The notes beneath the pieces were generated by a model that saw only the letters and a list, made by a program, of their open reading frames with translations, searched no databases and had not been told where the DNA came from. Positions 1-64,000 of a stretch of DNA of 64,000 nucleotides are shown here, piece by piece. The stretch is from Candidatus Onthovicinus excrementipullorum (GTDB lineage Bacteria > Bacillota > Clostridia > Oscillospirales > Acutalibacteraceae), in the NCBI GenBank assembly GCA_018712345.1, contig DVHG01000016.1, positions 62,001 through 126,000 on the forward strand, in the 5' to 3' direction. The translations under genes and the position numbers were made by a program. How positions within the stretch are numbered: the first letter of the stretch is position 1; each line of letters opens with the position of its first letter.

Positions 1-1688
1 TCCTTTTTCACCTTGCGGTCAAACGTAACCAGCCCCTTGTCATTGACGCCGTAGCGGTCCCCTTCGTGACGGCGATTGGACCCGAAATCAAACAGATTCC
101 ACACAAATGTGGCCCACAGGTAATTGCGCTTTTGGATCTGCCTGATGAAGGACTCATGACAGAGCGCCTGATACTCCTCAGGATGCCATTCACCGTCCGG
201 ATTGGGCTTCCTTTTGCTGAACGTATGCTGGTGGATACTCCCTCCCGCGCCGTACTCAGAGATGGCAACCGGCTTTTTGACCGAACGCCTCTGCGAATCC
301 ATAAAGCGCCCCAGATCATGCCGGGTGGTTCCATACCAACCGGGATAATAGTTCCAAGCATAGAGGTCCGACTTCCACTTGCGCCCCTCCCGGATATTGA
401 CGGCATGTGTGATCAGGCGCGTATCGTCCTCCTTGCGGGCAAGGGCGTACAGTTCCTCCATGAACGGGATCATCACCTTGTCAAATCGGGCGGCCACCTC
501 ATTCTCCAGCCCCCAGAAGCAGATGGATGGATGATTGTAATTCTGCCGGATCATCTCGACCAGCTGTGACCGCACATTACCAAAGAACGTCCGGCGCTGA
601 GCATCCGGCTGATCGTAAGAGCCGCTCCCACCGACTGTGTTGACAAACGGGATTTCCGCCCAGACGATAAGCCCATACTCATCGCACAGGTCATAGAAGA
701 AATCGGCCTGGGGATAATGGGCCAGCCGGACCGCCGTGGCGCCGATATCATAGAGAATCTGGAAATCCTCACGGTGCTCCTTCTCCGTCAGGGCGTTCCC
801 TAGGCCATCCCGGTCCTGGTGGCGGCTGACGCCGCGCAGCGGATAGGGATCCCCGTTAAGGAAAAATCCCTCATTCCGATCCACGCGGAAATAACGCAGC
901 CCCACACGTGCCTCCGCGTAGTCCGTCTCCCCTCCTGCAACCAGTAGCCGGGCCGTAACCAGATAGCGGAAGGGGTCCTGCCGCCCGTTCCAGAGGTGTG
1001 GATATTCAATTGTGAAAGTCTCCTCCGCCTTAATCTGTTCCCCGGACCGGATACGTACGGGATGTGTGGCCTGCGCGACCGTCTTCTCCCCCTCCTGCAC
1101 GGAGATCTCCAGCACGGCATCCACCGGCTCCTCCAGATGATTCTCCGGCCAGGCCGTCACGGTGACGGCGGCCGAATACCAGCTTACGCCATCTGCCCGA
1201 ACTTTGAGCTGCTTATAACTTTTACTTTCACTGCCGAGGCATACACGCTCCCGGGCAATCAGATGGACATCGCGGTAAATCCCACCGTAAAAGGTAAAGT
1301 CCGCGTCAAGCGGAGCCACCGTCTGGAAATGGGAGTTATCCACGCGGACCTCCAACTCGTTTTCCCCAATTTGAATCAGATCAGTAATATCGAGCTGAAA
1401 CGCCGTATATCCGCCCGCATGCTCGCCGGCCAGCTTTCCGTTAACAAGGACACGCGCCGTTGCGTTGACACCCTCAAACAGCAGGTACACCTGTTTCCCC
1501 CGATAGGTGCCATCCAGCGTCAGACGGCGGCAATACCGGCACTCCCCGCGCCAATAATCAATGTTGAACTTGCCGGGCTCATAATTTTTGACACCGGTCT
1601 GGCCGTCCACATTATTCCAGGTGTGCGGCAGCGTTACCTGTTCCGCACACCCCTCCTTTTCAAAGGTCCAGTTGTCGTTGATCTTCAT
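1..1688 (-). CDS. Glycoside hydrolase family 2 (beta-galactosidase/beta-glucuronidase type), 3' end cut by the window
   Basis: Hydrolyses terminal beta-galactosides or beta-glucuronides; the exact sugar cannot be told from what is visible. About 562 residues are present and the reading frame runs open through base 1. In order they form an N-terminal jelly-roll sugar-binding domain (about 1-175, with PHTWNN near the start and RGECRYCRR), an Ig-like domain, and most of the TIM barrel. The acid/base Glu is in GLENE (about E397) and the nucleophile Glu in SEYGAGG (about E478). The start is ATG 1688-1686, preceded by GAGAGGAA. No signal peptide is seen, so the enzyme is probably cytoplasmic. It reads divergently from the glycosyltransferase gene and has its own -35/-10 promoter. 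Family assignment is firm; substrate is open. Confidence 0.93.
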   Translation of the reverse strand, partial: MKINDNWTFEKEGCAEQVTLPHTWNNVDGQTGVKNYEPGKFNIDYWRGECRYCRRLTLDGTYRGKQVYLLFEGVNATARVLVNGKLAGEHAGGYTAFQLDITDLIQIGENELEVRVDNSHFQTVAPLDADFTFYGGIYRDVHLIARERVCLGSESKSYKQLKVRADGVSWYSAAVTVTAWPENHLEEPVDAVLEISVQEGEKTVAQATHPVRIRSGEQIKAEETFTIEYPHLWNGRQDPFRYLVTARLLVAGGETDYAEARVGLRYFRVDRNEGFFLNGDPYPLRGVSRHQDRDGLGNALTEKEHREDFQILYDIGATAVRLAHYPQADFFYDLCDEYGLIVWAEIPFVNTVGGSGSYDQPDAQRRTFFGNVRSQLVEMIRQNYNHPSICFWGLENEVAARFDKVMIPFMEELYALARKEDDTRLITHAVNIREGRKWKSDLYAWNYYPGWYGTTRHDLGRFMDSQRRSVKKPVAISEYGAGGSIHQHTFSKRKPNPDGEWHPEEYQALCHESFIRQIQKRNYLWATFVWNLFDFGSNRRHEGDRYGVNDKGLVTFDRKVKK

Positions 1689-1734
1689 TGGTTGATCCCG
1701 TTCCTCTCTTCCCCTCTGAAAAATACTATTCACC

Positions 1735-1763
1735 AGTATAAAGTAAATTTGATAGAAAATCAA
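1735..1763 (-). promoter_or_regulatory. SigA-type promoter of the GH2 gene
   Basis: On the minus strand TTGATT (1763-1758) and TATACT (1740-1735) are separated by exactly 17 nt, about 45 nt upstream of the GH2 start codon. Confidence 0.65.
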
Positions 1764-1776
1764 GAGTTTTGCCGTC

Positions 1777-1803
1777 ACATCTCCAGGGATTCCGCCATAT
1801 TCT
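1777..1803 (+). promoter_or_regulatory. Possible SigK-type (mother-cell) promoter of the glycosyltransferase/collagen pair
   Basis: AC at 1777-1778 and CATATTCT at 1796-1803 are 17 nt apart. This fits the late mother-cell SigK pattern (AC, 16-17 nt, CATAnnnT). It lies about 40 nt upstream of the glycosyltransferase start. The motif is short and the match could be chance. Confidence 0.35.
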
Positions 1804-1845
1804 GAAACAGACGGCAATATGCCGGAGAAAAGGAGGGCGATCGCG

Positions 1846-2919
1846 GTGACTATCAGTCTGTGTATGATCGTAAAAGATGAGGAAAAGGTTCTGGCGCGGT
1901 GCCTGGACAGTGTGCGGAACTGTGTGGAGGAGATCATCATCGTGGACACGGGAAGCTCTGATACAACTAAAGAAATCGCCCGGCGATATACGGCACGCGT
2001 TTATGACTTTAAATGGCGGGATGATTTTTCCGCTGCGCGCAATTTTTCCTTCTCACTGGCAGAGATGGATTACATTCTGTGGCTGGACGCGGACGACGTC
2101 CTCACGCCGGAAAATGCCGCAGCCCTCCGACGGCTGAAGTCCTCTCCCCCGGAAGCCGATGTGATCATGATGAAATATCAGACGGCATTCGACGAGGATG
2201 GAAACTGTGTTTTTTCCTACTATCGGGAACGGTTGATCCGCCGCACTGCCCCAGCTGTATGGCGGGGACGCGTGCATGAGGCGGTGGAGTTTGCGGGCAG
2301 GGTTTTCTATTCGGATATCGCCGTCACGCACCGATCTGTCAAGACCGTATACTCCGACCGTAATCTGCGTATCTATGAGCGCCAGATCGCCGATGGGGAG
2401 GCGCTCTCCCCGCGTGACACCTTTTACTATGGCCGGGAGCTCTATTACCACCAGCGGTATCAGCAGGCCGCAACGGTACTGGAGAACTTCCTCCGCTCCG
2501 GTCAGGGCTGGCGTGAAAACTGTATTGAAGCATGCAAAATCCTTTCCTACTGCCGTGCTGCGTCAGAAAACCTGGACGGCGCACTGGACGCGTTGACATG
2601 GACCTTCCGGTACGGTGCGCCACGCGCGGAGATCTGCTGTGAAATTGGAAATCTGTTCATGCAGCAAGAGGACTATCAGACAGCCGCCTTCTGGTTTGAA
2701 CTGGCGCGAACCCGCCCACGTGGAGATGTGAGCGGTGCCTTTATCTCAGACGACTGTTACGGCTTTTTGCCCTGCATCCAGCTGTGCGTGTGCTACGACC
2801 GGATGGGGGACCGGCAAAAAGCCGAAGCATACAATACCCTGGCCGGAAAATACAGGCCGCACGCCCCCTCCTACCTCTATAATGTGCAATACTTTGCGCA
2901 GGCGGAGCTGAACGCATAG
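1846..2919 (+). CDS. Family 2 glycosyltransferase with C-terminal TPR-like region, upstream of collagen-like protein
   Basis: The N-terminus is a GT-A fold family 2 domain: SLCMIVKDEEK at the nucleotide-sugar site, VDTGSSDTT, and the metal-binding DxD in LWLDADD (about residues 75-81). The C-terminal half (about 190-357) is helical and TPR-like, as in SunS/SgtA-type protein glycosyltransferases. I chose GTG 1846 because a perfect AGGAGGG (1831-1837) lies 8 nt before it; an in-frame ATG at 1819 lacks such a site. It lies 80 bp upstream of the collagen-like gene on the same strand. It is probably the enzyme that glycosylates the threonines of that protein, as C. difficile SgtA does for BclA3. 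That role is inferred; the family is clear. Confidence 0.85.
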   Translation: MTISLCMIVKDEEKVLARCLDSVRNCVEEIIIVDTGSSDTTKEIARRYTARVYDFKWRDDFSAARNFSFSLAEMDYILWLDADDVLTPENAAALRRLKSSPPEADVIMMKYQTAFDEDGNCVFSYYRERLIRRTAPAVWRGRVHEAVEFAGRVFYSDIAVTHRSVKTVYSDRNLRIYERQIADGEALSPRDTFYYGRELYYHQRYQQAATVLENFLRSGQGWRENCIEACKILSYCRAASENLDGALDALTWTFRYGAPRAEICCEIGNLFMQQEDYQTAAFWFELARTRPRGDVSGAFISDDCYGFLPCIQLCVCYDRMGDRQKAEAYNTLAGKYRPHAPSYLYNVQYFAQAELNA

Positions 2920-2999
2920 GAGCAAAACAGAATATACTGTAGAAGGGAGCGTACACCGCACCCACACATTAACAGCAATCCATTAAGGAGAGTGCATAT

Positions 3000-4601
<1,602 letters not shown>

Positions 4602-4617
4602 TTCATTACAGTGCAGC

Positions 4618-4647
4618 GGCCTCCCACTTGGGAGGCCACTGATTTTT
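4618..4647. terminator. Bidirectional terminator between collagen-like gene and phosphodiesterase
   Basis: An 8-bp GC-rich stem, GGCCTCCC (4618-4625) with GGGAGGCC (4630-4637), has a 4-nt loop and is followed by ATTTTT. It lies between two convergent genes. Confidence 0.8.
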
Positions 4648-4648
4648 G

Positions 4649-5554
4649 TCAAATCAATTTTTGATTGCAGGCCAGGAAGGTCATGCGGTCTTCCGTCTTT
4701 TGGGTGCCGTGGCCGCGGCCATGGCCGCCGTGGTCAGAGGTGGCGATCATCAGCCAGTCCTCATTTTCATATTCCGGGCGGGATTTAATATGTTCCATCA
4801 GTTCATAGGCATAGCGGTCCGCATTGGTGACGCCGACAACGTAGCGGTAATTATCGGGGCCAAAACCGCTCCCGTGCCCGTTGTGGTCCGGGAACTCGTT
4901 GATGCCAAAAATCACGTCCGTCCCCTTGTCGATCTCCGCGTGCATGGCGGACTGAAGCTCTTCCTCGTCGTTCACGCGCAGAAAGGTCAGCGGGATATTT
5001 TCTCGTTCGGCCAGCTTGATCTCTCCGGCATAGGTGACGGTGAAGTGATCCGGCCAGCAGGAGGAGAAGAAAGCGGATTTCCCGTTGCGTGCCGCCTCCA
5101 AAAGGACGGTGGGCACGCTGTCCTTTTTGGTCACATGCTGGACGACGCCGTGCTCAATCCCCCACTTCCCAGTCAGAATGGAGGACCATCCCTGCGCTGT
5201 ACTTGTCGGCTGGAGTGTTTCCGGACGGTTTCGGTCGCCGCCGGCATAACTCAGGTAGAGCCCGCCCTCCTTTTTCAATTCTGTCACAAAGCTGTAGGGG
5301 CTGTGCAGGTTGCAGCCCGTCAGTTGCTCGTTATTGCTCGGGATCAGGTAGAGCATGCTATCCGCGCGGGCGCCGTCAAAGCCAAAGATAAATATCTTTT
5401 TGCGCTTCCCATTTTCCTGTGCCAGATGCGCCCGGACAATCTCGGCCACCTTCGTCTGCGGAAAAGCCTGATCAAACGCGTTGTCAAAAACGCCGTTCCG
5501 GTCCACCGTGGCCACATATTTGGCGTTGTCCTTTTTGCTGCTGAATAGACCCAT
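4649..5554 (-). CDS. Alkaline-phosphatase-superfamily phosphodiesterase/nucleotide pyrophosphatase-like protein
   Basis: 301 residues of the AP-like metal-hydrolase fold. The first metal motif is IFGFDGARAD (about 54-63), the likely nucleophile Thr/Ser lies in STAQGWSS, and the distal metal ligands are in DHNGHGSGF and SDHGGHGRGHG near the C-terminus. No signal peptide is visible, so it appears cytoplasmic. The start ATG 5554 is preceded by AGGAGG. It reads divergently from an organophosphate:phosphate-type transporter. The pair may take up and cleave a phosphodiester or phosphosugar. This is inference; the substrate is unknown. Confidence 0.8.
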   Translation of the reverse strand: MGLFSSKKDNAKYVATVDRNGVFDNAFDQAFPQTKVAEIVRAHLAQENGKRKKIFIFGFDGARADSMLYLIPSNNEQLTGCNLHSPYSFVTELKKEGGLYLSYAGGDRNRPETLQPTSTAQGWSSILTGKWGIEHGVVQHVTKKDSVPTVLLEAARNGKSAFFSSCWPDHFTVTYAGEIKLAERENIPLTFLRVNDEEELQSAMHAEIDKGTDVIFGINEFPDHNGHGSGFGPDNYRYVVGVTNADRYAYELMEHIKSRPEYENEDWLMIATSDHGGHGRGHGTQKTEDRMTFLACNQKLI

Positions 5555-5627
5555 AACGATTTCCTCCTATGTAAAAAAGTTGTTGACAAAATTCCGGAAA
5601 GTGGTTCCCTTTCCCAACAAAATGTAT

Positions 5628-5644
5628 TATAATAGAAACGTTTC
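5628..5644 (+). promoter_or_regulatory. Promoter -10 and LacI-type operator of the OPA transporter gene
   Basis: A perfect TATAAT (5628-5633) is followed at once by GAAACGTTTC (5635-5644), a 10-bp perfect palindrome with the central CG typical of LacI-family operators. The -35 position 17 nt upstream is poor (TTCCCT). The operator would cover the transcription start. Confidence 0.5.
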
Positions 5645-5674
5645 GAAATTGCAACATACAAAAAGAGGTCTGTT

Positions 5675-6958
5675 ATGAAAAAGGCAAAATTTGGCTATCA
5701 AAATGCATATGGCGGTTCCCTGTTTTTCCTGTGCTGGGTGGCATACTTTTCTACATACATCTGCCGCCTGAACTATTCCGCTGTAATGCCGGAGCTTACC
5801 AGCAGCGGCATTTTTACAGAGAGTGAAATTGCAGCCGTCTCCTCCTCATTTTTTATCTGCTATGGGCTGGGGCAGCTGGTCAGCGGCAGCCTGGGGGATA
5901 AATTTTCACCGCGCTATATGATCTTCTGGGGCGTGCTGATCTCCGGCGCGATCAATGTGCTGCTCTTCTTTTGCTATGCATCCTATGCAGCGCTGCTGAT
6001 CCTGTGGGGACTCAATGGGGCTGTTCAGTCCATGGTCTGGTCCCCGATCCTCCGCATTGCCGGGGAATACTTTAACACAAAAGAGAAAGAAAAATTCGGC
6101 ATTGATATCTCCACTACCGTTCCGCTCGGTACACTGGCAAGCTATGCTGTCAGCCTGCTGACGCTGGTATTCCTGCCGTGGCGCTATGTCTTCCTGACGT
6201 GCGGCGGTATCGTGACAGTGGTCGCCCTCTACTGGTTCTTCGGAACCGGGCGGGTACTGCCCCACCTGAAAAAAATCGATTACCAACGGAAAAGTGAGGC
6301 GGAGAAGCCTACGGCGTTGCCAATAAAGAGGCTGGCTGGCATGGTTGTCTCCTCCGGGCTGCTGGTCCTGCTGATCTCCATTGCCATCATGGGAACGCTG
6401 AAGGACAGCGTCACCCAGTGGATCCCGACATTTTTCGACAGCCAGTTCCACACCGGGACGAGCATTTCCCTGGTGATGACGATGGTGCTGCCGATCATCA
6501 ATGTGACTGGGGCCTACTTTGCCCGGATGGTAGACCACAAGCTGCGTAATGAATTAAAAACTTCCGCTGTATTCTTCGGGATCGCGGCCATTTTCCTGGT
6601 TGTTTTAATGCTGATCGGCTCAAAGAGCATGATCCTTGCGCTGATCTGCATGGTGGGTGTAACAAACTGCATGTTCGCCATCAACGTCATGCTGATCACC
6701 ATGGTCCCGCTGCGGTTCAGCAAATTCGGCCGGGTGAGTACGGTCGGCGGTTTTTTGAATGCGATGGCCTATGTGGGCTGCGGGTTACTAAATTTGGCGG
6801 CCGGCGCACTGCTGCAAAAAACCGGCACCGCCTGGAATGTACTGTTTATCCTCTGGCTCGGTCTGGCAATCGGCGCGCTGGTGATTACCGGGGTGTGTGT
6901 AATCCCGTGGAAGAAGTTCGTACGGCGGGAAAATTTAAACGAGACGGAGCAGGATTGA
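5675..6958 (+). CDS. MFS transporter, organophosphate:phosphate antiporter (GlpT/UhpT-like) family
   Basis: 427 residues with about 12 hydrophobic membrane segments. The N-terminus (TYICRLNYSAVMPEL, then YGLGQLVSGSLGDKF) matches the OPA branch of the major facilitator superfamily, which exchanges phosphosugars or glycerol-3-phosphate for phosphate. The start is ATG 5675 with AAGAGG just upstream. It is divergent from the phosphodiesterase gene and 24 nt upstream of a GNAT gene on the same strand. The family is likely; the ligand cannot be assigned. Confidence 0.82.
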   Translation: MKKAKFGYQNAYGGSLFFLCWVAYFSTYICRLNYSAVMPELTSSGIFTESEIAAVSSSFFICYGLGQLVSGSLGDKFSPRYMIFWGVLISGAINVLLFFCYASYAALLILWGLNGAVQSMVWSPILRIAGEYFNTKEKEKFGIDISTTVPLGTLASYAVSLLTLVFLPWRYVFLTCGGIVTVVALYWFFGTGRVLPHLKKIDYQRKSEAEKPTALPIKRLAGMVVSSGLLVLLISIAIMGTLKDSVTQWIPTFFDSQFHTGTSISLVMTMVLPIINVTGAYFARMVDHKLRNELKTSAVFFGIAAIFLVVLMLIGSKSMILALICMVGVTNCMFAINVMLITMVPLRFSKFGRVSTVGGFLNAMAYVGCGLLNLAAGALLQKTGTAWNVLFILWLGLAIGALVITGVCVIPWKKFVRRENLNETEQD

Positions 6959-6982
6959 TTTTCCCCAAAAGAGGGCTGTATT

Positions 6983-7420
6983 ATGGAATTCTATATTCGT
7001 CCCTGCCGGATGGAAGATGCCGTCAGGATTCAGCAATTAAACGCCTGTGAACTGGGATATGATTTCCCGGTCAGCAAAACAACGGAAAAGCTCCGCAGAG
7101 CGCTTGAAAGCGGACGAGATTTTATCGCCGTTGCAGCATGCGGGAACCGCGTAATCGGCTATATTCACGCGGTAGATTACGACGTCCTGTATGCACCGCC
7201 GATGAAGGATATTCTGGCGCTCGCTGTCAACGGGGAATATCGGCGATCCGGTGTGGGAAGAGCTCTGCTGCAGGCGGTGGAAGCCTGGGCCATGGAGAGC
7301 GGCGCAGCCGGAATCCGCCTTGTCTCCGGATCCTCCCGGACCGGAGCGCATGAATTTTACAAAAAATGCGGATATATCTGCTCCAAAGAACAGTATAATT
7401 TTAAAAAAATGATTTTATAG
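6983..7420 (+). CDS. GNAT-family N-acetyltransferase
   Basis: 145 residues forming one GNAT domain. The acetyl-CoA pyrophosphate-binding loop is RRSGVGRALL (about 82-91), preceded by the beta-4 strand segment ILALAVNGEYR and followed by GAHEFYKKCGY near the end. It lies 24 nt after the transporter and is probably co-transcribed with it. The small-molecule or protein target is unknown. Confidence 0.85.
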   Translation: MEFYIRPCRMEDAVRIQQLNACELGYDFPVSKTTEKLRRALESGRDFIAVAACGNRVIGYIHAVDYDVLYAPPMKDILALAVNGEYRRSGVGRALLQAVEAWAMESGAAGIRLVSGSSRTGAHEFYKKCGYICSKEQYNFKKMIL

Positions 7421-7426
7421 ACCAAA

Positions 7427-7458
7427 AACCAGAGAGCTGGAAAATCAGCTCTCTGGTT
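7427..7458. terminator. Bidirectional terminator
   Basis: A perfect 13-bp stem, AACCAGAGAGCTG (7427-7439) with CAGCTCTCTGGTT (7446-7458), has a 6-nt loop and T/A runs on both sides, between convergent genes. Confidence 0.88.
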
Positions 7459-7461
7459 TTC

Positions 7462-7785
7462 TTAAAATTCCTTATTACGGAGCAGTTTTATCACCTGCTC
7501 CCAGTCGTCCGGCATATCTGTATCCTGCGCGATTTTATTTACGTGTTCCAGACCGCATTTTTCACAACGGTAACGAATCTGATAGCCCTTGCGGCTGTTC
7601 CAGATCAATCCGATTGGCTTCATCAGCCCTCCGCAGGGATTCGCGCGGTCCCCCGGTACAACATCCACGTGCAGGGAGTACAGACAAAATGGGCAGTGAT
7701 CCCGATAGCTTCCATTGGTCATCGGCGTCACATGCCTGCCGCAATGGGCGCAGACGAACGACGTATTTTCTGTTTTTCTGCTCAC
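7462..7785 (-). CDS. RNHCP domain protein (small zinc-ribbon-like protein)
   Basis: 107 residues. It carries an RNHCP-type domain with paired cysteines CAHCGRHV, CPFC and CEKC, and the tract GDRANPCGG that gives the family its name-like motif. I chose GTG 7785 because AGGAGGG lies 6 nt before it; the in-frame ATG at 7821 is less well supported. The function of the family is unknown, though the paired Cys suggest zinc binding. It is served by a promoter about 340 nt upstream (8126-8154), leaving an unusually long leader. Confidence 0.82.
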   Translation of the reverse strand: MSRKTENTSFVCAHCGRHVTPMTNGSYRDHCPFCLYSLHVDVVPGDRANPCGGLMKPIGLIWNSRKGYQIRYRCEKCGLEHVNKIAQDTDMPDDWEQVIKLLRNKEF

Positions 7786-8062
7786 ACCGAGCCCTCCTGA
7801 TCCTTGAAAATTCAAGATCAAAAGGGCGGGGTTCTGTTTCCTCTTGAGAAGATCTCCTGCGGGCTTGATCGGAGTCTGGACCGATTCTCCGCCATCTTCT
7901 GGACGGCGAATACTTCTGCTTCCTGCTTCAAGGGGGCGTGTTGCATCCCCCTGTCCGAACTGTTCCCGGCTTTTATCCTGTACCGGTCAATGTATGGCGG
8001 TTTGAATCACCATCCAGCAGTAGGTGTATCTCCGATCGCACCGCCTGCGGCGTCATCCCCCG

Positions 8063-8101
8063 TTAGTGTGCGAGCTGATCGTAAAATCGGATGATTTTCA
8101 T
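8063..8101 (-). CDS. Possible 12-codon leader peptide
   Basis: ATG 8101-8099 to TAA 8065-8063, encoding MKIIRFYDQLAH, with a strong GAGGAGGAG ribosome site 4 nt upstream, directly behind the promoter at 8126-8154. It could be a true leader peptide or the remaining start of a decayed gene. Confidence 0.3.
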   Translation of the reverse strand: MKIIRFYDQLAH

Positions 8102-8125
8102 TCTCTCCTCCTCGCTGTTTTCTTC

Positions 8126-8154
8126 ATTATAACGCAGACCGTCATCCTGTTCAA
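8126..8154 (-). promoter_or_regulatory. SigA-type promoter reading towards the RNHCP gene
   Basis: Minus strand TTGAAC (8154-8149), 17 nt, TATAAT (8131-8126). The start of transcription would fall near 8119. Confidence 0.7.
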
Positions 8155-8170
8155 TATCGCGGATACAAAA

Positions 8171-8196
8171 GGCGCAGCCGATTTTCCGGCTGCGCC
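8171..8196 (-). terminator. Terminator of the stn operon
   Basis: A perfect 10-bp stem, GGCGCAGCCG (8171-8180) with CGGCTGCGCC (8187-8196), has a 6-nt loop and on the minus strand is followed by TTTTG. It lies 14 nt past the end of the large NuoG/GltD-like gene. Confidence 0.85.
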
Positions 8197-8210
8197 CATA
8201 CGCATTTTAA

Positions 8211-11200
8211 TTACTTTTTCCGTGCGCCATTGGCGGCAAACACGCGCTTGACCGTATTGGAGACATACGGGGCAATATTCAGTGCACCGTCCGTGTAATC
8301 CGGCACCTGGATCTCCGGTGCGAGGACCGGGCTGCCGGCATTGCTCCAGTAGACCGGGTGCTTGCCACAGGCCATACAGCCGGTGTTCTGAATCCCGATT
8401 GCGTGGCACATCGCCAGAGTCACCGCGTGCAGGGATTCATAGCGGAACGAATCCGGACGGAAGGCATTCGCGGCCTCCTGAATGATCTGCCAGGACATCC
8501 GGCCGCACGCTGGTTTCACGGAGGGATGAACCTCATTGAGCCTACGCTCCGCACTGATGAACGTGCCGCCGCACTCGGTCGCCGCGCTCAACGGGAACAG
8601 AACATCCGCCTTCTTGGCGGTGGCGCCCATCATGCAGTCAAACACGGCGGTGAACGCAAAGGAGGCAGCCTCCGGCAGTTCCTCGCCGAAATTGACGAGC
8701 GCCTTGACGCCGGACAGGTCGGTCTCCGCGGCCGGCTTAACGCCGAGAATATCGAGCCCCTGCGCGTTTGCACCGTCCTTGAAGAGGATGATGCCGTTGT
8801 AGGCGCGGCTGATATGGCCGCCGTTTGCAAGGATATCGCCGACCGCGCAAGACGCTTCACGGGAGAGTGTTGCCTCGCGGCAGACAATCATGGCGTTCTT
8901 CGCGTCGCGGTACAGTGCCGCGACCTCCTGCGCCTGCTTATTGTCAACTGTTTCGCCCTTGAGCGCTCCGGCAACTGCGGACAGGAAGGACGTATCGCCG
9001 CACTTGATCTTGAGCGTTGCCCAGTCGTCTGCGCGCGTGTCGCTGTTGCCAATGACAACGAGCTTGGCGCCCTTCTCGACGGCCTGCTTGACCTTCATCA
9101 GGCCGATGTAAGAGGCGCTCATCAGATCGGAGCCAATCAGAAGAATGACGTCCGTGCCGAGCAGTTCGTCGAATGTATTGGTGGAGGCATCCGTGCCGAG
9201 AATCTCAGCAAAAGCGGAGTGCGACTTGGAATACGTCAGGACCTTATCCGTACCGACAACCTTGCGGGCAAATTCGGTAGCAAGGTACGCCTCCTCCATT
9301 GTCAGGCGGTCGGAGAGGGTGAATGCGATCTGAGACGGGTCATATGCTTTCAGCCGGTCTGCCAGCGCCTGAACCGCCTGCGCGTAATCCGCTTTCTCTC
9401 CGCCGACGGAGGGCTCCGTCACGCGGTCGCCGTACTGGAGCGCGCCGAACCCGAAGCGTCCGCCCTTGCAGAGCAGGCCGTTATCGGCGGGAAGGGCACG
9501 CCAGAGGGTATTGCCGACGGAAGTCATGTCGATCTGGCAGCCGACGGAGCAGAACGAACAGGTGGTGCGGGTGACCGTCTCCTGCGCGGGGACATTCTTT
9601 TGCGCCGGCTTGACCTCCATGAGCGCGCCGGTCGGGCACAGCGCCACGCACTGGCCGCAGTTTACGCAGTCCGTCTGGTCGAGCGGCAGGTTGAACTCCG
9701 GTGCGGCCAGCGTGTCAAAGCCGCGGCCGATCAAGCCGAGTGCCGTATTGCCCATGACCTCGTCGCACACGCGGACACACAGTCCGCAGAGAATACACTT
9801 GTCGGGATTGCGGATGATAAACGCATTCTGATCCGGGTGATTGCGGTGGTGCTTCTCACCCTCGAGCCGCTTGGGCTCCACGTGGTACTCGTTTGCCAGA
9901 TGGATCAGCTTGCACTCATAGTAATCGTGGCAGCCGCACTCCAGGCAACGGGAGGCCTCGCGTTTGGCCATCTCCGGTGTGAAGCCCTTGACGACCTCTT
10001 CAAAATTATGCCTGCGCTCCTCCGGTGCAAGGTGCGGCATCGGCTGGCGGGCCACTTTCTCACGGTCCTTCAGATCCTCCGCTGTGACTACACGCTCCAC
10101 GACGAACGGCTTTTCATAGCCGACCGTGGCACCCTTTAAATAGCTGTCGATCACATCGGCGGCCTTCTGCGCCTCACCGATGGCCTCAATCGCGATGCTC
10201 GCGCCGCGGTTGGTCGCGTCGCCGACAGCGAACACACCCTCCATGGAAGTGCGGAACGTCTTCTCATCCGCGCTGATCGTATTCTTCCGGGTGAGTTCCA
10301 GTTCCTCAAAGCCGGCGGGATTCGTCCCCTGACCGATCGCCATGATGACGGTGTCGAGCGCCAGCTCTTCAAACTTACCCTCCACGGGGACGGGGCGGCG
10401 GCGGCCGCTCTCATCCGGCTCTCCGAGCTCCATCACCTGCAGGCGAACACCCGTAACTTTTCCATCCTTGCCGAGGATCTCATCGGGGTTGGTGAGGAAC
10501 TTGAAGGTGACACCCTCTTCCTCGGCCTCCGTGATCTCCACCTCGTCGGCGGGCATCTCGGCACGGGTACGGCGGTAAATGACATAGACCTCCTCCGCGC
10601 CCAGGCGCACCGCCGTGCGGCAGGCGTCCATCGCTGTGTTGCCGCCGCCGCAGATGGCGACCTTTTTGCCGATCTGCGGCTTGTTGCCGAGGATGACGTC
10701 CCGCAGGAAGTCAATTCCGCCGACAACACCGGTGAGATCCTCGCCCTTGACACGCATATTCATGCTGGTCCACGCGCCGATGGCCACGACGACTGCGTCA
10801 TTCTCCGCACGCAGCTGGTCGAGGGTGATATCCGTACCGATGCGGATGTTATTCTTCATTTCAACGCCCAGGGCGGCGATCGAGGCAACCTCCTCATCGA
10901 CGATCTCCTTGGGCAGGCGGTACTGCGGGATGCCATAACGCAGCATGCCGCCCATGTGGGGCATGGCATCATAGACGGTGACCGCGTGGCCCTTGCGGCG
11001 CAGGAAGTTGGCCGCCGTCAGGCCGCCGGGGCCGCCGCCGATCACGGCGACGCGCTTGCCGGTATTCGGCGCACAGGGAGGCATGTACGGATCCTTGGAC
11101 GCGCGGTCCATATCGCCGGCAAAGCTCTTGAGCCATGCGATGGAAATCGGCTCCTCCACCAGCTGGCGGCGGCATGCCTTCTCACACGGGTGCGGGCAGA

Positions 11201-11636
11201 CACGGCCAATCGAGGACGGCAGCGGAATCCGATCCTTAATCAGGCGGATGGCCTCCTTATATTCCCCGTTGGCGATCATACCCACATAGCCCTGGCAGTC
11301 CGTGCCCGCCGGGCAGTTCAGGGAGCAGGGCGCGCGGCAGTCGCCGTCGTGGTCGCTGATGAGCAGCTCCAGCGCGATCTTGCGGGACTCGACCACACGT
11401 TTCGTGTCTGTGTGGACGACCATTCCCTCTTCCGCCTTGGTGGCGCAGGCGCGCAGCAGCTTGCGGTTACCCTCGACCTCCACCAGACAGACGCCGCACG
11501 CGCCGTATGTCTTGACGCGCTCGTCATAGCAGAGGGTCGGGATCTCGATCCCGTGTTCACGGGCCGCCTGCAGAATGGTGTTCCCCTGCTCTGTATAGAT
11601 TTCATATCCATTGATATTCAGATGAATTTTAGCCAT
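8211..11636 (-). CDS. stnC: NuoG-like/GltD-like iron-sulfur flavoprotein, StnC-type subunit of a bifurcating transhydrogenase
   Basis: 1141 residues. Order: a 2Fe-2S ferredoxin domain (C36, C47, C50, C64); NuoG/NfnB-type cysteines (H96, C100, C104, C108, C114 and C147, C151, C155); a GltD-like FAD domain (GGGPGG, 200-205) and NADP(H) Rossmann domain (GGGNTAMD, 330-337, with YRRTRAEMPA); Cys cluster C564-C575; two 4Fe-4S ferredoxin motifs (C614-C624, C657-C667); and a formate-dehydrogenase/NuoG-like 4Fe-4S motif (C693, C696, C700, C723) leading into a molybdopterin-oxidoreductase-like domain to about residue 1050. The Mo-ligand Cys/Sec position appears to be Ser (SKSHSA, about 803-808), so it probably lacks active molybdenum. 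No H-cluster. In Sporomusa Stn this subunit carries the NADPH site. The start has a GGAGGGG site. Confidence 0.85.
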   Translation of the reverse strand: MAKIHLNINGYEIYTEQGNTILQAAREHGIEIPTLCYDERVKTYGACGVCLVEVEGNRKLLRACATKAEEGMVVHTDTKRVVESRKIALELLISDHDGDCRAPCSLNCPAGTDCQGYVGMIANGEYKEAIRLIKDRIPLPSSIGRVCPHPCEKACRRQLVEEPISIAWLKSFAGDMDRASKDPYMPPCAPNTGKRVAVIGGGPGGLTAANFLRRKGHAVTVYDAMPHMGGMLRYGIPQYRLPKEIVDEEVASIAALGVEMKNNIRIGTDITLDQLRAENDAVVVAIGAWTSMNMRVKGEDLTGVVGGIDFLRDVILGNKPQIGKKVAICGGGNTAMDACRTAVRLGAEEVYVIYRRTRAEMPADEVEITEAEEEGVTFKFLTNPDEILGKDGKVTGVRLQVMELGEPDESGRRRPVPVEGKFEELALDTVIMAIGQGTNPAGFEELELTRKNTISADEKTFRTSMEGVFAVGDATNRGASIAIEAIGEAQKAADVIDSYLKGATVGYEKPFVVERVVTAEDLKDREKVARQPMPHLAPEERRHNFEEVVKGFTPEMAKREASRCLECGCHDYYECKLIHLANEYHVEPKRLEGEKHHRNHPDQNAFIIRNPDKCILCGLCVRVCDEVMGNTALGLIGRGFDTLAAPEFNLPLDQTDCVNCGQCVALCPTGALMEVKPAQKNVPAQETVTRTTCSFCSVGCQIDMTSVGNTLWRALPADNGLLCKGGRFGFGALQYGDRVTEPSVGGEKADYAQAVQALADRLKAYDPSQIAFTLSDRLTMEEAYLATEFARKVVGTDKVLTYSKSHSAFAEILGTDASTNTFDELLGTDVILLIGSDLMSASYIGLMKVKQAVEKGAKLVVIGNSDTRADDWATLKIKCGDTSFLSAVAGALKGETVDNKQAQEVAALYRDAKNAMIVCREATLSREASCAVGDILANGGHISRAYNGIILFKDGANAQGLDILGVKPAAETDLSGVKALVNFGEELPEAASFAFTAVFDCMMGATAKKADVLFPLSAATECGGTFISAERRLNEVHPSVKPACGRMSWQIIQEAANAFRPDSFRYESLHAVTLAMCHAIGIQNTGCMACGKHPVYWSNAGSPVLAPEIQVPDYTDGALNIAPYVSNTVKRVFAANGARKK

Positions 11637-11648
11637 AGGTTCCCCTCC

Positions 11649-13394
11649 TTACTCCGCCTGCACCGCGCCGAAGCGGCAGACCGTCTTACACTGGCCGCAG
11701 CGGATGCAGATATCCGGATCGATCGCGTGCGGCTGCTTGACCGTGCCGCTGATCGCGTGGACCGGGCACTTGCGGGAGCAGAGCGTACAGCCGGTGCACT
11801 TGTCGGAATTGATGGAATAGTGCAGCAGTGCGGTGCACTGGTGCGCCGTGCAGCGCTTATTGCGGATGTGATCCTCATACTCGTTGCGGAAATAGCGGAT
11901 CGTGGTCAGGACAGGGTTGGGCGCTGTCTGGCCGAGACCGCACAGCGCGCTGCTGCCCACGTTGACACACAGCTCCTTGAGCAGCTCAATATCGCCCTCC
12001 TTACCCTCGCCGCTCACGATACGGGTCAGGATCTCGAGCATGCGCTTGGTGCCCAGACGGCAGTGCACGCACTTGCCGCAGGACTCCTTGGCCGTGAAGT
12101 CGAGGAAGAAGCGGGCCATCTCCACCATGCAGGTGGTCTCATCCATGACGACCATGCCGCCGGAGCCCATGATCGCGCCGGTGGCGGCCAGCTCGCCGTA
12201 GTCGATAATGGTATCGAGCTTATCGGCCGGGATGCATCCGCCGGAGGGACCGCCCATCTGGACCGCTTTGAACTCGCGGTCGTCACGGATGCCGCCGCCG
12301 ATGCCGAAGATGACATCGCGCAGGGTCATGCCCATGGGGATCTCGACAAGGCCGCCCTTTTTGATCTTACCCGTGAGGGCGAACACCTTGGTGCCCTTGC
12401 TGTTCGGGGTGCCCATGGCCGCGAACTTGTCGCCGCCGTTGAGCAGAATCCACGGGACATTCGCAAATGTTTCCACGTTATTGATATTGGAGGGCTTATA
12501 CCAGTAGCCCGCCGCCGCCGGGAAGGGCGGCTTGAGGCGCGGCATGCCGCGCTCGCCCTGCAGGGACTCAATCAGTGCGGTCTCCTCGCCGCAGACGAAC
12601 GCGCCGGCGCCCGCCTTGATCCGCATGGAGCAGGAGAAGTCCGTCCCCAGGATGTGATCGCCGAGCAGCCCCTTTTCACGCGCCTGCTCCATAGCCTTCT
12701 CCAGCCGTTTAATGGCCAGCGGATACTCCGCGCGGACGTAGACGATCGCCTCTTTGGCGCCGATCGCATACGCGCCGATGAGCATGCCCTCGATCAGGTT
12801 GTGCGGATCGCTCTCAATGACGGCGCGGTCCATAAACGCGCCGGGGTCCCCCTCGTCCGCGTTGCAGATGAGATATTTCTCCGTGCCCGGAGCCGTACGC
12901 GCGGCGTTCCACTTAAACCAGGTCGGGAATCCGGCGCCGCCGCGCCCCTTGAGGCCGGAGATCTTGATCTCCTCAATGACCTGCTCAGGCGTCATGGTGG
13001 TGAGCACCTTTTTGATCGCCTGATAGCCGTCATCGCCCAGATAATCGTCAATATTCTCCGGATTGACAACGCCGCAGTGGCGCAGGGCGATCCGGGTCTG
13101 CTTACTCAGGAAAGCCTTGTCATCATCCGTAATCATCAGGCGCTCGACTGCGCTCAGATCCCCGCTCTCCACGGCGCGGGCGATGTCCGCCGCGTCCGTC
13201 TCGGAGACCTGGACCAGACGGGTCAATTCACCGGAATCAGAATAAACGTCCACGATCGGCTCCAGATAACACATACCGATGCAGCCCGCGATTGTCAGCT
13301 CATGGCGGGGCGCCAGTTCCTTTTCAAGGGCCGCATAGACCTTCGCGGCGCCGGCGGCAATGCCGCAGCTGCCCTCTCCGACTACGATCTTCAT
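11649..13394 (-). CDS. stnB: NuoF-like/HydB-like flavoprotein, StnB-type subunit with NADH and FMN sites
   Basis: 581 residues. It has an N-terminal thioredoxin-like 2Fe-2S region in which only C10, C38 and C42 are visible. The NuoF core carries the FMN/NADH loop GLKGRGGAGFPTW (147-159) and NADEGDPGAF. The 4Fe-4S ligands are ESCGKCVHC (C439, C442, C445) and C485. A C-terminal 2[4Fe-4S] ferredoxin has C533, C536, C539, C543 and C563, C566, C569, C573. This order matches HydB/StnB of bifurcating complexes. It overlaps the NuoE-like gene by the ATGA at 13391-13394 and lies 12 nt upstream of the large subunit. It likely houses the bifurcating FMN that splits electrons between NADH and ferredoxin; this is inferred from family. 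Confidence 0.88.
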   Translation of the reverse strand: MKIVVGEGSCGIAAGAAKVYAALEKELAPRHELTIAGCIGMCYLEPIVDVYSDSGELTRLVQVSETDAADIARAVESGDLSAVERLMITDDDKAFLSKQTRIALRHCGVVNPENIDDYLGDDGYQAIKKVLTTMTPEQVIEEIKISGLKGRGGAGFPTWFKWNAARTAPGTEKYLICNADEGDPGAFMDRAVIESDPHNLIEGMLIGAYAIGAKEAIVYVRAEYPLAIKRLEKAMEQAREKGLLGDHILGTDFSCSMRIKAGAGAFVCGEETALIESLQGERGMPRLKPPFPAAAGYWYKPSNINNVETFANVPWILLNGGDKFAAMGTPNSKGTKVFALTGKIKKGGLVEIPMGMTLRDVIFGIGGGIRDDREFKAVQMGGPSGGCIPADKLDTIIDYGELAATGAIMGSGGMVVMDETTCMVEMARFFLDFTAKESCGKCVHCRLGTKRMLEILTRIVSGEGKEGDIELLKELCVNVGSSALCGLGQTAPNPVLTTIRYFRNEYEDHIRNKRCTAHQCTALLHYSINSDKCTGCTLCSRKCPVHAISGTVKQPHAIDPDICIRCGQCKTVCRFGAVQAE

Positions 13395-13885
13395 GCGGAC
13401 ACCTCCTCTGCCTTCCTCAGATCCCGGATGATCTTGCGCGCCTTATCCGGCGTGAGGGTCCCATAGGTCTCCCCGTTGATCATCATGACCGGCGACAGGC
13501 TGCAGCAGCCCAGGCACGCCACATATTTGAGCGTGAACAGGCCGTCCTGCGTTGTGCCGCCGTCGTGAATCCCGAGCTCCTCCTCCAGCGCGCCCCCAAT
13601 GGACTCTGCGCCGTTGACATGGCAGGCGGTGCCCTTGCACAGCATGATCAGGTATTTGCCCACCGGCTCAAAACGGAACTGCGCATAAAAGCTCGCCACG
13701 CCAAAGACCTTGGCCGGCTTGAGCCCGAGCTGCTCCGCTATGTAGCGCAGGACATCCTGCGGCAGATAGCCGTAAATATCCTGTGCCTGCTGTAAAACGG
13801 TGATCAGGCTGCCCTTGACATCGCGGTAGTGCGCCATGACGTCGTCGAGCAGGGTCAGATCACTCTTTCTCTCACGTTCTAACAT
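13391..13885 (-). CDS. stnA: NuoE-like/HydC-like 2Fe-2S subunit, StnA-type
   Basis: 164 residues of the NuoE thioredoxin-like 2Fe-2S family. A helical N-terminus ending in GYLPQDVLRYIA is followed by the cluster ligands C83 and C88 (CKGTAC) and C124 and C128 (CLGCC). It is the first gene of the three-gene operon, overlaps the NuoF-like gene by 4 nt, and has AAGGAGG before its ATG. Together with the next gene it forms the HydBC-like bifurcating core. Complex I is unlikely because no membrane subunits follow. Confidence 0.88.
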   Translation of the reverse strand: MLERERKSDLTLLDDVMAHYRDVKGSLITVLQQAQDIYGYLPQDVLRYIAEQLGLKPAKVFGVASFYAQFRFEPVGKYLIMLCKGTACHVNGAESIGGALEEELGIHDGGTTQDGLFTLKYVACLGCCSLSPVMMINGETYGTLTPDKARKIIRDLRKAEEVSA

Positions 13886-13924
13886 ATATTTTTCCTCCTT
13901 AAGCGGAAAGACAGATACGACAAT

Positions 13925-13953
13925 ATTATACAGTCAAACTGCACGAATGTAAA
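13925..13953 (-). promoter_or_regulatory. SigA-type promoter of the stn operon
   Basis: Minus strand TTTACA (13953-13948), 17 nt, TATAAT (13930-13925), about 40 nt before the first start codon. Confidence 0.75.
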
Positions 13954-13988
13954 GCCGAAAATTTATGCAAAAAACAGGAAGTGATCGC

Positions 13989-15365
13989 TCACACACCGGA
14001 TTCAAAAGCAGTGCGGATGTTCCGCACGCCGATGATATCGAGCTTCTCCCGCAGCTCCTGAGAAATCGTCTTCATATTGTGCATCGGGATAATGGCCCGT
14101 TTAAAGCCGAGCCTGGCCGCTTCCGACAGGCGCTGCGCACAGTTGGACACCGCACGGATCTCCCCGGCAAGCCCAATCTCCCCAAAGGCGACCGTATCGG
14201 AATCAACCGGTGTATCCTTCAGACTGGAGATCAGTGAGAGTGCCACCGGCAGATCGGCCGCAGGCTCGTCCAGCCGCAGGCCGCCGACAACGTTGATATA
14301 CGCATCGGAATTATTGAAAAAATAGCCCGCGCGCTTTTCCAGCACGGCGAGGATCATGGCCAGCCGGTTATAGTCAAAGCCCGTGGCCACCCGGCGCGGC
14401 GTGCCAAAGCCCGTGGACGCCACCAGCCCCTGCACCTCCGCAAGGATTGGGCGCGTGCCCTCCATGGTGCAGACGACGCAGGTGCCGGATGTGTTCTGCG
14501 GACGCCCGGAGAGCAGCATCAGGGAGGGATTCTCCACCTCACTCAGTCCGGTATCGAGCATCTCAAACACGCCGATCTCATTGGTAGAGCCATAGCGGTT
14601 TTTGACTGCGCGCAGGATCCGGTAGGAGAGGTTCCGCTCGCCCTCAAAGTAGAGCACCGCATCCACGATATGTTCCAGCAGCTTGGGGCCTGCCACATTG
14701 CCGTCCTTATTGACGTGCCCGACAACGAGTATGGGGATGTCCATGCTCTTGGCCGTGCGCAGGAAGAGATTGGTGCACTCGCGCACCTGGGATACGCTGC
14801 CGGGTGAAGAGGCCATATCGGTGATATTCATAGTCTGGATGGAGTCAATGATGACAATGCCCGGCTTTTCCGCCCGGATGTACTCACAGATCCCCTGCGC
14901 GTCCGTCTCCCCCATGATGGAGAGGCTGTCCGTCGTCACGCCGAGCCTGTCCGCGCGCAGCTTGATCTGGTGCGGGGACTCCTCGCCGGAGACGTACAGA
15001 ATATCGAGCGTCTCCCCCAGCGTGCGGCAGATCTGGAGCAGGATTGTCGATTTCCCAATGCCCGGATCACCGGTCAGAAGGACGAGCGACCCCTTGACAA
15101 TTCCGCCGCCCAGCACGCGGTCCAGCTCCTGAAATCCGGTCTGGTACCGCAGCTCGGAATCGGCTGTGATCTCCCGGATCTTCACCGCGCGGGAGACGGT
15201 GTGTGCGCCGCGCGCCTCCCCCGCCTTTCCGGCGGCAGGAGGCGCTGTGCGGATCTCCTCCTCCATGGTGTTCCACTCCCCGCAGCCGGGGCATTTGCCA
15301 TACCATTTTGCGCTCTCATACCCGCACGATGAGCAGACATAGACCGCTTTTGACTTCTGTGCCAT
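13989..15365 (-). CDS. radA: DNA repair protein RadA (Sms)
   Basis: 458 residues, normal for the family. A four-Cys zinc finger at the N-terminus (CSSCGYES, CPGCGEW), the RecA-like Walker A GDPGIGKST, the RadA signature KNRYGS, and a C-terminal Lon-protease-like domain (INVVGGLRLDEPAADL). RadA is a hexameric helicase that extends D-loops in recombination. The start overlaps the cwlD stop codon by one base, so the two genes are translationally coupled. Confidence 0.97.
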   Translation of the reverse strand: MAQKSKAVYVCSSCGYESAKWYGKCPGCGEWNTMEEEIRTAPPAAGKAGEARGAHTVSRAVKIREITADSELRYQTGFQELDRVLGGGIVKGSLVLLTGDPGIGKSTILLQICRTLGETLDILYVSGEESPHQIKLRADRLGVTTDSLSIMGETDAQGICEYIRAEKPGIVIIDSIQTMNITDMASSPGSVSQVRECTNLFLRTAKSMDIPILVVGHVNKDGNVAGPKLLEHIVDAVLYFEGERNLSYRILRAVKNRYGSTNEIGVFEMLDTGLSEVENPSLMLLSGRPQNTSGTCVVCTMEGTRPILAEVQGLVASTGFGTPRRVATGFDYNRLAMILAVLEKRAGYFFNNSDAYINVVGGLRLDEPAADLPVALSLISSLKDTPVDSDTVAFGEIGLAGEIRAVSNCAQRLSEAARLGFKRAIIPMHNMKTISQELREKLDIIGVRNIRTAFESGV

Positions 15366-16096
15366 TAGACGCCTCCAAGTGAATCGGCGGACGTGCCGCC
15401 GATGAAATACTGCAAAATACCCTGCGCAATGCAGAACGCCATCTTTCCCTGGTAATCTGCATCGTGCAGGGACTCATTTTCCTCCGGATTGGAGATAAAG
15501 CCGCACTCAACCAAAACGGCGGTAGACCTCGCCTGATAGAGAAGATAGATGCTGGATCCCGACGGCTTGATCTTCCGGTCGTTCCACGGCTGGAGCTGCG
15601 CGGACACAGCGCTCTGAATGCTCTCCGCCAGCTGTGCCGAGGACTGCGTGTTCTTGGAATAGAATACCTGCGCCCCCTTGACGGAACGGCTTGAGTAGTG
15701 ATTCTGATGGATGCTCACGAGCACGGAATTGGGCGTGCTCTCAAACAGGTTCATGCGGTTGTGGATATCGCTGACCTTGATCTCACGCGTCGTCTTCGCC
15801 TCCGGATCATGGACTGAGCGATCATCGCTGCGCACCATGACGGTGCGGATTCCCATGGATTTGAGAATCGCCTCCAGCTTGAGCGTAATGGCGAGGTTTA
15901 CATCCTTCTCACTCGATCCATCCACAGCGACTGCGCCACCGTCGATCCCGCCGTGCCCCGCGTCCAGAACAACGGTCGGATATTCCCCTGATGCGCCGGA
16001 TGCGGCCGGCACGGACCGAAAATAGAACAGGGAAAATACAATGCTTACCGCACAGGCCAGACAGACGGCGGGAATTGCCAGTTTCTTGAGCGCCAT
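15365..16096 (-). CDS. cwlD: N-acetylmuramoyl-L-alanine amidase, CwlD-type (spore cortex)
   Basis: 243 residues. One N-terminal membrane/signal segment (about 7-28) is followed by an Amidase_3 domain with zinc ligands in DAGHGGIDGG and SIHQNHY and the catalytic Glu in VLVECGFISN. The single-domain size and N-terminal anchor fit CwlD, which removes stem peptides to form muramic delta-lactam in the spore cortex. That fits the SigE-like promoter just upstream (16113-16142). It precedes radA in one transcription unit. A vegetative amidase is the alternative. Confidence 0.85.
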   Translation of the reverse strand: MALKKLAIPAVCLACAVSIVFSLFYFRSVPAASGASGEYPTVVLDAGHGGIDGGAVAVDGSSEKDVNLAITLKLEAILKSMGIRTVMVRSDDRSVHDPEAKTTREIKVSDIHNRMNLFESTPNSVLVSIHQNHYSSRSVKGAQVFYSKNTQSSAQLAESIQSAVSAQLQPWNDRKIKPSGSSIYLLYQARSTAVLVECGFISNPEENESLHDADYQGKMAFCIAQGILQYFIGGTSADSLGGV

Positions 16097-16112
16097 TCAA
16101 TCACCCCATACT

Positions 16113-16142
16113 ATCTATACGCGGGCCGTTGAGGGATATGAC
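16113..16142 (-). promoter_or_regulatory. Possible SigE-type sporulation promoter of cwlD
   Basis: Minus strand GTCATATC (16142-16135), 14 nt, GTATAGAT (16120-16113). It resembles the SigE pattern (GTCATATT, 13-15 nt, CATACAnT). The same -35 and the same 14-nt spacing occur at 29411-29440. The start of transcription would lie about 10 nt before the ATG. Confidence 0.45.
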
Positions 16143-16253
16143 TGGCATCCAGTCCCCACAGGGGACAAGGAAAACTGCGGTTTTCCAAGGCAAAAGAAAG
16201 GCAAGCGACCATTTAAGCCGGGCTGATTTCCCTTCTACATAACGGGGCGGTGA

Positions 16254-18497
16254 TCAGTTAATTCGAATGAAGTCCTGTGCCGGTACCGTGACGCCGTCCA
16301 CCGTGGCGGCCTCATCGTTATAATTGACATAGACCATGGAGCTGGAATTGTATTCCGTCATATACACACCGTCCGCGATTTTCTGGTGGTCGGTCATGCG
16401 TGCGCCGCGCAGATCTGCAAGGGCATCATTGACCTCAATATAGAACTTGGCCACATCGTTTACCGTGCTCTCAAACACAAACGCCTCGCCGGCCTGAAGC
16501 GATTCTTCCGGCAATGCATACACCCATTCGTAGTTGGGGCAGGCGCCGTATTCCACGCTGCGCAGCAGGGCCTGCGTATCATTGAGATTCATCGGATCCC
16601 CGGCGTAGTCAAGTGTGCCGTGCAGGAGCATCTGCAAAAACGGGACCGCCTCATAGGCTTCGCTTTCCTCATAGGAACAGCCCAGCGGAATACCGGAGAC
16701 GAAGTCCGCGCTGCGCAGGGTGTAAAGATTCCCGGTATCAACCATCATGCTGCGGTCATAGGCCGCAGTGGCGAGCTGCTCGGAAATTTGGCCGGCAAAC
16801 GTCTGCCGGTCGACGTAGCCGCCCGAATAGTCGGAGTACAGGAGAAACCCGGCGTCATTTACACTGTAGCCGATGAGCGGATATTTTTCCGTTTCCTGAA
16901 GGAAATCGTCCAGCGCCTTTGCGGATTTTCCGGCGGTGAGCGCATAGGTCTGATAATATGCGTCTCCCACTGCCGGATAGAGCAAGTTGGGTGATGAGAG
17001 CGTCAGATTTGCGCCGGAGGCCGCATTTGCCTTACCCATGCTGGAGACTCCCGACGAGGCCGTAAGCATATTAAAATCAAGGAACAGGCGCAGATTTTGA
17101 CTGTCCATATAGGTGACCAGCTCCTCAAAGTTTCTGCTGCCGCCCAGCGAAAAGCGGAGAGAGGCGCCGGAGAGATCCTTTTGCGCATATCCTCCGGAAA
17201 GGGCACCCATATAGCGCAGATAGATATCATCCACACCCTTTGCCTTGAGCTGCCGTGCCATATCAAGTGCCTGCGCATAAGTGGTCAATTTGAGATCGCT
17301 GCCGCCGAGATTGGAGCTGCCAATGACCGTCATTACAAAGGGAAGTGTGTCCTCCTCTTCTATGCTGTAATTGGCGAGTATACCATCGCGGATGAGCTGC
17401 TCCCGGCTGGCAATTGCCATCCCGGCATAGGAGGCGTTGGAATCGCTGAGGAATCGATAGCAAAGGCGGATCTGCCCAGTGTACTGCTCCCCGCTGACGA
17501 GAACGTCTGAGCCCGAGACCTCCGAACCGACCGGGACAGAGGTGTCCGTGAGGATAAAGGAGGACCACACCCGGTTGAACGTACCGGAGCCACTCGCCTT
17601 TTCCGCATGGATGCGCGCGGCCGCGTCCCCCTGCTCAATCAGCGCACAGAAGGCAGAATCCCCCTGCTTCACGCCGAAAATGCCCATCTGTGCGCCCGTC
17701 TCAGGCGTCTCATTGACCGCCGGATCCGATCCGTAAACCCGCAGAGAAATCGGGCTTTCCAGAGCCTGTGTGCTGTCCGTATGGACAACGGCTCCGCTGC
17801 CGTCCGGCACGAGCATGAAATCCCCGGCCTGCGCCGTATCGGATGCGCCAAAGCTGCCGAGCACGTGCAGCTCCAGTACGCTGGCGCCGGGAGCGGCCGT
17901 GATGGACGCGCAATCGATCTCCACGATCAGGCTGCCGTATACCAGCGAGTAGTTGACGGCGAAGGAGGCCCAGACATCCCCTTGGGAAAGCTGATCGACC
18001 GTCTTGGCCGCCGTAGCAGCGTCAAGCGCCATCACGTACTGAACCGTCAACACCTCACCCGTCACTGAGGAGGAAGCCGTCCCAAAGGCGACGCTGTTAT
18101 CCTGACTGTTCAGGTCGTAGACCTTGCCGTTTGCCGCGATCACCATGCTGAAGGCGGACGAGCCCGCCGTGTGGCTGCCCGCGGTGGGGAGCGCGGTCCA
18201 GAGTGTATCCTTGGCCGTATCCTTGACGGCGACGGCAAGGGTATCCGGATCCTGATAGAGCTCTGCCAGACCGGACTTGGCGATGAATTCCAGGCCCTCC
18301 GCCGTCATTCCGTGGCCGGCGGTGCATTCTGCGCCCGATCCGCTGATGACCGATGCAAAATCGGCGGCGGAGATCCGCCCCGCCTGTGCGCCGGAGCACG
18401 AGGTCAGCGCCACACAGGCAAACGAAACAACAAGAACGGCGGATAAAGCCCTGATAAAATATTTCTTAAATATTCGTGAATTTTTTTGATCCTTCAT
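16254..18497 (-). CDS. DUF5696-family lipoprotein
   Basis: 747 residues. A lipoprotein signal peptide ends in LTSC, so the mature protein should be tethered outside the membrane. The body is large and beta-rich with a TIM-barrel-like central part (YLRYMGALSGG, LRLFLDFNML, GIPLGCSYEES). I recognise it as a DUF5696 protein, a Firmicutes family of unknown function that often lies near sugar-transport genes. I chose ATG 18497 because GAGGA lies about 10 nt before it; M at 18503 and an upstream 18572 start are alternatives. No partner gene is next to it, so a role in polysaccharide binding or cleavage would be a guess. Confidence 0.75.
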   Translation of the reverse strand: MKDQKNSRIFKKYFIRALSAVLVVSFACVALTSCSGAQAGRISAADFASVISGSGAECTAGHGMTAEGLEFIAKSGLAELYQDPDTLAVAVKDTAKDTLWTALPTAGSHTAGSSAFSMVIAANGKVYDLNSQDNSVAFGTASSSVTGEVLTVQYVMALDAATAAKTVDQLSQGDVWASFAVNYSLVYGSLIVEIDCASITAAPGASVLELHVLGSFGASDTAQAGDFMLVPDGSGAVVHTDSTQALESPISLRVYGSDPAVNETPETGAQMGIFGVKQGDSAFCALIEQGDAAARIHAEKASGSGTFNRVWSSFILTDTSVPVGSEVSGSDVLVSGEQYTGQIRLCYRFLSDSNASYAGMAIASREQLIRDGILANYSIEEEDTLPFVMTVIGSSNLGGSDLKLTTYAQALDMARQLKAKGVDDIYLRYMGALSGGYAQKDLSGASLRFSLGGSRNFEELVTYMDSQNLRLFLDFNMLTASSGVSSMGKANAASGANLTLSSPNLLYPAVGDAYYQTYALTAGKSAKALDDFLQETEKYPLIGYSVNDAGFLLYSDYSGGYVDRQTFAGQISEQLATAAYDRSMMVDTGNLYTLRSADFVSGIPLGCSYEESEAYEAVPFLQMLLHGTLDYAGDPMNLNDTQALLRSVEYGACPNYEWVYALPEESLQAGEAFVFESTVNDVAKFYIEVNDALADLRGARMTDHQKIADGVYMTEYNSSSMVYVNYNDEAATVDGVTVPAQDFIRIN

Positions 18498-18691
18498 TAT
18501 CATCTTCTCCTCAAACGGCGAAAGACGCGCCGGTTGTCTGCTCCCACTTGCCGCGCAGCGGGGAAAAAGCACCGCCAGTCAACGGTTCGCGAAAAAATCC
18601 ACCTTGCCATACAGCAGAAAAGCGGCTCTTGCGTGGGAATCCTTAATAATAATACCATAAAATGATCTGCTTTTCCATACTCCCGCCAAAT

Positions 18692-18720
18692 TTGACTTTG
18701 GGCGCAAAAAAAGATATGAT
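18692..18720 (+). promoter_or_regulatory. SigA-type promoter of the GT4 gene
   Basis: TTGACT (18692-18697), 17 nt, TATGAT (18715-18720), about 40 nt before the GTG start. Confidence 0.72.
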
Positions 18721-18759
18721 ATTAGACATGTGATACCAGAAATACAGTGAGGTGAAATT

Positions 18760-19890
18760 GTGACTATTGTTATCGTGATTGACACCCTTGCCCTCAATAA
18801 CGGGACGACGATGACGGCATACCGGTTTGCAAACATGCTGCGCGCCCACGGGCACACGGTTCGCTTTGTCTCAACCGGTCCCCAGGAAGAGGGAAAATTT
18901 GTGGTCCGGGAGCGTTATTTCCCTCTGGCTACGCCCATTGCGCGCAAGCAGGGGATTATTTTTGCCCGCAGCGACCGCCGCGTGTTCCGCCAGGCGTTTG
19001 AAGGCGCGGACGTGGTCCACCTGATGATGCCGTTTCCCTTTGAACACAACGCGATGAGAGTGGCGCGGGAGATGGGGATTCCCTGCTCCACCGCGTTTCA
19101 CGTACAGCCTGAGAATATTACCTACATCACGCATACGGATGCCCTTCCCCGGATGAATGAATCCGTATACAGACTGCTGTACCGCATGTTTTATAAAGAC
19201 TTCCACCATATTCACTGCCCCTCAAAATTCATTGCGGGTCAGCTCGAAAAAAATGGATATGACGCCAAGCTTTATGTGATCTCCAACGGCGTGGATGCCG
19301 CCTTCCGTCCTGCCGAAAAAAAGGACACCATGCACGACGACCTGTTCAGAATTCTGATGATCGGCCGCCTGTCGCCCGAAAAGCGGCAGAATATTCTGAT
19401 CAAGGCCGTCTCACTCTCCCGCCACAGGGACCGGATCCAGCTCTATCTGGCCGGGAAAGGGCCGCGGGCCGAAGCACTGCGGAACATGGGTAAGACACTC
19501 CCCCACCCGCCCGTGATTGGATTTTATTCCCAAGAGGAATTGATCCGGCTGATTCACTCCTGCGATCTGTATGTGCACGCGTCCGTGGTGGAGATTGAGG
19601 CGATCTCCTGTATGGAAAGCTTTGCCTGCGGGCTTGTTCCGGTGATCTGTGATGCGCCGCAGTCGGCGACGCGGCAGTTCGCACTGGATGAGCGCAGTCT
19701 CTTCAAGCCGGACGATCCAAGGGATTTGGCCGCAAAGATCGACTATTGGATTGAGCATCCTGAGGAACGCCAAAAAATGTCCGTACAATATGCCCGGGAG
19801 GGCGACGAGTACCGCGTGGAACGCTCTGTGGAAAAGGCAGAGCAGATGTTCCGGGAGGTCATTGAAGATTATCGTAATGGTATTCTCTGA
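18760..19890 (+). CDS. GT4-family glycosyltransferase
   Basis: 376 residues, GT-B fold. The N-terminal Rossmann domain has VIVIDTLALNNGTT and a scattered acceptor site (HLMMPFPFEHNA). The C-terminal nucleotide-sugar domain has ILMIGRLSPEKRQ and the EX7E-type motif starting VEIEAISCMESFACG. This class includes glycolipid and teichoic/lipoteichoic acid transferases acting at the cytoplasmic face. The start is GTG 18760 with GAGGTG upstream. It is a single-gene unit with its own promoter and terminator. Acceptor and donor cannot be assigned. Confidence 0.88.
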   Translation: MTIVIVIDTLALNNGTTMTAYRFANMLRAHGHTVRFVSTGPQEEGKFVVRERYFPLATPIARKQGIIFARSDRRVFRQAFEGADVVHLMMPFPFEHNAMRVAREMGIPCSTAFHVQPENITYITHTDALPRMNESVYRLLYRMFYKDFHHIHCPSKFIAGQLEKNGYDAKLYVISNGVDAAFRPAEKKDTMHDDLFRILMIGRLSPEKRQNILIKAVSLSRHRDRIQLYLAGKGPRAEALRNMGKTLPHPPVIGFYSQEELIRLIHSCDLYVHASVVEIEAISCMESFACGLVPVICDAPQSATRQFALDERSLFKPDDPRDLAAKIDYWIEHPEERQKMSVQYAREGDEYRVERSVEKAEQMFREVIEDYRNGIL

Positions 19891-19904
19891 GAAACATAGA
19901 AAGC

Positions 19905-19932
19905 GGCCCGTCCCTATGGGGCGGGCCTTTTT
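19905..19932. terminator. Terminator after the GT4 gene
   Basis: A 9-bp stem, GGCCCGTCC (19905-19913) with GGGCGGGCC (19919-19927), followed by TTTTT, lies between convergent genes. Confidence 0.88.
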
Positions 19933-19948
19933 CTATCGAATATTTTCA

Positions 19949-20665
19949 TTACTGTGCAAGCTTTTCGCGCTTCATGCGCTCCTTTTCATCTGTTTTTTCC
20001 TCACTGCGGATGAAGAGAATCAAAAAGACCAGAAAAAGCACCACGCAGCAGAACAGCACCGCCTTCTCCCCATACAACTCTGTCATAAAGAAGCCGATGA
20101 CCGCACCGACCAGAAAAAAAAGAATGATGCCAAAATACTGAAATGATCGGCGGAGAAGTGCCCCTTCCCGTGTCTGGACAAAGCGGAAGAGCAGTTCCAT
20201 CCCGCTGCGCAGGTTGCCGGTACACATTGTGGTGGCAAAGGCATTACCGTTGACCTTGCGGAAGCTCTCCACCTGGAGAGAACAGATAAAGGAGATCGCC
20301 GTATTAGCCGCCAGGTCCAATCTGCCGCTGGGGAGAAAGGCGATCCCAAGGAGCAAAAAGAGCTCAACAAGAAGGATAATCTGCCGCCAGTGGATCGCCG
20401 GACGGCGCCGGAAATGCTGCCGGACTGCCTCCGCCACCAGAACCCCTGCGGCAAAGGCCAGAATGGGGACGATGTAGTACAGAACCTTCTCCCAGTCCCC
20501 GGATGCAATGTTCATTCCGAGCAGGACGATGTTCCCCGTCTGCGCATTGGCAAACACGCCCCCGCGGGAAATATAGGTGTACGCATCCAGAAAACCGCCC
20601 ACAATCGCCAGCATTGCGCCGATCAGGAATGTCTCGGACATCTGCTTTTTTGACTGCAATCTCAA
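19949..20665 (-). CDS. YoaK/DUF1275 family membrane protein
   Basis: 238 residues with about six membrane segments. It carries the family signature GGFLDAYTYISRGGVFANAQTGN near the N-terminus (positions about 23-46) and ALxxESFRKVNG...TTMCTGNL in the middle. Its function is unknown; some relatives are linked to transport. The start is TTG 20665 with GGAGG 8 nt upstream. The C-terminal tail is rich in charged residues (EEKTDEKERMKREK). Confidence 0.85.
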   Translation of the reverse strand: MRLQSKKQMSETFLIGAMLAIVGGFLDAYTYISRGGVFANAQTGNIVLLGMNIASGDWEKVLYYIVPILAFAAGVLVAEAVRQHFRRRPAIHWRQIILLVELFLLLGIAFLPSGRLDLAANTAISFICSLQVESFRKVNGNAFATTMCTGNLRSGMELLFRFVQTREGALLRRSFQYFGIILFFLVGAVIGFFMTELYGEKAVLFCCVVLFLVFLILFIRSEEKTDEKERMKREKLAQ

Positions 20666-20722
20666 GCGCTATCCCTCCGGGAATGTGATAAAGGAGAGGG
20701 GCTGCCCCCTCTCCATATAATC

Positions 20723-22027
20723 TCAGGCCGTGGGCTGGGGATCAACAATCCGGGCGCCGCCGACCGGGCGGATATTGAGTACATAGCAGGCATCCTCACC
20801 GAAAATCCGGCGCATTTCCGCCGTGTACTCGTCGAGGAGCTCCATGGGGACAAATGCCTGAATGGTACCGGCGAAGCCGCCGCCGTGAACGCGCCACGCC
20901 CCCTTGCCGCTGAGCAGCTTTTCGCTGACGGAAAGGCCGAGCGAGACCGGCTGCTCCGCTGGATTTTTCGGCGTGTATACATTCTGATTGTACATGTAAG
21001 AGGAATAACCGCTCGCAATCACGTTACGCTTGAACTGCTCAAAGTCACCCGACTGGAGAGCCTGTATGTCAGAGTCCACACGGTGGTTTTCCGCGTAAAA
21101 ATGCATCGCGCGCAGGACGGACCGCTCGCCGAGCTTCTCCCGCAGGCGCGGGATCGCCTGCCAGAAGTCCTCCTCCGGAACGTCCCGCAGAACCTTTTTG
21201 CCAAATTCAGCGGCAACGGCCTCCATCTCGGCCCGGACGGCGGCATAGTCGTCCGTCAGATTGGAGTGGCTCCCGCCTGTATCTACGATACACAGCGCGT
21301 GATTGCACGCCGCAAAGTCAAAATCAATTTTTTCAATGACCGGCTTTTCCGGATCGGCAAAGTCGATCTCCACAAAGCCGCCCACGGAACAGGCCGTCTG
21401 ATCAAGCAGGCCGCACGGTTTGAAGAAATAGACATTCTCCGCGTACTGAGAAATCTTGGCAATCTCAACACTGTCGATCTGTCCGCCGTTGAACAGGTGG
21501 TTCAGGATCGTGCACACCAGCACTTCAAACGCCGCCGAGGAGGACAGGCCGGAGCCGGAGAGGACACGCGACGCCGTCGTTGCGTCAAAGCCGCCAATCT
21601 TATAACCAAGCTGGACAAACCGCGCGCAGATGCCGCGGATCAGCGCGGCGGAGTGCCCCTTCTCATCCTCATGTACGTTTAAATCGTCGATATCGACGAT
21701 ATCAATATCATATCCGGCGGACTTGACGCGAACGGTCCGCTCCCCGTTTGGCGCAGCAGCCGCAATCGCATCCAGATTGACACTTGCAGCGAGCACTTTG
21801 CCGTGGTTGTGATCAGTATGATTGCCACAGATCTCCGTGCGCCCGGGCGAAGAATAAAGGCCGATGCTCTGGCCATGGTCCCCATACTGGCGCACAAAGT
21901 CCTCAATGACCTTTGCATAACGGGCGCGCTGCTCCGGCAACACCATGTCATAGACATAGACTCCCTTGAGCGCGGAATCAAACGCCCCTTCCATAAGGCT
22001 CTTTTTTACCTGTTCGATTGCTGACAT
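20723..22027 (-). CDS. galK: Galactokinase
   Basis: 434 residues of the GHMP kinase family. Motif 1 is GRTEICGNHTDHN (62-74), which binds galactose; motif 2 is SGLSSSAA (159-166), the ATP loop; motif 3 is GGGFAGTIQAF near the C-terminus. It phosphorylates alpha-D-galactose to galactose-1-phosphate in the Leloir pathway. It is slightly longer than the E. coli enzyme, as in many Clostridia. galT and galE are not adjacent. It follows the TVP38-family gene by 17 nt on the same strand. Confidence 0.96.
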   Translation of the reverse strand: MSAIEQVKKSLMEGAFDSALKGVYVYDMVLPEQRARYAKVIEDFVRQYGDHGQSIGLYSSPGRTEICGNHTDHNHGKVLAASVNLDAIAAAAPNGERTVRVKSAGYDIDIVDIDDLNVHEDEKGHSAALIRGICARFVQLGYKIGGFDATTASRVLSGSGLSSSAAFEVLVCTILNHLFNGGQIDSVEIAKISQYAENVYFFKPCGLLDQTACSVGGFVEIDFADPEKPVIEKIDFDFAACNHALCIVDTGGSHSNLTDDYAAVRAEMEAVAAEFGKKVLRDVPEEDFWQAIPRLREKLGERSVLRAMHFYAENHRVDSDIQALQSGDFEQFKRNVIASGYSSYMYNQNVYTPKNPAEQPVSLGLSVSEKLLSGKGAWRVHGGGFAGTIQAFVPMELLDEYTAEMRRIFGEDACYVLNIRPVGGARIVDPQPTA

Positions 22028-22044
22028 AAAAAACGTCCTCCTAA

Positions 22045-22818
22045 TTATTTCAACGGCTGATGCCGTTTGCTTTCCTCCATACGTTTTTCGCGATCGGCCC
22101 GCTTTTTCTCCCGATGAATCCGGGCCAGGAGCTTATTGACTGCCAGGACGAGCGCCCCTGAGAGCACAAGCAGCGCCACGATCGGGCCGATAAAACTGAA
22201 TGAAAACGGTGTGAACACATGACGCCCGATATAAGTATAGCCGATCAAACGCGGCGCAAATCCGCCCAGCGAGATAAACGAATACTCCAGAAACGGGAAG
22301 CGCAGCGAGCCGTATACAATACTCGTCGAATTCAGCGGAACGATCGGCATCAGCCGCGTCAGGAACAGCAGCAGCGGATTGCCGCGCCCGTAGTGCTCAA
22401 CCAGCTCCCACGCGCCCTCATACTTGCCCATGAACTTCTGGAACGCGCCGCCGCCCTGACGCACGCCGCGCAGGTAAGCCATGCTGTTCATCAGCAGGAT
22501 CCCGCACAGATTGATCAAAAAAGAATAGGGCATCGGGAACATGGCGCCCGTGATCAGGCAGATGGCCGAAATCGGGAAAAAGGGCACCCACGCCCGGAGA
22601 AAATAGATCAGGGCGATGGCGATCAGGGCGATCCACTTATTCTGGATGGAGATGATAAAATCCTCAAAATCGCGCAGCGCCTGCTGGGCAGCCGCCACCA
22701 TCTCCTGCACAGCGGAAATCTGAAAAATCAAATATAAAAAGAGCAGGACCCCCGCCGCCGTAAAGAGGAGGATGGAAATGCCGTTCATGATTTTTTCGCG
22801 GTATGCCCTCAATGTCAC
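22045..22818 (-). CDS. TVP38/TMEM64 (DedA/VTT) family membrane protein
   Basis: 257 residues with about five to six membrane segments and a basic C-terminal tail. The VTT-domain core has GGGAFQKFMGKYEG and LTRLMPIVPLNSTSIVYG, where the Arg and Pro are typical. Bacterial members take part in lipid carrier or phospholipid translocation and envelope stability. The start is GTG 22818 with GGGGGAGG 8 nt upstream; an in-frame ATG ten codons on is possible. It lies just upstream of galK. A second, different family member lies at 63001-63738. Confidence 0.85.
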   Translation of the reverse strand: MTLRAYREKIMNGISILLFTAAGVLLFLYLIFQISAVQEMVAAAQQALRDFEDFIISIQNKWIALIAIALIYFLRAWVPFFPISAICLITGAMFPMPYSFLINLCGILLMNSMAYLRGVRQGGGAFQKFMGKYEGAWELVEHYGRGNPLLLFLTRLMPIVPLNSTSIVYGSLRFPFLEYSFISLGGFAPRLIGYTYIGRHVFTPFSFSFIGPIVALLVLSGALVLAVNKLLARIHREKKRADREKRMEESKRHQPLK

Positions 22819-22886
22819 CGGTAAATCCTCCCCCTTTCAGTTCCTGAATATTTTATAACAGAACCCCTATAAAATCAACCGCTTTC

Positions 22887-23915
22887 TTAAAAGACAGAAT
22901 CCGTGGCGCGGGTCTTGAAAATATATCCCTCATCCTCAAGGAGCTGGACGCCGCCGAGCACCTTACCGATCCCCTTGGCCACACAGTTGACGGCATCCTC
23001 CGCCACCTGCGTATGGATCCCCGTGCGGTTGTAAATCATCCGGTCCATGCCGTAGAGCAGGGAGCCGCCGCCCGTGAGGACGATGCCCTCGGTGGCAATG
23101 TCGGACGCCAGTTCCGGAGGCGTGAACTCCAGCACAGATGTGAGCAGGGAACAGATACGGTCCAGCGGCTCACGCAAAGCGGAATAGACCTCCGCCGATG
23201 TGATCTCAAAGCTGCACGGCATCCCGCTCACGTAGTCCTTGCCTTTGACGGTCATGGCGACCTCCTCCTCGCGGAGATAGGCACAGCCGATGCTCTTCTT
23301 GATCTGCTCCGCCGTCAGCTCGCCGATCAGCACACCCTTGCTGTACCGGACATAGCGGATGATGGCGTCGTCAAAAGTATTCCCTGCCACCTTGATGGAG
23401 CTGGAAATGGCGATGCTGCCCATGGTAATCACGGCGACATCGGTCGTCCCGCCGCCAATATCCACCACTATGGTGCCGTATGGGTGGGAGATATCAATCC
23501 CGGCGCCGATGGCCGCCGCCAGCGGCTCCTCAATCAGGCCCGCCTTTCCGGCGCCGGCCGCAATGGCGGCGTCGAGCAGCGTATGGCGCTCCAGATTGGT
23601 AATGGTGCTGGGCATACAGACGATAACCCGCGGCTTAAAGATCGCATGGCGGCAGATCTTCTCCACATAGTATTCCAGCATCCGGAGCGTCACACCGAAG
23701 TCGGAGATCACACCGTTGCGCATGGGCTTGATCACGCGGATGGAGTCCGGATTTTTGCCGACCATCTCATAGGCGTGCTCCCCCACGCAGATCAGGGAGC
23801 CGTCCACCGCATTGCACGCGGCCACCGAGGGCTCCGAGAGGACGATCCCCTTACCGCTGACATAGATCTGGACCGAGGTCGTACCAAGGTCAATCCCAAT
23901 CTTCATCCCAAACAT
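22887..23915 (-). CDS. MreB/Mbl-family rod-shape protein
   Basis: 342 residues, actin fold. The phosphate-1 loop is IGIDLGTTSVQIY, phosphate-2 is VVDIGGGTTDVAVI, and the adenosine motif is LTGGGSLLYGMD near residue 290. MreB-type filaments run under the membrane and direct cell-wall synthesis in rod growth. The start is ATG 23915 with GAGGTG 6 nt upstream. The usual mreC, mreD and pbp2 genes are not next to it, so it is more likely an Mbl or MreBH-type extra copy; I cannot settle which. Confidence 0.92.
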   Translation of the reverse strand: MFGMKIGIDLGTTSVQIYVSGKGIVLSEPSVAACNAVDGSLICVGEHAYEMVGKNPDSIRVIKPMRNGVISDFGVTLRMLEYYVEKICRHAIFKPRVIVCMPSTITNLERHTLLDAAIAAGAGKAGLIEEPLAAAIGAGIDISHPYGTIVVDIGGGTTDVAVITMGSIAISSSIKVAGNTFDDAIIRYVRYSKGVLIGELTAEQIKKSIGCAYLREEEVAMTVKGKDYVSGMPCSFEITSAEVYSALREPLDRICSLLTSVLEFTPPELASDIATEGIVLTGGGSLLYGMDRMIYNRTGIHTQVAEDAVNCVAKGIGKVLGGVQLLEDEGYIFKTRATDSVF

Positions 23916-23970
23916 CAAGTCACCTCAAACTGAACTTGCGTAAAACAATCATAGAATAATGCTACTGAAA

Positions 23971-24708
23971 TTATTCACGTTTGTCAACCCGGTATTCCCG
24001 TTTCTCCGGCAGCGTAATTGCCGCACAGAGAATGTGGACGCTCTGCGCTCCGGAAAAACAGAGCATTTTGGCACACTCGATCGCCGTACTGCCGGTGGTA
24101 AACACATCGTCTACCAAAAGGATCCGCAGTCCGGAGGGATCAGCTCCGCCGCGCACATCATAGGCACCGAGCACATTGGCCCTGCGCTCCTCCGCGGTCA
24201 AGCTGTGCTGAACCTGCGTGTCAAAGTGTTTGACGAGCAGCTCTTCAAACCGGATCCCTGTCAGACGTGCCAGCGCCACCGCCAGCTCACGCGACTGATT
24301 AAAGCCACGTGCACGCCTGGCCCTGCGGGACATGGGGATGCAGGTGATCCGGTCAAATTCCAGATCCCCATATGACTCCCGGAGGGAGCGGTACATCTCC
24401 TCGCTCAGCAGGCGGACGGGATCACAGCGGCGCTTGAGACGGTATACGGCACTACGGACCGTACCGCCGAAATAAAACGGCGCGGCGACCCCCTGATAGT
24501 ACTTGGGCGCGTGACCGGAAGAGCAGGTGCACTCCCGCCTGTTTCGCCCGCAGCGCCCACAGCGCGGGGCGGCGATGCGCCACGGCTCGGCCGTGCAGGT
24601 ACCGCAGGTGCGCTCGCCCAGCGCAATCACGCGGCCACAGTAGGGGCAGCGCGGCGGATAGATCAGATCAATCAGAAAATCACGCACACGCGCGGCCTCT
24701 TTATACAC
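23971..24708 (-). CDS. comF: ComF-family phosphoribosyltransferase-like protein
   Basis: 245 residues. An N-terminal double zinc-ribbon has CPYCGRVI, CGTC, CGRCGRNRRECTC. The C-terminal PRTase domain has the PRPP-binding motif ILLVDDVFTTGST (about 195-207). ComF is needed for natural DNA uptake in Bacillus and Haemophilus. The start is GTG 24708, inside the end of recD2 (overlap 8 nt), with GGAGG upstream, so the two are coupled. Confidence 0.92.
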   Translation of the reverse strand: MYKEAARVRDFLIDLIYPPRCPYCGRVIALGERTCGTCTAEPWRIAAPRCGRCGRNRRECTCSSGHAPKYYQGVAAPFYFGGTVRSAVYRLKRRCDPVRLLSEEMYRSLRESYGDLEFDRITCIPMSRRARRARGFNQSRELAVALARLTGIRFEELLVKHFDTQVQHSLTAEERRANVLGAYDVRGGADPSGLRILLVDDVFTTGSTAIECAKMLCFSGAQSVHILCAAITLPEKREYRVDKRE

Positions 24709-26935
24709 TGTCCTCGTCCTCCTCCGCTAAAAAGGTGCGCAGTGCGGAATAGCGGCGCGTCTTTTTGACGTTCTGCGTCATGGTGCGCACCTGGCCCTCC
24801 GAACCGACGAGGATCATCCTGTTCCGCGCCCGGGTGACAGCCGTGTACAGCAGGTTCCGGTAGGCGAGATTTGGCATTACATTGAAAACAGGCATTACTA
24901 CCGCGTTAAACTCACAGCCCTGGCTCTTATGCACAGTGATGGCATAGGCCAGTTCCAGCTCACCGGCGGACTCTACGGGATAGAGGGCGCGCCGGTCGTC
25001 AAAGAGGACCTCCAGCACGCCGGTCGCCTTATTGACGGACTTCAAAATTCCGATATCGCCATTATAGATCCCGGCGCTGATGTGCTCATTACCGTTCTCA
25101 TCCAGATAGGAGTACTGAATGTCATAATTATTTTTGGTCTGCATGACCTTGTCCCCCTCGCGCAGGAGGAGGTCAAACACTTTGATCTCTTTCTTGTCCG
25201 GAGACGGGGGATTGAGCTGCTCGCGGAGCATGACGTTGAGGGAGGCGGTGCCCAGCATCCCCTTGCGGGAGGGGCAGAGCACCTGAATATCTGTGAGCGG
25301 GGAATATCCATACGCATCCGGCAGACGGCGGCAGGCCAGATCACAGACCGTTTTTGCCACCGCATCTGCGCTGCCGCGCCCCATAAAAAAGAAATCCCCG
25401 TCCCGAGCCGACAGATCGGGCATTTCCCCGCGGACGATGCGGTGCGAATTCATGACGATCAGGCTCTCCATCGCCTGACGGAATACATCTGTCAGCTCAA
25501 CAACCGGGATCTTCCCGGAGGCGATCAGATCGCCCAGCACATTGCCGGCCCCCACCGGCGGGAGCTGGTCCGTATCCCCCACCAGAATCAGACGGCAGCC
25601 GCGCGGCACCGCATCCAGCAGACTGGCAAAGAGAAGGACATCCACCATGGAGAGCTCGTCCACAATCAGCGCATCCGCCGGGATGGGATTCTCCCGGTCG
25701 TGGACAAAGGCACGGTTCCCCTCGGCGTCAAAGGTCACCTCCAGCATGCGGTGGATCGTCTTTGCCTCCCGGCCCGTCAGCTCACTCATCCGCTTGGCGG
25801 CGCGCCCCGTCGGGGCTGCAAGGGCCACGCGCAGCCGCTGCCCCTCAAACAGTTCCAGGATCCCGCGCACCGTGGTTGTCTTACCCGTCCCGGGTCCGCC
25901 GGTGAGGATCAGCATCCCCGTGGTTGCGGCCGTGACGATGGCCTCGCGCTGGCGGGCGCCGTATTTAATATTATTGAGCATTTCAATGCAGTCAATCTCC
26001 GTCTCCGGCGCGATCAGTGGCGCGGGCGGGTGGCGGAGCATGGACTCAAGCCTGTCCGCGATGGTATGCTCCGCGGAGGAAAACTCAGGCAGAGAGAGAT
26101 ATGCCTTCCCGCGCAGGGAGAACAGGTCGATCCGGCCGGATCGGGCCAGATCGTCCACCCGCTCCTCCACCCTTTCCTCCGTCACTTGGAGCAGCGCACA
26201 GGCGGGGGCGGAGAGTTTAGCGCGCGGAACACAGGTGTGCCCATTGCCCGCGTTGTGCCGGAGGATATAGAGAATGCCGGCATCTACGCGGTTTGGGGAA
26301 TCCGGTTCAATCGCAAGACCCTGCGCCATGGAATCCACACGTGTAAAGTCTTCCACAACCCCCTCCCCACAGAGGAGATAGGGGTCGGCCTTAATCTTCT
26401 CCGGTGCCTCGCGGCCCAGTGCGTGATAGGCCCGCATACACTCCTCCGGGGCAAGGCCCAGCGAAGAGAGGGCAATCACCGCCTCCCGCATGGAAAAGCG
26501 GCGCTCAAATTCCGCGGAGATCTGGCGGGCCTTTTTCAGCGTGATCCCCTTAATCCGCGCCAATTCCTCCGGGCGGCTGCTGAGCACGTCGAACGTGTCC
26601 CCGCCAAACTCACTGACGATCCTGTACGCCGTCGCCGTCCCAATCCCCTTGACCGCCCCGGAGGAGAGGTACTTGAGCATGGCGGACGGGTCAGCTATAA
26701 AGGAGCGCCGGCTGCTCAGGGCATGGAACTGGCGGCCAAAGACGGGATGCTGCTCCCACCGGCCCTCCATATCAAGCCACTCGCCCGCAGCCACAGCCGG
26801 AAACACACCAATAACGCTGACAAGTGTATTGTCAGCGTCCACATCAAGGACGGCAAAGCCCGTATCCTCCTTAAAGAAGGAGACGTTCTCCACCTGACCG
26901 CGCAGCCTCTCCATTTCCGGACCGTTTTCTATCAA
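24701..26935 (-). CDS. recD2: RecD2-family ATP-dependent 5'-3' DNA helicase
   Basis: 744 residues. An N-terminal OB-like and helix-hairpin-helix region (GAVKGIGTATAYRIVSEFG), Walker A GGPGTGKTTT (about 348), Walker B DELSMVD, and a C-terminal UvrD-like SH3/2B part with ITVHKSQGCEF and TAVTRARNRMILVG. RecD2 proteins unwind DNA in repair and mismatch correction without RecBC. I kept the TTG start at 26935 because GAGGAA lies 8 nt upstream; ATG 26914 would fit the family N-terminus (MERLRGQVEN) but lacks a ribosome site. Confidence 0.93.
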   Translation of the reverse strand: MIENGPEMERLRGQVENVSFFKEDTGFAVLDVDADNTLVSVIGVFPAVAAGEWLDMEGRWEQHPVFGRQFHALSSRRSFIADPSAMLKYLSSGAVKGIGTATAYRIVSEFGGDTFDVLSSRPEELARIKGITLKKARQISAEFERRFSMREAVIALSSLGLAPEECMRAYHALGREAPEKIKADPYLLCGEGVVEDFTRVDSMAQGLAIEPDSPNRVDAGILYILRHNAGNGHTCVPRAKLSAPACALLQVTEERVEERVDDLARSGRIDLFSLRGKAYLSLPEFSSAEHTIADRLESMLRHPPAPLIAPETEIDCIEMLNNIKYGARQREAIVTAATTGMLILTGGPGTGKTTTVRGILELFEGQRLRVALAAPTGRAAKRMSELTGREAKTIHRMLEVTFDAEGNRAFVHDRENPIPADALIVDELSMVDVLLFASLLDAVPRGCRLILVGDTDQLPPVGAGNVLGDLIASGKIPVVELTDVFRQAMESLIVMNSHRIVRGEMPDLSARDGDFFFMGRGSADAVAKTVCDLACRRLPDAYGYSPLTDIQVLCPSRKGMLGTASLNVMLREQLNPPSPDKKEIKVFDLLLREGDKVMQTKNNYDIQYSYLDENGNEHISAGIYNGDIGILKSVNKATGVLEVLFDDRRALYPVESAGELELAYAITVHKSQGCEFNAVVMPVFNVMPNLAYRNLLYTAVTRARNRMILVGSEGQVRTMTQNVKKTRRYSALRTFLAEEDEDSV

Positions 26936-26945
26936 ATCTGCTTCC

Positions 26946-27275
26946 TCATTCCTTCAAATATTCCGGCAGCTCCGCAACCGGACAGAGTCCTGTCTCCTCT
27001 AGCTCCGAGCAGACCAGCTCCGCCGTACACCGCGCATCCTCTGCAAGCCCGCAGTCCACTGCCAGCAGCCGGGTCCCGATCAGGCGCGCACGCAGGTGTG
27101 CGCCACGGATCAGGCACTCCGCCTCGCTGTAGTCCGTGCCGGCCGGAAGCAGCAGGAGCAGATACTTCCTGGCCCGCCGGATGCTCAACAGCTTCAGCAG
27201 CCCCAAATAGACCGCCGTGATGATCCCAACCATTGCAAATACGGCCAGAACTGCCTGAAGGATATCGCTCACCAT
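26946..27275 (-). CDS. Small membrane-anchored protein of unknown function
   Basis: 109 residues. One N-terminal membrane segment (about 5-27, VLAVFAMVGIITAVYLGLLKL) is followed by a basic stretch (SIRRARK) and an acidic soluble C-terminal domain with three cysteines (C54, C73, C81 approx.). The start ATG 27275 has GAGG 8 nt upstream; GTG 27284 lacks a site. It lies 10 nt upstream of recD2 and is probably co-transcribed. I do not recognise the family. Confidence 0.7.
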   Translation of the reverse strand: MVSDILQAVLAVFAMVGIITAVYLGLLKLLSIRRARKYLLLLLPAGTDYSEAECLIRGAHLRARLIGTRLLAVDCGLAEDARCTAELVCSELEETGLCPVAELPEYLKE

Positions 27276-27463
27276 CCCAATCACCTCGCGCTATTGTATG
27301 CGGGGACAGAGGTGAGAGGTGCACAGAGGATCCAATTATTTTGTCGCACTTTTCCTGAGTGCCGGTTCTGAATGGTGCAGCGATGTCCTGCCGAACACGT
27401 GAAATTTTTAAGTGTGAGTGTTTTTCTAAAATATTATATCACGCTATGTGGCAGATGGCAAAC

Positions 27464-27499
27464 AAAAGGCGGTGGAACCGTGTGGCTCCATCGCCTTTT
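27464..27499 (-). terminator. Terminator of the degV-mltG unit
   Basis: A 16-nt inverted repeat with two mismatches (27464-27479 with 27484-27499) lies just past the mltG stop codon and includes a TTTT on the minus strand. Confidence 0.7.
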
Positions 27500-27511
27500 A
27501 TCTCACATAGA

Positions 27512-28477
27512 TCAGTCCATTACAGGCTCCACACCAAGCTCGTCACATTTCGCTTCATGTTCTGCCAGAGTTTCCGAAAAATAGCACACGCCATCCTTGG
27601 AGACAAAGTAGAGGTATTTGGTATCTGGCGGGTTCAGAACCGCCTCAATCGCCGTACTGCTGGGATTGCAAATGGGGCCTGCGGGAATACCGGCGCACTT
27701 ATAAGTATTATAGGTTGGGCGGAATTCATCACCGTTCCCACTGATGCCTGCCATGGTATGGTAACCCAACAGCGCCCCCTCAACGTAAGTAATGGTGGAA
27801 TCGCACTGCAACTGCTTGCCGTCTTCCAGCCGGTTCAGCAGCACGGACGCGACATTCTGCATATCCGACGCCGTGGCCGCCTCCTTCTCCACGATGGAGG
27901 CGAGCGTGATGACCTCATCTAGATTCATCCCCGCTGCGGACGCGCGAGAGGCATAGGAGGCATATCGATCCTGTGTGGTGGCGAGGATTTTGCGGAAGAT
28001 CTCCGCGGGCGTGGCATCCTTGTAGAACTCATAGGTAGACGGCCAGAGGTAGCCCTCCATCTTGAAGGCGCGGGCGCCGCGGTCCGGCTCCTGTGCGATA
28101 TAGGAACAGGCCGATGTAACGGAGGAATCGTTCACAACCGCCCAGAATTCCTCCTCACTCCCAAGGCCTTTATCGGAGAGGGTGATAATCATCCGGGCCA
28201 GGGTGTACCCCTCCGGGAAGGTGACACGTACGGTGTTGCTCTGCGCCGGTGTATCTGCATCGGGCGTATCTGCCGGAGCATCGGGATCTGCGCCCTGAGG
28301 AGAGGCCGGAACCCCGCCCTCCCCTTCGCCCTCGCCGACATTCCCGGTGAAATCGCCGAAGATGAATGGATTGCGCTCCGTCGTCGTCTCCTCCTCCGTC
28401 TTTCCGCCACACGCGGCAAACGCCAGCACCATCATCAGCGCCAGCACAGCTGCGGCAATCCGCTTGGATGCTTTCAT
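27512..28477 (-). CDS. mltG: MltG-like endolytic murein transglycosylase, lipoprotein form
   Basis: 321 residues. A signal peptide ends in FAAC (C23), predicting a lipid anchor instead of the usual MltG membrane helix. An acidic linker (about 25-80) follows, then the YceG domain with EGYLWPSTYEFY, the catalytic Glu in ASIVEKEA (about residue 197) and GIPAGPICNP. MltG cuts nascent glycan strands outside the membrane. It is shorter than the usual MltG (about 340-380) and appears to lack most of the LysM-like part. It lies 21 nt after degV on the same strand. Confidence 0.88.
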   Translation of the reverse strand: MKASKRIAAAVLALMMVLAFAACGGKTEEETTTERNPFIFGDFTGNVGEGEGEGGVPASPQGADPDAPADTPDADTPAQSNTVRVTFPEGYTLARMIITLSDKGLGSEEEFWAVVNDSSVTSACSYIAQEPDRGARAFKMEGYLWPSTYEFYKDATPAEIFRKILATTQDRYASYASRASAAGMNLDEVITLASIVEKEAATASDMQNVASVLLNRLEDGKQLQCDSTITYVEGALLGYHTMAGISGNGDEFRPTYNTYKCAGIPAGPICNPSSTAIEAVLNPPDTKYLYFVSKDGVCYFSETLAEHEAKCDELGVEPVMD

Positions 28478-28498
28478 AAACGTCCCTTCTTTTTTAAA

Positions 28499-29347
28499 TC
28501 ATTTCGTCATATAGATCAGGGCAAAGGCATCGGGGCCGCTGTGCGTGCTGATCGTACAGCCGGCAATGCTTGTGAGCACCTCGTCAAAGATATTCTTGCT
28601 CTTGACATAGTCGAGCAGACTGTTGAAGAAATTTTCATCCAGGCCGGAATGGGATACAAAGGCCCGCCGTGTATCAATAGCGGAAACCTCCGCCAGACGA
28701 TCGTCAATATATTGACGGTACACGCGCTCCACCTTCCCGCGGTACTTCTTGGCAACGCCCAAAGCGCCATCAGTCATGCCGATACAGGGCTTGATGCCCA
28801 GCAGATTCGCGCCAAAGGCAGTTAGCGCGGAGCAGCGCCCGCCCGCCTTGAGATAGTCCAGCGTATTCACCATAAAAGAAGTCTGCACCTTTGGGATCAG
28901 GGCTGTTATCTCCTGCGCGATCTGTGCCGCGTTCATGCCGCGCTCCCGGCGGTCACACGCCTCTAAGACAAGATGCGCCATCCCGGTATGAAGTGCCAAA
29001 GAATCGATCACGTAAACGCCGGAGACCTCGGAAGCCGCAATTTGCGCATTCTGGCACGTAGACGAAATTTTACTGCTCAATGCAATATGGACGACCTCAT
29101 CCCCATCCCTGGTCAGCCTGCTAAACAGATCAATATAGGTCTGCGGTGCAACAGCGGAGGTTTTCGCAGTATCGCCAGTACGCTCATGGTAGTCAAAGAT
29201 ATCGGATATCTGGATATCAACACCGTCCAGATGGGCATCCATCCCCAGAGAGATTGTCAGAGGGGTAATGGCGATATCATATTTTTGAATCAGCTCTCTG
29301 GGCAAATCACAGGGGCTGTCCGCGGTAATATATACGTGGTTGGCCAT
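28499..29347 (-). CDS. DegV-family fatty-acid-binding protein
   Basis: 282 residues. It has the family N-terminus ITADSPCDLPRELI, the Thr/Ser-rich loop GDTAKTSAVAPQTYIDLF (about 57-74) and ARKVVIDSLALHTG-type middle (VYVIDSLALHTGM). DegV/FakB proteins bind a fatty acid and present it to the kinase FakA for uptake and acyl-phosphate formation. No fakA is in the window. It has a strong SigA promoter at 29379-29407, back to back with the SigE-like promoter of the deacetylase. Confidence 0.92.
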   Translation of the reverse strand: MANHVYITADSPCDLPRELIQKYDIAITPLTISLGMDAHLDGVDIQISDIFDYHERTGDTAKTSAVAPQTYIDLFSRLTRDGDEVVHIALSSKISSTCQNAQIAASEVSGVYVIDSLALHTGMAHLVLEACDRRERGMNAAQIAQEITALIPKVQTSFMVNTLDYLKAGGRCSALTAFGANLLGIKPCIGMTDGALGVAKKYRGKVERVYRQYIDDRLAEVSAIDTRRAFVSHSGLDENFFNSLLDYVKSKNIFDEVLTSIAGCTISTHSGPDAFALIYMTK

Positions 29348-29378
29348 CAGTATACTCCTTTATATTTCGTTTTTAAAT

Positions 29379-29407
29379 ATAATAGTTGATTGCGCCGTCG
29401 TTGTCAA
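29379..29407 (-). promoter_or_regulatory. Strong SigA-type promoter of the degV-mltG unit
   Basis: Minus strand TTGACA (29407-29402), 17 nt, TATTAT (29384-29379). The -35 is a perfect consensus. Confidence 0.78.
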
Positions 29408-29410
29408 GCT

Positions 29411-29440
29411 GTCATATACCTGCCCAAAGCGGCATAAAAT
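29411..29440 (+). promoter_or_regulatory. Possible SigE-type sporulation promoter of the PdaB-like gene
   Basis: GTCATATA (29411-29418), 14 nt, CATAAAAT (29433-29440). This fits the mother-cell SigE pattern, and B. subtilis pdaB is SigE-dependent. The -35 matches that proposed for cwlD. Confidence 0.5.
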
Positions 29441-29470
29441 ACAGCGATCCTGAAAAGCGGAGGGGTGCCG

Positions 29471-30244
29471 ATGAAGGTCCTGATCCTGACAAAAAAGACA
29501 CTGGCCGCAGCTGCGGCCGCCGTGATCGCGGCCGCCTGCCTGATCGCCGTGCCCGTCCTTCGCTCTGCCGACGGCGTCCCGGTGGGCACCGCTGAAAAAA
29601 ATCTCCCGATCTACAATGTGGACACATCGGAGAAAAAAATCGCGCTGACCTTTGACGCGGCGTGGGGCAACGAGGACACGCAGCAGATCATCGATATCCT
29701 GAAGCAGTATAACGTTAAGGCGACCTTCTTTATTGTGGGGGAATGGGCGGACAAATATCCTGACGATGTCCGGGCGCTCGCGCAGGCAGGGCACAGCATT
29801 CAGAACCACTCGGATACGCACGCCCACATGCCTAAGCTCAGCGGTGACGCGATCGCCGGGGAAATCACGGGATGCAACCGGCGGCTCGCAGAGCTCTGCG
29901 GGAAGGAGCCGCTCTATTTCCGCGCCCCGTATGGCGACTATGACAACAGCACCGTCAGCGGGGCGGCCGCCCTGGGGATGGAGACGATCCAATGGGATGT
30001 GGACAGTCTGGACTGGAAGGGGCTGATCCCCGAACAGATTGCACAGCGTGTGACGGAAAAGACAAAACCTGGCTCCATCATCCTGTGCCATAACGGCGCC
30101 AAACATATTTTAGAGGCGCTCCCCCTCTTTATTGAGCCGCTCCAGGCACAGGGATACCAGTTTGTCACGCTGGAGGAACTGATCCTCCCCAAGCCGTACA
30201 CCATTGACGCGAATGGGACACAGCACGCGGATCAAAAATCATAG
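29471..30244 (+). CDS. PdaB-type sporulation polysaccharide deacetylase
   Basis: 257 residues. An Ala-rich N-terminal signal/anchor segment (about 8-28) is followed by a NodB domain. Motif 1 is ALTFDAAWGNEDT, which lacks the usual second Asp as in PdaB relatives; motif 2 is HSDTHAHM with the two metal His; motif 3 is RAPYGDYD. PdaB-type proteins are needed to keep spores from losing their cortex. I chose ATG 29471 since GGAGGGG lies 5 nt upstream; GTG 29465 overlaps that site. It carries its own SigE-like promoter and terminator. Confidence 0.85.
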   Translation: MKVLILTKKTLAAAAAAVIAAACLIAVPVLRSADGVPVGTAEKNLPIYNVDTSEKKIALTFDAAWGNEDTQQIIDILKQYNVKATFFIVGEWADKYPDDVRALAQAGHSIQNHSDTHAHMPKLSGDAIAGEITGCNRRLAELCGKEPLYFRAPYGDYDNSTVSGAAALGMETIQWDVDSLDWKGLIPEQIAQRVTEKTKPGSIILCHNGAKHILEALPLFIEPLQAQGYQFVTLEELILPKPYTIDANGTQHADQKS

Positions 30245-30310
30245 CCCATCAATTCATTACACAGCGCTGGCTGTTTATCTGTTTAACCACATGCGAAAAA
30301 AGCACAAAAG

Positions 30311-30343
30311 CACCGGTACTGCACAGGCAGCACCGGTGTTTTC
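30311..30343. terminator. Terminator after the deacetylase gene
   Basis: CACCGGT (30311-30317) pairs with ACCGGTG (30332-30338), with inner CTGC/GCAG pairing, followed by TTTTCTT. It lies between convergent genes. Confidence 0.8.
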
Positions 30344-30387
30344 TTCAGATCAGACGATTGTGATTCCCAAAACAGCTCGTTAAGCAA

Positions 30388-31488
30388 TTACTGCTTCAAC
30401 TGCTGCTCCTGAGGCTTCAGGAACAGCTTTTTAAAAGAAAGATGCTTTTTGAGCATATCCACCACAACCATGCACAGGATTGCCGAGACAAATGAAAGCA
30501 GGAAAAAGACAATCAGGCGGATGGTTGGGGAATAGGCCGTCAGATAAGTATTGACCAGCATCAGACTATAGTACTGATTCAGATATAGCGGAAGGCTGAG
30601 TTTCCCCAGAAAACCGAAAAATTTGCCCTTAAGGAGTTTTGTGGTAATTGTTTTACCGGAAAAAGTGATTGCAACAGAGAGCATCAGGAAAAATACAAGA
30701 TAAAAATAATAGTCCTCTGAAAAATCCGTGCAAATATAGCATATTGTTGCGAAATATCCAAAAATCTCCAGTACGGTTATTCCGAAGAGGCCAAGCCGCG
30801 TGAAGGACAGCTGCCTGAGTTTTTTACTGACCACATAGGATACCACACCGAGAAGGATGATTGCAACAGCGCGCACGACGCCCTTGTACAAAAAACCGGT
30901 CCAGAAAGTGACCCATGTCAGCGAACCATAGGAATAGGACATATACCCCAGGATCAGGAGTGCTGCCAGCGGAGCGGCCGCATATGAAACATAGCTGTAA
31001 AACCGCCTTAAAAGGGGATAGATAAACAGCATGGCCAGCAGCATTGCCGAAATGTACCATTCATAGCCGTTGACAATGGTATACCGGATGCCAGTCATAT
31101 CCAGTAGAAACAGATTCGGCAAAGAGTGGGCAAGCAGCTTAACGGCACCGCCGGCCGAAAGCCTCTGAACAACGGCCGTCACTGCAAACGCAACAAAAAA
31201 AGCATAGAGATGATATGGAAAAATGCCGCCGTACTTTTTCCCGATAAAAGTCGCCGTATCACGCCCGATACTCATTCCCGGTTCCCGGGGTTTATCGGCC
31301 GATTTTGCCATTAAATAGCCCGAAACCAGAAAAAAGTATTCAACACCGATATCCCCATGAAAAAACAGCCGGATATGCGGAAAGATCTCCGGGATCGGGA
31401 AAGCCCCTACTCCATGAAACAGGATGATAATTACTGCAAACAAAAAACGCAGAAACTCAATCGCATTATTTCTCCCCGATTTGCTCAC
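30388..31488 (-). CDS. Acyltransferase-3 family integral membrane protein
   Basis: 366 residues with about ten membrane segments. The N-terminus (NNAIEFLRFLFAVIIILFHG) has the His typical of acyltransferase-3 enzymes, which O-acylate exopolysaccharides, cell wall or antibiotics. I chose GTG 31488 (GGGGG 8 nt upstream) because the longer ATG start at 31554 lies inside the hairpin that ends the next operon. The gene is clearly AT-richer than its neighbours, suggesting acquisition. No polysaccharide cluster is adjacent, so its substrate is unknown. Confidence 0.85.
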   Translation of the reverse strand: MSKSGRNNAIEFLRFLFAVIIILFHGVGAFPIPEIFPHIRLFFHGDIGVEYFFLVSGYLMAKSADKPREPGMSIGRDTATFIGKKYGGIFPYHLYAFFVAFAVTAVVQRLSAGGAVKLLAHSLPNLFLLDMTGIRYTIVNGYEWYISAMLLAMLFIYPLLRRFYSYVSYAAAPLAALLILGYMSYSYGSLTWVTFWTGFLYKGVVRAVAIILLGVVSYVVSKKLRQLSFTRLGLFGITVLEIFGYFATICYICTDFSEDYYFYLVFFLMLSVAITFSGKTITTKLLKGKFFGFLGKLSLPLYLNQYYSLMLVNTYLTAYSPTIRLIVFFLLSFVSAILCMVVVDMLKKHLSFKKLFLKPQEQQLKQ

Positions 31489-31546
31489 GTTTTTGTACCC
31501 CCACTTTCCTTGTTTTTCCCCTGCAAAAAGCGTACAACAGAAATCA

Positions 31547-31571
31547 GCCGGCACTGGGCACCAGTGCCGGC
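31547..31571 (-). terminator. Terminator of the rpiR...ispH-rpsA operon
   Basis: A perfect 11-bp stem, GCCGGCACTGG (31547-31557) with CCAGTGCCGGC (31561-31571), lies 16 nt past the ispH-rpsA stop. Only a weak T run follows. Confidence 0.7.
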
Positions 31572-31586
31572 CGTTTGATTTACAGC

Positions 31587-33632
31587 TTATTCAGCGTCCT
31601 GAGCATCCTCGGCCTGTGCCGCGGGCTCCTCGTCCGCCTCCTCTGCCGGAGCATCCTCCAGCAGCGCACGCATGGAAAGGCTCACGCGCTTTTTGTCAAA
31701 GTCGATATCGGTAATTTTCACCTTAACGACATCGCCGATCTTCACAACATCCTGCGGCTTCTCGACACGGCGGTCGGCAAGCTGGGAGATGTGAATCAGG
31801 CCGTCAATACCCGGGATAATCTGGGCAAATGCGCCAAATGCAGTCAGGCCGACAACCTTTGCCTCAACAACGGAGCCGATCGGGTAATCCCTGCGCAGGA
31901 TCTCCCACGGATTGTCCTCCGCCTTCTTATAGCCGAGGGAAATCTTCCGCTTTTCGGGATCAAGATCCTTGATATAGACCTCGACCGTATCGCCGACATT
32001 GACAACCTCGGACGGATGTTTGATCCGGCTCCAGGAGAGCTCGGAAATGTGGATCATGCCGTCCACGCCGCCGATGTCCACAAACGCACCATAGGAGGTG
32101 AGGGACTTGACCACGCCGGTATATTTCTGACCGATCTCCGCCTGCTCCCAGAATTTATCCTCCAGCTCCTTGCGCTGCTCCTTGAGAACGGCACGCACAG
32201 AACCGACCGCACGCCTGCGGCGCTTGTCGATATCAATGATGTGGAACTGAACCTTCTGCTTGAGCAGATCCTCCAGCGGATCGTTGCGGGAGGCCGTGGC
32301 CAGAGAGGCCGGAATAAATACGCGGGAGCCATTGACATCCGCGAGCACACCGCCGCGGACAACATCCGTGACCGTTCCCTCCACGATGGTATTCTCCTCC
32401 TGGGCCTTGACGATCTCATCCCAGGACTTTGTGGCGTCATAGCGGCGCTTGGAGAGCATCACAGTACCCTCGGCGTCATTCGTCTTCATGATGATCAGGT
32501 CGAGCTCATCGCCGATCTTGACATCCTTGGCGGGGTCAAAGTTCGGGTCGTTTGAAAACTCGTTGATCGGGATGTAGCCGGCGTGCTTCCGGTTGATGTC
32601 TACCTGTATTTCGCTGGGGGAAATGCCCACCACAACGCCGTGCACCTTCTGGTCGCCGTTCATGGACTTGAGCGACTCCTCGAGTGCCTCGGAAAAGCTC
32701 ATCTCGTCGAACGACTTCGCGGCTTCCTCCTTTTCAGTTTCCTGTGCCGCAGCATTCGTTTCAACGGCTGAGTTGGTTTCATTCATAATCTCGGACATGG
32801 TTTCGAGTACCTCCTTTATAGTGCGAGCGGGAGTTGAAGCCCCCGCAGTAACGCCCAGATGACGGCAACCGGAAAAATCGATCCCGCGCAGCTCCGCGGC
32901 CGTCTCGATCAGATCCGTGGGGCAGTTCGGCTCACACACGCTCTTGAGCTTGGCCGTATTGGAACTCTGGCGCCCGCCGATGATGAGCATCCTGTCACAT
33001 CTGCGGGAGAGTTCTATGGCCTCCGCCTGCCTTTCTTCGGTTGCATTACATATTGTATCAAAAACGACGGCATTTGTATATACTAATTTTATTTTTTTCA
33101 CGCATTTTTCCCACTGTGCGGTGCTGAAAGTGGTCTGAGAAACCGCACAGACACTCTTTTGCGCCAATTCCGGGTGTGCGGCAATGATCGCATCAAGCTC
33201 CTCAACGTCCCGGAAGACATAGGTCTCCCCATGGCAGTACCCCTTGATTCCGATGACTTCAGGGTGATTTGGATCCCCAGCGATGAGGACTGTGCTGCCG
33301 TTGACCGTCGCGTCTGAGACAATCTTGTGGATCTTGAGCACAAAGGGACAGGTCGCATTCGTACACCGCAGGGAAAGGCGGTCAATCTCATCCATCACGG
33401 ACTTGGGTACCCCGTGTGTCCGGACAACGAGCACCGCGTCCCGCGGAGCCTGACCGGGCGTGTCCGCGATTATCACGCCGCGCGCCGCAAGATCATCCAC
33501 CACCTGTGGATTGTGAATGATCGGGCCGAGGGTGCAGACTTTTTCACCCTTATTTAATAGAGAATAAACCAAATTGACCGCCCTGTCAACCCCAAAACAG
33601 AATCCTGCCGTCTCAGCGAGCGTAATTTTCAT
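31587..33632 (-). CDS. ispH-rpsA: Fusion of IspH (HMBPP reductase) and ribosomal protein S1-like RNA-binding domains
   Basis: 681 residues. The N-terminal half (about 1-285) is IspH, the last enzyme of the MEP isoprenoid pathway, with 4Fe-4S ligands in [19 protein letters not shown] and [11 protein letters not shown]. After an acidic linker come four S1 RNA-binding repeats (each with a GAFVDIGG- or [12 protein letters not shown] strand and signature HISELSW, HISQLAD). The same fusion is known in many Clostridia. I chose ATG 33632 (GGGAG 7 nt upstream; protein starts [14 protein letters not shown]), not 33710. It overlaps the end of cmk-plsC by 20 nt. Confidence 0.95.
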
Positions 33633-34998
33633 CAATTTTCTCCCACATCTCCTCAATCCGGCCCATGATCTTCCGGGTGGCACTGCGCAGCTCACTCGCC
33701 TTTTTCCCATCCGTCAGGCCCAGTTCCTCATTGCGGATGACTTTGCCGAATTCCACGACCACATGCGTGCGGAACGCGCGCACCGGCTTGCCGCCGGACC
33801 AGATCGCCACCGGAACGATATCCGCCCCTGTGGCGGCCGCGATCAGTGCAATCCCGGACTTTGCCTTACCCGGCCGATAGTCCTTGGAGCGCGTCCCCTC
33901 CGGAAAGATGCCAAGCACCTTTTCACGCTCCAGCAGGCCCAGGGCGTATTCAAACGCGCGCCGGTCCCCCGAGCCGCGGCTGACCGGGAAGGCGTTGAGT
34001 CCGGTGACGACCGCCTTGACAAACCAGTTGCGGAAGAGTTCCTCCTTGGCCATGGCGTGGATCACCCGCACCATCGCGGAGCCGACAAAGACCGGATCCC
34101 ATCCGCTGATGTGGTTGGCCGCGATGATAAGCTTCCCCTTTTTGGGGACATTCTGCCTGCCGATATAGGTAATGCGGTACAGCAGCTTGCATGTGAGCCA
34201 CGTAAAGGGCATAGCGATGATATAAAACGCGTGCGTGGTAAATTTTTTAAAATTATATTTGACTTTTGTATGCGGGGCCCGCTCTTTTTTTTCCGGCCGC
34301 GGTGCCGGCTCAGCCGGAGCCGCCTGCTCCAGACGCCCACGGATGACGGAGGCGACGAGCGCGACAGACTCCTCAAAGTCCTTGCCGGTGGTATCCACTA
34401 AAACGGCATCCTCCGCCTGCTTCAGCGGGGCAGCCGCACGGTGTGAGTCGTTGTAATCGCGCTGCTTCTGATCGGCGAGGACCTCCTCGAATGTCACCTG
34501 CTCTCCCCGGGCTTCCAGCTCCGCAAAGCGCCGCCGGGCCCGCTCCTCCGGAGAAGCGGTGAGAAAGATCTTGACATCGGCGTTTGGCAGGACGACCGTG
34601 GCGATATCGCGGCCATCCATGATGCAGCTGTTTTTTGAGGCGATATCACGCTGAAGGTCGAGCAGGAACGCCCGGACAGCCGGCAGTGCGGAGACGGCGG
34701 AGGCCGCCATGGATACCTCGGGCGTGCGGATCAGCCCGGAGACATCCTCCCCGTTGAGCAGGACGCGCTGCTCCCCCTCCCGGAAGGCGAGTTCCACCCG
34801 GATATCGGAGAGCATTTTTCCCACGGCTTCCTGGTCCTGCGCATCCACCTGACCCCGCAGGGAGTAAAGGCCGATGGCGCGGTAGAGCGCGCCGGTATCA
34901 ATGTAGATATATCCCGCCTGCTTTGCCACCGCGCGCGCGATGGTGCTCTTGCCCGCACCGGACGGCCCGTCAATCGCGATGTTGATTATTTTACTCAT
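33613..34998 (-). CDS. cmk-plsC: Fusion of cytidylate kinase and PlsC-type 1-acylglycerol-3-phosphate acyltransferase
   Basis: 461 residues. Residues 1-225 are cytidylate kinase: P-loop GPSGAGKST, IDTGALYRA, DGRDIATVV. It phosphorylates CMP and dCMP. After a Pro/Ala/Glu-rich linker (about 226-245), residues 255-461 are PlsC: a membrane-associating segment, the catalytic ANHISGWD (HX4D) and FPEGTRS, which bind glycerol-phosphate. PlsC makes phosphatidic acid. The combination is recurrent in Clostridia next to ispH-rpsA. It starts 4 nt inside the upstream flavoprotein gene. Confidence 0.94.
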   Translation of the reverse strand: MSKIINIAIDGPSGAGKSTIARAVAKQAGYIYIDTGALYRAIGLYSLRGQVDAQDQEAVGKMLSDIRVELAFREGEQRVLLNGEDVSGLIRTPEVSMAASAVSALPAVRAFLLDLQRDIASKNSCIMDGRDIATVVLPNADVKIFLTASPEERARRRFAELEARGEQVTFEEVLADQKQRDYNDSHRAAAPLKQAEDAVLVDTTGKDFEESVALVASVIRGRLEQAAPAEPAPRPEKKERAPHTKVKYNFKKFTTHAFYIIAMPFTWLTCKLLYRITYIGRQNVPKKGKLIIAANHISGWDPVFVGSAMVRVIHAMAKEELFRNWFVKAVVTGLNAFPVSRGSGDRRAFEYALGLLEREKVLGIFPEGTRSKDYRPGKAKSGIALIAAATGADIVPVAIWSGGKPVRAFRTHVVVEFGKVIRNEELGLTDGKKASELRSATRKIMGRIEEMWEKIDENYAR

Positions 34999-36254
34999 CC
35001 GTTTTCCTCCTGTCCGGCGGCGCTCAGGCCCGCCAGTCTGCCAGTTGCAAAAGCGATCTGCAAATTATATCCGCCTGTATAGGCATCCACATCAATTACT
35101 TCCCCGGCAAAATAAAGGCCGGGCAAGCGCTTGGACTGCATGGTTTTGGGATCAATCTCCTTCGTACACACGCCGCCGGCCGTGACGATCGCCTCCTCAA
35201 CCGGGCGGAAGCCGGTCACAGTCAGTGTCAGGTCCTTGAGCAGGGCGCCCAGCGCGCGCCGCTGCTCCCGGGTGACCGCATTTACCTTCTGCGACGCGGG
35301 GATGCCGGACAGCCGCACGATCACGGGAACCAGCTTCTTGGGCAGCAGCCGGTCAAGTGCGTTGATAAAGTTGCGGTTTGCACTCTCCTCAAAGTCGCGC
35401 AGGATCCGCCGGTCCAGCTGATCGGGATCAAGCGCGGGCTTGAGATCGATGTGCAGGCGGTAGCGACCCGGCTCCATCTGGCGCATATGGCTGCTGGCAC
35501 TGAGCACCATCGGCCCGGACACGCCAAAGTGCGTGAAGAGCATCTCGCCAAAATCTGAATAGATGATTTTCCCCCGCCGCGTATCTTCCAGCTCCAGCGC
35601 GCTGTTGCGCAGGGAGAGACCCTGGAGATCGGAGCACCACCCCTCGTGCACATTCAGCGCGGAGAGGGAGGGATGGGTGGGGACGATTGTGTGCCCTGCC
35701 TCGCGTGCGAGCTGATACCCATCGCCGGTAGAGCCAGTGCGTGGGTAGGATAAGCCCCCCGTCGCCACCACGACGGCGGCGCCTTTGTAAGTCCGCCCGT
35801 CCTCCGTCTGCACACCGGCGGCACGGCCGTCCTCCATCAGGAGGTGCAGCACCCGCCCCTGTACGAACCGGACGCCGCTCCTGCGTGCAAAGCGTTCCAG
35901 CGCATCCGCGATATCCATGGCTTTATCTGACTGCGGGAAGACACGGCCGCCGCGCTCCGTCTTAAGCGGGACGCCCGCGTTTTCAAAAAAAGCAATCGTA
36001 TCCGCCGGCATAAAGGCGGAAAAGGCGCTGTACAAAAAGCGTCCGTTTGCCGGCACAGCCTCCACCAACGTGCGGATATCGCCGCAGTCATTGGTCACAT
36101 TGCACCGGCCCTTGCCGGTGATGAGCACCTTGCGTGCCGGACGGGCGTTGCGCTCAATCAGCGTGACGTGCGCTCCGGCCTGCGCCGCAGCTCCCGCGGC
36201 CATCAGACCGGCTGCACCGCCGCCCACTATGATCACTTGCTGCTCACTCGTCAT
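34995..36254 (-). CDS. HI0933/YhiN-family FAD-dependent oxidoreductase
   Basis: 419 residues. An N-terminal FAD Rossmann motif IIVGGGAAGLMAAGAAA is followed by GKGRCNVTN, the family signature, and a C-terminal GLYFAGEVIDVDAYTGGYN that closes over FAD. Often annotated as aminoacetone oxidase family; the physiological reaction is not known. It overlaps the regulator gene by 11 nt and the kinase fusion by 4 nt, so the whole set is one coupled operon. Confidence 0.9.
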   Translation of the reverse strand: MTSEQQVIIVGGGAAGLMAAGAAAQAGAHVTLIERNARPARKVLITGKGRCNVTNDCGDIRTLVEAVPANGRFLYSAFSAFMPADTIAFFENAGVPLKTERGGRVFPQSDKAMDIADALERFARRSGVRFVQGRVLHLLMEDGRAAGVQTEDGRTYKGAAVVVATGGLSYPRTGSTGDGYQLAREAGHTIVPTHPSLSALNVHEGWCSDLQGLSLRNSALELEDTRRGKIIYSDFGEMLFTHFGVSGPMVLSASSHMRQMEPGRYRLHIDLKPALDPDQLDRRILRDFEESANRNFINALDRLLPKKLVPVIVRLSGIPASQKVNAVTREQRRALGALLKDLTLTVTGFRPVEEAIVTAGGVCTKEIDPKTMQSKRLPGLYFAGEVIDVDAYTGGYNLQIAFATGRLAGLSAAGQEENG

Positions 36255-37125
36255 CCGGCTGCGTCTCCTCTATCTTATCATAGACCTCATAGGCGTCCCA
36301 TATGCCCTCGAGCTTGTCAAAACTCTCCGCAATCTCGCGCCTGCGGCTCATGGTGACGGCAACGATCAGCGCATTGATAAGGCTCAGCGGCGCGACGAGC
36401 GAGTCCACCACCGAGGCCATGTCGCTCTTGGCGACGAGCAGATGACTTGCAAAGCCCGCAATGGGCGAATCGTCGCTGTCTGTGACGGAGATGATCGACG
36501 CACCCCGGTCGTGTGCAAAGCGCAGGGCGTTGATCGTCTGATTGGAGTAGCGCGGGAAACTGATCGCAATGCAGACATCTTTTTCGCTGATGCGGAACAT
36601 CTGCTCAAAAATCTCACTGGCGGAGGAGGTCTGAATTACGACCACGTTATCATAGAGAAGATTGAAATAAAAAGCCAGAAAGCTGGCCAGGGCCGCCGAG
36701 GAGCGCAGGCCCATGATATAGATCTTCTCCGCACGGTTGATCGCATCCACCGCCGCGTAGAAATCGCTGCGGCTCGTCTGTTCAAGCGTGGCGCGGATCA
36801 TCTCGATATCGCTGCTGAGCTCCTTTTCGATGACATCCTCATCCCCCATGCGATCACAGGCGACCTCGATCCGCTGGAGGGAGGTCAACGTACTGCGGAC
36901 CATATCGCGCAGGGCCTTCTGCATCTCCGGATAGCCCTCATAGCCGAGGACTGTGGCAAACCGCACCACGGTCGACTCGCTGACCCCAGCCGTGCTCCCC
37001 AGGCGGGAGGCCGTCATGAACGCCGCACGATCATAGCGGGACAGGATAAAATCCGCAATCTTCCGATGTCCCTTTGACATCTTCGGATAGGCTTTTTCAA
37101 TTTTTGTCAAAATGCTCTGCCCCAC
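36244..37125 (-). CDS. MurR/RpiR-family transcriptional regulator
   Basis: About 293 residues. The N-terminal HTH_6 domain (about 1-75; VSESTVVRFATVLGYEGYPEMQ) is followed by a SIS sugar-phosphate-binding domain (about 115-250; YIMGLRSSAALASFLAFYF, AISFPRYSNQT). Such proteins sense amino-sugar or sugar phosphates. I prefer GTG 37125 (GGGGG 8 nt upstream) over TTG 37146, but this is uncertain. No sugar genes are adjacent; it heads an operon with a flavoprotein, cmk-plsC and ispH-rpsA. Confidence 0.88.
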   Translation of the reverse strand: MGQSILTKIEKAYPKMSKGHRKIADFILSRYDRAAFMTASRLGSTAGVSESTVVRFATVLGYEGYPEMQKALRDMVRSTLTSLQRIEVACDRMGDEDVIEKELSSDIEMIRATLEQTSRSDFYAAVDAINRAEKIYIMGLRSSAALASFLAFYFNLLYDNVVVIQTSSASEIFEQMFRISEKDVCIAISFPRYSNQTINALRFAHDRGASIISVTDSDDSPIAGFASHLLVAKSDMASVVDSLVAPLSLINALIVAVTMSRRREIAESFDKLEGIWDAYEVYDKIEETQPDDE

Positions 37126-37178
37126 TAAAAACGCCCCCAGACTCAAAACCTTGCAACAGGCCGCACACTTCCTTACAT

Positions 37179-37207
37179 ATTTTAATCGTTTGGCGGCAAA
37201 AAATCAA
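37179..37207 (-). promoter_or_regulatory. SigA-type promoter of the rpiR...ispH-rpsA operon
   Basis: Minus strand TTGATT (37207-37202), 17 nt, TAAAAT (37184-37179). Confidence 0.65.
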
Positions 37208-37251
37208 GAATTATGAATTTTTGTACAGTGTAAAATTCATAGCCTCAAAAA

Positions 37252-37277
37252 CCGGGATCCACGCACTTGGATCCCGG
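37252..37277 (-). terminator. Terminator of the metallophosphoesterase gene
   Basis: A perfect 10-bp stem, CCGGGATCCA (37252-37261) with TGGATCCCGG (37268-37277), is followed on the minus strand by TTTTT. Confidence 0.85.
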
Positions 37278-37284
37278 CCCGGAC

Positions 37285-38364
37285 TTATGCTAAAACAACC
37301 TGCTCGTAGCTGACCGCATAATTGGTATCCCTGTTGCCGATTGTGATGACCATGCCGCCCGTGTGATCCGCGCCGTTCCAGGGCTTCGGGGAGGGGCCGG
37401 TCTTCAGGCCATAGACCATATCAATGCCCTCATAGGTGATTGCCGCATCATTTTCATGGTCGTGGCCGCAAAACATGTATTTTGTTGAGCCGAGCTCCTT
37501 GCATTTGTCAAAAAATCCGGAGTTGACCGGCGCGCAGCTGGGAAGGTAGGCGCACTTGCCGGAGCCATATTCCTCCGGGATGGTGTAGCTCCCCGTGGCC
37601 TCATCATAGATCCCGTACTGCTCCACCGCCTGTGCAAACTCCGGCTGTGCAAAGTGTGAAAAGGTCATGGAGGGGACGATGTGCCCCACTGCCTGCTCAA
37701 TTCCGCGGACATTCCACTCATACCACGCAATCTGCTCATAGCCCATGTAGACCTCTTCCACCGAGCCGTCGTCATATTCGATGTAGCGCCCGTTGTCAAA
37801 CATAAAGAGTGTCTGGATTGGCTCCCCATTCTCTGTGATGTTGATTACGTAATTCCCACAGCCGTAAAGATTGGACGGCCCCTTCTGGAACAGGCAGTGC
37901 TCCGCAGCCTCCAGCTGATCCCCCTGCCAGTTGAGGGAGTTGACGGGAACCTCGTCGTCATGGTTGCCGAAGACAGCCGTCCACGGAACCCCGAAGGAGT
38001 CCATCACCCGGATCAGGTCCTTGAGCAGGAACCGCGCCGTTGCACCGGACACATTATCCCCAAGGGTCGCGATCAGATCAGGCCGTGTCTGCTCAACGAG
38101 TTCGCGTACCTGATCCAGTGCACGGCCGTTGTCCCCCAGGAGGGTCCAGAGCTGCGTATCGGCGAGCAGCAGGATCTTGAACGGCCGATCCGGATCCTTT
38201 TCCACCGTTTGGATCGCACCCAGATCAAAGGGCTGATCCGCGCTCCAAATCTGGACATGCTTTTTGCCCGTCAGGGGGAAAAACAGCACCCCCACAACGA
38301 TCAGCGCGGCAGCCAGTACCGCCGCGACTACACCGATAATCACTTTCTTTGCCTTTTTGCTCAT
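37285..38364 (-). CDS. Membrane-anchored metallophosphoesterase
   Basis: 359 residues. One N-terminal membrane segment (about 7-28) then a calcineurin-like phosphoesterase domain with the metal motifs LLADTQLW, GDNVSG, GNHDDEV and GHDHEND. It resembles purple acid phosphatase/Dcr2-like secreted phosphoesterases. ATG 38364 has AGGAG 9-10 nt upstream; the track start GTG 38373 sits too close to that site. Single gene with its own terminator, divergent from the EEP-family gene. The substrate is unknown. Confidence 0.87.
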   Translation of the reverse strand: MSKKAKKVIIGVVAAVLAAALIVVGVLFFPLTGKKHVQIWSADQPFDLGAIQTVEKDPDRPFKILLLADTQLWTLLGDNGRALDQVRELVEQTRPDLIATLGDNVSGATARFLLKDLIRVMDSFGVPWTAVFGNHDDEVPVNSLNWQGDQLEAAEHCLFQKGPSNLYGCGNYVINITENGEPIQTLFMFDNGRYIEYDDGSVEEVYMGYEQIAWYEWNVRGIEQAVGHIVPSMTFSHFAQPEFAQAVEQYGIYDEATGSYTIPEEYGSGKCAYLPSCAPVNSGFFDKCKELGSTKYMFCGHDHENDAAITYEGIDMVYGLKTGPSPKPWNGADHTGGMVITIGNRDTNYAVSYEQVVLA

Positions 38365-38577
38365 TTTGGACACGCTCCTCTGCCAACAATTTCAGCCAGG
38401 TATCAGTCTACCATAAAGAGCCTGTAAATTCCAGTATTTCAATAAAATTTGAAGAAATATTTTTGCACTCTTATACAAATATCACATCTGATTTTCTATT
38501 TTCCGGATACTGGATATTTTTCAGCCGCTGTGATAAAATGCAAATGATTATATGAAAACAAGCGAGGTTACCCGGTT

Positions 38578-39522
38578 ATGAAAGCAAAAAAAACCACAAA
38601 AATTATTGCCGCCACAGCGGCAGCCGTCCTCGCGGCGGCGATCATCACCGTGCCGACTGTCTTTGCTGTACGCGGCAATATCGGCGGGCAGGAGCTGCCC
38701 AAGGATTTTACGGATGGGATGGCCTCTGCCGACGCAGCGCTGGCGCCGGGGGCGAGTACGCGTATTATGTCCTCCAACCTGCTGGTCCACTATGCGAGCT
38801 GGGGCGGCGAGCCGGCCAAACCGCGGGCAAAGATGTATGTCTCCCTGATTGAGAAGTATCGGCCGGACGTTGTCGGGCTGCAGGAGGTGTGCGGATCCTG
38901 GTTCGCGTGCCTGTACCACAACCTGCCCGACGGATATAAATTTATTGACCCGCTCACGACAGGGCTTTTCGTCCACATGACGAGCATGATCTATAACGCC
39001 AATACGCTCACCCTCCTCGACAGCGATCAGGTGGTCTATTCTGAAGGAGATAACTCCCGCCTGCGCCGTGTAGTATGGGCGCTGTTTGAGCGCAAGGACG
39101 ACGGCAAGCAATTCGTCGTTACCTCCACGCACTTTGACCTGATCCGGGAAAATCAGGAGGAGGAAGAGCTGCACACCATGACCGTACAGGCGGAGGAGAT
39201 GATCGCCCTGGTCAACGAGCTGGGAGACCGGTATAACTGCCCGGTCTTCTCCACGGGGGATTTTAACGCCAAAGAGGACGGGCGGCAGAACGGCGAGTAC
39301 GACGCGCCGGAGATCTACTCCAGACTCATTCAAAGCCTGACCGACACCAAGGCCGTCGCCCGGGAGAAAAAGGCCGGTGCGGACTACGGGATTGAGGAGC
39401 CGACGTATGACCACATCTTCCTGCGCGGGAACGCCGAAATTGAGCAGTTCCAGATCCTCTCCCAACCGTACCTGACGCCAATGTCCGATCACTATTCAAT
39501 CTTTATTGACGCGGCGTTCTGA
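38578..39522 (+). CDS. Secreted endonuclease/exonuclease/phosphatase (EEP) family protein
   Basis: 314 residues. The N-terminal signal segment (about 7-28) is followed by an EEP fold with metal and catalytic motifs SSNLLVH, GLQEVCGSW (Glu), TSTHFDL, STGDFNA and the final SDHYSIF (Asp-His). Families with this fold cleave phosphodiesters or phosphomonoesters in nucleic acids, inositol phosphates or sphingomyelin. GAGG lies upstream of ATG 38578. Divergent from a membrane-anchored metallophosphoesterase, so the pair may scavenge phosphate outside the cell (inference). Confidence 0.85.
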   Translation: MKAKKTTKIIAATAAAVLAAAIITVPTVFAVRGNIGGQELPKDFTDGMASADAALAPGASTRIMSSNLLVHYASWGGEPAKPRAKMYVSLIEKYRPDVVGLQEVCGSWFACLYHNLPDGYKFIDPLTTGLFVHMTSMIYNANTLTLLDSDQVVYSEGDNSRLRRVVWALFERKDDGKQFVVTSTHFDLIRENQEEEELHTMTVQAEEMIALVNELGDRYNCPVFSTGDFNAKEDGRQNGEYDAPEIYSRLIQSLTDTKAVAREKKAGADYGIEEPTYDHIFLRGNAEIEQFQILSQPYLTPMSDHYSIFIDAAF

Positions 39523-39580
39523 GACCAGTTTATATCCAAAAATAAGGCGCGCAGGAAAGGCGACAACTATATAAGGAAGT

Positions 39581-39627
39581 AAAACAATGCCCGCAGAAAC
39601 AACGAGGTTTTCTGCAGGCTTTGTTTT
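39581..39627. terminator. Bidirectional terminator
   Basis: Two 19-nt arms (39581-39599 and 39609-39627) pair at 17 positions, with AAAA and TTTT at the outer ends, between convergent genes. Confidence 0.8.
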
Positions 39628-39642
39628 ATGTAAAATTATGTT

Positions 39643-40149
39643 TTATTTCGTGTTATAATACCTGTAATACTTAAAATCAAATCGCTCATTTGTGGCATGT
39701 ACCAAAAGTGAGCGTATAGCGACAAATTGATAGCCGCACCGTTCTAAAACATGTTGGGATTTGACATTATCTACAGCAACTGTACCAATTAAATATGGAA
39801 TATTATAATTTCTCAATGCCCATCCGGTTACTTTTTTCACTGCTTCTGAGGCAAACCCATATCCCCGATATTCTGTTAATAAATAATAAAATATTTCCGG
39901 TTCGTGCAGATCGTCATGTTTTCCCACGCCTATCGTGCCCATAAGTTTTCCAGTTGTTTTTTCAAAAATGCCAAAAGAGATCAAGCCATTTATGATGTCC
40001 ATGGCGGAATATTGTGAAATCAACCAATTCAAAAATCCTTTTCCGCTTCCAAAACAAGTCTTTTGAACATCGTTCAGCGTTCGTTCAAATTCCGGGTAAT
40101 CAGCTTCACAAAGTTCACGAATAATAAGTCGTTCCGTTATTATTTTCAT
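39643..40149 (-). CDS. GNAT-family N-acetyltransferase (RimJ/RimL type), AT-rich
   Basis: 168 residues. It begins MKIITERLIIREL, as RimJ/RimL-type acetyltransferases do, and has the acetyl-CoA loop YRGYGFASEAVKK and the late VAVDNVKSQHVLERCGY. The gene and its flanks are markedly AT-rich (roughly 38-40% GC by eye) against GC-rich neighbours, with AT-ending codons, suggesting recent transfer. The acceptor is unknown. Confidence 0.88.
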   Translation of the reverse strand: MKIITERLIIRELCEADYPEFERTLNDVQKTCFGSGKGFLNWLISQYSAMDIINGLISFGIFEKTTGKLMGTIGVGKHDDLHEPEIFYYLLTEYRGYGFASEAVKKVTGWALRNYNIPYLIGTVAVDNVKSQHVLERCGYQFVAIRSLLVHATNERFDFKYYRYYNTK

Positions 40150-40340
40150 AATGCCCTCATTTTTTAAGAATTATATCGCATAGCTTGCATTTTTTGCAAG
40201 CAGGGAAACTGTCTGGGCAAATTTCCGAAAACAGAAATATGGCGCCGTTGATGTTGGCATCATATCGTATTCTTTACATAAAAGCTTTCTTATTTGGCGT
40301 TTTCGAAGCCAATCCCGTGCTCCTTTTTCTTTCCCAGCGC

Positions 40341-40844
40341 TCAGCGTGTGAGTGCATACAGCTTCATATCCAGGACCTGGCCGTCTTTGAAAGCGTTTTT
40401 GCGCATTGTCCCCTCAAGGACAAAGCCGCACTTCTCCAGCACGCGGCATGATGCCGTATTATACGCAAACGGCTCCGCGAAAATCCGCAGGATATCCGTA
40501 TGCTCAAACACATGGACGCATGCCCGGCGGACGGCAAAGGTCGCAATCCCACGCCCCCAGAACGGTTCTGCAATATAATACCCCAGTTCCGCGGTGCGGA
40601 AGTGGATATTCCCCTGCCGGAAAATTCCGATGCTGCCCACCGCCCGGTCATCCGCCGTGACGGCAAAGGCAAATGTCTGCTCCGGATCAGCTGCCAGCGT
40701 CTCCGCAATAAAGCTGCGTGCGTCCTCCTGCGTGTAGGGGAACGGAATGCCGTCCCTCAGATTCCGCTGCACATTTCGGTTGCCGATCGAAGCGGCGAGA
40801 TCGGGCGCATCCTCCATGCACCACGCCCGCAGCCCATACTCCAT
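40341..40844 (-). CDS. GNAT-family N-acetyltransferase (RimJ/RimL type)
   Basis: 167 residues. It has LRAWCMEDAPDLAASIGN at the N-terminus, RDGIPFPYTQEDA, the acetyl-CoA loop WGRGIATFAVRRA (about 96-108) and a C-terminal NTASCRVLEKCGFVLEG. Its composition matches the host, unlike the AT-rich GNAT beside it, so the two are not a recent tandem duplication. It ends 18 nt upstream of a membrane-protein gene end on the same strand. Confidence 0.88.
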   Translation of the reverse strand: MEYGLRAWCMEDAPDLAASIGNRNVQRNLRDGIPFPYTQEDARSFIAETLAADPEQTFAFAVTADDRAVGSIGIFRQGNIHFRTAELGYYIAEPFWGRGIATFAVRRACVHVFEHTDILRIFAEPFAYNTASCRVLEKCGFVLEGTMRKNAFKDGQVLDMKLYALTR

Positions 40845-40861
40845 GACAAGCCCTCCAGCCT

Positions 40862-41410
40862 CTATTTGAAAATCCGCTTAAAATTCTTCCGCCACCGGTT
40901 TAAATACGCCTCAACCAGCCGGGAAAGGGCCAGATCGTAGATCCAAAAGACCAGATTGCCCGCAGCAAGGACAATCACAATGATCCCCCAGACGGGAACG
41001 CCCCGCTCCGTGAGAAAATCCATCTCAATAAACGGTATCCCGAACACAAAAGTCAGCAGCGCATAAGCAGCCAGAATTGAGGCGTTGAAAACGATAAATT
41101 TCACGATCCACTCGACCACGCGCGGCAGCTTGCTCTCAAGCAGCGCTTTCAGGATCGGATAATAGCCGAAAAACAGCACATACATCACCGCGGCCATGCG
41201 GTCCGGGACAGTAAACATGGCGATCAGTCCAACCGCCACATAGACCATGAAGGCCCAGCGCTTGTTGACCTCAATCACGACGACCATCAGCAGGACGCCC
41301 GACACGGCCGGCAGGACAAACGTCATGGACGGGATGATCGTCAGCAGCATGAAGACGACGGAAAGCGCCGCCACGATCCCGCCGAGTGCGATCTTTGAGC
41401 TCTGTTTCAC
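40862..41410 (-). CDS. Small multi-spanning membrane protein of unknown function
   Basis: 182 residues with about five membrane segments (GGIVAALSVVFMLLTIIPSM at the start resembles the N-terminus of ECF-type or DUF2232-like proteins) and a basic C-terminus (NRWRKNFKRIFK). The start is GTG 41410 with GGGAGG 7 nt upstream; a longer reading frame to 41869 only runs antisense-in-frame over the DnaJ-like gene and has out-of-character Arg/Ala-rich residues. It is 19 nt downstream of the DnaJ-like gene, so probably co-transcribed. Confidence 0.75.
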   Translation of the reverse strand: MKQSSKIALGGIVAALSVVFMLLTIIPSMTFVLPAVSGVLLMVVVIEVNKRWAFMVYVAVGLIAMFTVPDRMAAVMYVLFFGYYPILKALLESKLPRVVEWIVKFIVFNASILAAYALLTFVFGIPFIEMDFLTERGVPVWGIIVIVLAAGNLVFWIYDLALSRLVEAYLNRWRKNFKRIFK

Positions 41411-41429
41411 CACAACCCCTCCCAAGGAA

Positions 41430-42026
41430 TCAGCAGCACGGCGTCCCGTCACATCCCGCGCAGTCGCAACAGCAGTTGGCGCAGATGAGCGCGTTGCAGA
41501 TATCGCAGACGCTGCATCCTGTTTTGCCCGGCATCCCGTTGGGCCCCGCCTGACGGTACCCGCCGCCGCGGGGAGAGGCCACATTGTTGTATGCTGCACG
41601 GTACTCCGCATTGCCCGGATCCATATCGCAGGCCGTGCGGTAATTGCGGGAGGCCTCCTCCAGCCAGCCGCGCCTGTAGAGAACCGTCCCCTTGAGGAAG
41701 TACCACTCCGCGTTGCGGCCGTTGTTCGGAATTCCCTCAAGCAGTGTATCCGCGTCATCGATCCTGTTCTCCGCAATGCGGGCGCGCACATCTGCCAGCG
41801 AGGAACCTGCGGAGGCATAGCCCCCGGGGCCGTTGCGCCGGGAATTGATGATCTCATCATAGGCCGCATCCAGCTCCGCCATCCTGCGGCTGTTCTGCGG
41901 TGTCATATTGTCCTGATACGCGCGTGCCTTGCGGCGGTAGGCCTCCTTGACCTCCTCATCTGTCGCCGTCTCGCTGATCCCCAATATTTCATATGCGCTT
42001 TTCACGTGAGCACCGTCCTTTGTCAT
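41430..42026 (-). CDS. DnaJ-like protein with degenerate HPD motif and Cys-rich tail
   Basis: 198 residues. A J-domain (about 8-62; SAYEILGISETATDEEVKEAYRRKARAY) has QDN where the HPD tripeptide should be, so it is unlikely to stimulate DnaK by the normal route. A TPR-like middle (about 80-150, AEWYFLKGTVLYRRGWLEEA) and a Cys-rich C-terminus (CSVCDIC, CANCCCDC, CDGTPCC; about 11 Cys) follow, possibly metal-binding. ATG 42026 has GAGG upstream; GTG 42005 with AAAGGA is also possible. It overlaps the DUF5685 gene. Confidence 0.8.
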   Translation of the reverse strand: MTKDGAHVKSAYEILGISETATDEEVKEAYRRKARAYQDNMTPQNSRRMAELDAAYDEIINSRRNGPGGYASAGSSLADVRARIAENRIDDADTLLEGIPNNGRNAEWYFLKGTVLYRRGWLEEASRNYRTACDMDPGNAEYRAAYNNVASPRGGGYRQAGPNGMPGKTGCSVCDICNALICANCCCDCAGCDGTPCC

Positions 42027-42864
42027 GATCCGTCACCTCTGTGATGACGTGATATGTCCCATCATAGAGAATATTCAGCAGAATATCCCGAAACCCTGGA
42101 AGCTTCAGTGCGTCGTAGGCCCGGATGGCCTCCGCCACCGTCAGGTTCAGGACTTCCCCCGCGTAGCGGGAGACCTGTTCCCGTTCCATCCCCTCCAGAA
42201 GAAAGACGTTATAGCTGCCGGACTTTAAATCATCCTCATAGTCATCCGCCGCGTCACAGATGTAGACGTAGCGCCCGACGCAGTACCCCAAACGGCTGAG
42301 ATGCGCCGCACGCTCCGGATCCTGCACGCCATAGGCGCAGATCTTTCCGAGGGCGGAGGCTGTGGGATCGGCCGCCCGGTCAAGGCTGGGGCACCCTTCC
42401 CGCTCCAGCCTGGTCTGGCACTCAATGGCCTCCCGCAGGATCGCATCAATTTCCGGGAATTTTTTGCACGCTTTTTTCCTGGCGCGGGAAGCAAACGGGA
42501 GCAGCAGGCGCGAGCCGAGTGACTTGAAAAAAGAACTGTCTGTAATGTTGTCATGCAGCTTGTAATAAGTCATGATGACAACACATGCCGCGCTGATCTT
42601 GAGCGCCTGTCCCGGATCGCGTTGGCAATAATGGCATTTGGCAAGCGGATTGAACGGACAGCGCCCCTCATCAAAGCCGGGGCACACCTCCTCCTGCGCC
42701 ATACGCAGGAGCGCTAAAAAGGCGAAGTCATAGCTCAGTGCCATACGGGCCATGAACCCGTAATCGCGGCCAAGCTGACGGCACAGGGAACAGTAAACGC
42801 CCTTATAAACCTCATAGTCCTTAACCTTCAGCTCCGGCTTATAGGCCTTTACATATCCAAACAA
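41989..42864 (-). CDS. DUF5685-family protein
   Basis: About 291 residues. It has FGYVKAYKPELKVKDYEVYKGVYCSLCRQLGRDYG at the start (residues about 2-36), a paired CxxC...C set (CSLC, CPF, CHYC) and YICDAADDYEDDLKSGSYN. I recognise it as DUF5685, a family of mostly helical proteins of unknown function that commonly lies beside a DnaJ-like gene in Clostridia, as here. I chose the TTG at 42864, which gives the family N-terminus; the first in-frame ATG is 42969 but has no ribosome site at a useful distance. Confidence 0.78.
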   Translation of the reverse strand: MFGYVKAYKPELKVKDYEVYKGVYCSLCRQLGRDYGFMARMALSYDFAFLALLRMAQEEVCPGFDEGRCPFNPLAKCHYCQRDPGQALKISAACVVIMTYYKLHDNITDSSFFKSLGSRLLLPFASRARKKACKKFPEIDAILREAIECQTRLEREGCPSLDRAADPTASALGKICAYGVQDPERAAHLSRLGYCVGRYVYICDAADDYEDDLKSGSYNVFLLEGMEREQVSRYAGEVLNLTVAEAIRAYDALKLPGFRDILLNILYDGTYHVITEVTDHDKGRCSREKRI

Positions 42865-43047
42865 AATCCACACCACCAAGCAGACACTATGAGAGTCCTT
42901 TTTAAATATTATCAGATATTGTAGTGAAATTGCATGAATATATTGTAAATATTTTTCGTTTTCCCGCATCCTCTGTTCTCTTTGCTCATCCCCTTTTGGA
43001 AAGCATGATAAACAGCATGGGACGTACGGATAAATTTGTAAAAAATG

Positions 43048-43076
43048 ATGACATTTTTATGGAAATAGGCTATAAT
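43048..43076 (+). promoter_or_regulatory. SigA-type promoter of the alpha/beta hydrolase gene
   Basis: ATGACA (43048-43053), 17 nt, TATAAT (43071-43076), about 38 nt before the start codon. Confidence 0.72.
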
Positions 43077-43114
43077 AAGGGCAGAACTTTGCTCATCTAC
43101 TACGGAGGTGCACC

Positions 43115-44068
43115 ATGTCAATTATAAAAAAGGACGCATACTTCAATTCCTCTACCGGAACGGACAGGGTCCATGCGGTCATCTGGCAGGATGACACGCT
43201 TCCGCCTGTCGCCGTCGTTCAGCTTGTACACGGGCTGGGTGAACACATGGGGCGGTATGATGAATTTGCCCGTTTTCTGGCGGCCAACGGATTTATCGTC
43301 TGCGGAAATGACGCGCTGGGCCACGGACTCACCGCCGCATCCATGGAGGACCTTGGCTTTACGTGCGAGAAAAACGGAGACCTCCGCTTGGTGGACGACA
43401 TCCACATCCTGTACAACATCATGCACAGGCGCTACCCTGATCTGAAATATTACCTGTTCGGCCATTCAATGGGCGCCGCATGCGTGCGGGTATTTCTGTC
43501 CCATTTCGGCCATGAGATTGACGGCGCCATTCTCTGCGGACCGGCTGAGTTCCCGCCGATTTCCATTTTTGCCGCGGGCGCGGCAGACAAGCTGGCGGAA
43601 AAGCTTGGCCCGCATAAGAAGGCGGTTACGCTGAGCGCCCAGATAGCCGCACTCTCCAACCGCCAATTTGCCGGCAATGCGCGCACCGAGAGTGACTGGC
43701 TGACCTCCGACCCGGAGGAGGTGGACAAGATCCTGGCCGATCCGCTGTGCAACTTCCCCCTGACCTATGCGCTGATCCGCGATCTGCTCCGCCTTCAGTC
43801 GGAGTGCGCGGCCGGTGACTGGGCCGCTCGCGTTCCGCTCAACCTGCCGCTCATGATTATCGGCGGAGCGGAAGATCCCGTCGGCGGCAACGGACGCAAG
43901 GTAATCGATCTGGTCGAGAAGCTGGAGGCCGCTGGCCACAGCCCCGAGGTCATCCTCTACCCCGGCTGCCGGCACAACCTGCTCAATGAGGGCGTGCGGG
44001 ATAAGATCTTTAACGATATCCTGATTTGGCTCAGCGCGACGGCGAACACCGGCACAGAGCAGGAATAG
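43115..44068 (+). CDS. Alpha/beta hydrolase, monoacylglycerol-lipase-like
   Basis: 317 residues. The oxyanion tract is VVQLVHGLGEHMGRY (about 34-48), the nucleophile elbow GHSMGA (Ser about 117), and the late Asp and His lie in IIGGAEDPV and YPGCRHNLLNE. This matches the serine-aminopeptidase/monoglyceride-lipase type (Hydrolase_4). No signal peptide; cytoplasmic. Single-gene unit with its own promoter and terminator. The ester substrate is unknown. Confidence 0.9.
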   Translation: MSIIKKDAYFNSSTGTDRVHAVIWQDDTLPPVAVVQLVHGLGEHMGRYDEFARFLAANGFIVCGNDALGHGLTAASMEDLGFTCEKNGDLRLVDDIHILYNIMHRRYPDLKYYLFGHSMGAACVRVFLSHFGHEIDGAILCGPAEFPPISIFAAGAADKLAEKLGPHKKAVTLSAQIAALSNRQFAGNARTESDWLTSDPEEVDKILADPLCNFPLTYALIRDLLRLQSECAAGDWAARVPLNLPLMIIGGAEDPVGGNGRKVIDLVEKLEAAGHSPEVILYPGCRHNLLNEGVRDKIFNDILIWLSATANTGTEQE

Positions 44069-44085
44069 GCCGATAGATAAAATAA

Positions 44086-44117
44086 AGAGTGACGCCCCGA
44101 AAAGCGTCACTCTTTTT
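44086..44117. terminator. Bidirectional terminator
   Basis: A perfect 10-bp stem, AGAGTGACGC (44086-44095) with GCGTCACTCT (44104-44113), followed by TTTTT, lies between convergent genes. Confidence 0.88.
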
Positions 44118-44141
44118 ATCTGTGCTTTGACAGGCAGTCCA

Positions 44142-44837
44142 TTACAGCCCTACGGCGTTCACCCCGTATTCAGCCTGTGCCTGTGTGAATTTTTCGTACA
44201 GGAGCTGATCAATTAGCCTCTCCCTGGAGAATGCAGAATATTCGAGATAGGACTGCGCCTTTTTGGCGGCCTGCTCATTCCAATCGGCGCCGCAGTTGTC
44301 TGCCCCATACTTGGCCTGATCTGCCGTAAATTTTTCATACTCAAGCTGATCAATCAATCCTTCATAAGAAAAGCTGCTGTACTCCAAATAGGATTTTGCC
44401 TTTTCAACAGCCTGTTGGTTCCAATCCGCACCGCAGTGATCTACCGCGTATACCGCATCCTCATGGGAGTACTTTTCGTACTCAAGCTGTCCGATCAATC
44501 CCTCTCGGGAAAAGGCAGAATACTTTAAATAGGACTCTGCCTGCCGGAGGGCGTTCCGCTGGCTGAACGTAGCGCCGGACGAATCGCCGGAACCCGAATT
44601 CACCTGCTGATCCTGCTTGGAATCAGTCTTCCCCTCTGTGGGCGCAGGAGATTGCACTTTGTCCACAGACTTGTCCGCATCCTCCTCTTCATCACGGATT
44701 ACGGGCTCTGCATCCACGGCAGAAGAATCCGTGCTTTCAGGTGGAACTGTGGTCCTTTCATCGCCTGTGTAAGCACCGCATGCACACAGCGAAAAGGTGA
44801 GCGCCGCAGCAATCAGAGCTGCAATCAGTTTTTTCAT
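44142..44837 (-). CDS. Ltp-family surface lipoprotein with three repeats
   Basis: 231 residues. A lipoprotein signal peptide ends in LCAC (about C19). An acidic Ser-rich linker (about 25-95) is followed by three about 47-residue repeats (about 96-231), each like QAESYLKYSAFSREGLIGQL then EYEKYSHEDAVYAVDHCGADWN. These are Ltp (host cell surface-exposed lipoprotein) domains. In Streptococcus phage TP-J34 an Ltp lipoprotein blocks injection of phage DNA. A role in phage exclusion here is inference. It is convergent with the hydrolase and has its own promoter. Confidence 0.87.
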   Translation of the reverse strand: MKKLIAALIAAALTFSLCACGAYTGDERTTVPPESTDSSAVDAEPVIRDEEEDADKSVDKVQSPAPTEGKTDSKQDQQVNSGSGDSSGATFSQRNALRQAESYLKYSAFSREGLIGQLEYEKYSHEDAVYAVDHCGADWNQQAVEKAKSYLEYSSFSYEGLIDQLEYEKFTADQAKYGADNCGADWNEQAAKKAQSYLEYSAFSRERLIDQLLYEKFTQAQAEYGVNAVGL

Positions 44838-44936
44838 TTCTACTTCCTCCTACAAAGCTTATTCAAGAATCGATCACTTCCCGCAGCCAGTTTCCAGCCG
44901 TTTAATTCTAGCAACAATCGACATCTTGTTATAAGC

Positions 44937-44965
44937 ATCATATCACACAAGCATGATAAAATCAA
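44937..44965 (-). promoter_or_regulatory. SigA-type promoter of the Ltp lipoprotein gene
   Basis: Minus strand TTGATT (44965-44960), 17 nt, TATGAT (44942-44937). Confidence 0.68.
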
Positions 44966-45033
44966 TAACCTGGGCAAAATTAATTTTAAAGTCCGTGGCA
45001 CCCACTGGGCGGTGATCATTAAGTTCACACAGA

Positions 45034-45064
45034 AAAACGGCTGAAGCGCTGCTTCAGCCGTTTT
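45034..45064 (-). terminator. Terminator of the surface-protein gene
   Basis: A perfect 14-bp stem, 45034-45047 with 45051-45064 (AAAACGGCTGAAGC and its complement), loop of 3 nt, T run on both strands. Confidence 0.9.
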
Positions 45065-45082
45065 CACTTATTTTCAGTGGTG

Positions 45083-46735
45083 TCAGCCGTTCTTCCTTTT
45101 ACGGATCAGGATAATGGCTGCTGCCGCACTCAATGCAGCGGCGGATACTGCCGCATGAAACAGGCCGTCGCCTGTATTGGGCTGACCGGCTGTGTCCTGA
45201 TCATCCAGACCGGCGGGAGGATCAGTCTCCGGGGCGGTCGGCAAAGTCTCATCCGGCTCCGTTCCGCCCGGTTCAGTCGGCGTCTCCACCGTACGGCGGT
45301 ACTCCAGGACGATCCGGTTCTGTGCGGGATCAGCCGTCAGCTCAAGATCGCCGCTCGCGCCGTAATACGTGTACGCTGCGCCGTTATATTCCGAGTGCTG
45401 GGGCTGATCTGACGCCAGAATAATCTGCCCGACAAGGCCGGAGATCGGCTCCCCGATTATCTCACCGTCCAGCACATATTCCCCGCCGTCGGTACTCGTG
45501 TAATAGCGGTGCACTACCTGATACGTGGTATCAATCCGGTCAAGGGTAATGCTGTTATTGTATGAAAACTCATAATTCATATATCCGTTGCCCACACCGG
45601 GACCGTCGACGGCCAGCTTGGTCTCAAAGGAGAGGGATTCCCCGTTCTCCAGCGCGTCCGCATGCTCCAGCCCCGCAAAGTAGGCGTCCGTATTCTGATA
45701 CAGCGCTCCGGCCGGGTCCGCATAGTCCCCTACGCCGCGTGTGCGGGTGAAAGCCGTATTTCTGTTTGGCTCGAGCTGCTCGCACTCCTTGGCACCATAG
45801 GCCACGCTGAAATACTCCTGATAGAAGACATCATAGCTGAACACGGCCAGCGGCTGCTCCGGCCACTTGAGCTGTACCTGAACCTCATCCCCGGAACGTT
45901 TTGAGACATAGGCATAGGGTGCAATCTCGGGATGCTCCTGCTTGAGCTGTTCCAGATAGCCCGCGGACATTTTAAAAATGGAGTTGACTCCGGCCTGAGC
46001 AAAGGTATCCCCTAAACCGGGTTTCGCTGCGGCCAGTTCCTCCCAGGTGGCATAATCCGTGTGATAAAATTCATTGTAATAATCGAGCATATAATCGGTC
46101 AGGGGCTGCTCTCCCGTATACCCCTTCTCCGCCAGCACATCATAGATGCCAAACATCATGTCCGCCGTCACGTCTGCGCTGCCCTTACAGCCGAACAGGT
46201 CCCGATATATCGCCTTGTGGGAGGCCGGGACGGCGCTGATGAACTCGAACGGGAGCCGCTGCCCGTCATATCCGGTAAAGGAGCTCAGCTCCTCCTCCGG
46301 GAAATCTGAAACATCCAGCGGTGAAAGCACAAAACTTCCGCGCTGATAGGCATAGGTGTGCCCCGATCGGTTTGTGATGCAGACCTTGACCATGTTGCTG
46401 TCGCCCGGCAGAACCGGATAGCTGTCCATTCCGTTTTCCGCCGCGTAGGCATTGAACAGCCCGAGGACCGCCTCGCTCAGATCCACTTGAACATCCGCGG
46501 CATCGCCCTCGCCAATGTCCAGATACAGATACCAGCAGCCGTCCTCCTCAGACAGGCCGGAACGCTCCTCGTCCACCGTCACCGGCGTACTCTGCGCACC
46601 GGGCTCGGGGTCGGTTCCCTCGCCGTCCGTGGGATTGGCCGCAAAGGCGGCGATCGTGCCCGCAGTCAGCGAACCGATCAGTATTCCCGCGCCGATGAGA
46701 ACAGATAAAATTTTTTTACTTCTTTTAAACTGCAT
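45083..46735 (-). CDS. Sortase-anchored surface protein with MucBP-like region
   Basis: 550 residues. A signal peptide (KKILSVLIGAGILIGSLTAG to AFA, cleavage about 32) begins it. A thioester/adhesin-like middle follows (FTGYDGQRLPFEF, YMNYEFSYNNSITLD), then a MucBP-like segment (VVHRYYTSTDGG, LTADPAQNRIVLEYRR), a Pro/Thr-rich spacer, and the C-terminal sorting signal QPNTG (about 518), hydrophobic helix and KRKNG tail. QPNTG is a variant LPXTG. It should be bound to peptidoglycan; no sortase gene is in the window. Start ATG 46735 has AAGG 7 nt upstream; ATG 46762 is possible. Confidence 0.82.
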   Translation of the reverse strand: MQFKRSKKILSVLIGAGILIGSLTAGTIAAFAANPTDGEGTDPEPGAQSTPVTVDEERSGLSEEDGCWYLYLDIGEGDAADVQVDLSEAVLGLFNAYAAENGMDSYPVLPGDSNMVKVCITNRSGHTYAYQRGSFVLSPLDVSDFPEEELSSFTGYDGQRLPFEFISAVPASHKAIYRDLFGCKGSADVTADMMFGIYDVLAEKGYTGEQPLTDYMLDYYNEFYHTDYATWEELAAAKPGLGDTFAQAGVNSIFKMSAGYLEQLKQEHPEIAPYAYVSKRSGDEVQVQLKWPEQPLAVFSYDVFYQEYFSVAYGAKECEQLEPNRNTAFTRTRGVGDYADPAGALYQNTDAYFAGLEHADALENGESLSFETKLAVDGPGVGNGYMNYEFSYNNSITLDRIDTTYQVVHRYYTSTDGGEYVLDGEIIGEPISGLVGQIILASDQPQHSEYNGAAYTYYGASGDLELTADPAQNRIVLEYRRTVETPTEPGGTEPDETLPTAPETDPPAGLDDQDTAGQPNTGDGLFHAAVSAAALSAAAAIILIRKRKNG

Positions 46736-46781
46736 TATTTGACCTTCCTTCCCATAAGTCATGTGCTCACCCGTTTCAACT

Positions 46782-46791
46782 GAAACGTTTC
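46782..46791. promoter_or_regulatory. GAAACGTTTC palindrome upstream of the surface-protein gene
   Basis: The same 10-bp perfect palindrome as at 5635-5644, within 50 nt upstream of the surface-protein start codon. It may be a LacI-family operator; chance cannot be excluded for 10 bp. Confidence 0.35.
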
Positions 46792-46892
46792 TCCTTATAG
46801 CCGGAGTCTGCTGTATCGTACTCCGAGCCGAAGAGACCATTAAATTTTAAAAATCCTGCACGGATTTTCACCAAAAGAAGAGGTAAAATCAA

Positions 46893-46928
46893 AAATTATT
46901 TTACACACAAGTGTGAGTAAAATAATTT
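46893..46928. promoter_or_regulatory. 36-bp palindrome: terminator of the XRE gene and/or operator
   Basis: Twelve perfectly paired bases on each side (AAATTATTTTAC and its complement) flank a 12-bp core that pairs except at two positions. It lies past the stop of the XRE gene at 46959. On the minus strand the hairpin is followed by TTTTTGATTTT, so a terminator is plausible. It contains TGTGAGTA, also present in the XRE gene's promoter spacer. Confidence 0.55.
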
Positions 46929-46958
46929 CGATAGTGCGACAAATGCACCATTTCGCAA

Positions 46959-47201
46959 TTATGCTGTTTTTTCTCCATTGCCGCTCCGATTCGAGGGGGT
47001 GCGGGTACGCACCCGATGGCCGACCAGATAATCCAGTGAACAGTCAAAAAAATCGGCGATACGCTCGATCTCCGATAGGGTAAACTCCCGTTTTCCATTC
47101 AGCTTCATACTGACACTTCCCGGGGAAAGACCCAGAATTTCCGCCAGCTTCTCCACGGTACAGCCGCTGCGTCCCATCTCTGCCCTGATATTAGGATACA
47201 A
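46959..47201 (-). CDS. XRE-family HTH regulator (small)
   Basis: 80 residues. The HTH (about 13-62) has TVEKLAEILGLSPGSVSMKLNGKREFTLSEIERIADFFDCSLDYL, given by positions 15-59. A short basic tail (RVRTRTPSNRSG) follows. It resembles phage-repressor-type or SinR-like single-domain regulators. GGAGG lies upstream. It is divergent from a second XRE gene, with both promoters packed into 130 nt, so cross-regulation is likely. Confidence 0.85.
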   Translation of the reverse strand: MYPNIRAEMGRSGCTVEKLAEILGLSPGSVSMKLNGKREFTLSEIERIADFFDCSLDYLVGHRVRTRTPSNRSGNGEKTA

Positions 47202-47250
47202 AATTTCACCCTCCTTTATTTTTAATCACTTTTGTGAATTCTATACCCTA

Positions 47251-47278
47251 ATTATACTCACAATAGAGAATAAGTCAA
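47251..47278 (-). promoter_or_regulatory. SigA-type promoter of the minus-strand XRE gene
   Basis: Minus strand TTGACT (47278-47273), 16 nt, TATAAT (47256-47251). The spacer contains TTGTGAG; with the TTGTGA at 47231-47237 this forms an inverted pair around the -10. Confidence 0.7.
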
Positions 47279-47286
47279 GCGCAGAA

Positions 47287-47315
47287 TTGACATTCTCCCT
47301 CACAAATGTTAATAT
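47287..47315 (+). promoter_or_regulatory. SigA-type promoter of the plus-strand XRE gene
   Basis: TTGACA (47287-47292), 17 nt, TAATAT (47310-47315). Transcription would start near 47322, almost on the GGAGG ribosome site. Confidence 0.72.
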
Positions 47316-47333
47316 CAAATCGGAGGTGGAACT

Positions 47334-47651
47334 ATGAATTTCAGCAATACCCTCAGGCGGCTTTTACAGGACAGGAATTGGCGGCAAGCTGATCTGTGCC
47401 GGATAACCGGCATCCAGACCTCCCTGATCTCCGACTACCTCAGAGGAAAAAAGAGCCCGACCATTGGCAACGCAATCCTGATCGCCGATGCCCTCAATGT
47501 TTCGCTTGATGAGCTTGTGGGCAAAGAGGAATCAGCACATGAAAAGGATGAAATTTTCAGAGAGATCTGTGCCGCGGCGGCAGAGCTCTCTGATGACGGT
47601 CGCCGCCTTCTGCTGGACATCGCCCGAACGATGACAGCTTATCTGCACTGA
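47334..47651 (+). CDS. XRE-family HTH regulator
   Basis: 105 residues. The HTH (about 5-60) contains NTLRRLLQDRNWRQADLCRITGIQTSLISDYLRGKKSP (positions 5-42), followed by a helical C-terminus (about 65-105), perhaps for dimerisation. GGAGG lies 7 nt before ATG 47334. Divergent from the other XRE gene; together they look like a small genetic switch beside the surface-protein gene. Confidence 0.87.
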   Translation: MNFSNTLRRLLQDRNWRQADLCRITGIQTSLISDYLRGKKSPTIGNAILIADALNVSLDELVGKEESAHEKDEIFREICAAAAELSDDGRRLLLDIARTMTAYLH

Positions 47652-47951
47652 CACAGCGCACCGGACAGGACAGCCCTCCGCCGAATGCCGAGCGGATAAT
47701 TTTTTCGGCGGCAGCTCCCATATTATAGGTCCGTACCGGGGGAACTTTGTCTGCTCCTGTCGTGTGGTAAAAAAAGTGTACCATTTTGCCCGAATAAAAA
47801 AGTAAAAAGCCCTGCTTTTTTCTGATTTCCAGACATTAAAAAAGGAGCCCGGGGCAGTCCGTAAGACTGTCTCGGGCTCCTTTACTGTCTTTTTTATTTG
47901 CATTGCAATTCCGGTGTAAAACGGCATTAAAAAATCCCCGTCCGGCCTTTT
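47652..47951. other. Gene-free stretch holding two terminators
   Basis: Between the XRE gene and rqcH. Contains a strong hairpin at 47838-47885 and the rqcH terminator overlapping its own stop codon. No gene is supported; a minus-strand frame at 47532-47927 is a shadow. Confidence 0.6.
47838..47885. terminator. Terminator-like hairpin
   Basis: AAAGGAGCCCG (47841-47851) pairs with CGGGCTCCTTT (47873-47883), with further pairing inside (CAGTC/GACTG). Flanked by A and T runs, it can work both ways. Confidence 0.75.
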
Positions 47952-47969
47952 TCAGGCCGTGGGGGATTT
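47932..47969 (-). terminator. Terminator of rqcH, overlapping its stop codon
   Basis: AAATCCCC (47932-47939) pairs with GGGGATTT (47962-47969), with inner GGCC pairing; the stop codon TGA lies within the stem-loop. Confidence 0.65.
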
Positions 47970-49706
47970 CAAAATCTCAGCAGGATTTTTGGGGTCGACA
48001 AGCAGGGTCTTATTGGTGTGGTAAATCACCTTGCCCGGCTTTGCCCCGACCGGCTTTTTCAGTTCCCGCACATAGGTATAATCGACCTCCACACGCGTAC
48101 TGTCGGACGCCCTGCTATAAAAGGCAGCAGTCTGTGCCGCCTCCAGAATCGACCGCTCCGGCGGGATGGAGCCGTCGCAGCACAGGATGACATGCGAACC
48201 GGGAATCTCCTTGGTATGGAACCAGAGATCGCTTTTGGCCGCAGTTTTCAGGGAGAGTTTATCATTCTGGAGATTGTTCCGGCCGACGAGGATCTTATAC
48301 CCGTCCGATGAGGTGAACTCCATCGGCGGAAGGGCCGCAGTTTTGCGCTGCTTGACGGCGGAGCGTTTGATATATCCGCTGCGGGAGAGCTCCTCCCGGA
48401 TCTCATCGATCTCCTGGCGCGTCTGGGCACGGGAGAGTTCATCCTTCACGCTGTCCAGATAGGCGACCTCCTGCTCGGACTCCGCGATCAGATCACCGAG
48501 GATCTTCTCCGCGTTAAACGCCTTCCGATACTCCTTGTAGTACTTCTGCGCATTCTGCGCCGGGGTGAGCGCAGGATCGGCCGTAATGCGCAGCAGGCGG
48601 TTATCCTCATAGTAATTCTCCAGTTCGTAAAAAAGCGATCCCTTTTGCAGCCGGTAGAGATTGGCGTTAATAAGCTCCGCTCTGATGCGCAGCTCATCCT
48701 TATCCTTGCAGGACTCCAGCTCCGCCCGCCGGGAATTGAGTTTGCGGGCCGCACGCTCACTCAGTGTGGAGAGCAATTTAAACAGGTCGTGCTCCCGGCG
48801 GCGCGTGCGCTCCACCACATCGCGCTCATAATAAAAATCGTCCAGCACCTCGGAGAGTGTATGGTACAGCTTCACCTGTGCGGCCGAGCCGTACTGTGTG
48901 ATCGGAAAAAAGGAGAACTCGCGCGGCTTTCCCAATTCGTCAAACACGATGCACGGCTGAAACTCCCCCTGCGTGATGGAGCTCTTCAGCGTCTCAAGCT
49001 GCTCCCCGACCGCGTTCCATCCTGCGTCAGAGAGCTCTGCCACGCGCACATCCTCCCCGCAGGCACGGTGTGAAATCTCCCGGCACACGACCGGTGAGAC
49101 CCCCTGCACGCTCTTGAGAAGCGCACCGGAGAGCATGGCGGTATCGAATTCCCGCACACGCTGCAAGATCCGATCCGCATCACACTGCAAAAGGTCCAGT
49201 TTATCCTGCTGCGGCGGGAGTATATAATCCGTTCCGGGCAAAATGACCCGGTAGGAGGACTTGGAGGCGTCGATCCGCTTGACACTGTCGATCACCTTTC
49301 CATCCCCATTGACCAGAATGGCATTGCTGTGCTTGGCCATGATCTCAATATACAGGGAGAGGCGGACCGGATCCCCGATCTCATTGGTGGCGTCAAATCC
49401 AAGAGTCAGCACGCGGTCCATCCCGCACTGCTCCACGGAGGATACCATGGCGCCGGTCAGATATTTGCGCAGCAGCATGCAGAGCATGGGCGGCTTATCC
49501 GGATTCTCCGGCGCGCGGGACGTAAAGTGAACGCGCGGGCTGTCCGGCCGGACGGAGATGAACAGCTTGCGCGCGCCGCTGCGCCCGCGCAGGTGCAGCA
49601 CGATCTCATCGCGCGCGGGCTGATGGACCTTTTCTACCCGGCAGCCGACCGCAGCAGAGGCGATCTCCTGCTTTAAACAATGTAAATATGCGCCGTCTAA
49701 CGCCAT
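47952..49706 (-). CDS. rqcH: RqcH (Rqc2/NEMF homologue, NFACT family)
   Basis: 584 residues. NFACT-N (about 1-190; MALDGAYLHCLKQEI, with YILPPQQDK), HhH region, a long coiled-coil M domain (about 260-430), and NFACT-R near the C-terminus (SSDGYKILVGRNNLQNDKLSLKTA, positions about 440-463, then DLWFHTKEIPGSHVIL). It marks incomplete peptides on stalled 50S subunits with C-terminal alanine tails. Often mis-named fibronectin-binding protein. I chose ATG 49706 with AAAGGAG upstream rather than 49766. Confidence 0.95.
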   Translation of the reverse strand: MALDGAYLHCLKQEIASAAVGCRVEKVHQPARDEIVLHLRGRSGARKLFISVRPDSPRVHFTSRAPENPDKPPMLCMLLRKYLTGAMVSSVEQCGMDRVLTLGFDATNEIGDPVRLSLYIEIMAKHSNAILVNGDGKVIDSVKRIDASKSSYRVILPGTDYILPPQQDKLDLLQCDADRILQRVREFDTAMLSGALLKSVQGVSPVVCREISHRACGEDVRVAELSDAGWNAVGEQLETLKSSITQGEFQPCIVFDELGKPREFSFFPITQYGSAAQVKLYHTLSEVLDDFYYERDVVERTRRREHDLFKLLSTLSERAARKLNSRRAELESCKDKDELRIRAELINANLYRLQKGSLFYELENYYEDNRLLRITADPALTPAQNAQKYYKEYRKAFNAEKILGDLIAESEQEVAYLDSVKDELSRAQTRQEIDEIREELSRSGYIKRSAVKQRKTAALPPMEFTSSDGYKILVGRNNLQNDKLSLKTAAKSDLWFHTKEIPGSHVILCCDGSIPPERSILEAAQTAAFYSRASDSTRVEVDYTYVRELKKPVGAKPGKVIYHTNKTLLVDPKNPAEILKSPTA

Positions 49707-49719
49707 AACTGTAACTCCT

Positions 49720-50478
49720 TTATTCCACGACGGAGATGGGGTTGTGCTCCTCCAAAAGCGTGACATTCACGTTCGGGAATGCCCCCAGCAGCCGCTCGCG
49801 CAGAACGGGGGCGATGATCCGCTCCGTCTCATAGTGCCCGGCGGCGATGAGGGAGATCCCCATCTCCTCCGCGTTCAGAAAATCGTGGTGCCCGGCATCC
49901 CCGGTGATTAGGGCATCGCAGCCGAGCGCTTTGGCATCGGCCATCAGATCCGCCCCTGCCCCGCTGCATACGGCCGCCCTGTAAACCCGGCGGTCCTGCC
50001 CGCAGCAACGCAGTGCGGCCGCATTCAGTTCCTGACGGACCTGCGCCGCCAGTTCCCCAGCGGTAATTCCGCCCACCGTACCGATGCGCAGGAACCCCGA
50101 GGCATCCTTCTCCGGCTGCCGGAGGCCAATGCGCTGTGCCAGTGTATCGTTTACGCCGCCGTCAGCCTTATCGAGCGGCGTGTGACAGCAGATGACGTTC
50201 ATTCCCAGGCGCACAGCCTCCCACAGCACCGTGCCCCGCAGGACGGCCTTTGCCGGATGAAAGATCACCGGGTGATGCGTGACGATCAGATTCACGCCCT
50301 GCAGGCGCGCCTGTTCGAGCACCTGCGCCGTGATTTCCAGCGCCGTACCGATCCCACAGACCGGCTCCTCCGCCGATCCGACAAGCAGTCCGCTGTTATC
50401 CCAGCTCTCCTGCGTATCAAACGGGGCGATGGAATCGAGAAAGCGATAGACTTCCCCGACCGTAATCGAATGATCCAT
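49720..50478 (-). CDS. Nif3-like dinuclear-metal hexameric protein (DUF34)
   Basis: 252 residues. Metal-binding motifs are THHPVIFHP (about 70-78) and LITGDAGHHDF near the C-terminus, with a core DNSGLLVGS near the N-terminus. Members form toroidal hexamers with two metals per chain; proposed roles include GTP cyclohydrolase-I-type reactions and metal insertion, none certain. Shares an operon with trmK (3 nt apart), its usual clostridial neighbour. Confidence 0.92.
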   Translation of the reverse strand: MDHSITVGEVYRFLDSIAPFDTQESWDNSGLLVGSAEEPVCGIGTALEITAQVLEQARLQGVNLIVTHHPVIFHPAKAVLRGTVLWEAVRLGMNVICCHTPLDKADGGVNDTLAQRIGLRQPEKDASGFLRIGTVGGITAGELAAQVRQELNAAALRCCGQDRRVYRAAVCSGAGADLMADAKALGCDALITGDAGHHDFLNAEEMGISLIAAGHYETERIIAPVLRERLLGAFPNVNVTLLEEHNPISVVE

Positions 50479-50481
50479 GTT

Positions 50482-51183
50482 TCATGCTCCTTTCAACGCG
50501 CGCTCCAAATCGGCAAGGACCGCGCGGACCTCATCCGCCCGATCCGCCTTCTCCGGCAGATCCGCGATTCCCTTCAGCTCCTTCCGGAAGCGCCGGCGCT
50601 GCTTCTCAATAAAACGGATGGCATCCGGGTTCTGCACGCCGCGCAGCAGACCGATATAGGGCTGCGCCCCCGAGAGGTGACGCACTGTGCCGTCATACTC
50701 CGCCGCCAGAATCAGATAGACCTTCCCCGCATCCGTGACGGCGCGCTCCTCCACGATGGAAAAGCCGTTCTCCGCCAGGAAGAGATGCACCTCCTCGGCC
50801 CGCGTCATCGGCTGGAGGATCAGACGGTACCGGGAATCCCGCAGATACGGCGCCCGAGTGAGAATGGCGGCGATCATCTCCCCACCCATGCCGGCGATAA
50901 TAATATCGTCCGCCGCACGGAAGGCCGCGTCCTCCAACCCATCCGAGAGGACCAGCTCTACCCGGTCCTCCAGCCCGCAGGCACACACGGTTTCACGCGC
51001 GTTGTTCAGCGGACCCTCTCCGATATCCCCGGCAATGCAGCGCGGGCAGATCCCGCTTCCGACCAGATAGGCCGGGAGATAGGCGTGATCCGTCCCAACA
51101 TCGGCTGCAACCCGCCCCAGCCGTACCAGCGCAGCGGCGGCGGACAGGCGCGGATTCAGGCGGATTCCGCGATATTCCCCCAT
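50482..51183 (-). CDS. trmK: tRNA (adenine-22-N1)-methyltransferase
   Basis: 233 residues. A Rossmann methyltransferase with SAM-binding motif VAADVGTDHAYLPAYL (about 24-39), GDIGEGPLNNA, and the DUF633/TrmK-type catalytic-site region IAGMGGEMIAAIL (about 90-102). It methylates A22 of tRNAs. It sits directly before the Nif3-family gene. Confidence 0.94.
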   Translation of the reverse strand: MGEYRGIRLNPRLSAAAALVRLGRVAADVGTDHAYLPAYLVGSGICPRCIAGDIGEGPLNNARETVCACGLEDRVELVLSDGLEDAAFRAADDIIIAGMGGEMIAAILTRAPYLRDSRYRLILQPMTRAEEVHLFLAENGFSIVEERAVTDAGKVYLILAAEYDGTVRHLSGAQPYIGLLRGVQNPDAIRFIEKQRRRFRKELKGIADLPEKADRADEVRAVLADLERALKGA

Positions 51184-51255
51184 ATTCTCACCTCAAAAGC
51201 TGCGCCCGCACGGAAAACCGGGCGGGCACAGGCAAATCATCATTTGACCGGCAGA

Positions 51256-51462
51256 TTATTCCTTCCCAGCGAGGAAGTCATTAATCTGCTTTTCCAGTGC
51301 TTCGGCATCCACGCCGTGGACCATGCAGGCCTGCGCCAGCGTCTCCCCACGGGAGGCGGGGCAGCCAAGGCAGTGCATCCCCATATTCATGAAAAACGGC
51401 GCCGTCTCACGGTCGAGATCAAGGATCTCGCCAACGGTCATATCTTTAGTGATCTGAGCCAT
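51256..51462 (-). CDS. DUF1858 domain protein
   Basis: 68 residues. The whole protein is a DUF1858 domain: DMTVGEILDLDRETAPFFMNMG followed by HCLGCPASRGETL (positions 29-43), with two Cys that might bind a metal or an iron-sulfur cluster. Such small proteins are common in anaerobes, sometimes fused to hybrid-cluster or ScdA/RIC-like proteins; the role is unknown. Strong promoter upstream (51523-51551); may lead the trmK unit 72 nt on. Confidence 0.88.
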   Translation of the reverse strand: MAQITKDMTVGEILDLDRETAPFFMNMGMHCLGCPASRGETLAQACMVHGVDAEALEKQINDFLAGKE

Positions 51463-51522
51463 AAGAGCCTCCTTAACAGTAATAAAACTTTCATACGGTT
51501 CGCACCTGCTTACCGCTGTTTT

Positions 51523-51551
51523 ATTATATCGCGAACAGCCGATATTTTCAA
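51523..51551 (-). promoter_or_regulatory. SigA-type promoter of the DUF1858 gene
   Basis: Minus strand TTGAAA (51551-51546), 17 nt, TATAAT (51528-51523). Confidence 0.75.
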
Positions 51552-51566
51552 GCCCGAATATACTTC

Positions 51567-53012
51567 CTATTTTTTCTCCTCAGGCGCAGCCTGGCCCTCC
51601 TCAAGCGTGGGCGGATCCACCGTAGAGAGCGATTCCTCCACCTTGTTGGCGCGCTTTTCCGGCAGGATCAGGTTCAGGATGATTCCGGCGAGGGCCGCCA
51701 GAGACATGCCGGAGAGGGACTGGATGCTCGTCAGCTGGATGGCCGCACCGCCCAGACCGAGCACCAGCATCACGGAGGCGATGATCGTATTGCGGGACTG
51801 CCCGAAATCGACCTTGGCGTCGATCAGCACGCGCAGACCGTTGGCCGCGATAAAGCCGAACAGGACAATGCAGATGCCGCCCATGACCGCCTGCGGGATG
51901 GCGGAGATCAGGTCCTTAAACGGCTTGATAAAGGCGAGCAGAATCGCGATAAAGGCCGCGCCGCCGGTAACGTAGACACTGCCGATACGCGTCATCCCGA
52001 CGACGCCCGTATTCTCCCCGTAAGAGGTGTTCGCCGGGCCGCCGATCATACCGGCTACAAAGGTGGCAAGGCCATCGCCCAGCAGCGTGCGCTTGAGGCC
52101 GGGATCCTTCAGGAAGTTCTGGCCGCAGATGTTGCTGAGCACCGTGTGATCGCCGATGTGCTCCGCCATGGTGACGAAGGCCACGGGGACGATCGCCAGC
52201 GCAAAGGAAAAATCGAGCGAATAGCCGGTGAAGAAGAGCGGATTATTGCCGTCGCCGATCGGGAGCATAATCTTGGGCATCTCCAAAATTTCAAGATTCT
52301 TAAAGTCATTGGCCACAACGGCGAGATTATTGAGAATCAGCTGGTTGGCGGGATCGCCAAGGTTGAAGATCAGATCAAAAATAATGCTTACAGCGATACC
52401 GGCAAAGATGCCGGACATGATCGGGACAATCTTGAAAAAACCCTTGGCATAGACGGCTACGAGCGCGGTGACCAGCAGGGTCAAAAGGGCCACAGCGACC
52501 ACCTGCCAGTTCATCCCCTGCCCCTCGGTGAGGACGAGGCCGGCGTTGGAGCAGGCGCTCGACGCCAGTCCAAGGCCGATGACCATGATCATGGGACCGA
52601 CGACGACCGGCGGCAGGAGCCTGTCGATCCAGCGGGTGCCGGCGATCCAGATAATGGCGGCAAAGAGGACGTACATCAGGCCGGAGATCATCAATCCGGT
52701 TGCAACGGCGGCAAAATTCGCCTTGGAGCTGAATTCCGGATCGGAGACCGAGACGCCCAGCGCGGAGATGATGACCGTGATGTAGGCAAATGAACTGCCC
52801 AGATAGATCGGACAGCGCGCCTTAGTACAGAGGATGTAAATAAACGTGCCGATCCCCGAGCACAGGAGCGACGTATTGATGGGCAGTCCCGTGAGAATCG
52901 GGACAAGCACCGTGGAGCCGAACATGGCAAACACGTGCTGAAAGCTCAGGATGATCCATTTCCCCATAGTCGGGCGCTCCTGGATCCCGATGATCAATTT
53001 TGGCTGTGACAA
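51567..53012 (-). CDS. NCS2-family uracil/xanthine permease
   Basis: 481 residues with about 14 membrane segments. It begins PKLIIGIQERPTMGKWIILSFQHVFAMFGSTVLVP (positions 4-38), has the half-helix signatures GLASSAC... and FVTMAEHIGDH (Glu binding the base) and NTSYGENTGVVGMTR. This is typical of UraA/PyrP proton-linked uracil importers. The C-terminal tail is charged (EEGQAAPEEKK). The start is TTG 53012 with GGAGG 7 nt upstream. No purine or PyrR-type element was found in the 65-nt leader. Confidence 0.93.
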   Translation of the reverse strand: MSQPKLIIGIQERPTMGKWIILSFQHVFAMFGSTVLVPILTGLPINTSLLCSGIGTFIYILCTKARCPIYLGSSFAYITVIISALGVSVSDPEFSSKANFAAVATGLMISGLMYVLFAAIIWIAGTRWIDRLLPPVVVGPMIMVIGLGLASSACSNAGLVLTEGQGMNWQVVAVALLTLLVTALVAVYAKGFFKIVPIMSGIFAGIAVSIIFDLIFNLGDPANQLILNNLAVVANDFKNLEILEMPKIMLPIGDGNNPLFFTGYSLDFSFALAIVPVAFVTMAEHIGDHTVLSNICGQNFLKDPGLKRTLLGDGLATFVAGMIGGPANTSYGENTGVVGMTRIGSVYVTGGAAFIAILLAFIKPFKDLISAIPQAVMGGICIVLFGFIAANGLRVLIDAKVDFGQSRNTIIASVMLVLGLGGAAIQLTSIQSLSGMSLAALAGIILNLILPEKRANKVEESLSTVDPPTLEEGQAAPEEKK

Positions 53013-53079
53013 AATGACCCCTCCTTCAATTCCCCCTTAAACTCCCCGTCCCGGCAGAACACGACGAGGTTCTACATTA

Positions 53080-53108
53080 ACTTTACAGGGTTTGCGCCCC
53101 GATGTCAA
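53080..53108 (-). promoter_or_regulatory. SigA-type promoter of the permease gene
   Basis: Minus strand TTGACA (53108-53103), 17 nt, TAAAGT (53085-53080). Confidence 0.75.
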
Positions 53109-53208
53109 GAAAAACCGCTCTTTTTTGGATTCCGGGCGTCCCCTCTTCCATTTTCGGCCGATTTGTGATAAAGTAAAAGCAGAATTCTATTCCAAAGCGG
53201 GTGATCCC

Positions 53209-53796
53209 TTGAACCGATATAACGCATTCGACGCGGGCGTGGAGTTCGGCGGCCTAAAAAACAGTGCAGATATCAAAATCCTGATCTGCTACCTGCTCAA
53301 GAGCATCGGCCGGCCCCTCACGCGTAAAAATATGATCGACGCCATCACCGGAAACGGCATTGCCAACTACTTTGAAGTCAATCAGGGGCTGAGCGATCTG
53401 GTCAAGACGGAGTGCCTGACTTCCAGCGGGGCGCTGGAGGACCAGACCTTCACCCTGACGGACAAGGGGCGCGAGGTTGCCGAGACGCTCGAGAGCACAC
53501 TCTCCATCAACGTGCGGAAAAAGGCCGTGCGCGAGACGCTCGCCCTGCTGACGCGCCTGCGCCGGGAGAGCGAGAATAAAATTGAAATCCTCCCGTTGGA
53601 GAGCGGCGGATACAGCGTCTCCTTCACTGTGCTTGACGGCGTGGATAAGCTGATGACGCTGGAGCTCTACGTGGCCGACCTGTTCCAGGCCGAGCAGCTG
53701 AAGAACAGCTTTTTGGAGGATCCCGCCGGCCTGTACACGATGATCCTCTCCCGTCTGGCCGGGGAGCACGCCGTGGGGGAACAGCGGGAGGAGTGA
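53209..53796 (+). CDS. DUF4364-family protein
   Basis: 195 residues, helical with a winged-helix-like N-terminus (NRYNAFDAGVEFGGLKNSADIKILICYLLKSIGRPLTR, positions 2-39) and a C-terminal ligand-like domain. The family is widespread in Clostridia with unknown role and may be DNA-binding. I chose TTG 53209, which gives the family N-terminus NRYNAF and has GGGTGAT upstream; the longer GTG/ATG frame from 53092 runs over the permease promoter. Confidence 0.82.
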   Translation: MNRYNAFDAGVEFGGLKNSADIKILICYLLKSIGRPLTRKNMIDAITGNGIANYFEVNQGLSDLVKTECLTSSGALEDQTFTLTDKGREVAETLESTLSINVRKKAVRETLALLTRLRRESENKIEILPLESGGYSVSFTVLDGVDKLMTLELYVADLFQAEQLKNSFLEDPAGLYTMILSRLAGEHAVGEQREE

Positions 53797-53882
53797 GGCA
53801 CGTCAGCCAGTTCCACTGACAGCGCTGAAACTCCGAGCGCTGCGCCGGGGAGGGAAAAGCTCCCTGCGGCCTGATCATCGCC

Positions 53883-54002
53883 GTGCTGGTCAGCAGTCTG
53901 CTGCTGGGCGGATATTATGTGCTCATTGCGCTGCTCCTGCTGATTGTCAACTGGATCGCACATGCGAGGAAACGCCGTATCAGCCATAAAGATACCCCAT
54001 AA
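53883..54002 (+). CDS. Possible 39-residue membrane peptide
   Basis: A GTG frame, 39 residues: one hydrophobic segment (VLVSSLLLGGYYVLIALLLL) followed by a basic tail (HARKRRISHK). It lies between DUF4364 and the shared terminator. Its start is uncertain because the frame opens upstream without an initiator. It may be real, or a relic of a longer gene. Confidence 0.3.
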   Translation: MLVSSLLLGGYYVLIALLLLIVNWIAHARKRRISHKDTP

Positions 54003-54013
54003 CCATGCAAGTG

Positions 54014-54043
54014 AAAAGCCACCGCATTACTGCGGTGGCTTTT
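54014..54043. terminator. Bidirectional terminator
   Basis: A perfect 13-bp stem, AAAAGCCACCGCA (54014-54026) with TGCGGTGGCTTTT (54031-54043), loop TTAC, between convergent genes. Confidence 0.9.
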
Positions 54044-54093
54044 CGGCGAGAAAAAAGGAAAAATATATGTTCGGTTAAACGATATGAACAAAT

Positions 54094-54522
54094 TTATGAA
54101 TGGGCAAGGGCTGCGCCCAGCGCCGCGCACCGGGCAAGCGCCTCATCGTCCGGGGCATCCTGGGCGATTACGCCCTCGTCGGCCAGAACTGCCCCCTGCT
54201 CCCTGCAGGAGTTCTCCCAGGTGCGCATCCACTCGCCGTCCCCCCAGCCATAGGAGCCGAAGAGCCCGATCTTTTTCCCGGGGAGCTTCTCCGTCAGAGC
54301 GGAAAACATGGGCTCAAACTCCGCATCTTCCAGCTCCTCCACGCCCATGGAAGGGCACCCGAAGGCGACGGCATCGAAATTATCCATCTGTTCCGGCGGG
54401 AACTGATCCGGCGTAAGGAGCGAAACCTGCGCCCCCGCCTGCTCGGCCCCCTGGGCAACGGCCTGCGCCATCGCCTGCGTATTTCCCGTACCGCTCCAAT
54501 AGACAACTGCAATCTTACTCAT
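54094..54522 (-). CDS. Flavodoxin
   Basis: 142 residues, a short-chain flavodoxin. The FMN phosphate loop is WSGTGNTQAM (about 8-17), the isoalloxazine-binding loops are FGCPSMGVEELED (about 55-67) and GSYGWGDGEWM. It carries one electron at low potential and often replaces ferredoxin when iron is scarce. ATG 54522 with GAGG upstream. It follows DUF3793 by 29 nt on the same strand and shares its DtxR-type control. Confidence 0.94.
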   Translation of the reverse strand: MSKIAVVYWSGTGNTQAMAQAVAQGAEQAGAQVSLLTPDQFPPEQMDNFDAVAFGCPSMGVEELEDAEFEPMFSALTEKLPGKKIGLFGSYGWGDGEWMRTWENSCREQGAVLADEGVIAQDAPDDEALARCAALGAALAHS

Positions 54523-54551
54523 TGTAGACCTCACAATCCATCACTCAATTT

Positions 54552-55103
54552 TCACGACGCCACCGTCAGCCTGCTGACTGTGGAGCCGGAATCATAACAC
54601 CTGCAATAAACGCGAATGCACTTGTGGATCCGCTCAAACTGACGCTGCGCAGACTCCACGTCGTGGTAGACCTGCCAACAGCCGGAGCACTTGCTCCTGC
54701 CCCCACCGTAGCGGATAAAACCAACCACATCCTCCGCCGGATAGCCAAGGAAAAATCCAACCTCATGCGGAAAATCCGCGCTCCGGCGAACGCGTTCGGA
54801 AAGTGCCTCAACCGCGCGGGCGGGATCGTCACAGGGGTATCCGATCCGCTCCAGATGTTCCCGTGCTACGGGATGGCTCAGATCCGCAGCCAGCCGTACA
54901 GGGCGGTATACATAGATCAGCACCTTGCCGGGGCAAGAGCAGATGCACTGTATCCGAACCCCCTTTTCAAACAGCAGCGCATTGTACTGCTCCAGACTGG
55001 AGGTGAGCTCCTCCCGGTTTTCAGCGGGATAGCGGAACAGGCTGGCCGTTTTCAGCCCGGCCAAAGTGGGCGCGCCATACCGGACAAGATATTGCTCAAA
55101 CAT
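54552..55103 (-). CDS. DUF3793-family protein
   Basis: 183 residues. It has LVRYGAPTLAGLKTASLF at the N-terminus, HEVGFFLGYPAEDVVGFI and a Cys-rich end (KCSGCWQVYHD, CIRVYCRC). The family is unknown but commonly sits beside flavodoxin and feoAB/DtxR genes in Clostridia. Its first codons follow a 22-bp palindrome at 55119-55140 within the likely leader, so it is likely repressed by the adjacent regulator. A haem or iron role is an inference. Confidence 0.85.
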   Translation of the reverse strand: MFEQYLVRYGAPTLAGLKTASLFRYPAENREELTSSLEQYNALLFEKGVRIQCICSCPGKVLIYVYRPVRLAADLSHPVAREHLERIGYPCDDPARAVEALSERVRRSADFPHEVGFFLGYPAEDVVGFIRYGGGRSKCSGCWQVYHDVESAQRQFERIHKCIRVYCRCYDSGSTVSRLTVAS

Positions 55104-55118
55104 CTGCGCCCTCCTTCT

Positions 55119-55140
55119 GTAGTTAGCTATAGCTAACTAC
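55119..55140. promoter_or_regulatory. DtxR-type operator, box 1 (perfect palindrome)
   Basis: A 22-bp perfect inverted repeat with the core TTAGCTATAGCTAA, 16-37 nt before the DUF3793 start. It resembles DtxR/IdeR boxes (TTAGG...CCTAA type) in half-site TTAG/CTAA. Confidence 0.75.
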
Positions 55141-55584
55141 CATCGCTTTTAAAAATCCGATTTTTTCGGATCAAGATAGTTAGCCATAGCTAACTTACAA
55201 ATGCAGTATATCATACCGCATTTTGTCTGTCAATACCTTTTTTGGATTTTTTATGGAAAACACGGAATTAAAATGGCAGTATAAATTTTCATTTTGAATG
55301 GAAGCGAATAATCCGCGACTTTTTATGTGAAACAGGAATATACTTTTTATGTTGTGACACACCGGAACAGAAAAAGGCGTATCGTTTTAATACGGGTATA
55401 AATTTCTCCGTTTTATCCGGCGAACCACCTATCCCCTGCAATCACGCGCCCGCCGGCGGACAAGCTGTAGTTTGTCAGAGCGGTCTAAAAAATTGGGGAT
55501 TTGAATTGAAAATTGTATATTTTTATGTTATTATATTCTATAATAGTATGGTGTTTGATTGTTTTGAAAGGATTTGACGCCTTT
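55141..55584. other. AT-rich regulatory stretch between the DUF3793 and DtxR-type genes
   Basis: About 440 nt without a gene. It holds the second DtxR-type box (55178-55195), a small inverted repeat (ATCCGA/TCGGAT, 55156-55172) and, before the regulator, AT-rich promoter-like DNA with TATAAT at 55539-55544. The middle shows no clear feature. Confidence 0.55.
55178..55195. promoter_or_regulatory. DtxR-type operator, box 2
   Basis: An 18-bp copy of the first box with one mismatched pair (TTAGCCATAGCTAA core), centred 57 nt from box 1, i.e. close to five to six helical turns away. Confidence 0.7.
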
Positions 55585-55959
55585 ATGGTACTTCAGGAAT
55601 CCGGGGAAAATTATCTGGAAACAATTTTGATCTTACAGGGGCGGCTGGACCGTGTCCGCTCCGTTGATGTGGCTAATGAACTCGGCTTTTCCAAGCCGAG
55701 CATCAGCCGCGCTATGAGTTTGCTGCGCAAAAACGGATATGTAACAGTGGACGGCGCGGGCGGACTCCACCTGACTGAAAAGGGCATGGAAATTGCCGGA
55801 CGCATCTATGAGCGCCATCGCGTGATCTCTCAGGCGCTGATCGCGCTGGGGGTGGATGCGGATACCGCCGTGCAGGACGCCTGCCGGATTGAGCATATTA
55901 TCAGCCAGGAATCCTTTGACCAGATCAAAAAGCACATCGAGCAGAAAACGCAAAAATGA
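55585..55959 (+). CDS. DtxR/IdeR-type metal-dependent repressor (short form)
   Basis: 124 residues: the N-terminal winged helix (VDVANELGFSKPSISRAMSLLRKNGYVTVDG, positions 27-57) and the metal-binding dimerisation domain, without the C-terminal SH3-like domain. The motif DACRIEH carries Cys where DtxR/IdeR iron sensors have it, whereas manganese sensors (MntR) have Glu. So iron is the likely cofactor. ATG 55585 lies 12 nt after AAAGGA. It is separated by the two boxes from DUF3793-flavodoxin, its likely target. Confidence 0.87.
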   Translation: MVLQESGENYLETILILQGRLDRVRSVDVANELGFSKPSISRAMSLLRKNGYVTVDGAGGLHLTEKGMEIAGRIYERHRVISQALIALGVDADTAVQDACRIEHIISQESFDQIKKHIEQKTQK

Positions 55960-55982
55960 TCCCCCGCCGCAGCGGAGGATCA
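55957..55982. terminator. Hairpin at the end of the DtxR-type gene
   Basis: TGATCC (55957-55962) pairs with GGATCA (55977-55982), with inner CCGC/GCGG pairing; the stop codon forms part of the stem. Confidence 0.6.
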
Positions 55983-55996
55983 GCGTTATATTTCCG

Positions 55997-56173
55997 TCAT
56001 TCGCATCCCTTTTTGGCACAGTGATCCGCTAAGCTGCATAGGCTCTGAAACGAATCGACATCGTGTGCACGCTGCCACAGCTGTTCCTGAACAGCGCCGG
56101 GCAGCGTGTTAAAATATTGGCGGGCCCGGTCATCGTCATTAATGAGCTGGGCAAGTGATTTATATTTTTTCAT
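55997..56173 (-). CDS. Small conserved hypothetical protein
   Basis: 58 residues, helical: KKYKSLAQLINDDDRARQYF, then LPGAVQEQLWQRAHDVDSF, ending in CAKKGCE with three Cys. It resembles short clostridial proteins of the type MKKYKSL...LP..V...I..R....SF, of unknown function. ATG 56173 has AAGGAG about 10 nt upstream. Confidence 0.7.
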   Translation of the reverse strand: MKKYKSLAQLINDDDRARQYFNTLPGAVQEQLWQRAHDVDSFQSLCSLADHCAKKGCE

Positions 56174-56364
56174 ATCAATACCGCTCCTTTGCAAACAGAT
56201 TGATCAGGAATATCCCTATTTTACCCCGTTCAGGGCAATGATACACATCCGCGCTGCCAAAAATGCAACGCGCGGTCTGCCGCGGCGGTTGTGATAAAGT
56301 TTCCGGATAAAAATCGGCAGCATCCTGTGCGGATGGCCGAGCATATAAAGTGAGGTTGATCTTT

Positions 56365-56910
56365 ATGGATGAAAAAAAAGTGGGCACAACTGAAAATCAG
56401 CGCACAAAAATTGAGGGGCAGAAGCATCTCACCCCCAAACAGACGGCAATCCAGTCCATTAAATTTGTTCTTTTTTCCGCGGGGGCCGGCATCATTCAAT
56501 TTGTGACTTTCACACTGCTTCAAGAGGTGGCGCACCTCCCCTACTGGCCCGCCTATCTGCCTGCGGTCATTCTCTCCGTTCTGTTCAACTTTACGGTTAA
56601 CCGCAAGTTTACGTTCAAATCCGCCAACAATGTCCCGGTGGCGATGCTCAAGGTCGCCTGTTTTTACGTGGTGTTCATCCCGCTGTCCACCTGGTGGGGT
56701 GACGCCTTGACGGAGCAGGCGGGATGGAATGACTATCTGGTCCTTGCGTTCACGATGATCATCAACTTCGTCACTGAGTTCCTGTATGACCGCTTCTTTG
56801 TCTTTGGCAAGAGCATCAATACAAATGAGCTGGGGATCAAAGAACGCGAAAAGATGGAGCAGGAAAAGTCCGCCCTGACCGACGACGGTCAAAAAACAGA
56901 TAAAAAATAA
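56365..56910 (+). CDS. GtrA-family membrane protein
   Basis: 181 residues with four membrane segments and the GtrA core (QSIKFVLFSAGAGIIQFVTF, FNFTVNRKFTFKSANN, TEFLYDRFFVFGKS). GtrA-type proteins are proposed to flip lipid-linked sugars. Charged tails lie at both ends. ATG 56365 has GAGG 8 nt upstream; the longer 56350 GTG overlaps that site. Confidence 0.9.
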   Translation: MDEKKVGTTENQRTKIEGQKHLTPKQTAIQSIKFVLFSAGAGIIQFVTFTLLQEVAHLPYWPAYLPAVILSVLFNFTVNRKFTFKSANNVPVAMLKVACFYVVFIPLSTWWGDALTEQAGWNDYLVLAFTMIINFVTEFLYDRFFVFGKSINTNELGIKEREKMEQEKSALTDDGQKTDKK

Positions 56911-56919
56911 CACTACAAC

Positions 56920-56957
56920 AGGGCGCGCGCACCACAATTTGCGCCGCCCTCTTTTTT
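56920..56957 (+). terminator. Terminator after the gtrA-family gene
   Basis: AGGGCG/CGCCCT pairing (56920-56950) around a 20-nt loop is followed by CTTTTTT. Confidence 0.75.
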
Positions 56958-56987
56958 CAGGATGAAACATATGCGGGAGATGATCTG

Positions 56988-58070
56988 ATGCCGATCTGGA
57001 ACCCGTGGCATGGGTGCCGTAAAATATCGCCGGGATGTCAAAACTGCTATGTCTACCGCAGGGACAGTCAATTTGGCAAGGACAGCTCCACCGTGGCCCG
57101 TACGAGTGCATTTGATCTGCCCGTGAAAAGGGACAGGCAGGGTGATTATAAGCTCCAAACCCAGGAGATGGTGTACACCTGTATGACCTCCGACTTCTTC
57201 ATTGAGGAGGCAGACGGCTGGCGCGCTGAGGCCTGGGCCATGATCCGGGCACGGCCGGACCTGCACTTTACCATTATCACCAAGCGGATTCACCGCTTCC
57301 GGGTCATGCTCCCGGAGGACTGGGATGCAGGATATGAAAATGTGACGATCCTGTGCACCTGTGAGGATCAGCAGCGTGCGGACGACCGTCTGCCGCTCTT
57401 TCTGGAATTGCCGATCCGGCACCGGGAGATCATCGCAGAGCCCCTGCTGGGGAAAATCAATTTTGATCCTTACCTCTCCTCCGGTAAAATAGCGGCTGTG
57501 ACCTGCGGCGGGGAGTCAGGCGACAACGCCCGAACATGCGACTACGATTGGATTCTTGAAATCCGGCAGCAGTGTGTGGCACACGGTGTGCGCTTTCACT
57601 TTAAGCAGACGGGCGCAAACTTCCGCAAAAATGGAAAGTGTTACCACATTGAGCGGAAGTTTCAGCTGCCTCAGGCCAGGCGCGCCGGTATTGACTATGA
57701 CCCGGCAGAGACGTTTGACAGTTTATTTGACCGTCTGGCACAGTCCAAGTTCCGCAGCCGCTTCCGCCTGACGGAAAAGGATCTGCAATACATCCGGGAA
57801 AAGGGCGTAGACACGGTTCGGAACCATGCAGAGGACTTCATCCGCCGGCGTCTGGCACCGGCTGTGATTGAAAATGACGGCAAGCAGACACCGATGCGCG
57901 GCCACCCCGTATTTACTGCACAGCACGCCACCGCTACCTGCTGCAGGGGATGCCTGTCCAAATGGCACGGCATCCCGCCGGGGCGGGAACTGACCGCACG
58001 GGAACAGCAGTACGCGGTGTCCGTCATCATGGAGTGGATTCGGCGCCAGTGTGCTCTGCCAAATCGTTAA
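56988..58070 (+). CDS. DUF5131 (phage Gp37/Gp68-like) fused to DUF4186
   Basis: 360 residues. Residues 1 to about 240 are a DUF5131 domain: IWNPWHGCRKISPGCQNCYVY (positions 3-23) with its CxxC-type cysteines, FFIEEADGWRAEAW, CGGESGDNARTCDYDW, FHFKQTGA. The C-terminal part (about 290-350) is DUF4186: MRGHPVFTAQHATATCCRGCLSKWHGIPPGRELT (positions 293-326). The first family is known from phages and may be radical-SAM-like; neither has a proven function. Fusion is uncommon to my knowledge. A decayed copy of the DUF4186 end lies at 61186-61326. Confidence 0.82.
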   Translation: MPIWNPWHGCRKISPGCQNCYVYRRDSQFGKDSSTVARTSAFDLPVKRDRQGDYKLQTQEMVYTCMTSDFFIEEADGWRAEAWAMIRARPDLHFTIITKRIHRFRVMLPEDWDAGYENVTILCTCEDQQRADDRLPLFLELPIRHREIIAEPLLGKINFDPYLSSGKIAAVTCGGESGDNARTCDYDWILEIRQQCVAHGVRFHFKQTGANFRKNGKCYHIERKFQLPQARRAGIDYDPAETFDSLFDRLAQSKFRSRFRLTEKDLQYIREKGVDTVRNHAEDFIRRRLAPAVIENDGKQTPMRGHPVFTAQHATATCCRGCLSKWHGIPPGRELTAREQQYAVSVIMEWIRRQCALPNR

Positions 58071-58272
58071 ACACATATCTGACCCGTGGGACGGGGCGTT
58101 GTAAAAACACCGCATTTTATGTTTATTAAAAAATCGTATTTTTTACTCCACACAGGAGCGCGGATCTGCATGCTGCCGTTTTTGTTATTCGCTCCGCTCA
58201 TGATAATATATTTACGTTTTTTATCTCCTTTGATAAAATCATCAAATTGACAAGCTGATTGGGTGTATATTC

Positions 58273-59547
58273 ATGAACAAAGCAATCGAACTGTTTGGCC
58301 GGCATATTTATCACCTTACGCCAAACAAGCCGCTAAGGGTTAGAAAAGAGCTCTCCTTTGTATATAATGCCTCAGGCCTGATGTGCAAATACTTCCCGTC
58401 AAAAAAGCTGCTGCCGTCCAGACAGTTTATGCAATGGGCTGCCGCCGACTCGGCTATTCGGCCCCTGAAAGACGGAAACGGCTCCGCCATCGTCAGCCTG
58501 TATACACCCTGCGAGATCCTGCACGCAATGGGGATCAAGCTGATGTTCCCGGAGGCTCTTGCATGTTATCTGGCGGCGGCCGGAAGCGAGCGGATATTTA
58601 TTGAAACCGCAGAGAATAACGGCCTGCCCAAAACCATGTGTTCCTATCATAAGAGCTTTATCGGTATGGTTGAATCCGGTGTTTTGCCAAAGCCCGATTT
58701 TATTATAAACACTACGCTTGCGTGTGATGCAAACCACTTATCCTTCAGGCGTGCAGCGGAATACTACCACGTTCCACAGTTCATCATCGACGTCCCCAGC
58801 GCTCACAGCCCGTCAAACACAGAATATGTTGCACGGCAATTGAGGGACGCCGTACATTTTATTGAGACAAACAGCACCTTCCGCCTGGATCCAAAAAAAT
58901 TGGAGGACTCGGTCAATCGAAGCAAACGGACTTTACAGAACTTCAGGGACGTTATTCCCGTACGGGCGTCACGCTCCATTTCAGATGAGATGACCTCACA
59001 GATCCTGACTCTTTTTGCAACTCATGTGATGCTCGGCACGGAAAATGCCGAAAAATACAGTTCTGATTTTCTTGCAGAACTCCGCCAATGTGAAGAATGT
59101 AAAAAGGGCGTCAGGCTTCTGTGGGTTCATACGCTCCCCTACTGGCAGGACGCACTGCGCGATTTAATCAATTTTACAGACAGGTGCGAAATCGTTGCCT
59201 GTGATATGTCCCTTGATGCCATGCATGTAAATCTGGAAGAAACTGATCCGTACCGGTTCATGGCCGAACGACTTTTAAAAAACACTGCTAACGGCCCTTG
59301 TGAAAACAGAATCAGCGCTGTGTGCGAGCTTGCCGAAAAGCTGGATGCAGATGGTGTGATCTGGTATTGCCACTGGGGATGCAAACAAACGGCCGGGGCA
59401 TCTGCGCAGGCCAAAGAATTTTTGGAGAAAAAAGGCTTCCCCACTCTAATACTGGACGGCGACGGCTGCGATTCCAACAACGTAAACGACGGTCAGACGA
59501 TCACCAGAACAGAAGCATTTTTAGAACTGCTGGAGAATAAAAAATGA
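58273..59547 (+). CDS. 2-hydroxyacyl-CoA dehydratase / HgdB-like (DCCP-type) subunit
   Basis: 424 residues of the HGD-D family. Likely cluster ligands are C123 in MCSYHKS, C151 in LACDANHLS and C370 in YCHWGCKQ. Further Cys lie at C38, C80, C98, C273 and C276. The fold pairs two Rossmann-like halves around an iron-sulfur cluster, seen in dehydratases, benzoyl-CoA reductase and double-cubane-cluster proteins. It overlaps the fused activator gene by 4 nt. The second gene supplies another HGD-D-like domain and an activating ATPase, so this is an alpha/beta pair plus activator. Substrate unknown. The base composition is AT-richer than the neighbours. Confidence 0.85.
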   Translation: MNKAIELFGRHIYHLTPNKPLRVRKELSFVYNASGLMCKYFPSKKLLPSRQFMQWAAADSAIRPLKDGNGSAIVSLYTPCEILHAMGIKLMFPEALACYLAAAGSERIFIETAENNGLPKTMCSYHKSFIGMVESGVLPKPDFIINTTLACDANHLSFRRAAEYYHVPQFIIDVPSAHSPSNTEYVARQLRDAVHFIETNSTFRLDPKKLEDSVNRSKRTLQNFRDVIPVRASRSISDEMTSQILTLFATHVMLGTENAEKYSSDFLAELRQCEECKKGVRLLWVHTLPYWQDALRDLINFTDRCEIVACDMSLDAMHVNLEETDPYRFMAERLLKNTANGPCENRISAVCELAEKLDADGVIWYCHWGCKQTAGASAQAKEFLEKKGFPTLILDGDGCDSNNVNDGQTITRTEAFLELLENKK

Positions 59548-61175
59548 TTGCTTATACCTGTAAATACGCACCCCTGGAGCTGCTGCGCGTATTTGATAAC
59601 GACCATTTAATCAACAATAACGCAGATCAGTTTGAATACGCACAGTCAGTCATGCATCCGAATATGTGCAGCCATATCAAGGCGGTTTTGGAAGACATCC
59701 ATAAAAACAAGTATGACAGAATTTTCTTAATCAACTGCTGCGACAGCACCAGAAGACTGAGCGATGTTTTAAAAAGAGAAAGGCTTGCCTATCACAAAAT
59801 GCTTGATTTGCCTGTGGAAACAGGCTCATGCGCGGCAATGCGATTAAAAAGCGATCTGCTGGAAGTGATACAGGAACTGGAAGCGCTCTATCACAAGCCG
59901 TTTGACAAAGCCGCATTTTTGCGCTGCTTTCCGGATGAGCCGCCCTCATATCCGGCCGGCCCCTTCGTTTTGCTTTTGGGTGCCAGAAGCAATACAGCTC
60001 TGGTAAACATAGTCCAGTCCTGTTTTGACATTCCCGTTATTGACGCCACATGCACCAATAATAGGACTATTACGCGGGGCACCATGAACACGGGCGATTC
60101 CATTGACGAATTGATGGAAAAATACGCATTCGCGCTTTTAAACCAGTCCCCCTGCATGAGGATGGCGGATGTTCAGTCCCGAAAAAAATTGCTCAACCAT
60201 GAAAACTGTGCAGGCATTATTTATCACACCATCCAGTTCTGCGATTATTACGATTACGAATATTCCCAAATTAAATCAATTGGAATCCCCCTACTCAAGA
60301 TCGAGACAGACTTCACTGCCCAGTCAAGCGGCCAGATCCTGACAAGGATAGAGGGCTTTGCCGAGGCATTAAAAAGAAAGAAGGAACACGCATTGGCTGC
60401 TGGTAAAAGCGGAAAATATTATGCCGGGATCGACAGCGGATCCACTTCAACAGAGCTGGTCATTCTGGATGAGAATAAAAACATCATCCGCACCGTGATG
60501 GTCAGGACCGGGGCGAACGCAGGAGCAGGCGCCGAAAAGGCGCTTGCACAGTCCGGGATCGCCAAATCTGACATCCGTGCCGTGACAGCGACGGGTTACG
60601 GCCGCAGAAACATTGCCTTTGCCGATTCTTCCGTGACGGAAATCACCTGTCACGCCAAGGGGGCCAAGCACCTTTTTCCGCAGGCGGAGGCCATTATCGA
60701 TATCGGCGGTCAGGACAGCAAGGTGATTACCCTTGATGCCGACGGAAATGTAAGCAATTTTGTCATGAATGACAAGTGCGCCGCAGGCACGGGACGGTTC
60801 CTGGAAAACATGGCAAAAGTGCTTGAAATCGACATGGATACCATGGCGAACAGCGGCCTGAAATACAAAAACGACCTGACCATATCCAGCATGTGCACCG
60901 TCTTTGCGGAATCTGAAGTCGTATCCCTGATTGCAGAAAATCACCCCATTGCCGATATCATCCACGGCCTTAACAAAAGTGTTGCCCAAAAGACAAAAGC
61001 CCTCGCACGCAGCGCCGCCAAATCGGATAAAATTGTGATGACCGGCGGTGTGGCGAATAACAGGGGTGTTGTGACCGAACTGGAAAAGCAACTGAATACC
61101 AGGCTGCTTATTCCCGAAAAACCAGAATTCTGCGGCGCGCTGGGTGCCGCACTCATTGCACTGGAAGGGAAATAA
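59544..61175 (+). CDS. HGD-D-like dehydratase subunit fused to its ASKHA activator ATPase
   Basis: 543 residues. Residues 1-285 are a shortened HGD-D-family domain with ligands C42 (MCSHIK), C65/C66 (NCCDSTRR) and C233 (QFCDYYDYEY). A Lys/Ala-rich linker leads to an activator domain (about 291-543): actin-like phosphate loops YYAGIDSGSTSTEL and DIGGQDSKVI, and the bridging-cluster cysteines C412 (NDKCAAGTG) and C451 (SSMCTVF). Activators normally are separate homodimers (HgdC) that inject an electron at the cost of ATP. A fusion would hold activator and subunit in 1:1 contact. Overlaps the first gene by 4 nt. Confidence 0.87.
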   Translation: MIAYTCKYAPLELLRVFDNDHLINNNADQFEYAQSVMHPNMCSHIKAVLEDIHKNKYDRIFLINCCDSTRRLSDVLKRERLAYHKMLDLPVETGSCAAMRLKSDLLEVIQELEALYHKPFDKAAFLRCFPDEPPSYPAGPFVLLLGARSNTALVNIVQSCFDIPVIDATCTNNRTITRGTMNTGDSIDELMEKYAFALLNQSPCMRMADVQSRKKLLNHENCAGIIYHTIQFCDYYDYEYSQIKSIGIPLLKIETDFTAQSSGQILTRIEGFAEALKRKKEHALAAGKSGKYYAGIDSGSTSTELVILDENKNIIRTVMVRTGANAGAGAEKALAQSGIAKSDIRAVTATGYGRRNIAFADSSVTEITCHAKGAKHLFPQAEAIIDIGGQDSKVITLDADGNVSNFVMNDKCAAGTGRFLENMAKVLEIDMDTMANSGLKYKNDLTISSMCTVFAESEVVSLIAENHPIADIIHGLNKSVAQKTKALARSAAKSDKIVMTGGVANNRGVVTELEKQLNTRLLIPEKPEFCGALGAALIALEGK

Positions 61176-61185
61176 AAATCAGAAC

Positions 61186-61326
61186 ATTTCGGCAGCAGAC
61201 TTATCCATGCCGCTCAACTTCCACCGGGCAGAAACAATTCACCCGGGAACAGACGCACGCGGTATCCGTCATCATGGAGTGGATTCGGCGCCAGTGTGCG
61301 CGAGCCATGGAAAATGCGCCGGTTTA
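61186..61326 (+). pseudogene. Decayed copy of a DUF4186 C-terminus
   Basis: Bases 61254-61302 match the end of the DUF5131-DUF4186 gene (58005-58060) almost exactly: both encode AVSVIMEWIRRQC. Upstream, one base is lost relative to the intact copy, shifting the frame, and the similarity fades through a DLSMP-like stretch. The frame ends in TAG at 61324-61326. No start, no ribosome site. Confidence 0.75.
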
Positions 61327-61343
61327 GCTGTTTACATTTTTAG

Positions 61344-61385
61344 AAGAGGCGGGATACGCATGTGCGTATCCCGCCTCTTGTTTTA
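61344..61385. terminator. Bidirectional terminator
   Basis: A perfect 17-bp stem (61344-61360 with 61363-61379) followed by TTTT, between convergent genes. Confidence 0.9.
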
Positions 61386-61392
61386 CTGATTC

Positions 61393-62811
61393 TTATCCAG
61401 CGCGTTTCAGTTCCTTCTGCCGTTTGAAATACGACCGGGTCTCCCGGGTAATCACACCGCTCAGGGCGAGGATCGCGATCAGGTTTGGGAAGGCCATCAG
61501 CCCGTTAAACACATCCGCGATATTCCACACGGCCTCCACCGTCATGTACGGCCCGATAAATACGGCCAGGATATAGATCCAGCGGTAAACGAGGACAACC
61601 TTTTTCCGTCCGCCGGAGAGGTACTCCAGACAGCGCTCGGAATAATAGTCCCAGCCGAGGATGGTAGTAAACGCAAAGAATACCAGGCAGATCATGAGGA
61701 TGCAGCCCGTCACTGTTCCGGGCAGGAAGGAGATTCCGTTCTGGAAGGCATAGGTAGTCACGCTGACACCCTCCAGCCCCGGCACCTTCCACGCGCCGGT
61801 GATGACGATAGAAAGACCAGTCATTGTGCAGATAATGATCGTGTCGATGAATGTGCCTGTCATGGATACCAGACCCTGGCGCGCCGGCTCCTTGGTCCTA
61901 GCCGCAGCAGCCGCGATTGGCGCGGAGCCGAGGCCCGACTCATTGGAGAAGATGCCGCGCGCGATGCCCTTCTGCATGGCGACGACCATGCTTCCCACGA
62001 CGCCGCCCGTCACAGCTGCGGGATCAAACGCACCGCGGATGATCTCCCCCAGAGCGGACGGAATACGTGTTACATTTGCCCCCAGCAGCACAAGGCAGAA
62101 CAGGATGTACAGTCCGGCCATAAAGGGGACGACGAACTCGGACACCCTGGCGATTCGCTTGATGCCGCCGATGATCACAAGGCCGGCGCAGAGTGTCACC
62201 AGCAGCCCGGCGATCACCACCGACCAGGAGTACTCCATACCGAATATGCTGACCATAGCCTGATTGTCCGGATCAAAAAAGTCCTTGACCGCGGAGGTGA
62301 TTCCGTTGATCTGGGTAAAGGTGCCGATCCCGAACAGGCCGACGCACACGCCAAACACGGCAAACAACTTGCCAAGCCACTTCCACTTTTTACCCATGCC
62401 GCGTTCAATATAATAGAACGGGCCGCCCAGAGAGTGACCGTCCTCATCCACGACGCGGTATTTGACAGCCAACAGCCCCTCGGAATATTTCACAGCCATA
62501 CCAAAGAATGCCGCAACGATCATCCAGAACAGCGCGCCGGGCCCTCCGGCGCAGATCGCTGTGGCCACGCCCACGATATTGCCCGTGCCGATCGTGGCGG
62601 AGAGCGCCGTACACAGCGCACCAAAGCTGGAGACCTCGCCCACGCCGTCCTCTTCATTGCGCACCATGAATTTCAGCGCGGTCGGCAGCCGGCGGACCTG
62701 AAGCAGCCCCAGACGGATAGTCAGGTACAGCCCCGTCAATAATATAAGGATCATCAGCGGCCATCCCCACACCACATCGTCTACCGCTTTAATCACGCCG
62801 TTTACATCCAC
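61393..62811 (-). CDS. Sodium:alanine symporter (AGCS family)
   Basis: 472 residues with about 11 membrane segments. It has the family motifs GALCTALSATIGTGNIVGVATAI near the N-terminus, GPGALFWMIVAAFFGMAVKYSE and FSNESGLGSAPIAAAAART. Imports alanine or glycine with Na+ or H+. The start is ATG 62811. Single gene with its own promoter. Confidence 0.95.
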   Translation of the reverse strand: MDVNGVIKAVDDVVWGWPLMILILLTGLYLTIRLGLLQVRRLPTALKFMVRNEEDGVGEVSSFGALCTALSATIGTGNIVGVATAICAGGPGALFWMIVAAFFGMAVKYSEGLLAVKYRVVDEDGHSLGGPFYYIERGMGKKWKWLGKLFAVFGVCVGLFGIGTFTQINGITSAVKDFFDPDNQAMVSIFGMEYSWSVVIAGLLVTLCAGLVIIGGIKRIARVSEFVVPFMAGLYILFCLVLLGANVTRIPSALGEIIRGAFDPAAVTGGVVGSMVVAMQKGIARGIFSNESGLGSAPIAAAAARTKEPARQGLVSMTGTFIDTIIICTMTGLSIVITGAWKVPGLEGVSVTTYAFQNGISFLPGTVTGCILMICLVFFAFTTILGWDYYSERCLEYLSGGRKKVVLVYRWIYILAVFIGPYMTVEAVWNIADVFNGLMAFPNLIAILALSGVITRETRSYFKRQKELKRAG

Positions 62812-62845
62812 CGGAACCTCTCCTTACCAAATCAAATTCTGTTAT

Positions 62846-62874
62846 AGATTACCATAAAATCCCGCTTTTTTCAA
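62846..62874 (-). promoter_or_regulatory. SigA-type promoter of the alanine symporter gene
   Basis: Minus strand TTGAAA (62874-62869), 17 nt, TAATCT (62851-62846). Confidence 0.65.
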
Positions 62875-62945
62875 CGGCGGAGGCGGTGCGTTCCCCCCTC
62901 CGGATGCAAAAAGCGCATTTCGCCCAAAATCTGTCGAAAGTGCGG

Positions 62946-62975
62946 TTGACTTTTTATCGGATAATGCATTAAAAT
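62946..62975 (+). promoter_or_regulatory. SigA-type promoter of the TVP38-family gene
   Basis: TTGACT (62946-62951), 18 nt, TAAAAT (62970-62975), about 26 nt before the start codon. Confidence 0.6.
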
Positions 62976-63000
62976 AAAGTAAACTATTTTAAAGGGCGCG

Positions 63001-63738
63001 ATGATTACGAGAGCGGACAGGGTCAAGAAAAAAAGGATATTGGAAGCGGTACGGCGCACGCTCCCGCTCTGCCTTATGCTGGCTGCGCTGGGGGTGGGCC
63101 TCTACTTCCTGCCGGAATTTACCACGCAGGACCTTGTCGAAATCGCCCCGTCCAACATCGCCATCGCCATCCTCGTCATCCTGCTCGCATACGCGGTCAA
63201 GTCCCTTGCCATGGTGTTCCCGATCCTCGCCATCTACATCGCTTCCGGTCTGCTGTTCCCCGCGCCGCTGGCAATCGCCGTCAACATTGCCGGGGCGCTG
63301 ATCAACGCCGCAATCCCATATTTTATCGGCCATTACTCGTGCAGCGTGACTGTGGAAAAGCTGATCGCCAAGCATCCGAATCTGAAAAAGGCGGACGGCT
63401 GGACAAAAAAGAACAGCGTGCTGTCCGTGTATATTCTGCGCATTGTCGGCTTTTTGCCGGGCGACGTGGTCAGCCTGTTCTGCGGTGCGTCAAACACCCG
63501 GCCGCTGGCGTATTTTACCGGCTCCCTGCTCGGGAAGCTCCCTGTGCTGATTCTGGCCACCATCATGGGGACCCAGGTGGAGAATATTTTTTCGCCCAAA
63601 TTTCTGCTTCCGTTTGTGGCGCTGGTTCTCCTCTCCCTCTGTTCCTCCTTTTTTGCGAGCCGTAAGCTCCGGCAGGAAGAACTGAAACACCGGCAGGCTG
63701 CCGAACAGGATGCCATGGATGAACACAGCTTAAAATGA
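63001..63738 (+). CDS. TVP38/TMEM64 (VTT) family membrane protein
   Basis: 245 residues with about five to six membrane segments; the VTT core has YILRIVGFLPGDVVSLFCGAS, with the Arg and Pro of the family, and GSLLGKLPVLILATIMG. A basic tail follows (SRKLRQEELKHRQ). It differs from the family member at 22045-22818 and so is not a recent copy. Start ATG 63001 with AAAGGG upstream. Confidence 0.86.
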   Translation: MITRADRVKKKRILEAVRRTLPLCLMLAALGVGLYFLPEFTTQDLVEIAPSNIAIAILVILLAYAVKSLAMVFPILAIYIASGLLFPAPLAIAVNIAGALINAAIPYFIGHYSCSVTVEKLIAKHPNLKKADGWTKKNSVLSVYILRIVGFLPGDVVSLFCGASNTRPLAYFTGSLLGKLPVLILATIMGTQVENIFSPKFLLPFVALVLLSLCSSFFASRKLRQEELKHRQAAEQDAMDEHSLK

Positions 63739-63766
63739 CCTCTCCGGGTTGGAGAGGTCATTTTTT
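63732..63766. terminator. Terminator after the TVP38-family gene
   Basis: A perfect 14-bp stem (63732-63745 with 63751-63764), loop of 5 nt and TTTTTT, between convergent genes; it overlaps the stop codon. Confidence 0.9.
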
Positions 63767-63793
63767 CAATCTGAAACCATTGCGGCAGCTGTC

Positions 63794-64000
63794 CTATTCT
63801 GCCTGAATGTTGGAGAAATCAATTGTCAGCTCGGCATCCGGGCAGGAGATGCGCAGCAGTGCGCCCGTATCCGGATCCTGAGCCAGTTCAAATGCCCCAA
63901 GACCGGTCTCCCCTTTATACATCCACTCGGCCCCGGTGAACTCTGTGGTGACGCCTGCGCCGGAGAGGCATTGGATCAGCGCCTGATCAATTACTCTGGC
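63794..64000 (-). CDS. C-terminal fragment of an unidentified protein
   Basis: The last 68 residues of a gene that enters from beyond the window (open to base 64000, stop TAG at 63796-63794). It ends ELTIDFSNIQAE. It contains TGAEWMYKGETGLGAFEL and DPDTGALLRI, which look like a beta-rich secreted or DUF-type protein. No family can be named. Convergent with the TVP38-family gene. Confidence 0.6.
   Translation of the reverse strand, partial: ARVIDQALIQCLSGAGVTTEFTGAEWMYKGETGLGAFELAQDPDTGALLRISCPDAELTIDFSNIQAE

Follow-up and report, generated by a model that had tools for sequence, protein, structure and literature searches.

A two-gene locus of a clostridial genome encodes a catalytic-type dehydratase-family subunit and a predicted double-cubane subunit fused to its activase

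Low-potential, ATP-driven reductions are carried out in biology by very few machines. The window analyzed here, a stretch of 64,000 nucleotides from a contig of Candidatus Onthovicinus excrementipullorum, poses the question of whether two overlapping genes encode one of these machines, and of which kind. The first reading frame, orf1 (positions 58273..59547, + strand), specifies a protein of 424 amino acids made of a single HGD-D domain (Pfam, 217.5 bits, above the cut-off), a catalytic-type (alpha) subunit with a predicted open-site [4Fe-4S] cluster. The second, orf2 (59544..61175, +), overlaps it by 4 bases and specifies a beta-type HGD-D subunit fused to an activase, 543 amino acids in all. 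The HGD-D half covers residues 1-278 (59544..60377, +; Pfam 112.1 bits, above the cut-off, with its final stretch ending at residue 276), a linker spans residues 279-290 (60378..60413, +), and the activase domain takes up residues 291-543 (60414..61172, +; Pfam BcrAD_BadFG, 192 bits, above the cut-off, residues 295-539). The AF2 model of the fused protein has a pLDDT of 90.8, and its lowest-confidence part is the linker (block mean of 64 at residues 281-290). A preliminary description had recognized here a relative of the dehydratase family, a two-gene system with the activator fused to one subunit, and both its coordinates and its assignment agree with the Pfam and TIGR00241 scores. No other HGD-D matches occur in the genome, which is 98% complete, and the fused activase is its sole activase over the cut-off, next to one weak match below it. 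The component families of the two proteins are all already known. On the basis of the residues described below, and by analogy with characterized systems, we consider that orf1 and the fused orf2 probably work together as a self-contained reductase that transfers two electrons, is driven by ATP and carries its own pump.

The fusion is a recurrent arrangement. When one genome was scanned for each species, 406 places were found to encode an orf1 relative; the 80 best were kept. All 80 of these loci carry an HGD-D/activase region 3' of orf1 on the same strand, with spacings that range from overlap to 343 bases, and the fused frame is uninterrupted in 78 of them, a few running off a contig end (the frame is broken in loci L028 and L101). 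At least 120 homologues of orf2 were recovered, each with both Pfam domains. Of 291 genomes sampled from the class to which the window belongs, 7 have orf1 at E <= 1e-60, the one that contains the window being among them. The fused gene adjoins orf1 in eight of eight genomes, namely six other members of the class and the relatives G009 and G031 (the copy in G316 is damaged). An error of sequencing or assembly, named in the preliminary description as what would overturn it, is thus ruled out by the kept loci, the eight genomes and the two-domain homologues. The pair is sporadic in its class. The full-length fused protein was present in 2 of 40 relatives, and the single genome of the same genus that was searched gave no match.

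Hosts of the best 80 of the 406 loci are mostly Bacillota, many of them from gut samples, and the pair is also carried by named strains, among them Flavonifractor plautii ATCC 29863 (L044) and Hornefia butyriciproducens WCA-MUC-591-APC-3H (L048). Three Spirochaetota and one Chloroflexota sequence are nested among Bacillota in the tree of activase domains, and the two-gene unit has therefore probably moved between phyla. Carriage by plasmids or phages was not apparent, with five plasmid records giving matches below 25% identity and phage records giving none. A related but unfused three-gene set (L117) occurs in genome G021. We found no description of a fused HGD-D/activase pair among the best-ranked results of a search of the open-access literature.

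The cysteine residues of orf1 identify the type of cluster that it may hold. Comparisons with BzdN, BzdO and HadBC cover the residues given in the PDB alignments, and conservation was scored in 122 close and 47 diverse relatives. Residue C123 (58639..58641, +) corresponds to BzdO C95 and HadB C84; C151 (58723..58725, +) to HadB C117 and, after a one-residue shift, to BzdO C128 (the profile alignment sets it on C129, beside C128); and C370 of the CHWGC motif (59380..59382, +) to BzdO C380 and HadB C346. These three predicted cluster ligands are present in 122/122 close and 47/47 diverse relatives. The predicted catalytic glutamate, E94 (58552..58554, +), aligns with HadB E55 and is retained in 47/47 diverse relatives; it was placed via HadB, the BzdO stretch with E65 lying outside the aligned part. 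In HadB, we take C84, C117 and C346 to be the cluster ligands and E55 the catalytic glutamate. Of cluster ligands, orf1 is predicted to retain just the three of an open-site [4Fe-4S] center, together with the catalytic glutamate. In the ranking of folds, HadB and BzdO were tied as closest to orf1, followed by HadC and then by the double-cubane cluster protein (DCCP).

The surroundings of this putative site are distinctive. A cysteine specific to the family, C80 of the PCE motif (58510..58512, +), stands where HadB has Gln (122/122 close, 46/47 diverse relatives), and another, C366 of the CHWGC motif (59368..59370, +), is found in 121/122 and 46/47. Compared with two HadB-like proteins (L116), the family has conserved replacements: C80 in place of Gln, I/L/V/M76 in place of Ser, both H126 and H286 in place of Ala, and C366-H-W in place of L-N-R. 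Relatives of orf1 have a hydrophobic residue in the column of HadB Ser37 without exception (47/47), and the NRSC of HadB-like proteins becomes HWGC in the orf1 family (W and the ligand C in 47/47, H in 46/47). The residues His131 and Ser44 of BzdO do not appear to be kept either: the place of Ser44 is hydrophobic in orf1, and that of His131 is occupied by N154 in 47/47, a register inferred across the one-residue shift. H126 or H286 could be candidates for the proton-shuttle part of His131. The family-specific residues (C80, H126, H286 and C366-H-W among them) would line the substrate site.

The HGD-D half of orf2 has a different set of cysteines, with a predicted [8Fe-9S] double-cubane site made of C6, C42, C66, C170, C204 and C233. 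Profile comparison with solved structures places C6, C42, C66, C170 and C233 on BzdN C36, C73, C100, C263 and C327, with C204 a few residues off C293, and the six also coincide with those of the DCCP chain 6eno. PMC11971306 gives these BzdN residues (C36, C73, C100, C263, C293 and C327) as the ligands of [8Fe-9S]. The C-terminal stretches of the profile matches are strong; the N-terminal stretch that places C6, C42 and C66 is weak alone (DCCP 19.8 bits; BzdN 8.2 bits, i-Evalue 12), and its placement is backed by the fold alignment and by a separate alignment. The six cysteines and C65 are invariant in 39/39 diverse relatives; among 120 close homologues each occurs in 119 or in all 120, any miss being a gap. 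While the cysteines and motifs named for the pair in the preliminary description (C123, C151 and C370 of orf1; GIDSGSTSTE, DIGGQDSK, C412 and C451 of orf2) were all found, its three-cysteine HGD-D domain in orf2 (C42, C65/C66, C233) must be extended, since C6, C170 and C204 are equally universal in the diverse relatives. Overall, the cluster set of the pair is predicted to be that of class I benzoyl-CoA reductases (BCRs), and neither that of a dehydratase nor that of a homodimeric DCCP.

These patterns bear directly on the possibility that the pair is a 2-hydroxyacyl-CoA dehydratase (HAD) for an unusual substrate, in which one ATP-activated electron would form a ketyl radical and be recycled, and the fusion would be a mere convenience. 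The known dehydratases (HadBC with HadI; HgdAB with HgdC) share with orf1 the three cysteine ligands and the catalytic glutamate of the alpha subunit. However, in an alignment of 38 fused rows (L080 dropped), YjiM and the DCCP relative L113 have all six double-cubane cysteines, whereas the HadC-like L112 is without the first and the fourth, both of which orf2 has (C6 and C170). The absence of ligands from the HadC-type subunit agrees with the view, stated in PMC11971306, that the beta cluster of HADs is a remnant of a double cubane. Furthermore, the activase of dehydratases is a separate homodimer instead of a fused domain, and the residues of the substrate site differ, with the hydrophobic Ser37 column and the HWGC replacement speaking against a dehydratase. 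Scores of the Had equivalog models were far below their cut-offs (HadB 68.2 of 750 bits, HadC 27.2 of 700 bits), although these cut-offs are strict, because even a HadB/HadC-type pair, that of G031, does not reach them (501 of 750 and 475.5 of 700 bits). That set of G031 has its own activase and lies on a separate contig from the fused pair of the same genome. We consequently regard a dehydratase of unusual substrate as unlikely. A classical Stickland dehydratase is disfavored by the same alignment.

Class I benzoyl-CoA reductase of the BZD type (BzdNO with BzdPQ) resembles the pair more closely. It is similarly asymmetric, with a three-cysteine open-site [4Fe-4S] cluster and a glutamate on one side and six double-cubane cysteines on the other, and its ATP-driven activase has the same fold. 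That activase is a P/Q heterodimer, in contrast to the one kind of activase, fused, in the pair; the genome has a single activase over the cut-off, and not the two different activase subunits expected of a class I benzoyl-CoA reductase. The HGD-D half of orf2 is also shorter than its BzdN counterpart (278 versus ~375 residues), and the BCR equivalog scores were under their cut-offs (bzdO 57 of 448.6 bits, bzdN 21.8 of 453.8 bits).

The third relationship is with DCCP and its reductase DCCP-R, which in Escherichia coli are YjiM and YjiL; yjiM adjoins yjiL in E. coli K-12. Like the pair, this system combines a six-cysteine site with an activase partner, and the double_cubane model, in preference to any BCR model, was the best NCBIfam match of both HGD-D parts, at 75.5 and 69.3 of 350 bits, far below the cut-off; this ranking speaks against the BCR-like reading. 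One might then suppose, in line with the preliminary description, a DCCP-like reductase of small molecules (of the acetylene, azide or hydrazine type) with its chemistry at the double cubane and orf1 as a structural or accessory subunit, and the sporadic occurrence of the pair in its class and the lack of pathway neighbors would suit it. DCCP is however a homodimer with a separate activase, whose double cubane resides in both identical subunits according to PMC11971306. The pair instead has an extra three-cysteine subunit of catalytic type, and its double-cubane subunit carries the activase as a fused domain. The double-cubane link proposed earlier is supported for orf2, and the DCCP-like architecture is not. 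Neither HGD-D part reaches the 350-bit cut-off of the DCCP model NF040772, on which YjiM scores 531, and the six cysteines that this model expects in every HGD-D subunit are incomplete in orf1, which has S/N at the first double-cubane place (alignment column 75, 47 rows). Strong conservation of orf1, with its catalytic-type ligands and glutamate, also argues against an accessory role, making chemistry at the double cubane quite improbable. The sub-cut-off score and the S/N replacement rule out orf1 as a homodimeric DCCP. Across the NCBIfam models matched by the pair, the cut-off was exceeded only for that of the activase domain. The combination of an asymmetric BCR-like set of cysteines, a single fused activase and its own active-site residues is thus, as judged from sequence, unlike BCR, HAD and DCCP. 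Fusions of activases to other domains exist in the same enzyme world, in the large activase-activase-DUF2229 proteins (e.g., L018). L018 has two activase stretches and PF09989, and differs from orf2 in giving no PF06050 match in the 1079 residues covered.

The activase half of orf2 scores 254.3 bits with TIGR00241 (acyl-CoA dehydratase activase, archerase; cut-off 125.4), is ~43% identical to HadI, and matches the activators of dehydratases and BCRs about equally. The ATPase motifs GIDSGSTSTE (GxDxGST) and DIGGQDSK (DIGGQDxK) are present, the key residues are invariant, and C412 and C451, which would hold a [4Fe-4S] cluster between protomers, were found in 39/39 relatives. Since known activators bind this cluster between two protomers, as described in PMC11574389, two fused chains would be required to make a functional pump, and the activase domains of two such chains may be expected to dimerize around a bridging [4Fe-4S]. 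The fixed 1:1 coupling proposed earlier consequently stands as a stoichiometry of domains and not beyond it. The tree of 38 fused and 5 separate activase domains (L080 dropped) placed the separate ones on long branches with an unresolved base, which is compatible with a single fusion event but does not prove it. Evolutionary distances of orf1 and of the two orf2 halves were correlated over 39 loci (r of 0.67 and 0.74, with 0 of 2000 permutations as high). The correlation shows joint descent, which linkage alone gives likewise.

The neighborhood of the pair is uninformative as to pathway, in agreement with the absence of CoA-transferase or dehydrogenase neighbors that the preliminary description had noted: no metabolic or pathway gene recurs over the best 80 of the 406 loci, so that the search for fused proteins and their neighbors it had proposed yielded abundant homologues and no such companion. 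Neighboring open reading frames of at least 90 amino acids were clustered at 30% identity or more, and 10 representatives of the best 25 clusters were scanned. The largest of the clusters listed covers 13/80 loci, and its representative is a recombinase of the phage-integrase family. When reading frames of 1200 amino acids or more are left out, same-strand neighbors within 200 bases occur upstream in 29/80 and downstream in 27/80 loci. These 56 close neighbors represent 62 Pfam families, and the commonest among the 25 families considered is PF03283 (6/56). The same 25 of 62 families include no CoA-transferase and no 2-hydroxyacid dehydrogenase, a further point against a dehydratase, and one iron-containing alcohol dehydrogenase. 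A regulator of the Rrf2 family (by its representative) lies divergently ~200 to 310 bases upstream in 6/80 loci, with none there in the window. No riboswitch was matched near orf1 and orf2 above the Rfam gathering score. Homologues with an assigned substrate, which the preliminary description had held would speak against it, were not found; the few names in the sources are all generic.

The lack of recurring neighbors would also fit a device that delivers electrons to, or reactivates, some other protein and has no substrate of its own, and ATP-dependent corrinoid activators of this sort exist (PMC6739815). In the 25 of 62 neighbor families considered, however, neither a corrinoid gene nor a gene for any other client was recurrent, and a substrate site is indicated by the conserved glutamate and the three cluster ligands of orf1. 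We consider such a device very improbable, the least favored of the explanations.

For a reductase that acts on its own substrate, the following mechanism can be proposed. Two fused chains would pair via the activase domains, with C412 and C451 of each chain holding a single [4Fe-4S] cluster between them, to form an alpha2(beta-activase)2 complex. Reduced ferredoxin or flavodoxin would load this cluster, and ATP hydrolysis would push single electrons on to the beta half, where the [8Fe-9S] cluster has a capacity of two electrons or more. By analogy with related enzymes, we infer a path from the activase to the double cubane and from there to the cluster of the alpha subunit; the water ligand of that cluster, together with E94, would deliver electrons and protons to the substrate. 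A net two-electron reduction would consume freshly pumped electrons at each turnover, whereas a dehydratase recycles one; such a demand would account for the double cubane as well as for the attachment of the pump. PMC11971306 describes ATP as spent per electron in class I BCRs and one electron as recycled in HADs, and it takes the double cubane to be a site of electron storage; an electron-storing double cubane with a covalently attached pump fits ATP use per electron of the class I BCR type. The conserved replacements near the alpha cluster (C80, H126, N154, H286 and C366-H-W) suggest that the substrate is neither benzoyl-CoA nor a 2-hydroxyacyl-CoA of Stickland fermentation.

In the pair, a pump and its presumed acceptor cluster reside in one polypeptide, in a fixed two-gene unit that is also present in named strains. 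It offers a compact test case for the storage of pumped electrons in double cubanes and could lead to the discovery of a new substrate in gut anaerobes. More tentatively, and with somewhat less confidence than we place in a two-electron reductase as such, the pair may form a functional class of its own, the third in the BCR I/HAD family of radical enzymes: a permanently coupled ATP-driven reductase of gut anaerobes, an alpha2(beta-activase)2 complex with a nitrogenase-like pump hard-wired to a double cubane, whose rebuilt alpha site (C80, C366-His-Trp, H286) would perform Birch-type chemistry on a substrate used by no known member, perhaps a compound other than a CoA ester. According to PMC11971306, the biological function of DCCP is unknown, and enzymatic Birch reduction is at present limited by its restriction to CoA esters. 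If the proposal is true, a CoA-independent member of the family would change that limit.

Three additional cysteines of the overlapping gene pair were near-invariant: C65 of orf2, the beta-type HGD-D subunit fused to an activase (window 59736-59738, + strand), and C80 and C366 of orf1, the catalytic-type alpha subunit (window 58510-58512 and 59368-59370, both on the + strand). None of the three matches a known cluster ligand, and they might together constitute an additional site.

A three-gene relative, in which the activase is not fused, was present in genome G021 (locus L117, 620-3983). This set comprises a beta-type HGD-D gene with double-cubane-like cysteines, the 5' start of which lies beyond the locus edge, an alpha-like HGD-D protein of 520 aa, and the activase as a stand-alone protein. 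It possibly represents a further, uncharacterised reductase.

Within the best 80 of the 406 places with orf1 relatives, an Rrf2-family regulator gene was located upstream of orf1, divergently oriented and ~200-310 bases away, in six loci (L026, 5586-6026, and five more), and a phage-integrase-family recombinase gene occurred in 13 (L057, 10124-11023, and 12 more), at most 1.5 kb from the pair in 11 of these, which may reflect either synteny or mobility; each family was assigned from a scan of one representative. In the window itself, a single protein combining DUF5131 and DUF4186 (56988-58070, +) is encoded immediately upstream of the pair.

Other multidomain proteins of the window include a fusion of S1 RNA-binding domains with LytB (IspH) (31587-33710, -) and an acyltransferase domain fused with cytidylate kinase (33613-34998, -). 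A short match to bacterial SSU rRNA (7878-8024, -; 63.3 bits, model 925-1374) is apparently a fragment. Finally, a 1141-aa protein (8211-11636, -) unites 2Fe-2S, Fer4_20, Pyr_redox_2 and molybdopterin oxidoreductase domains, and is perhaps tied to the supply of low-potential electrons.
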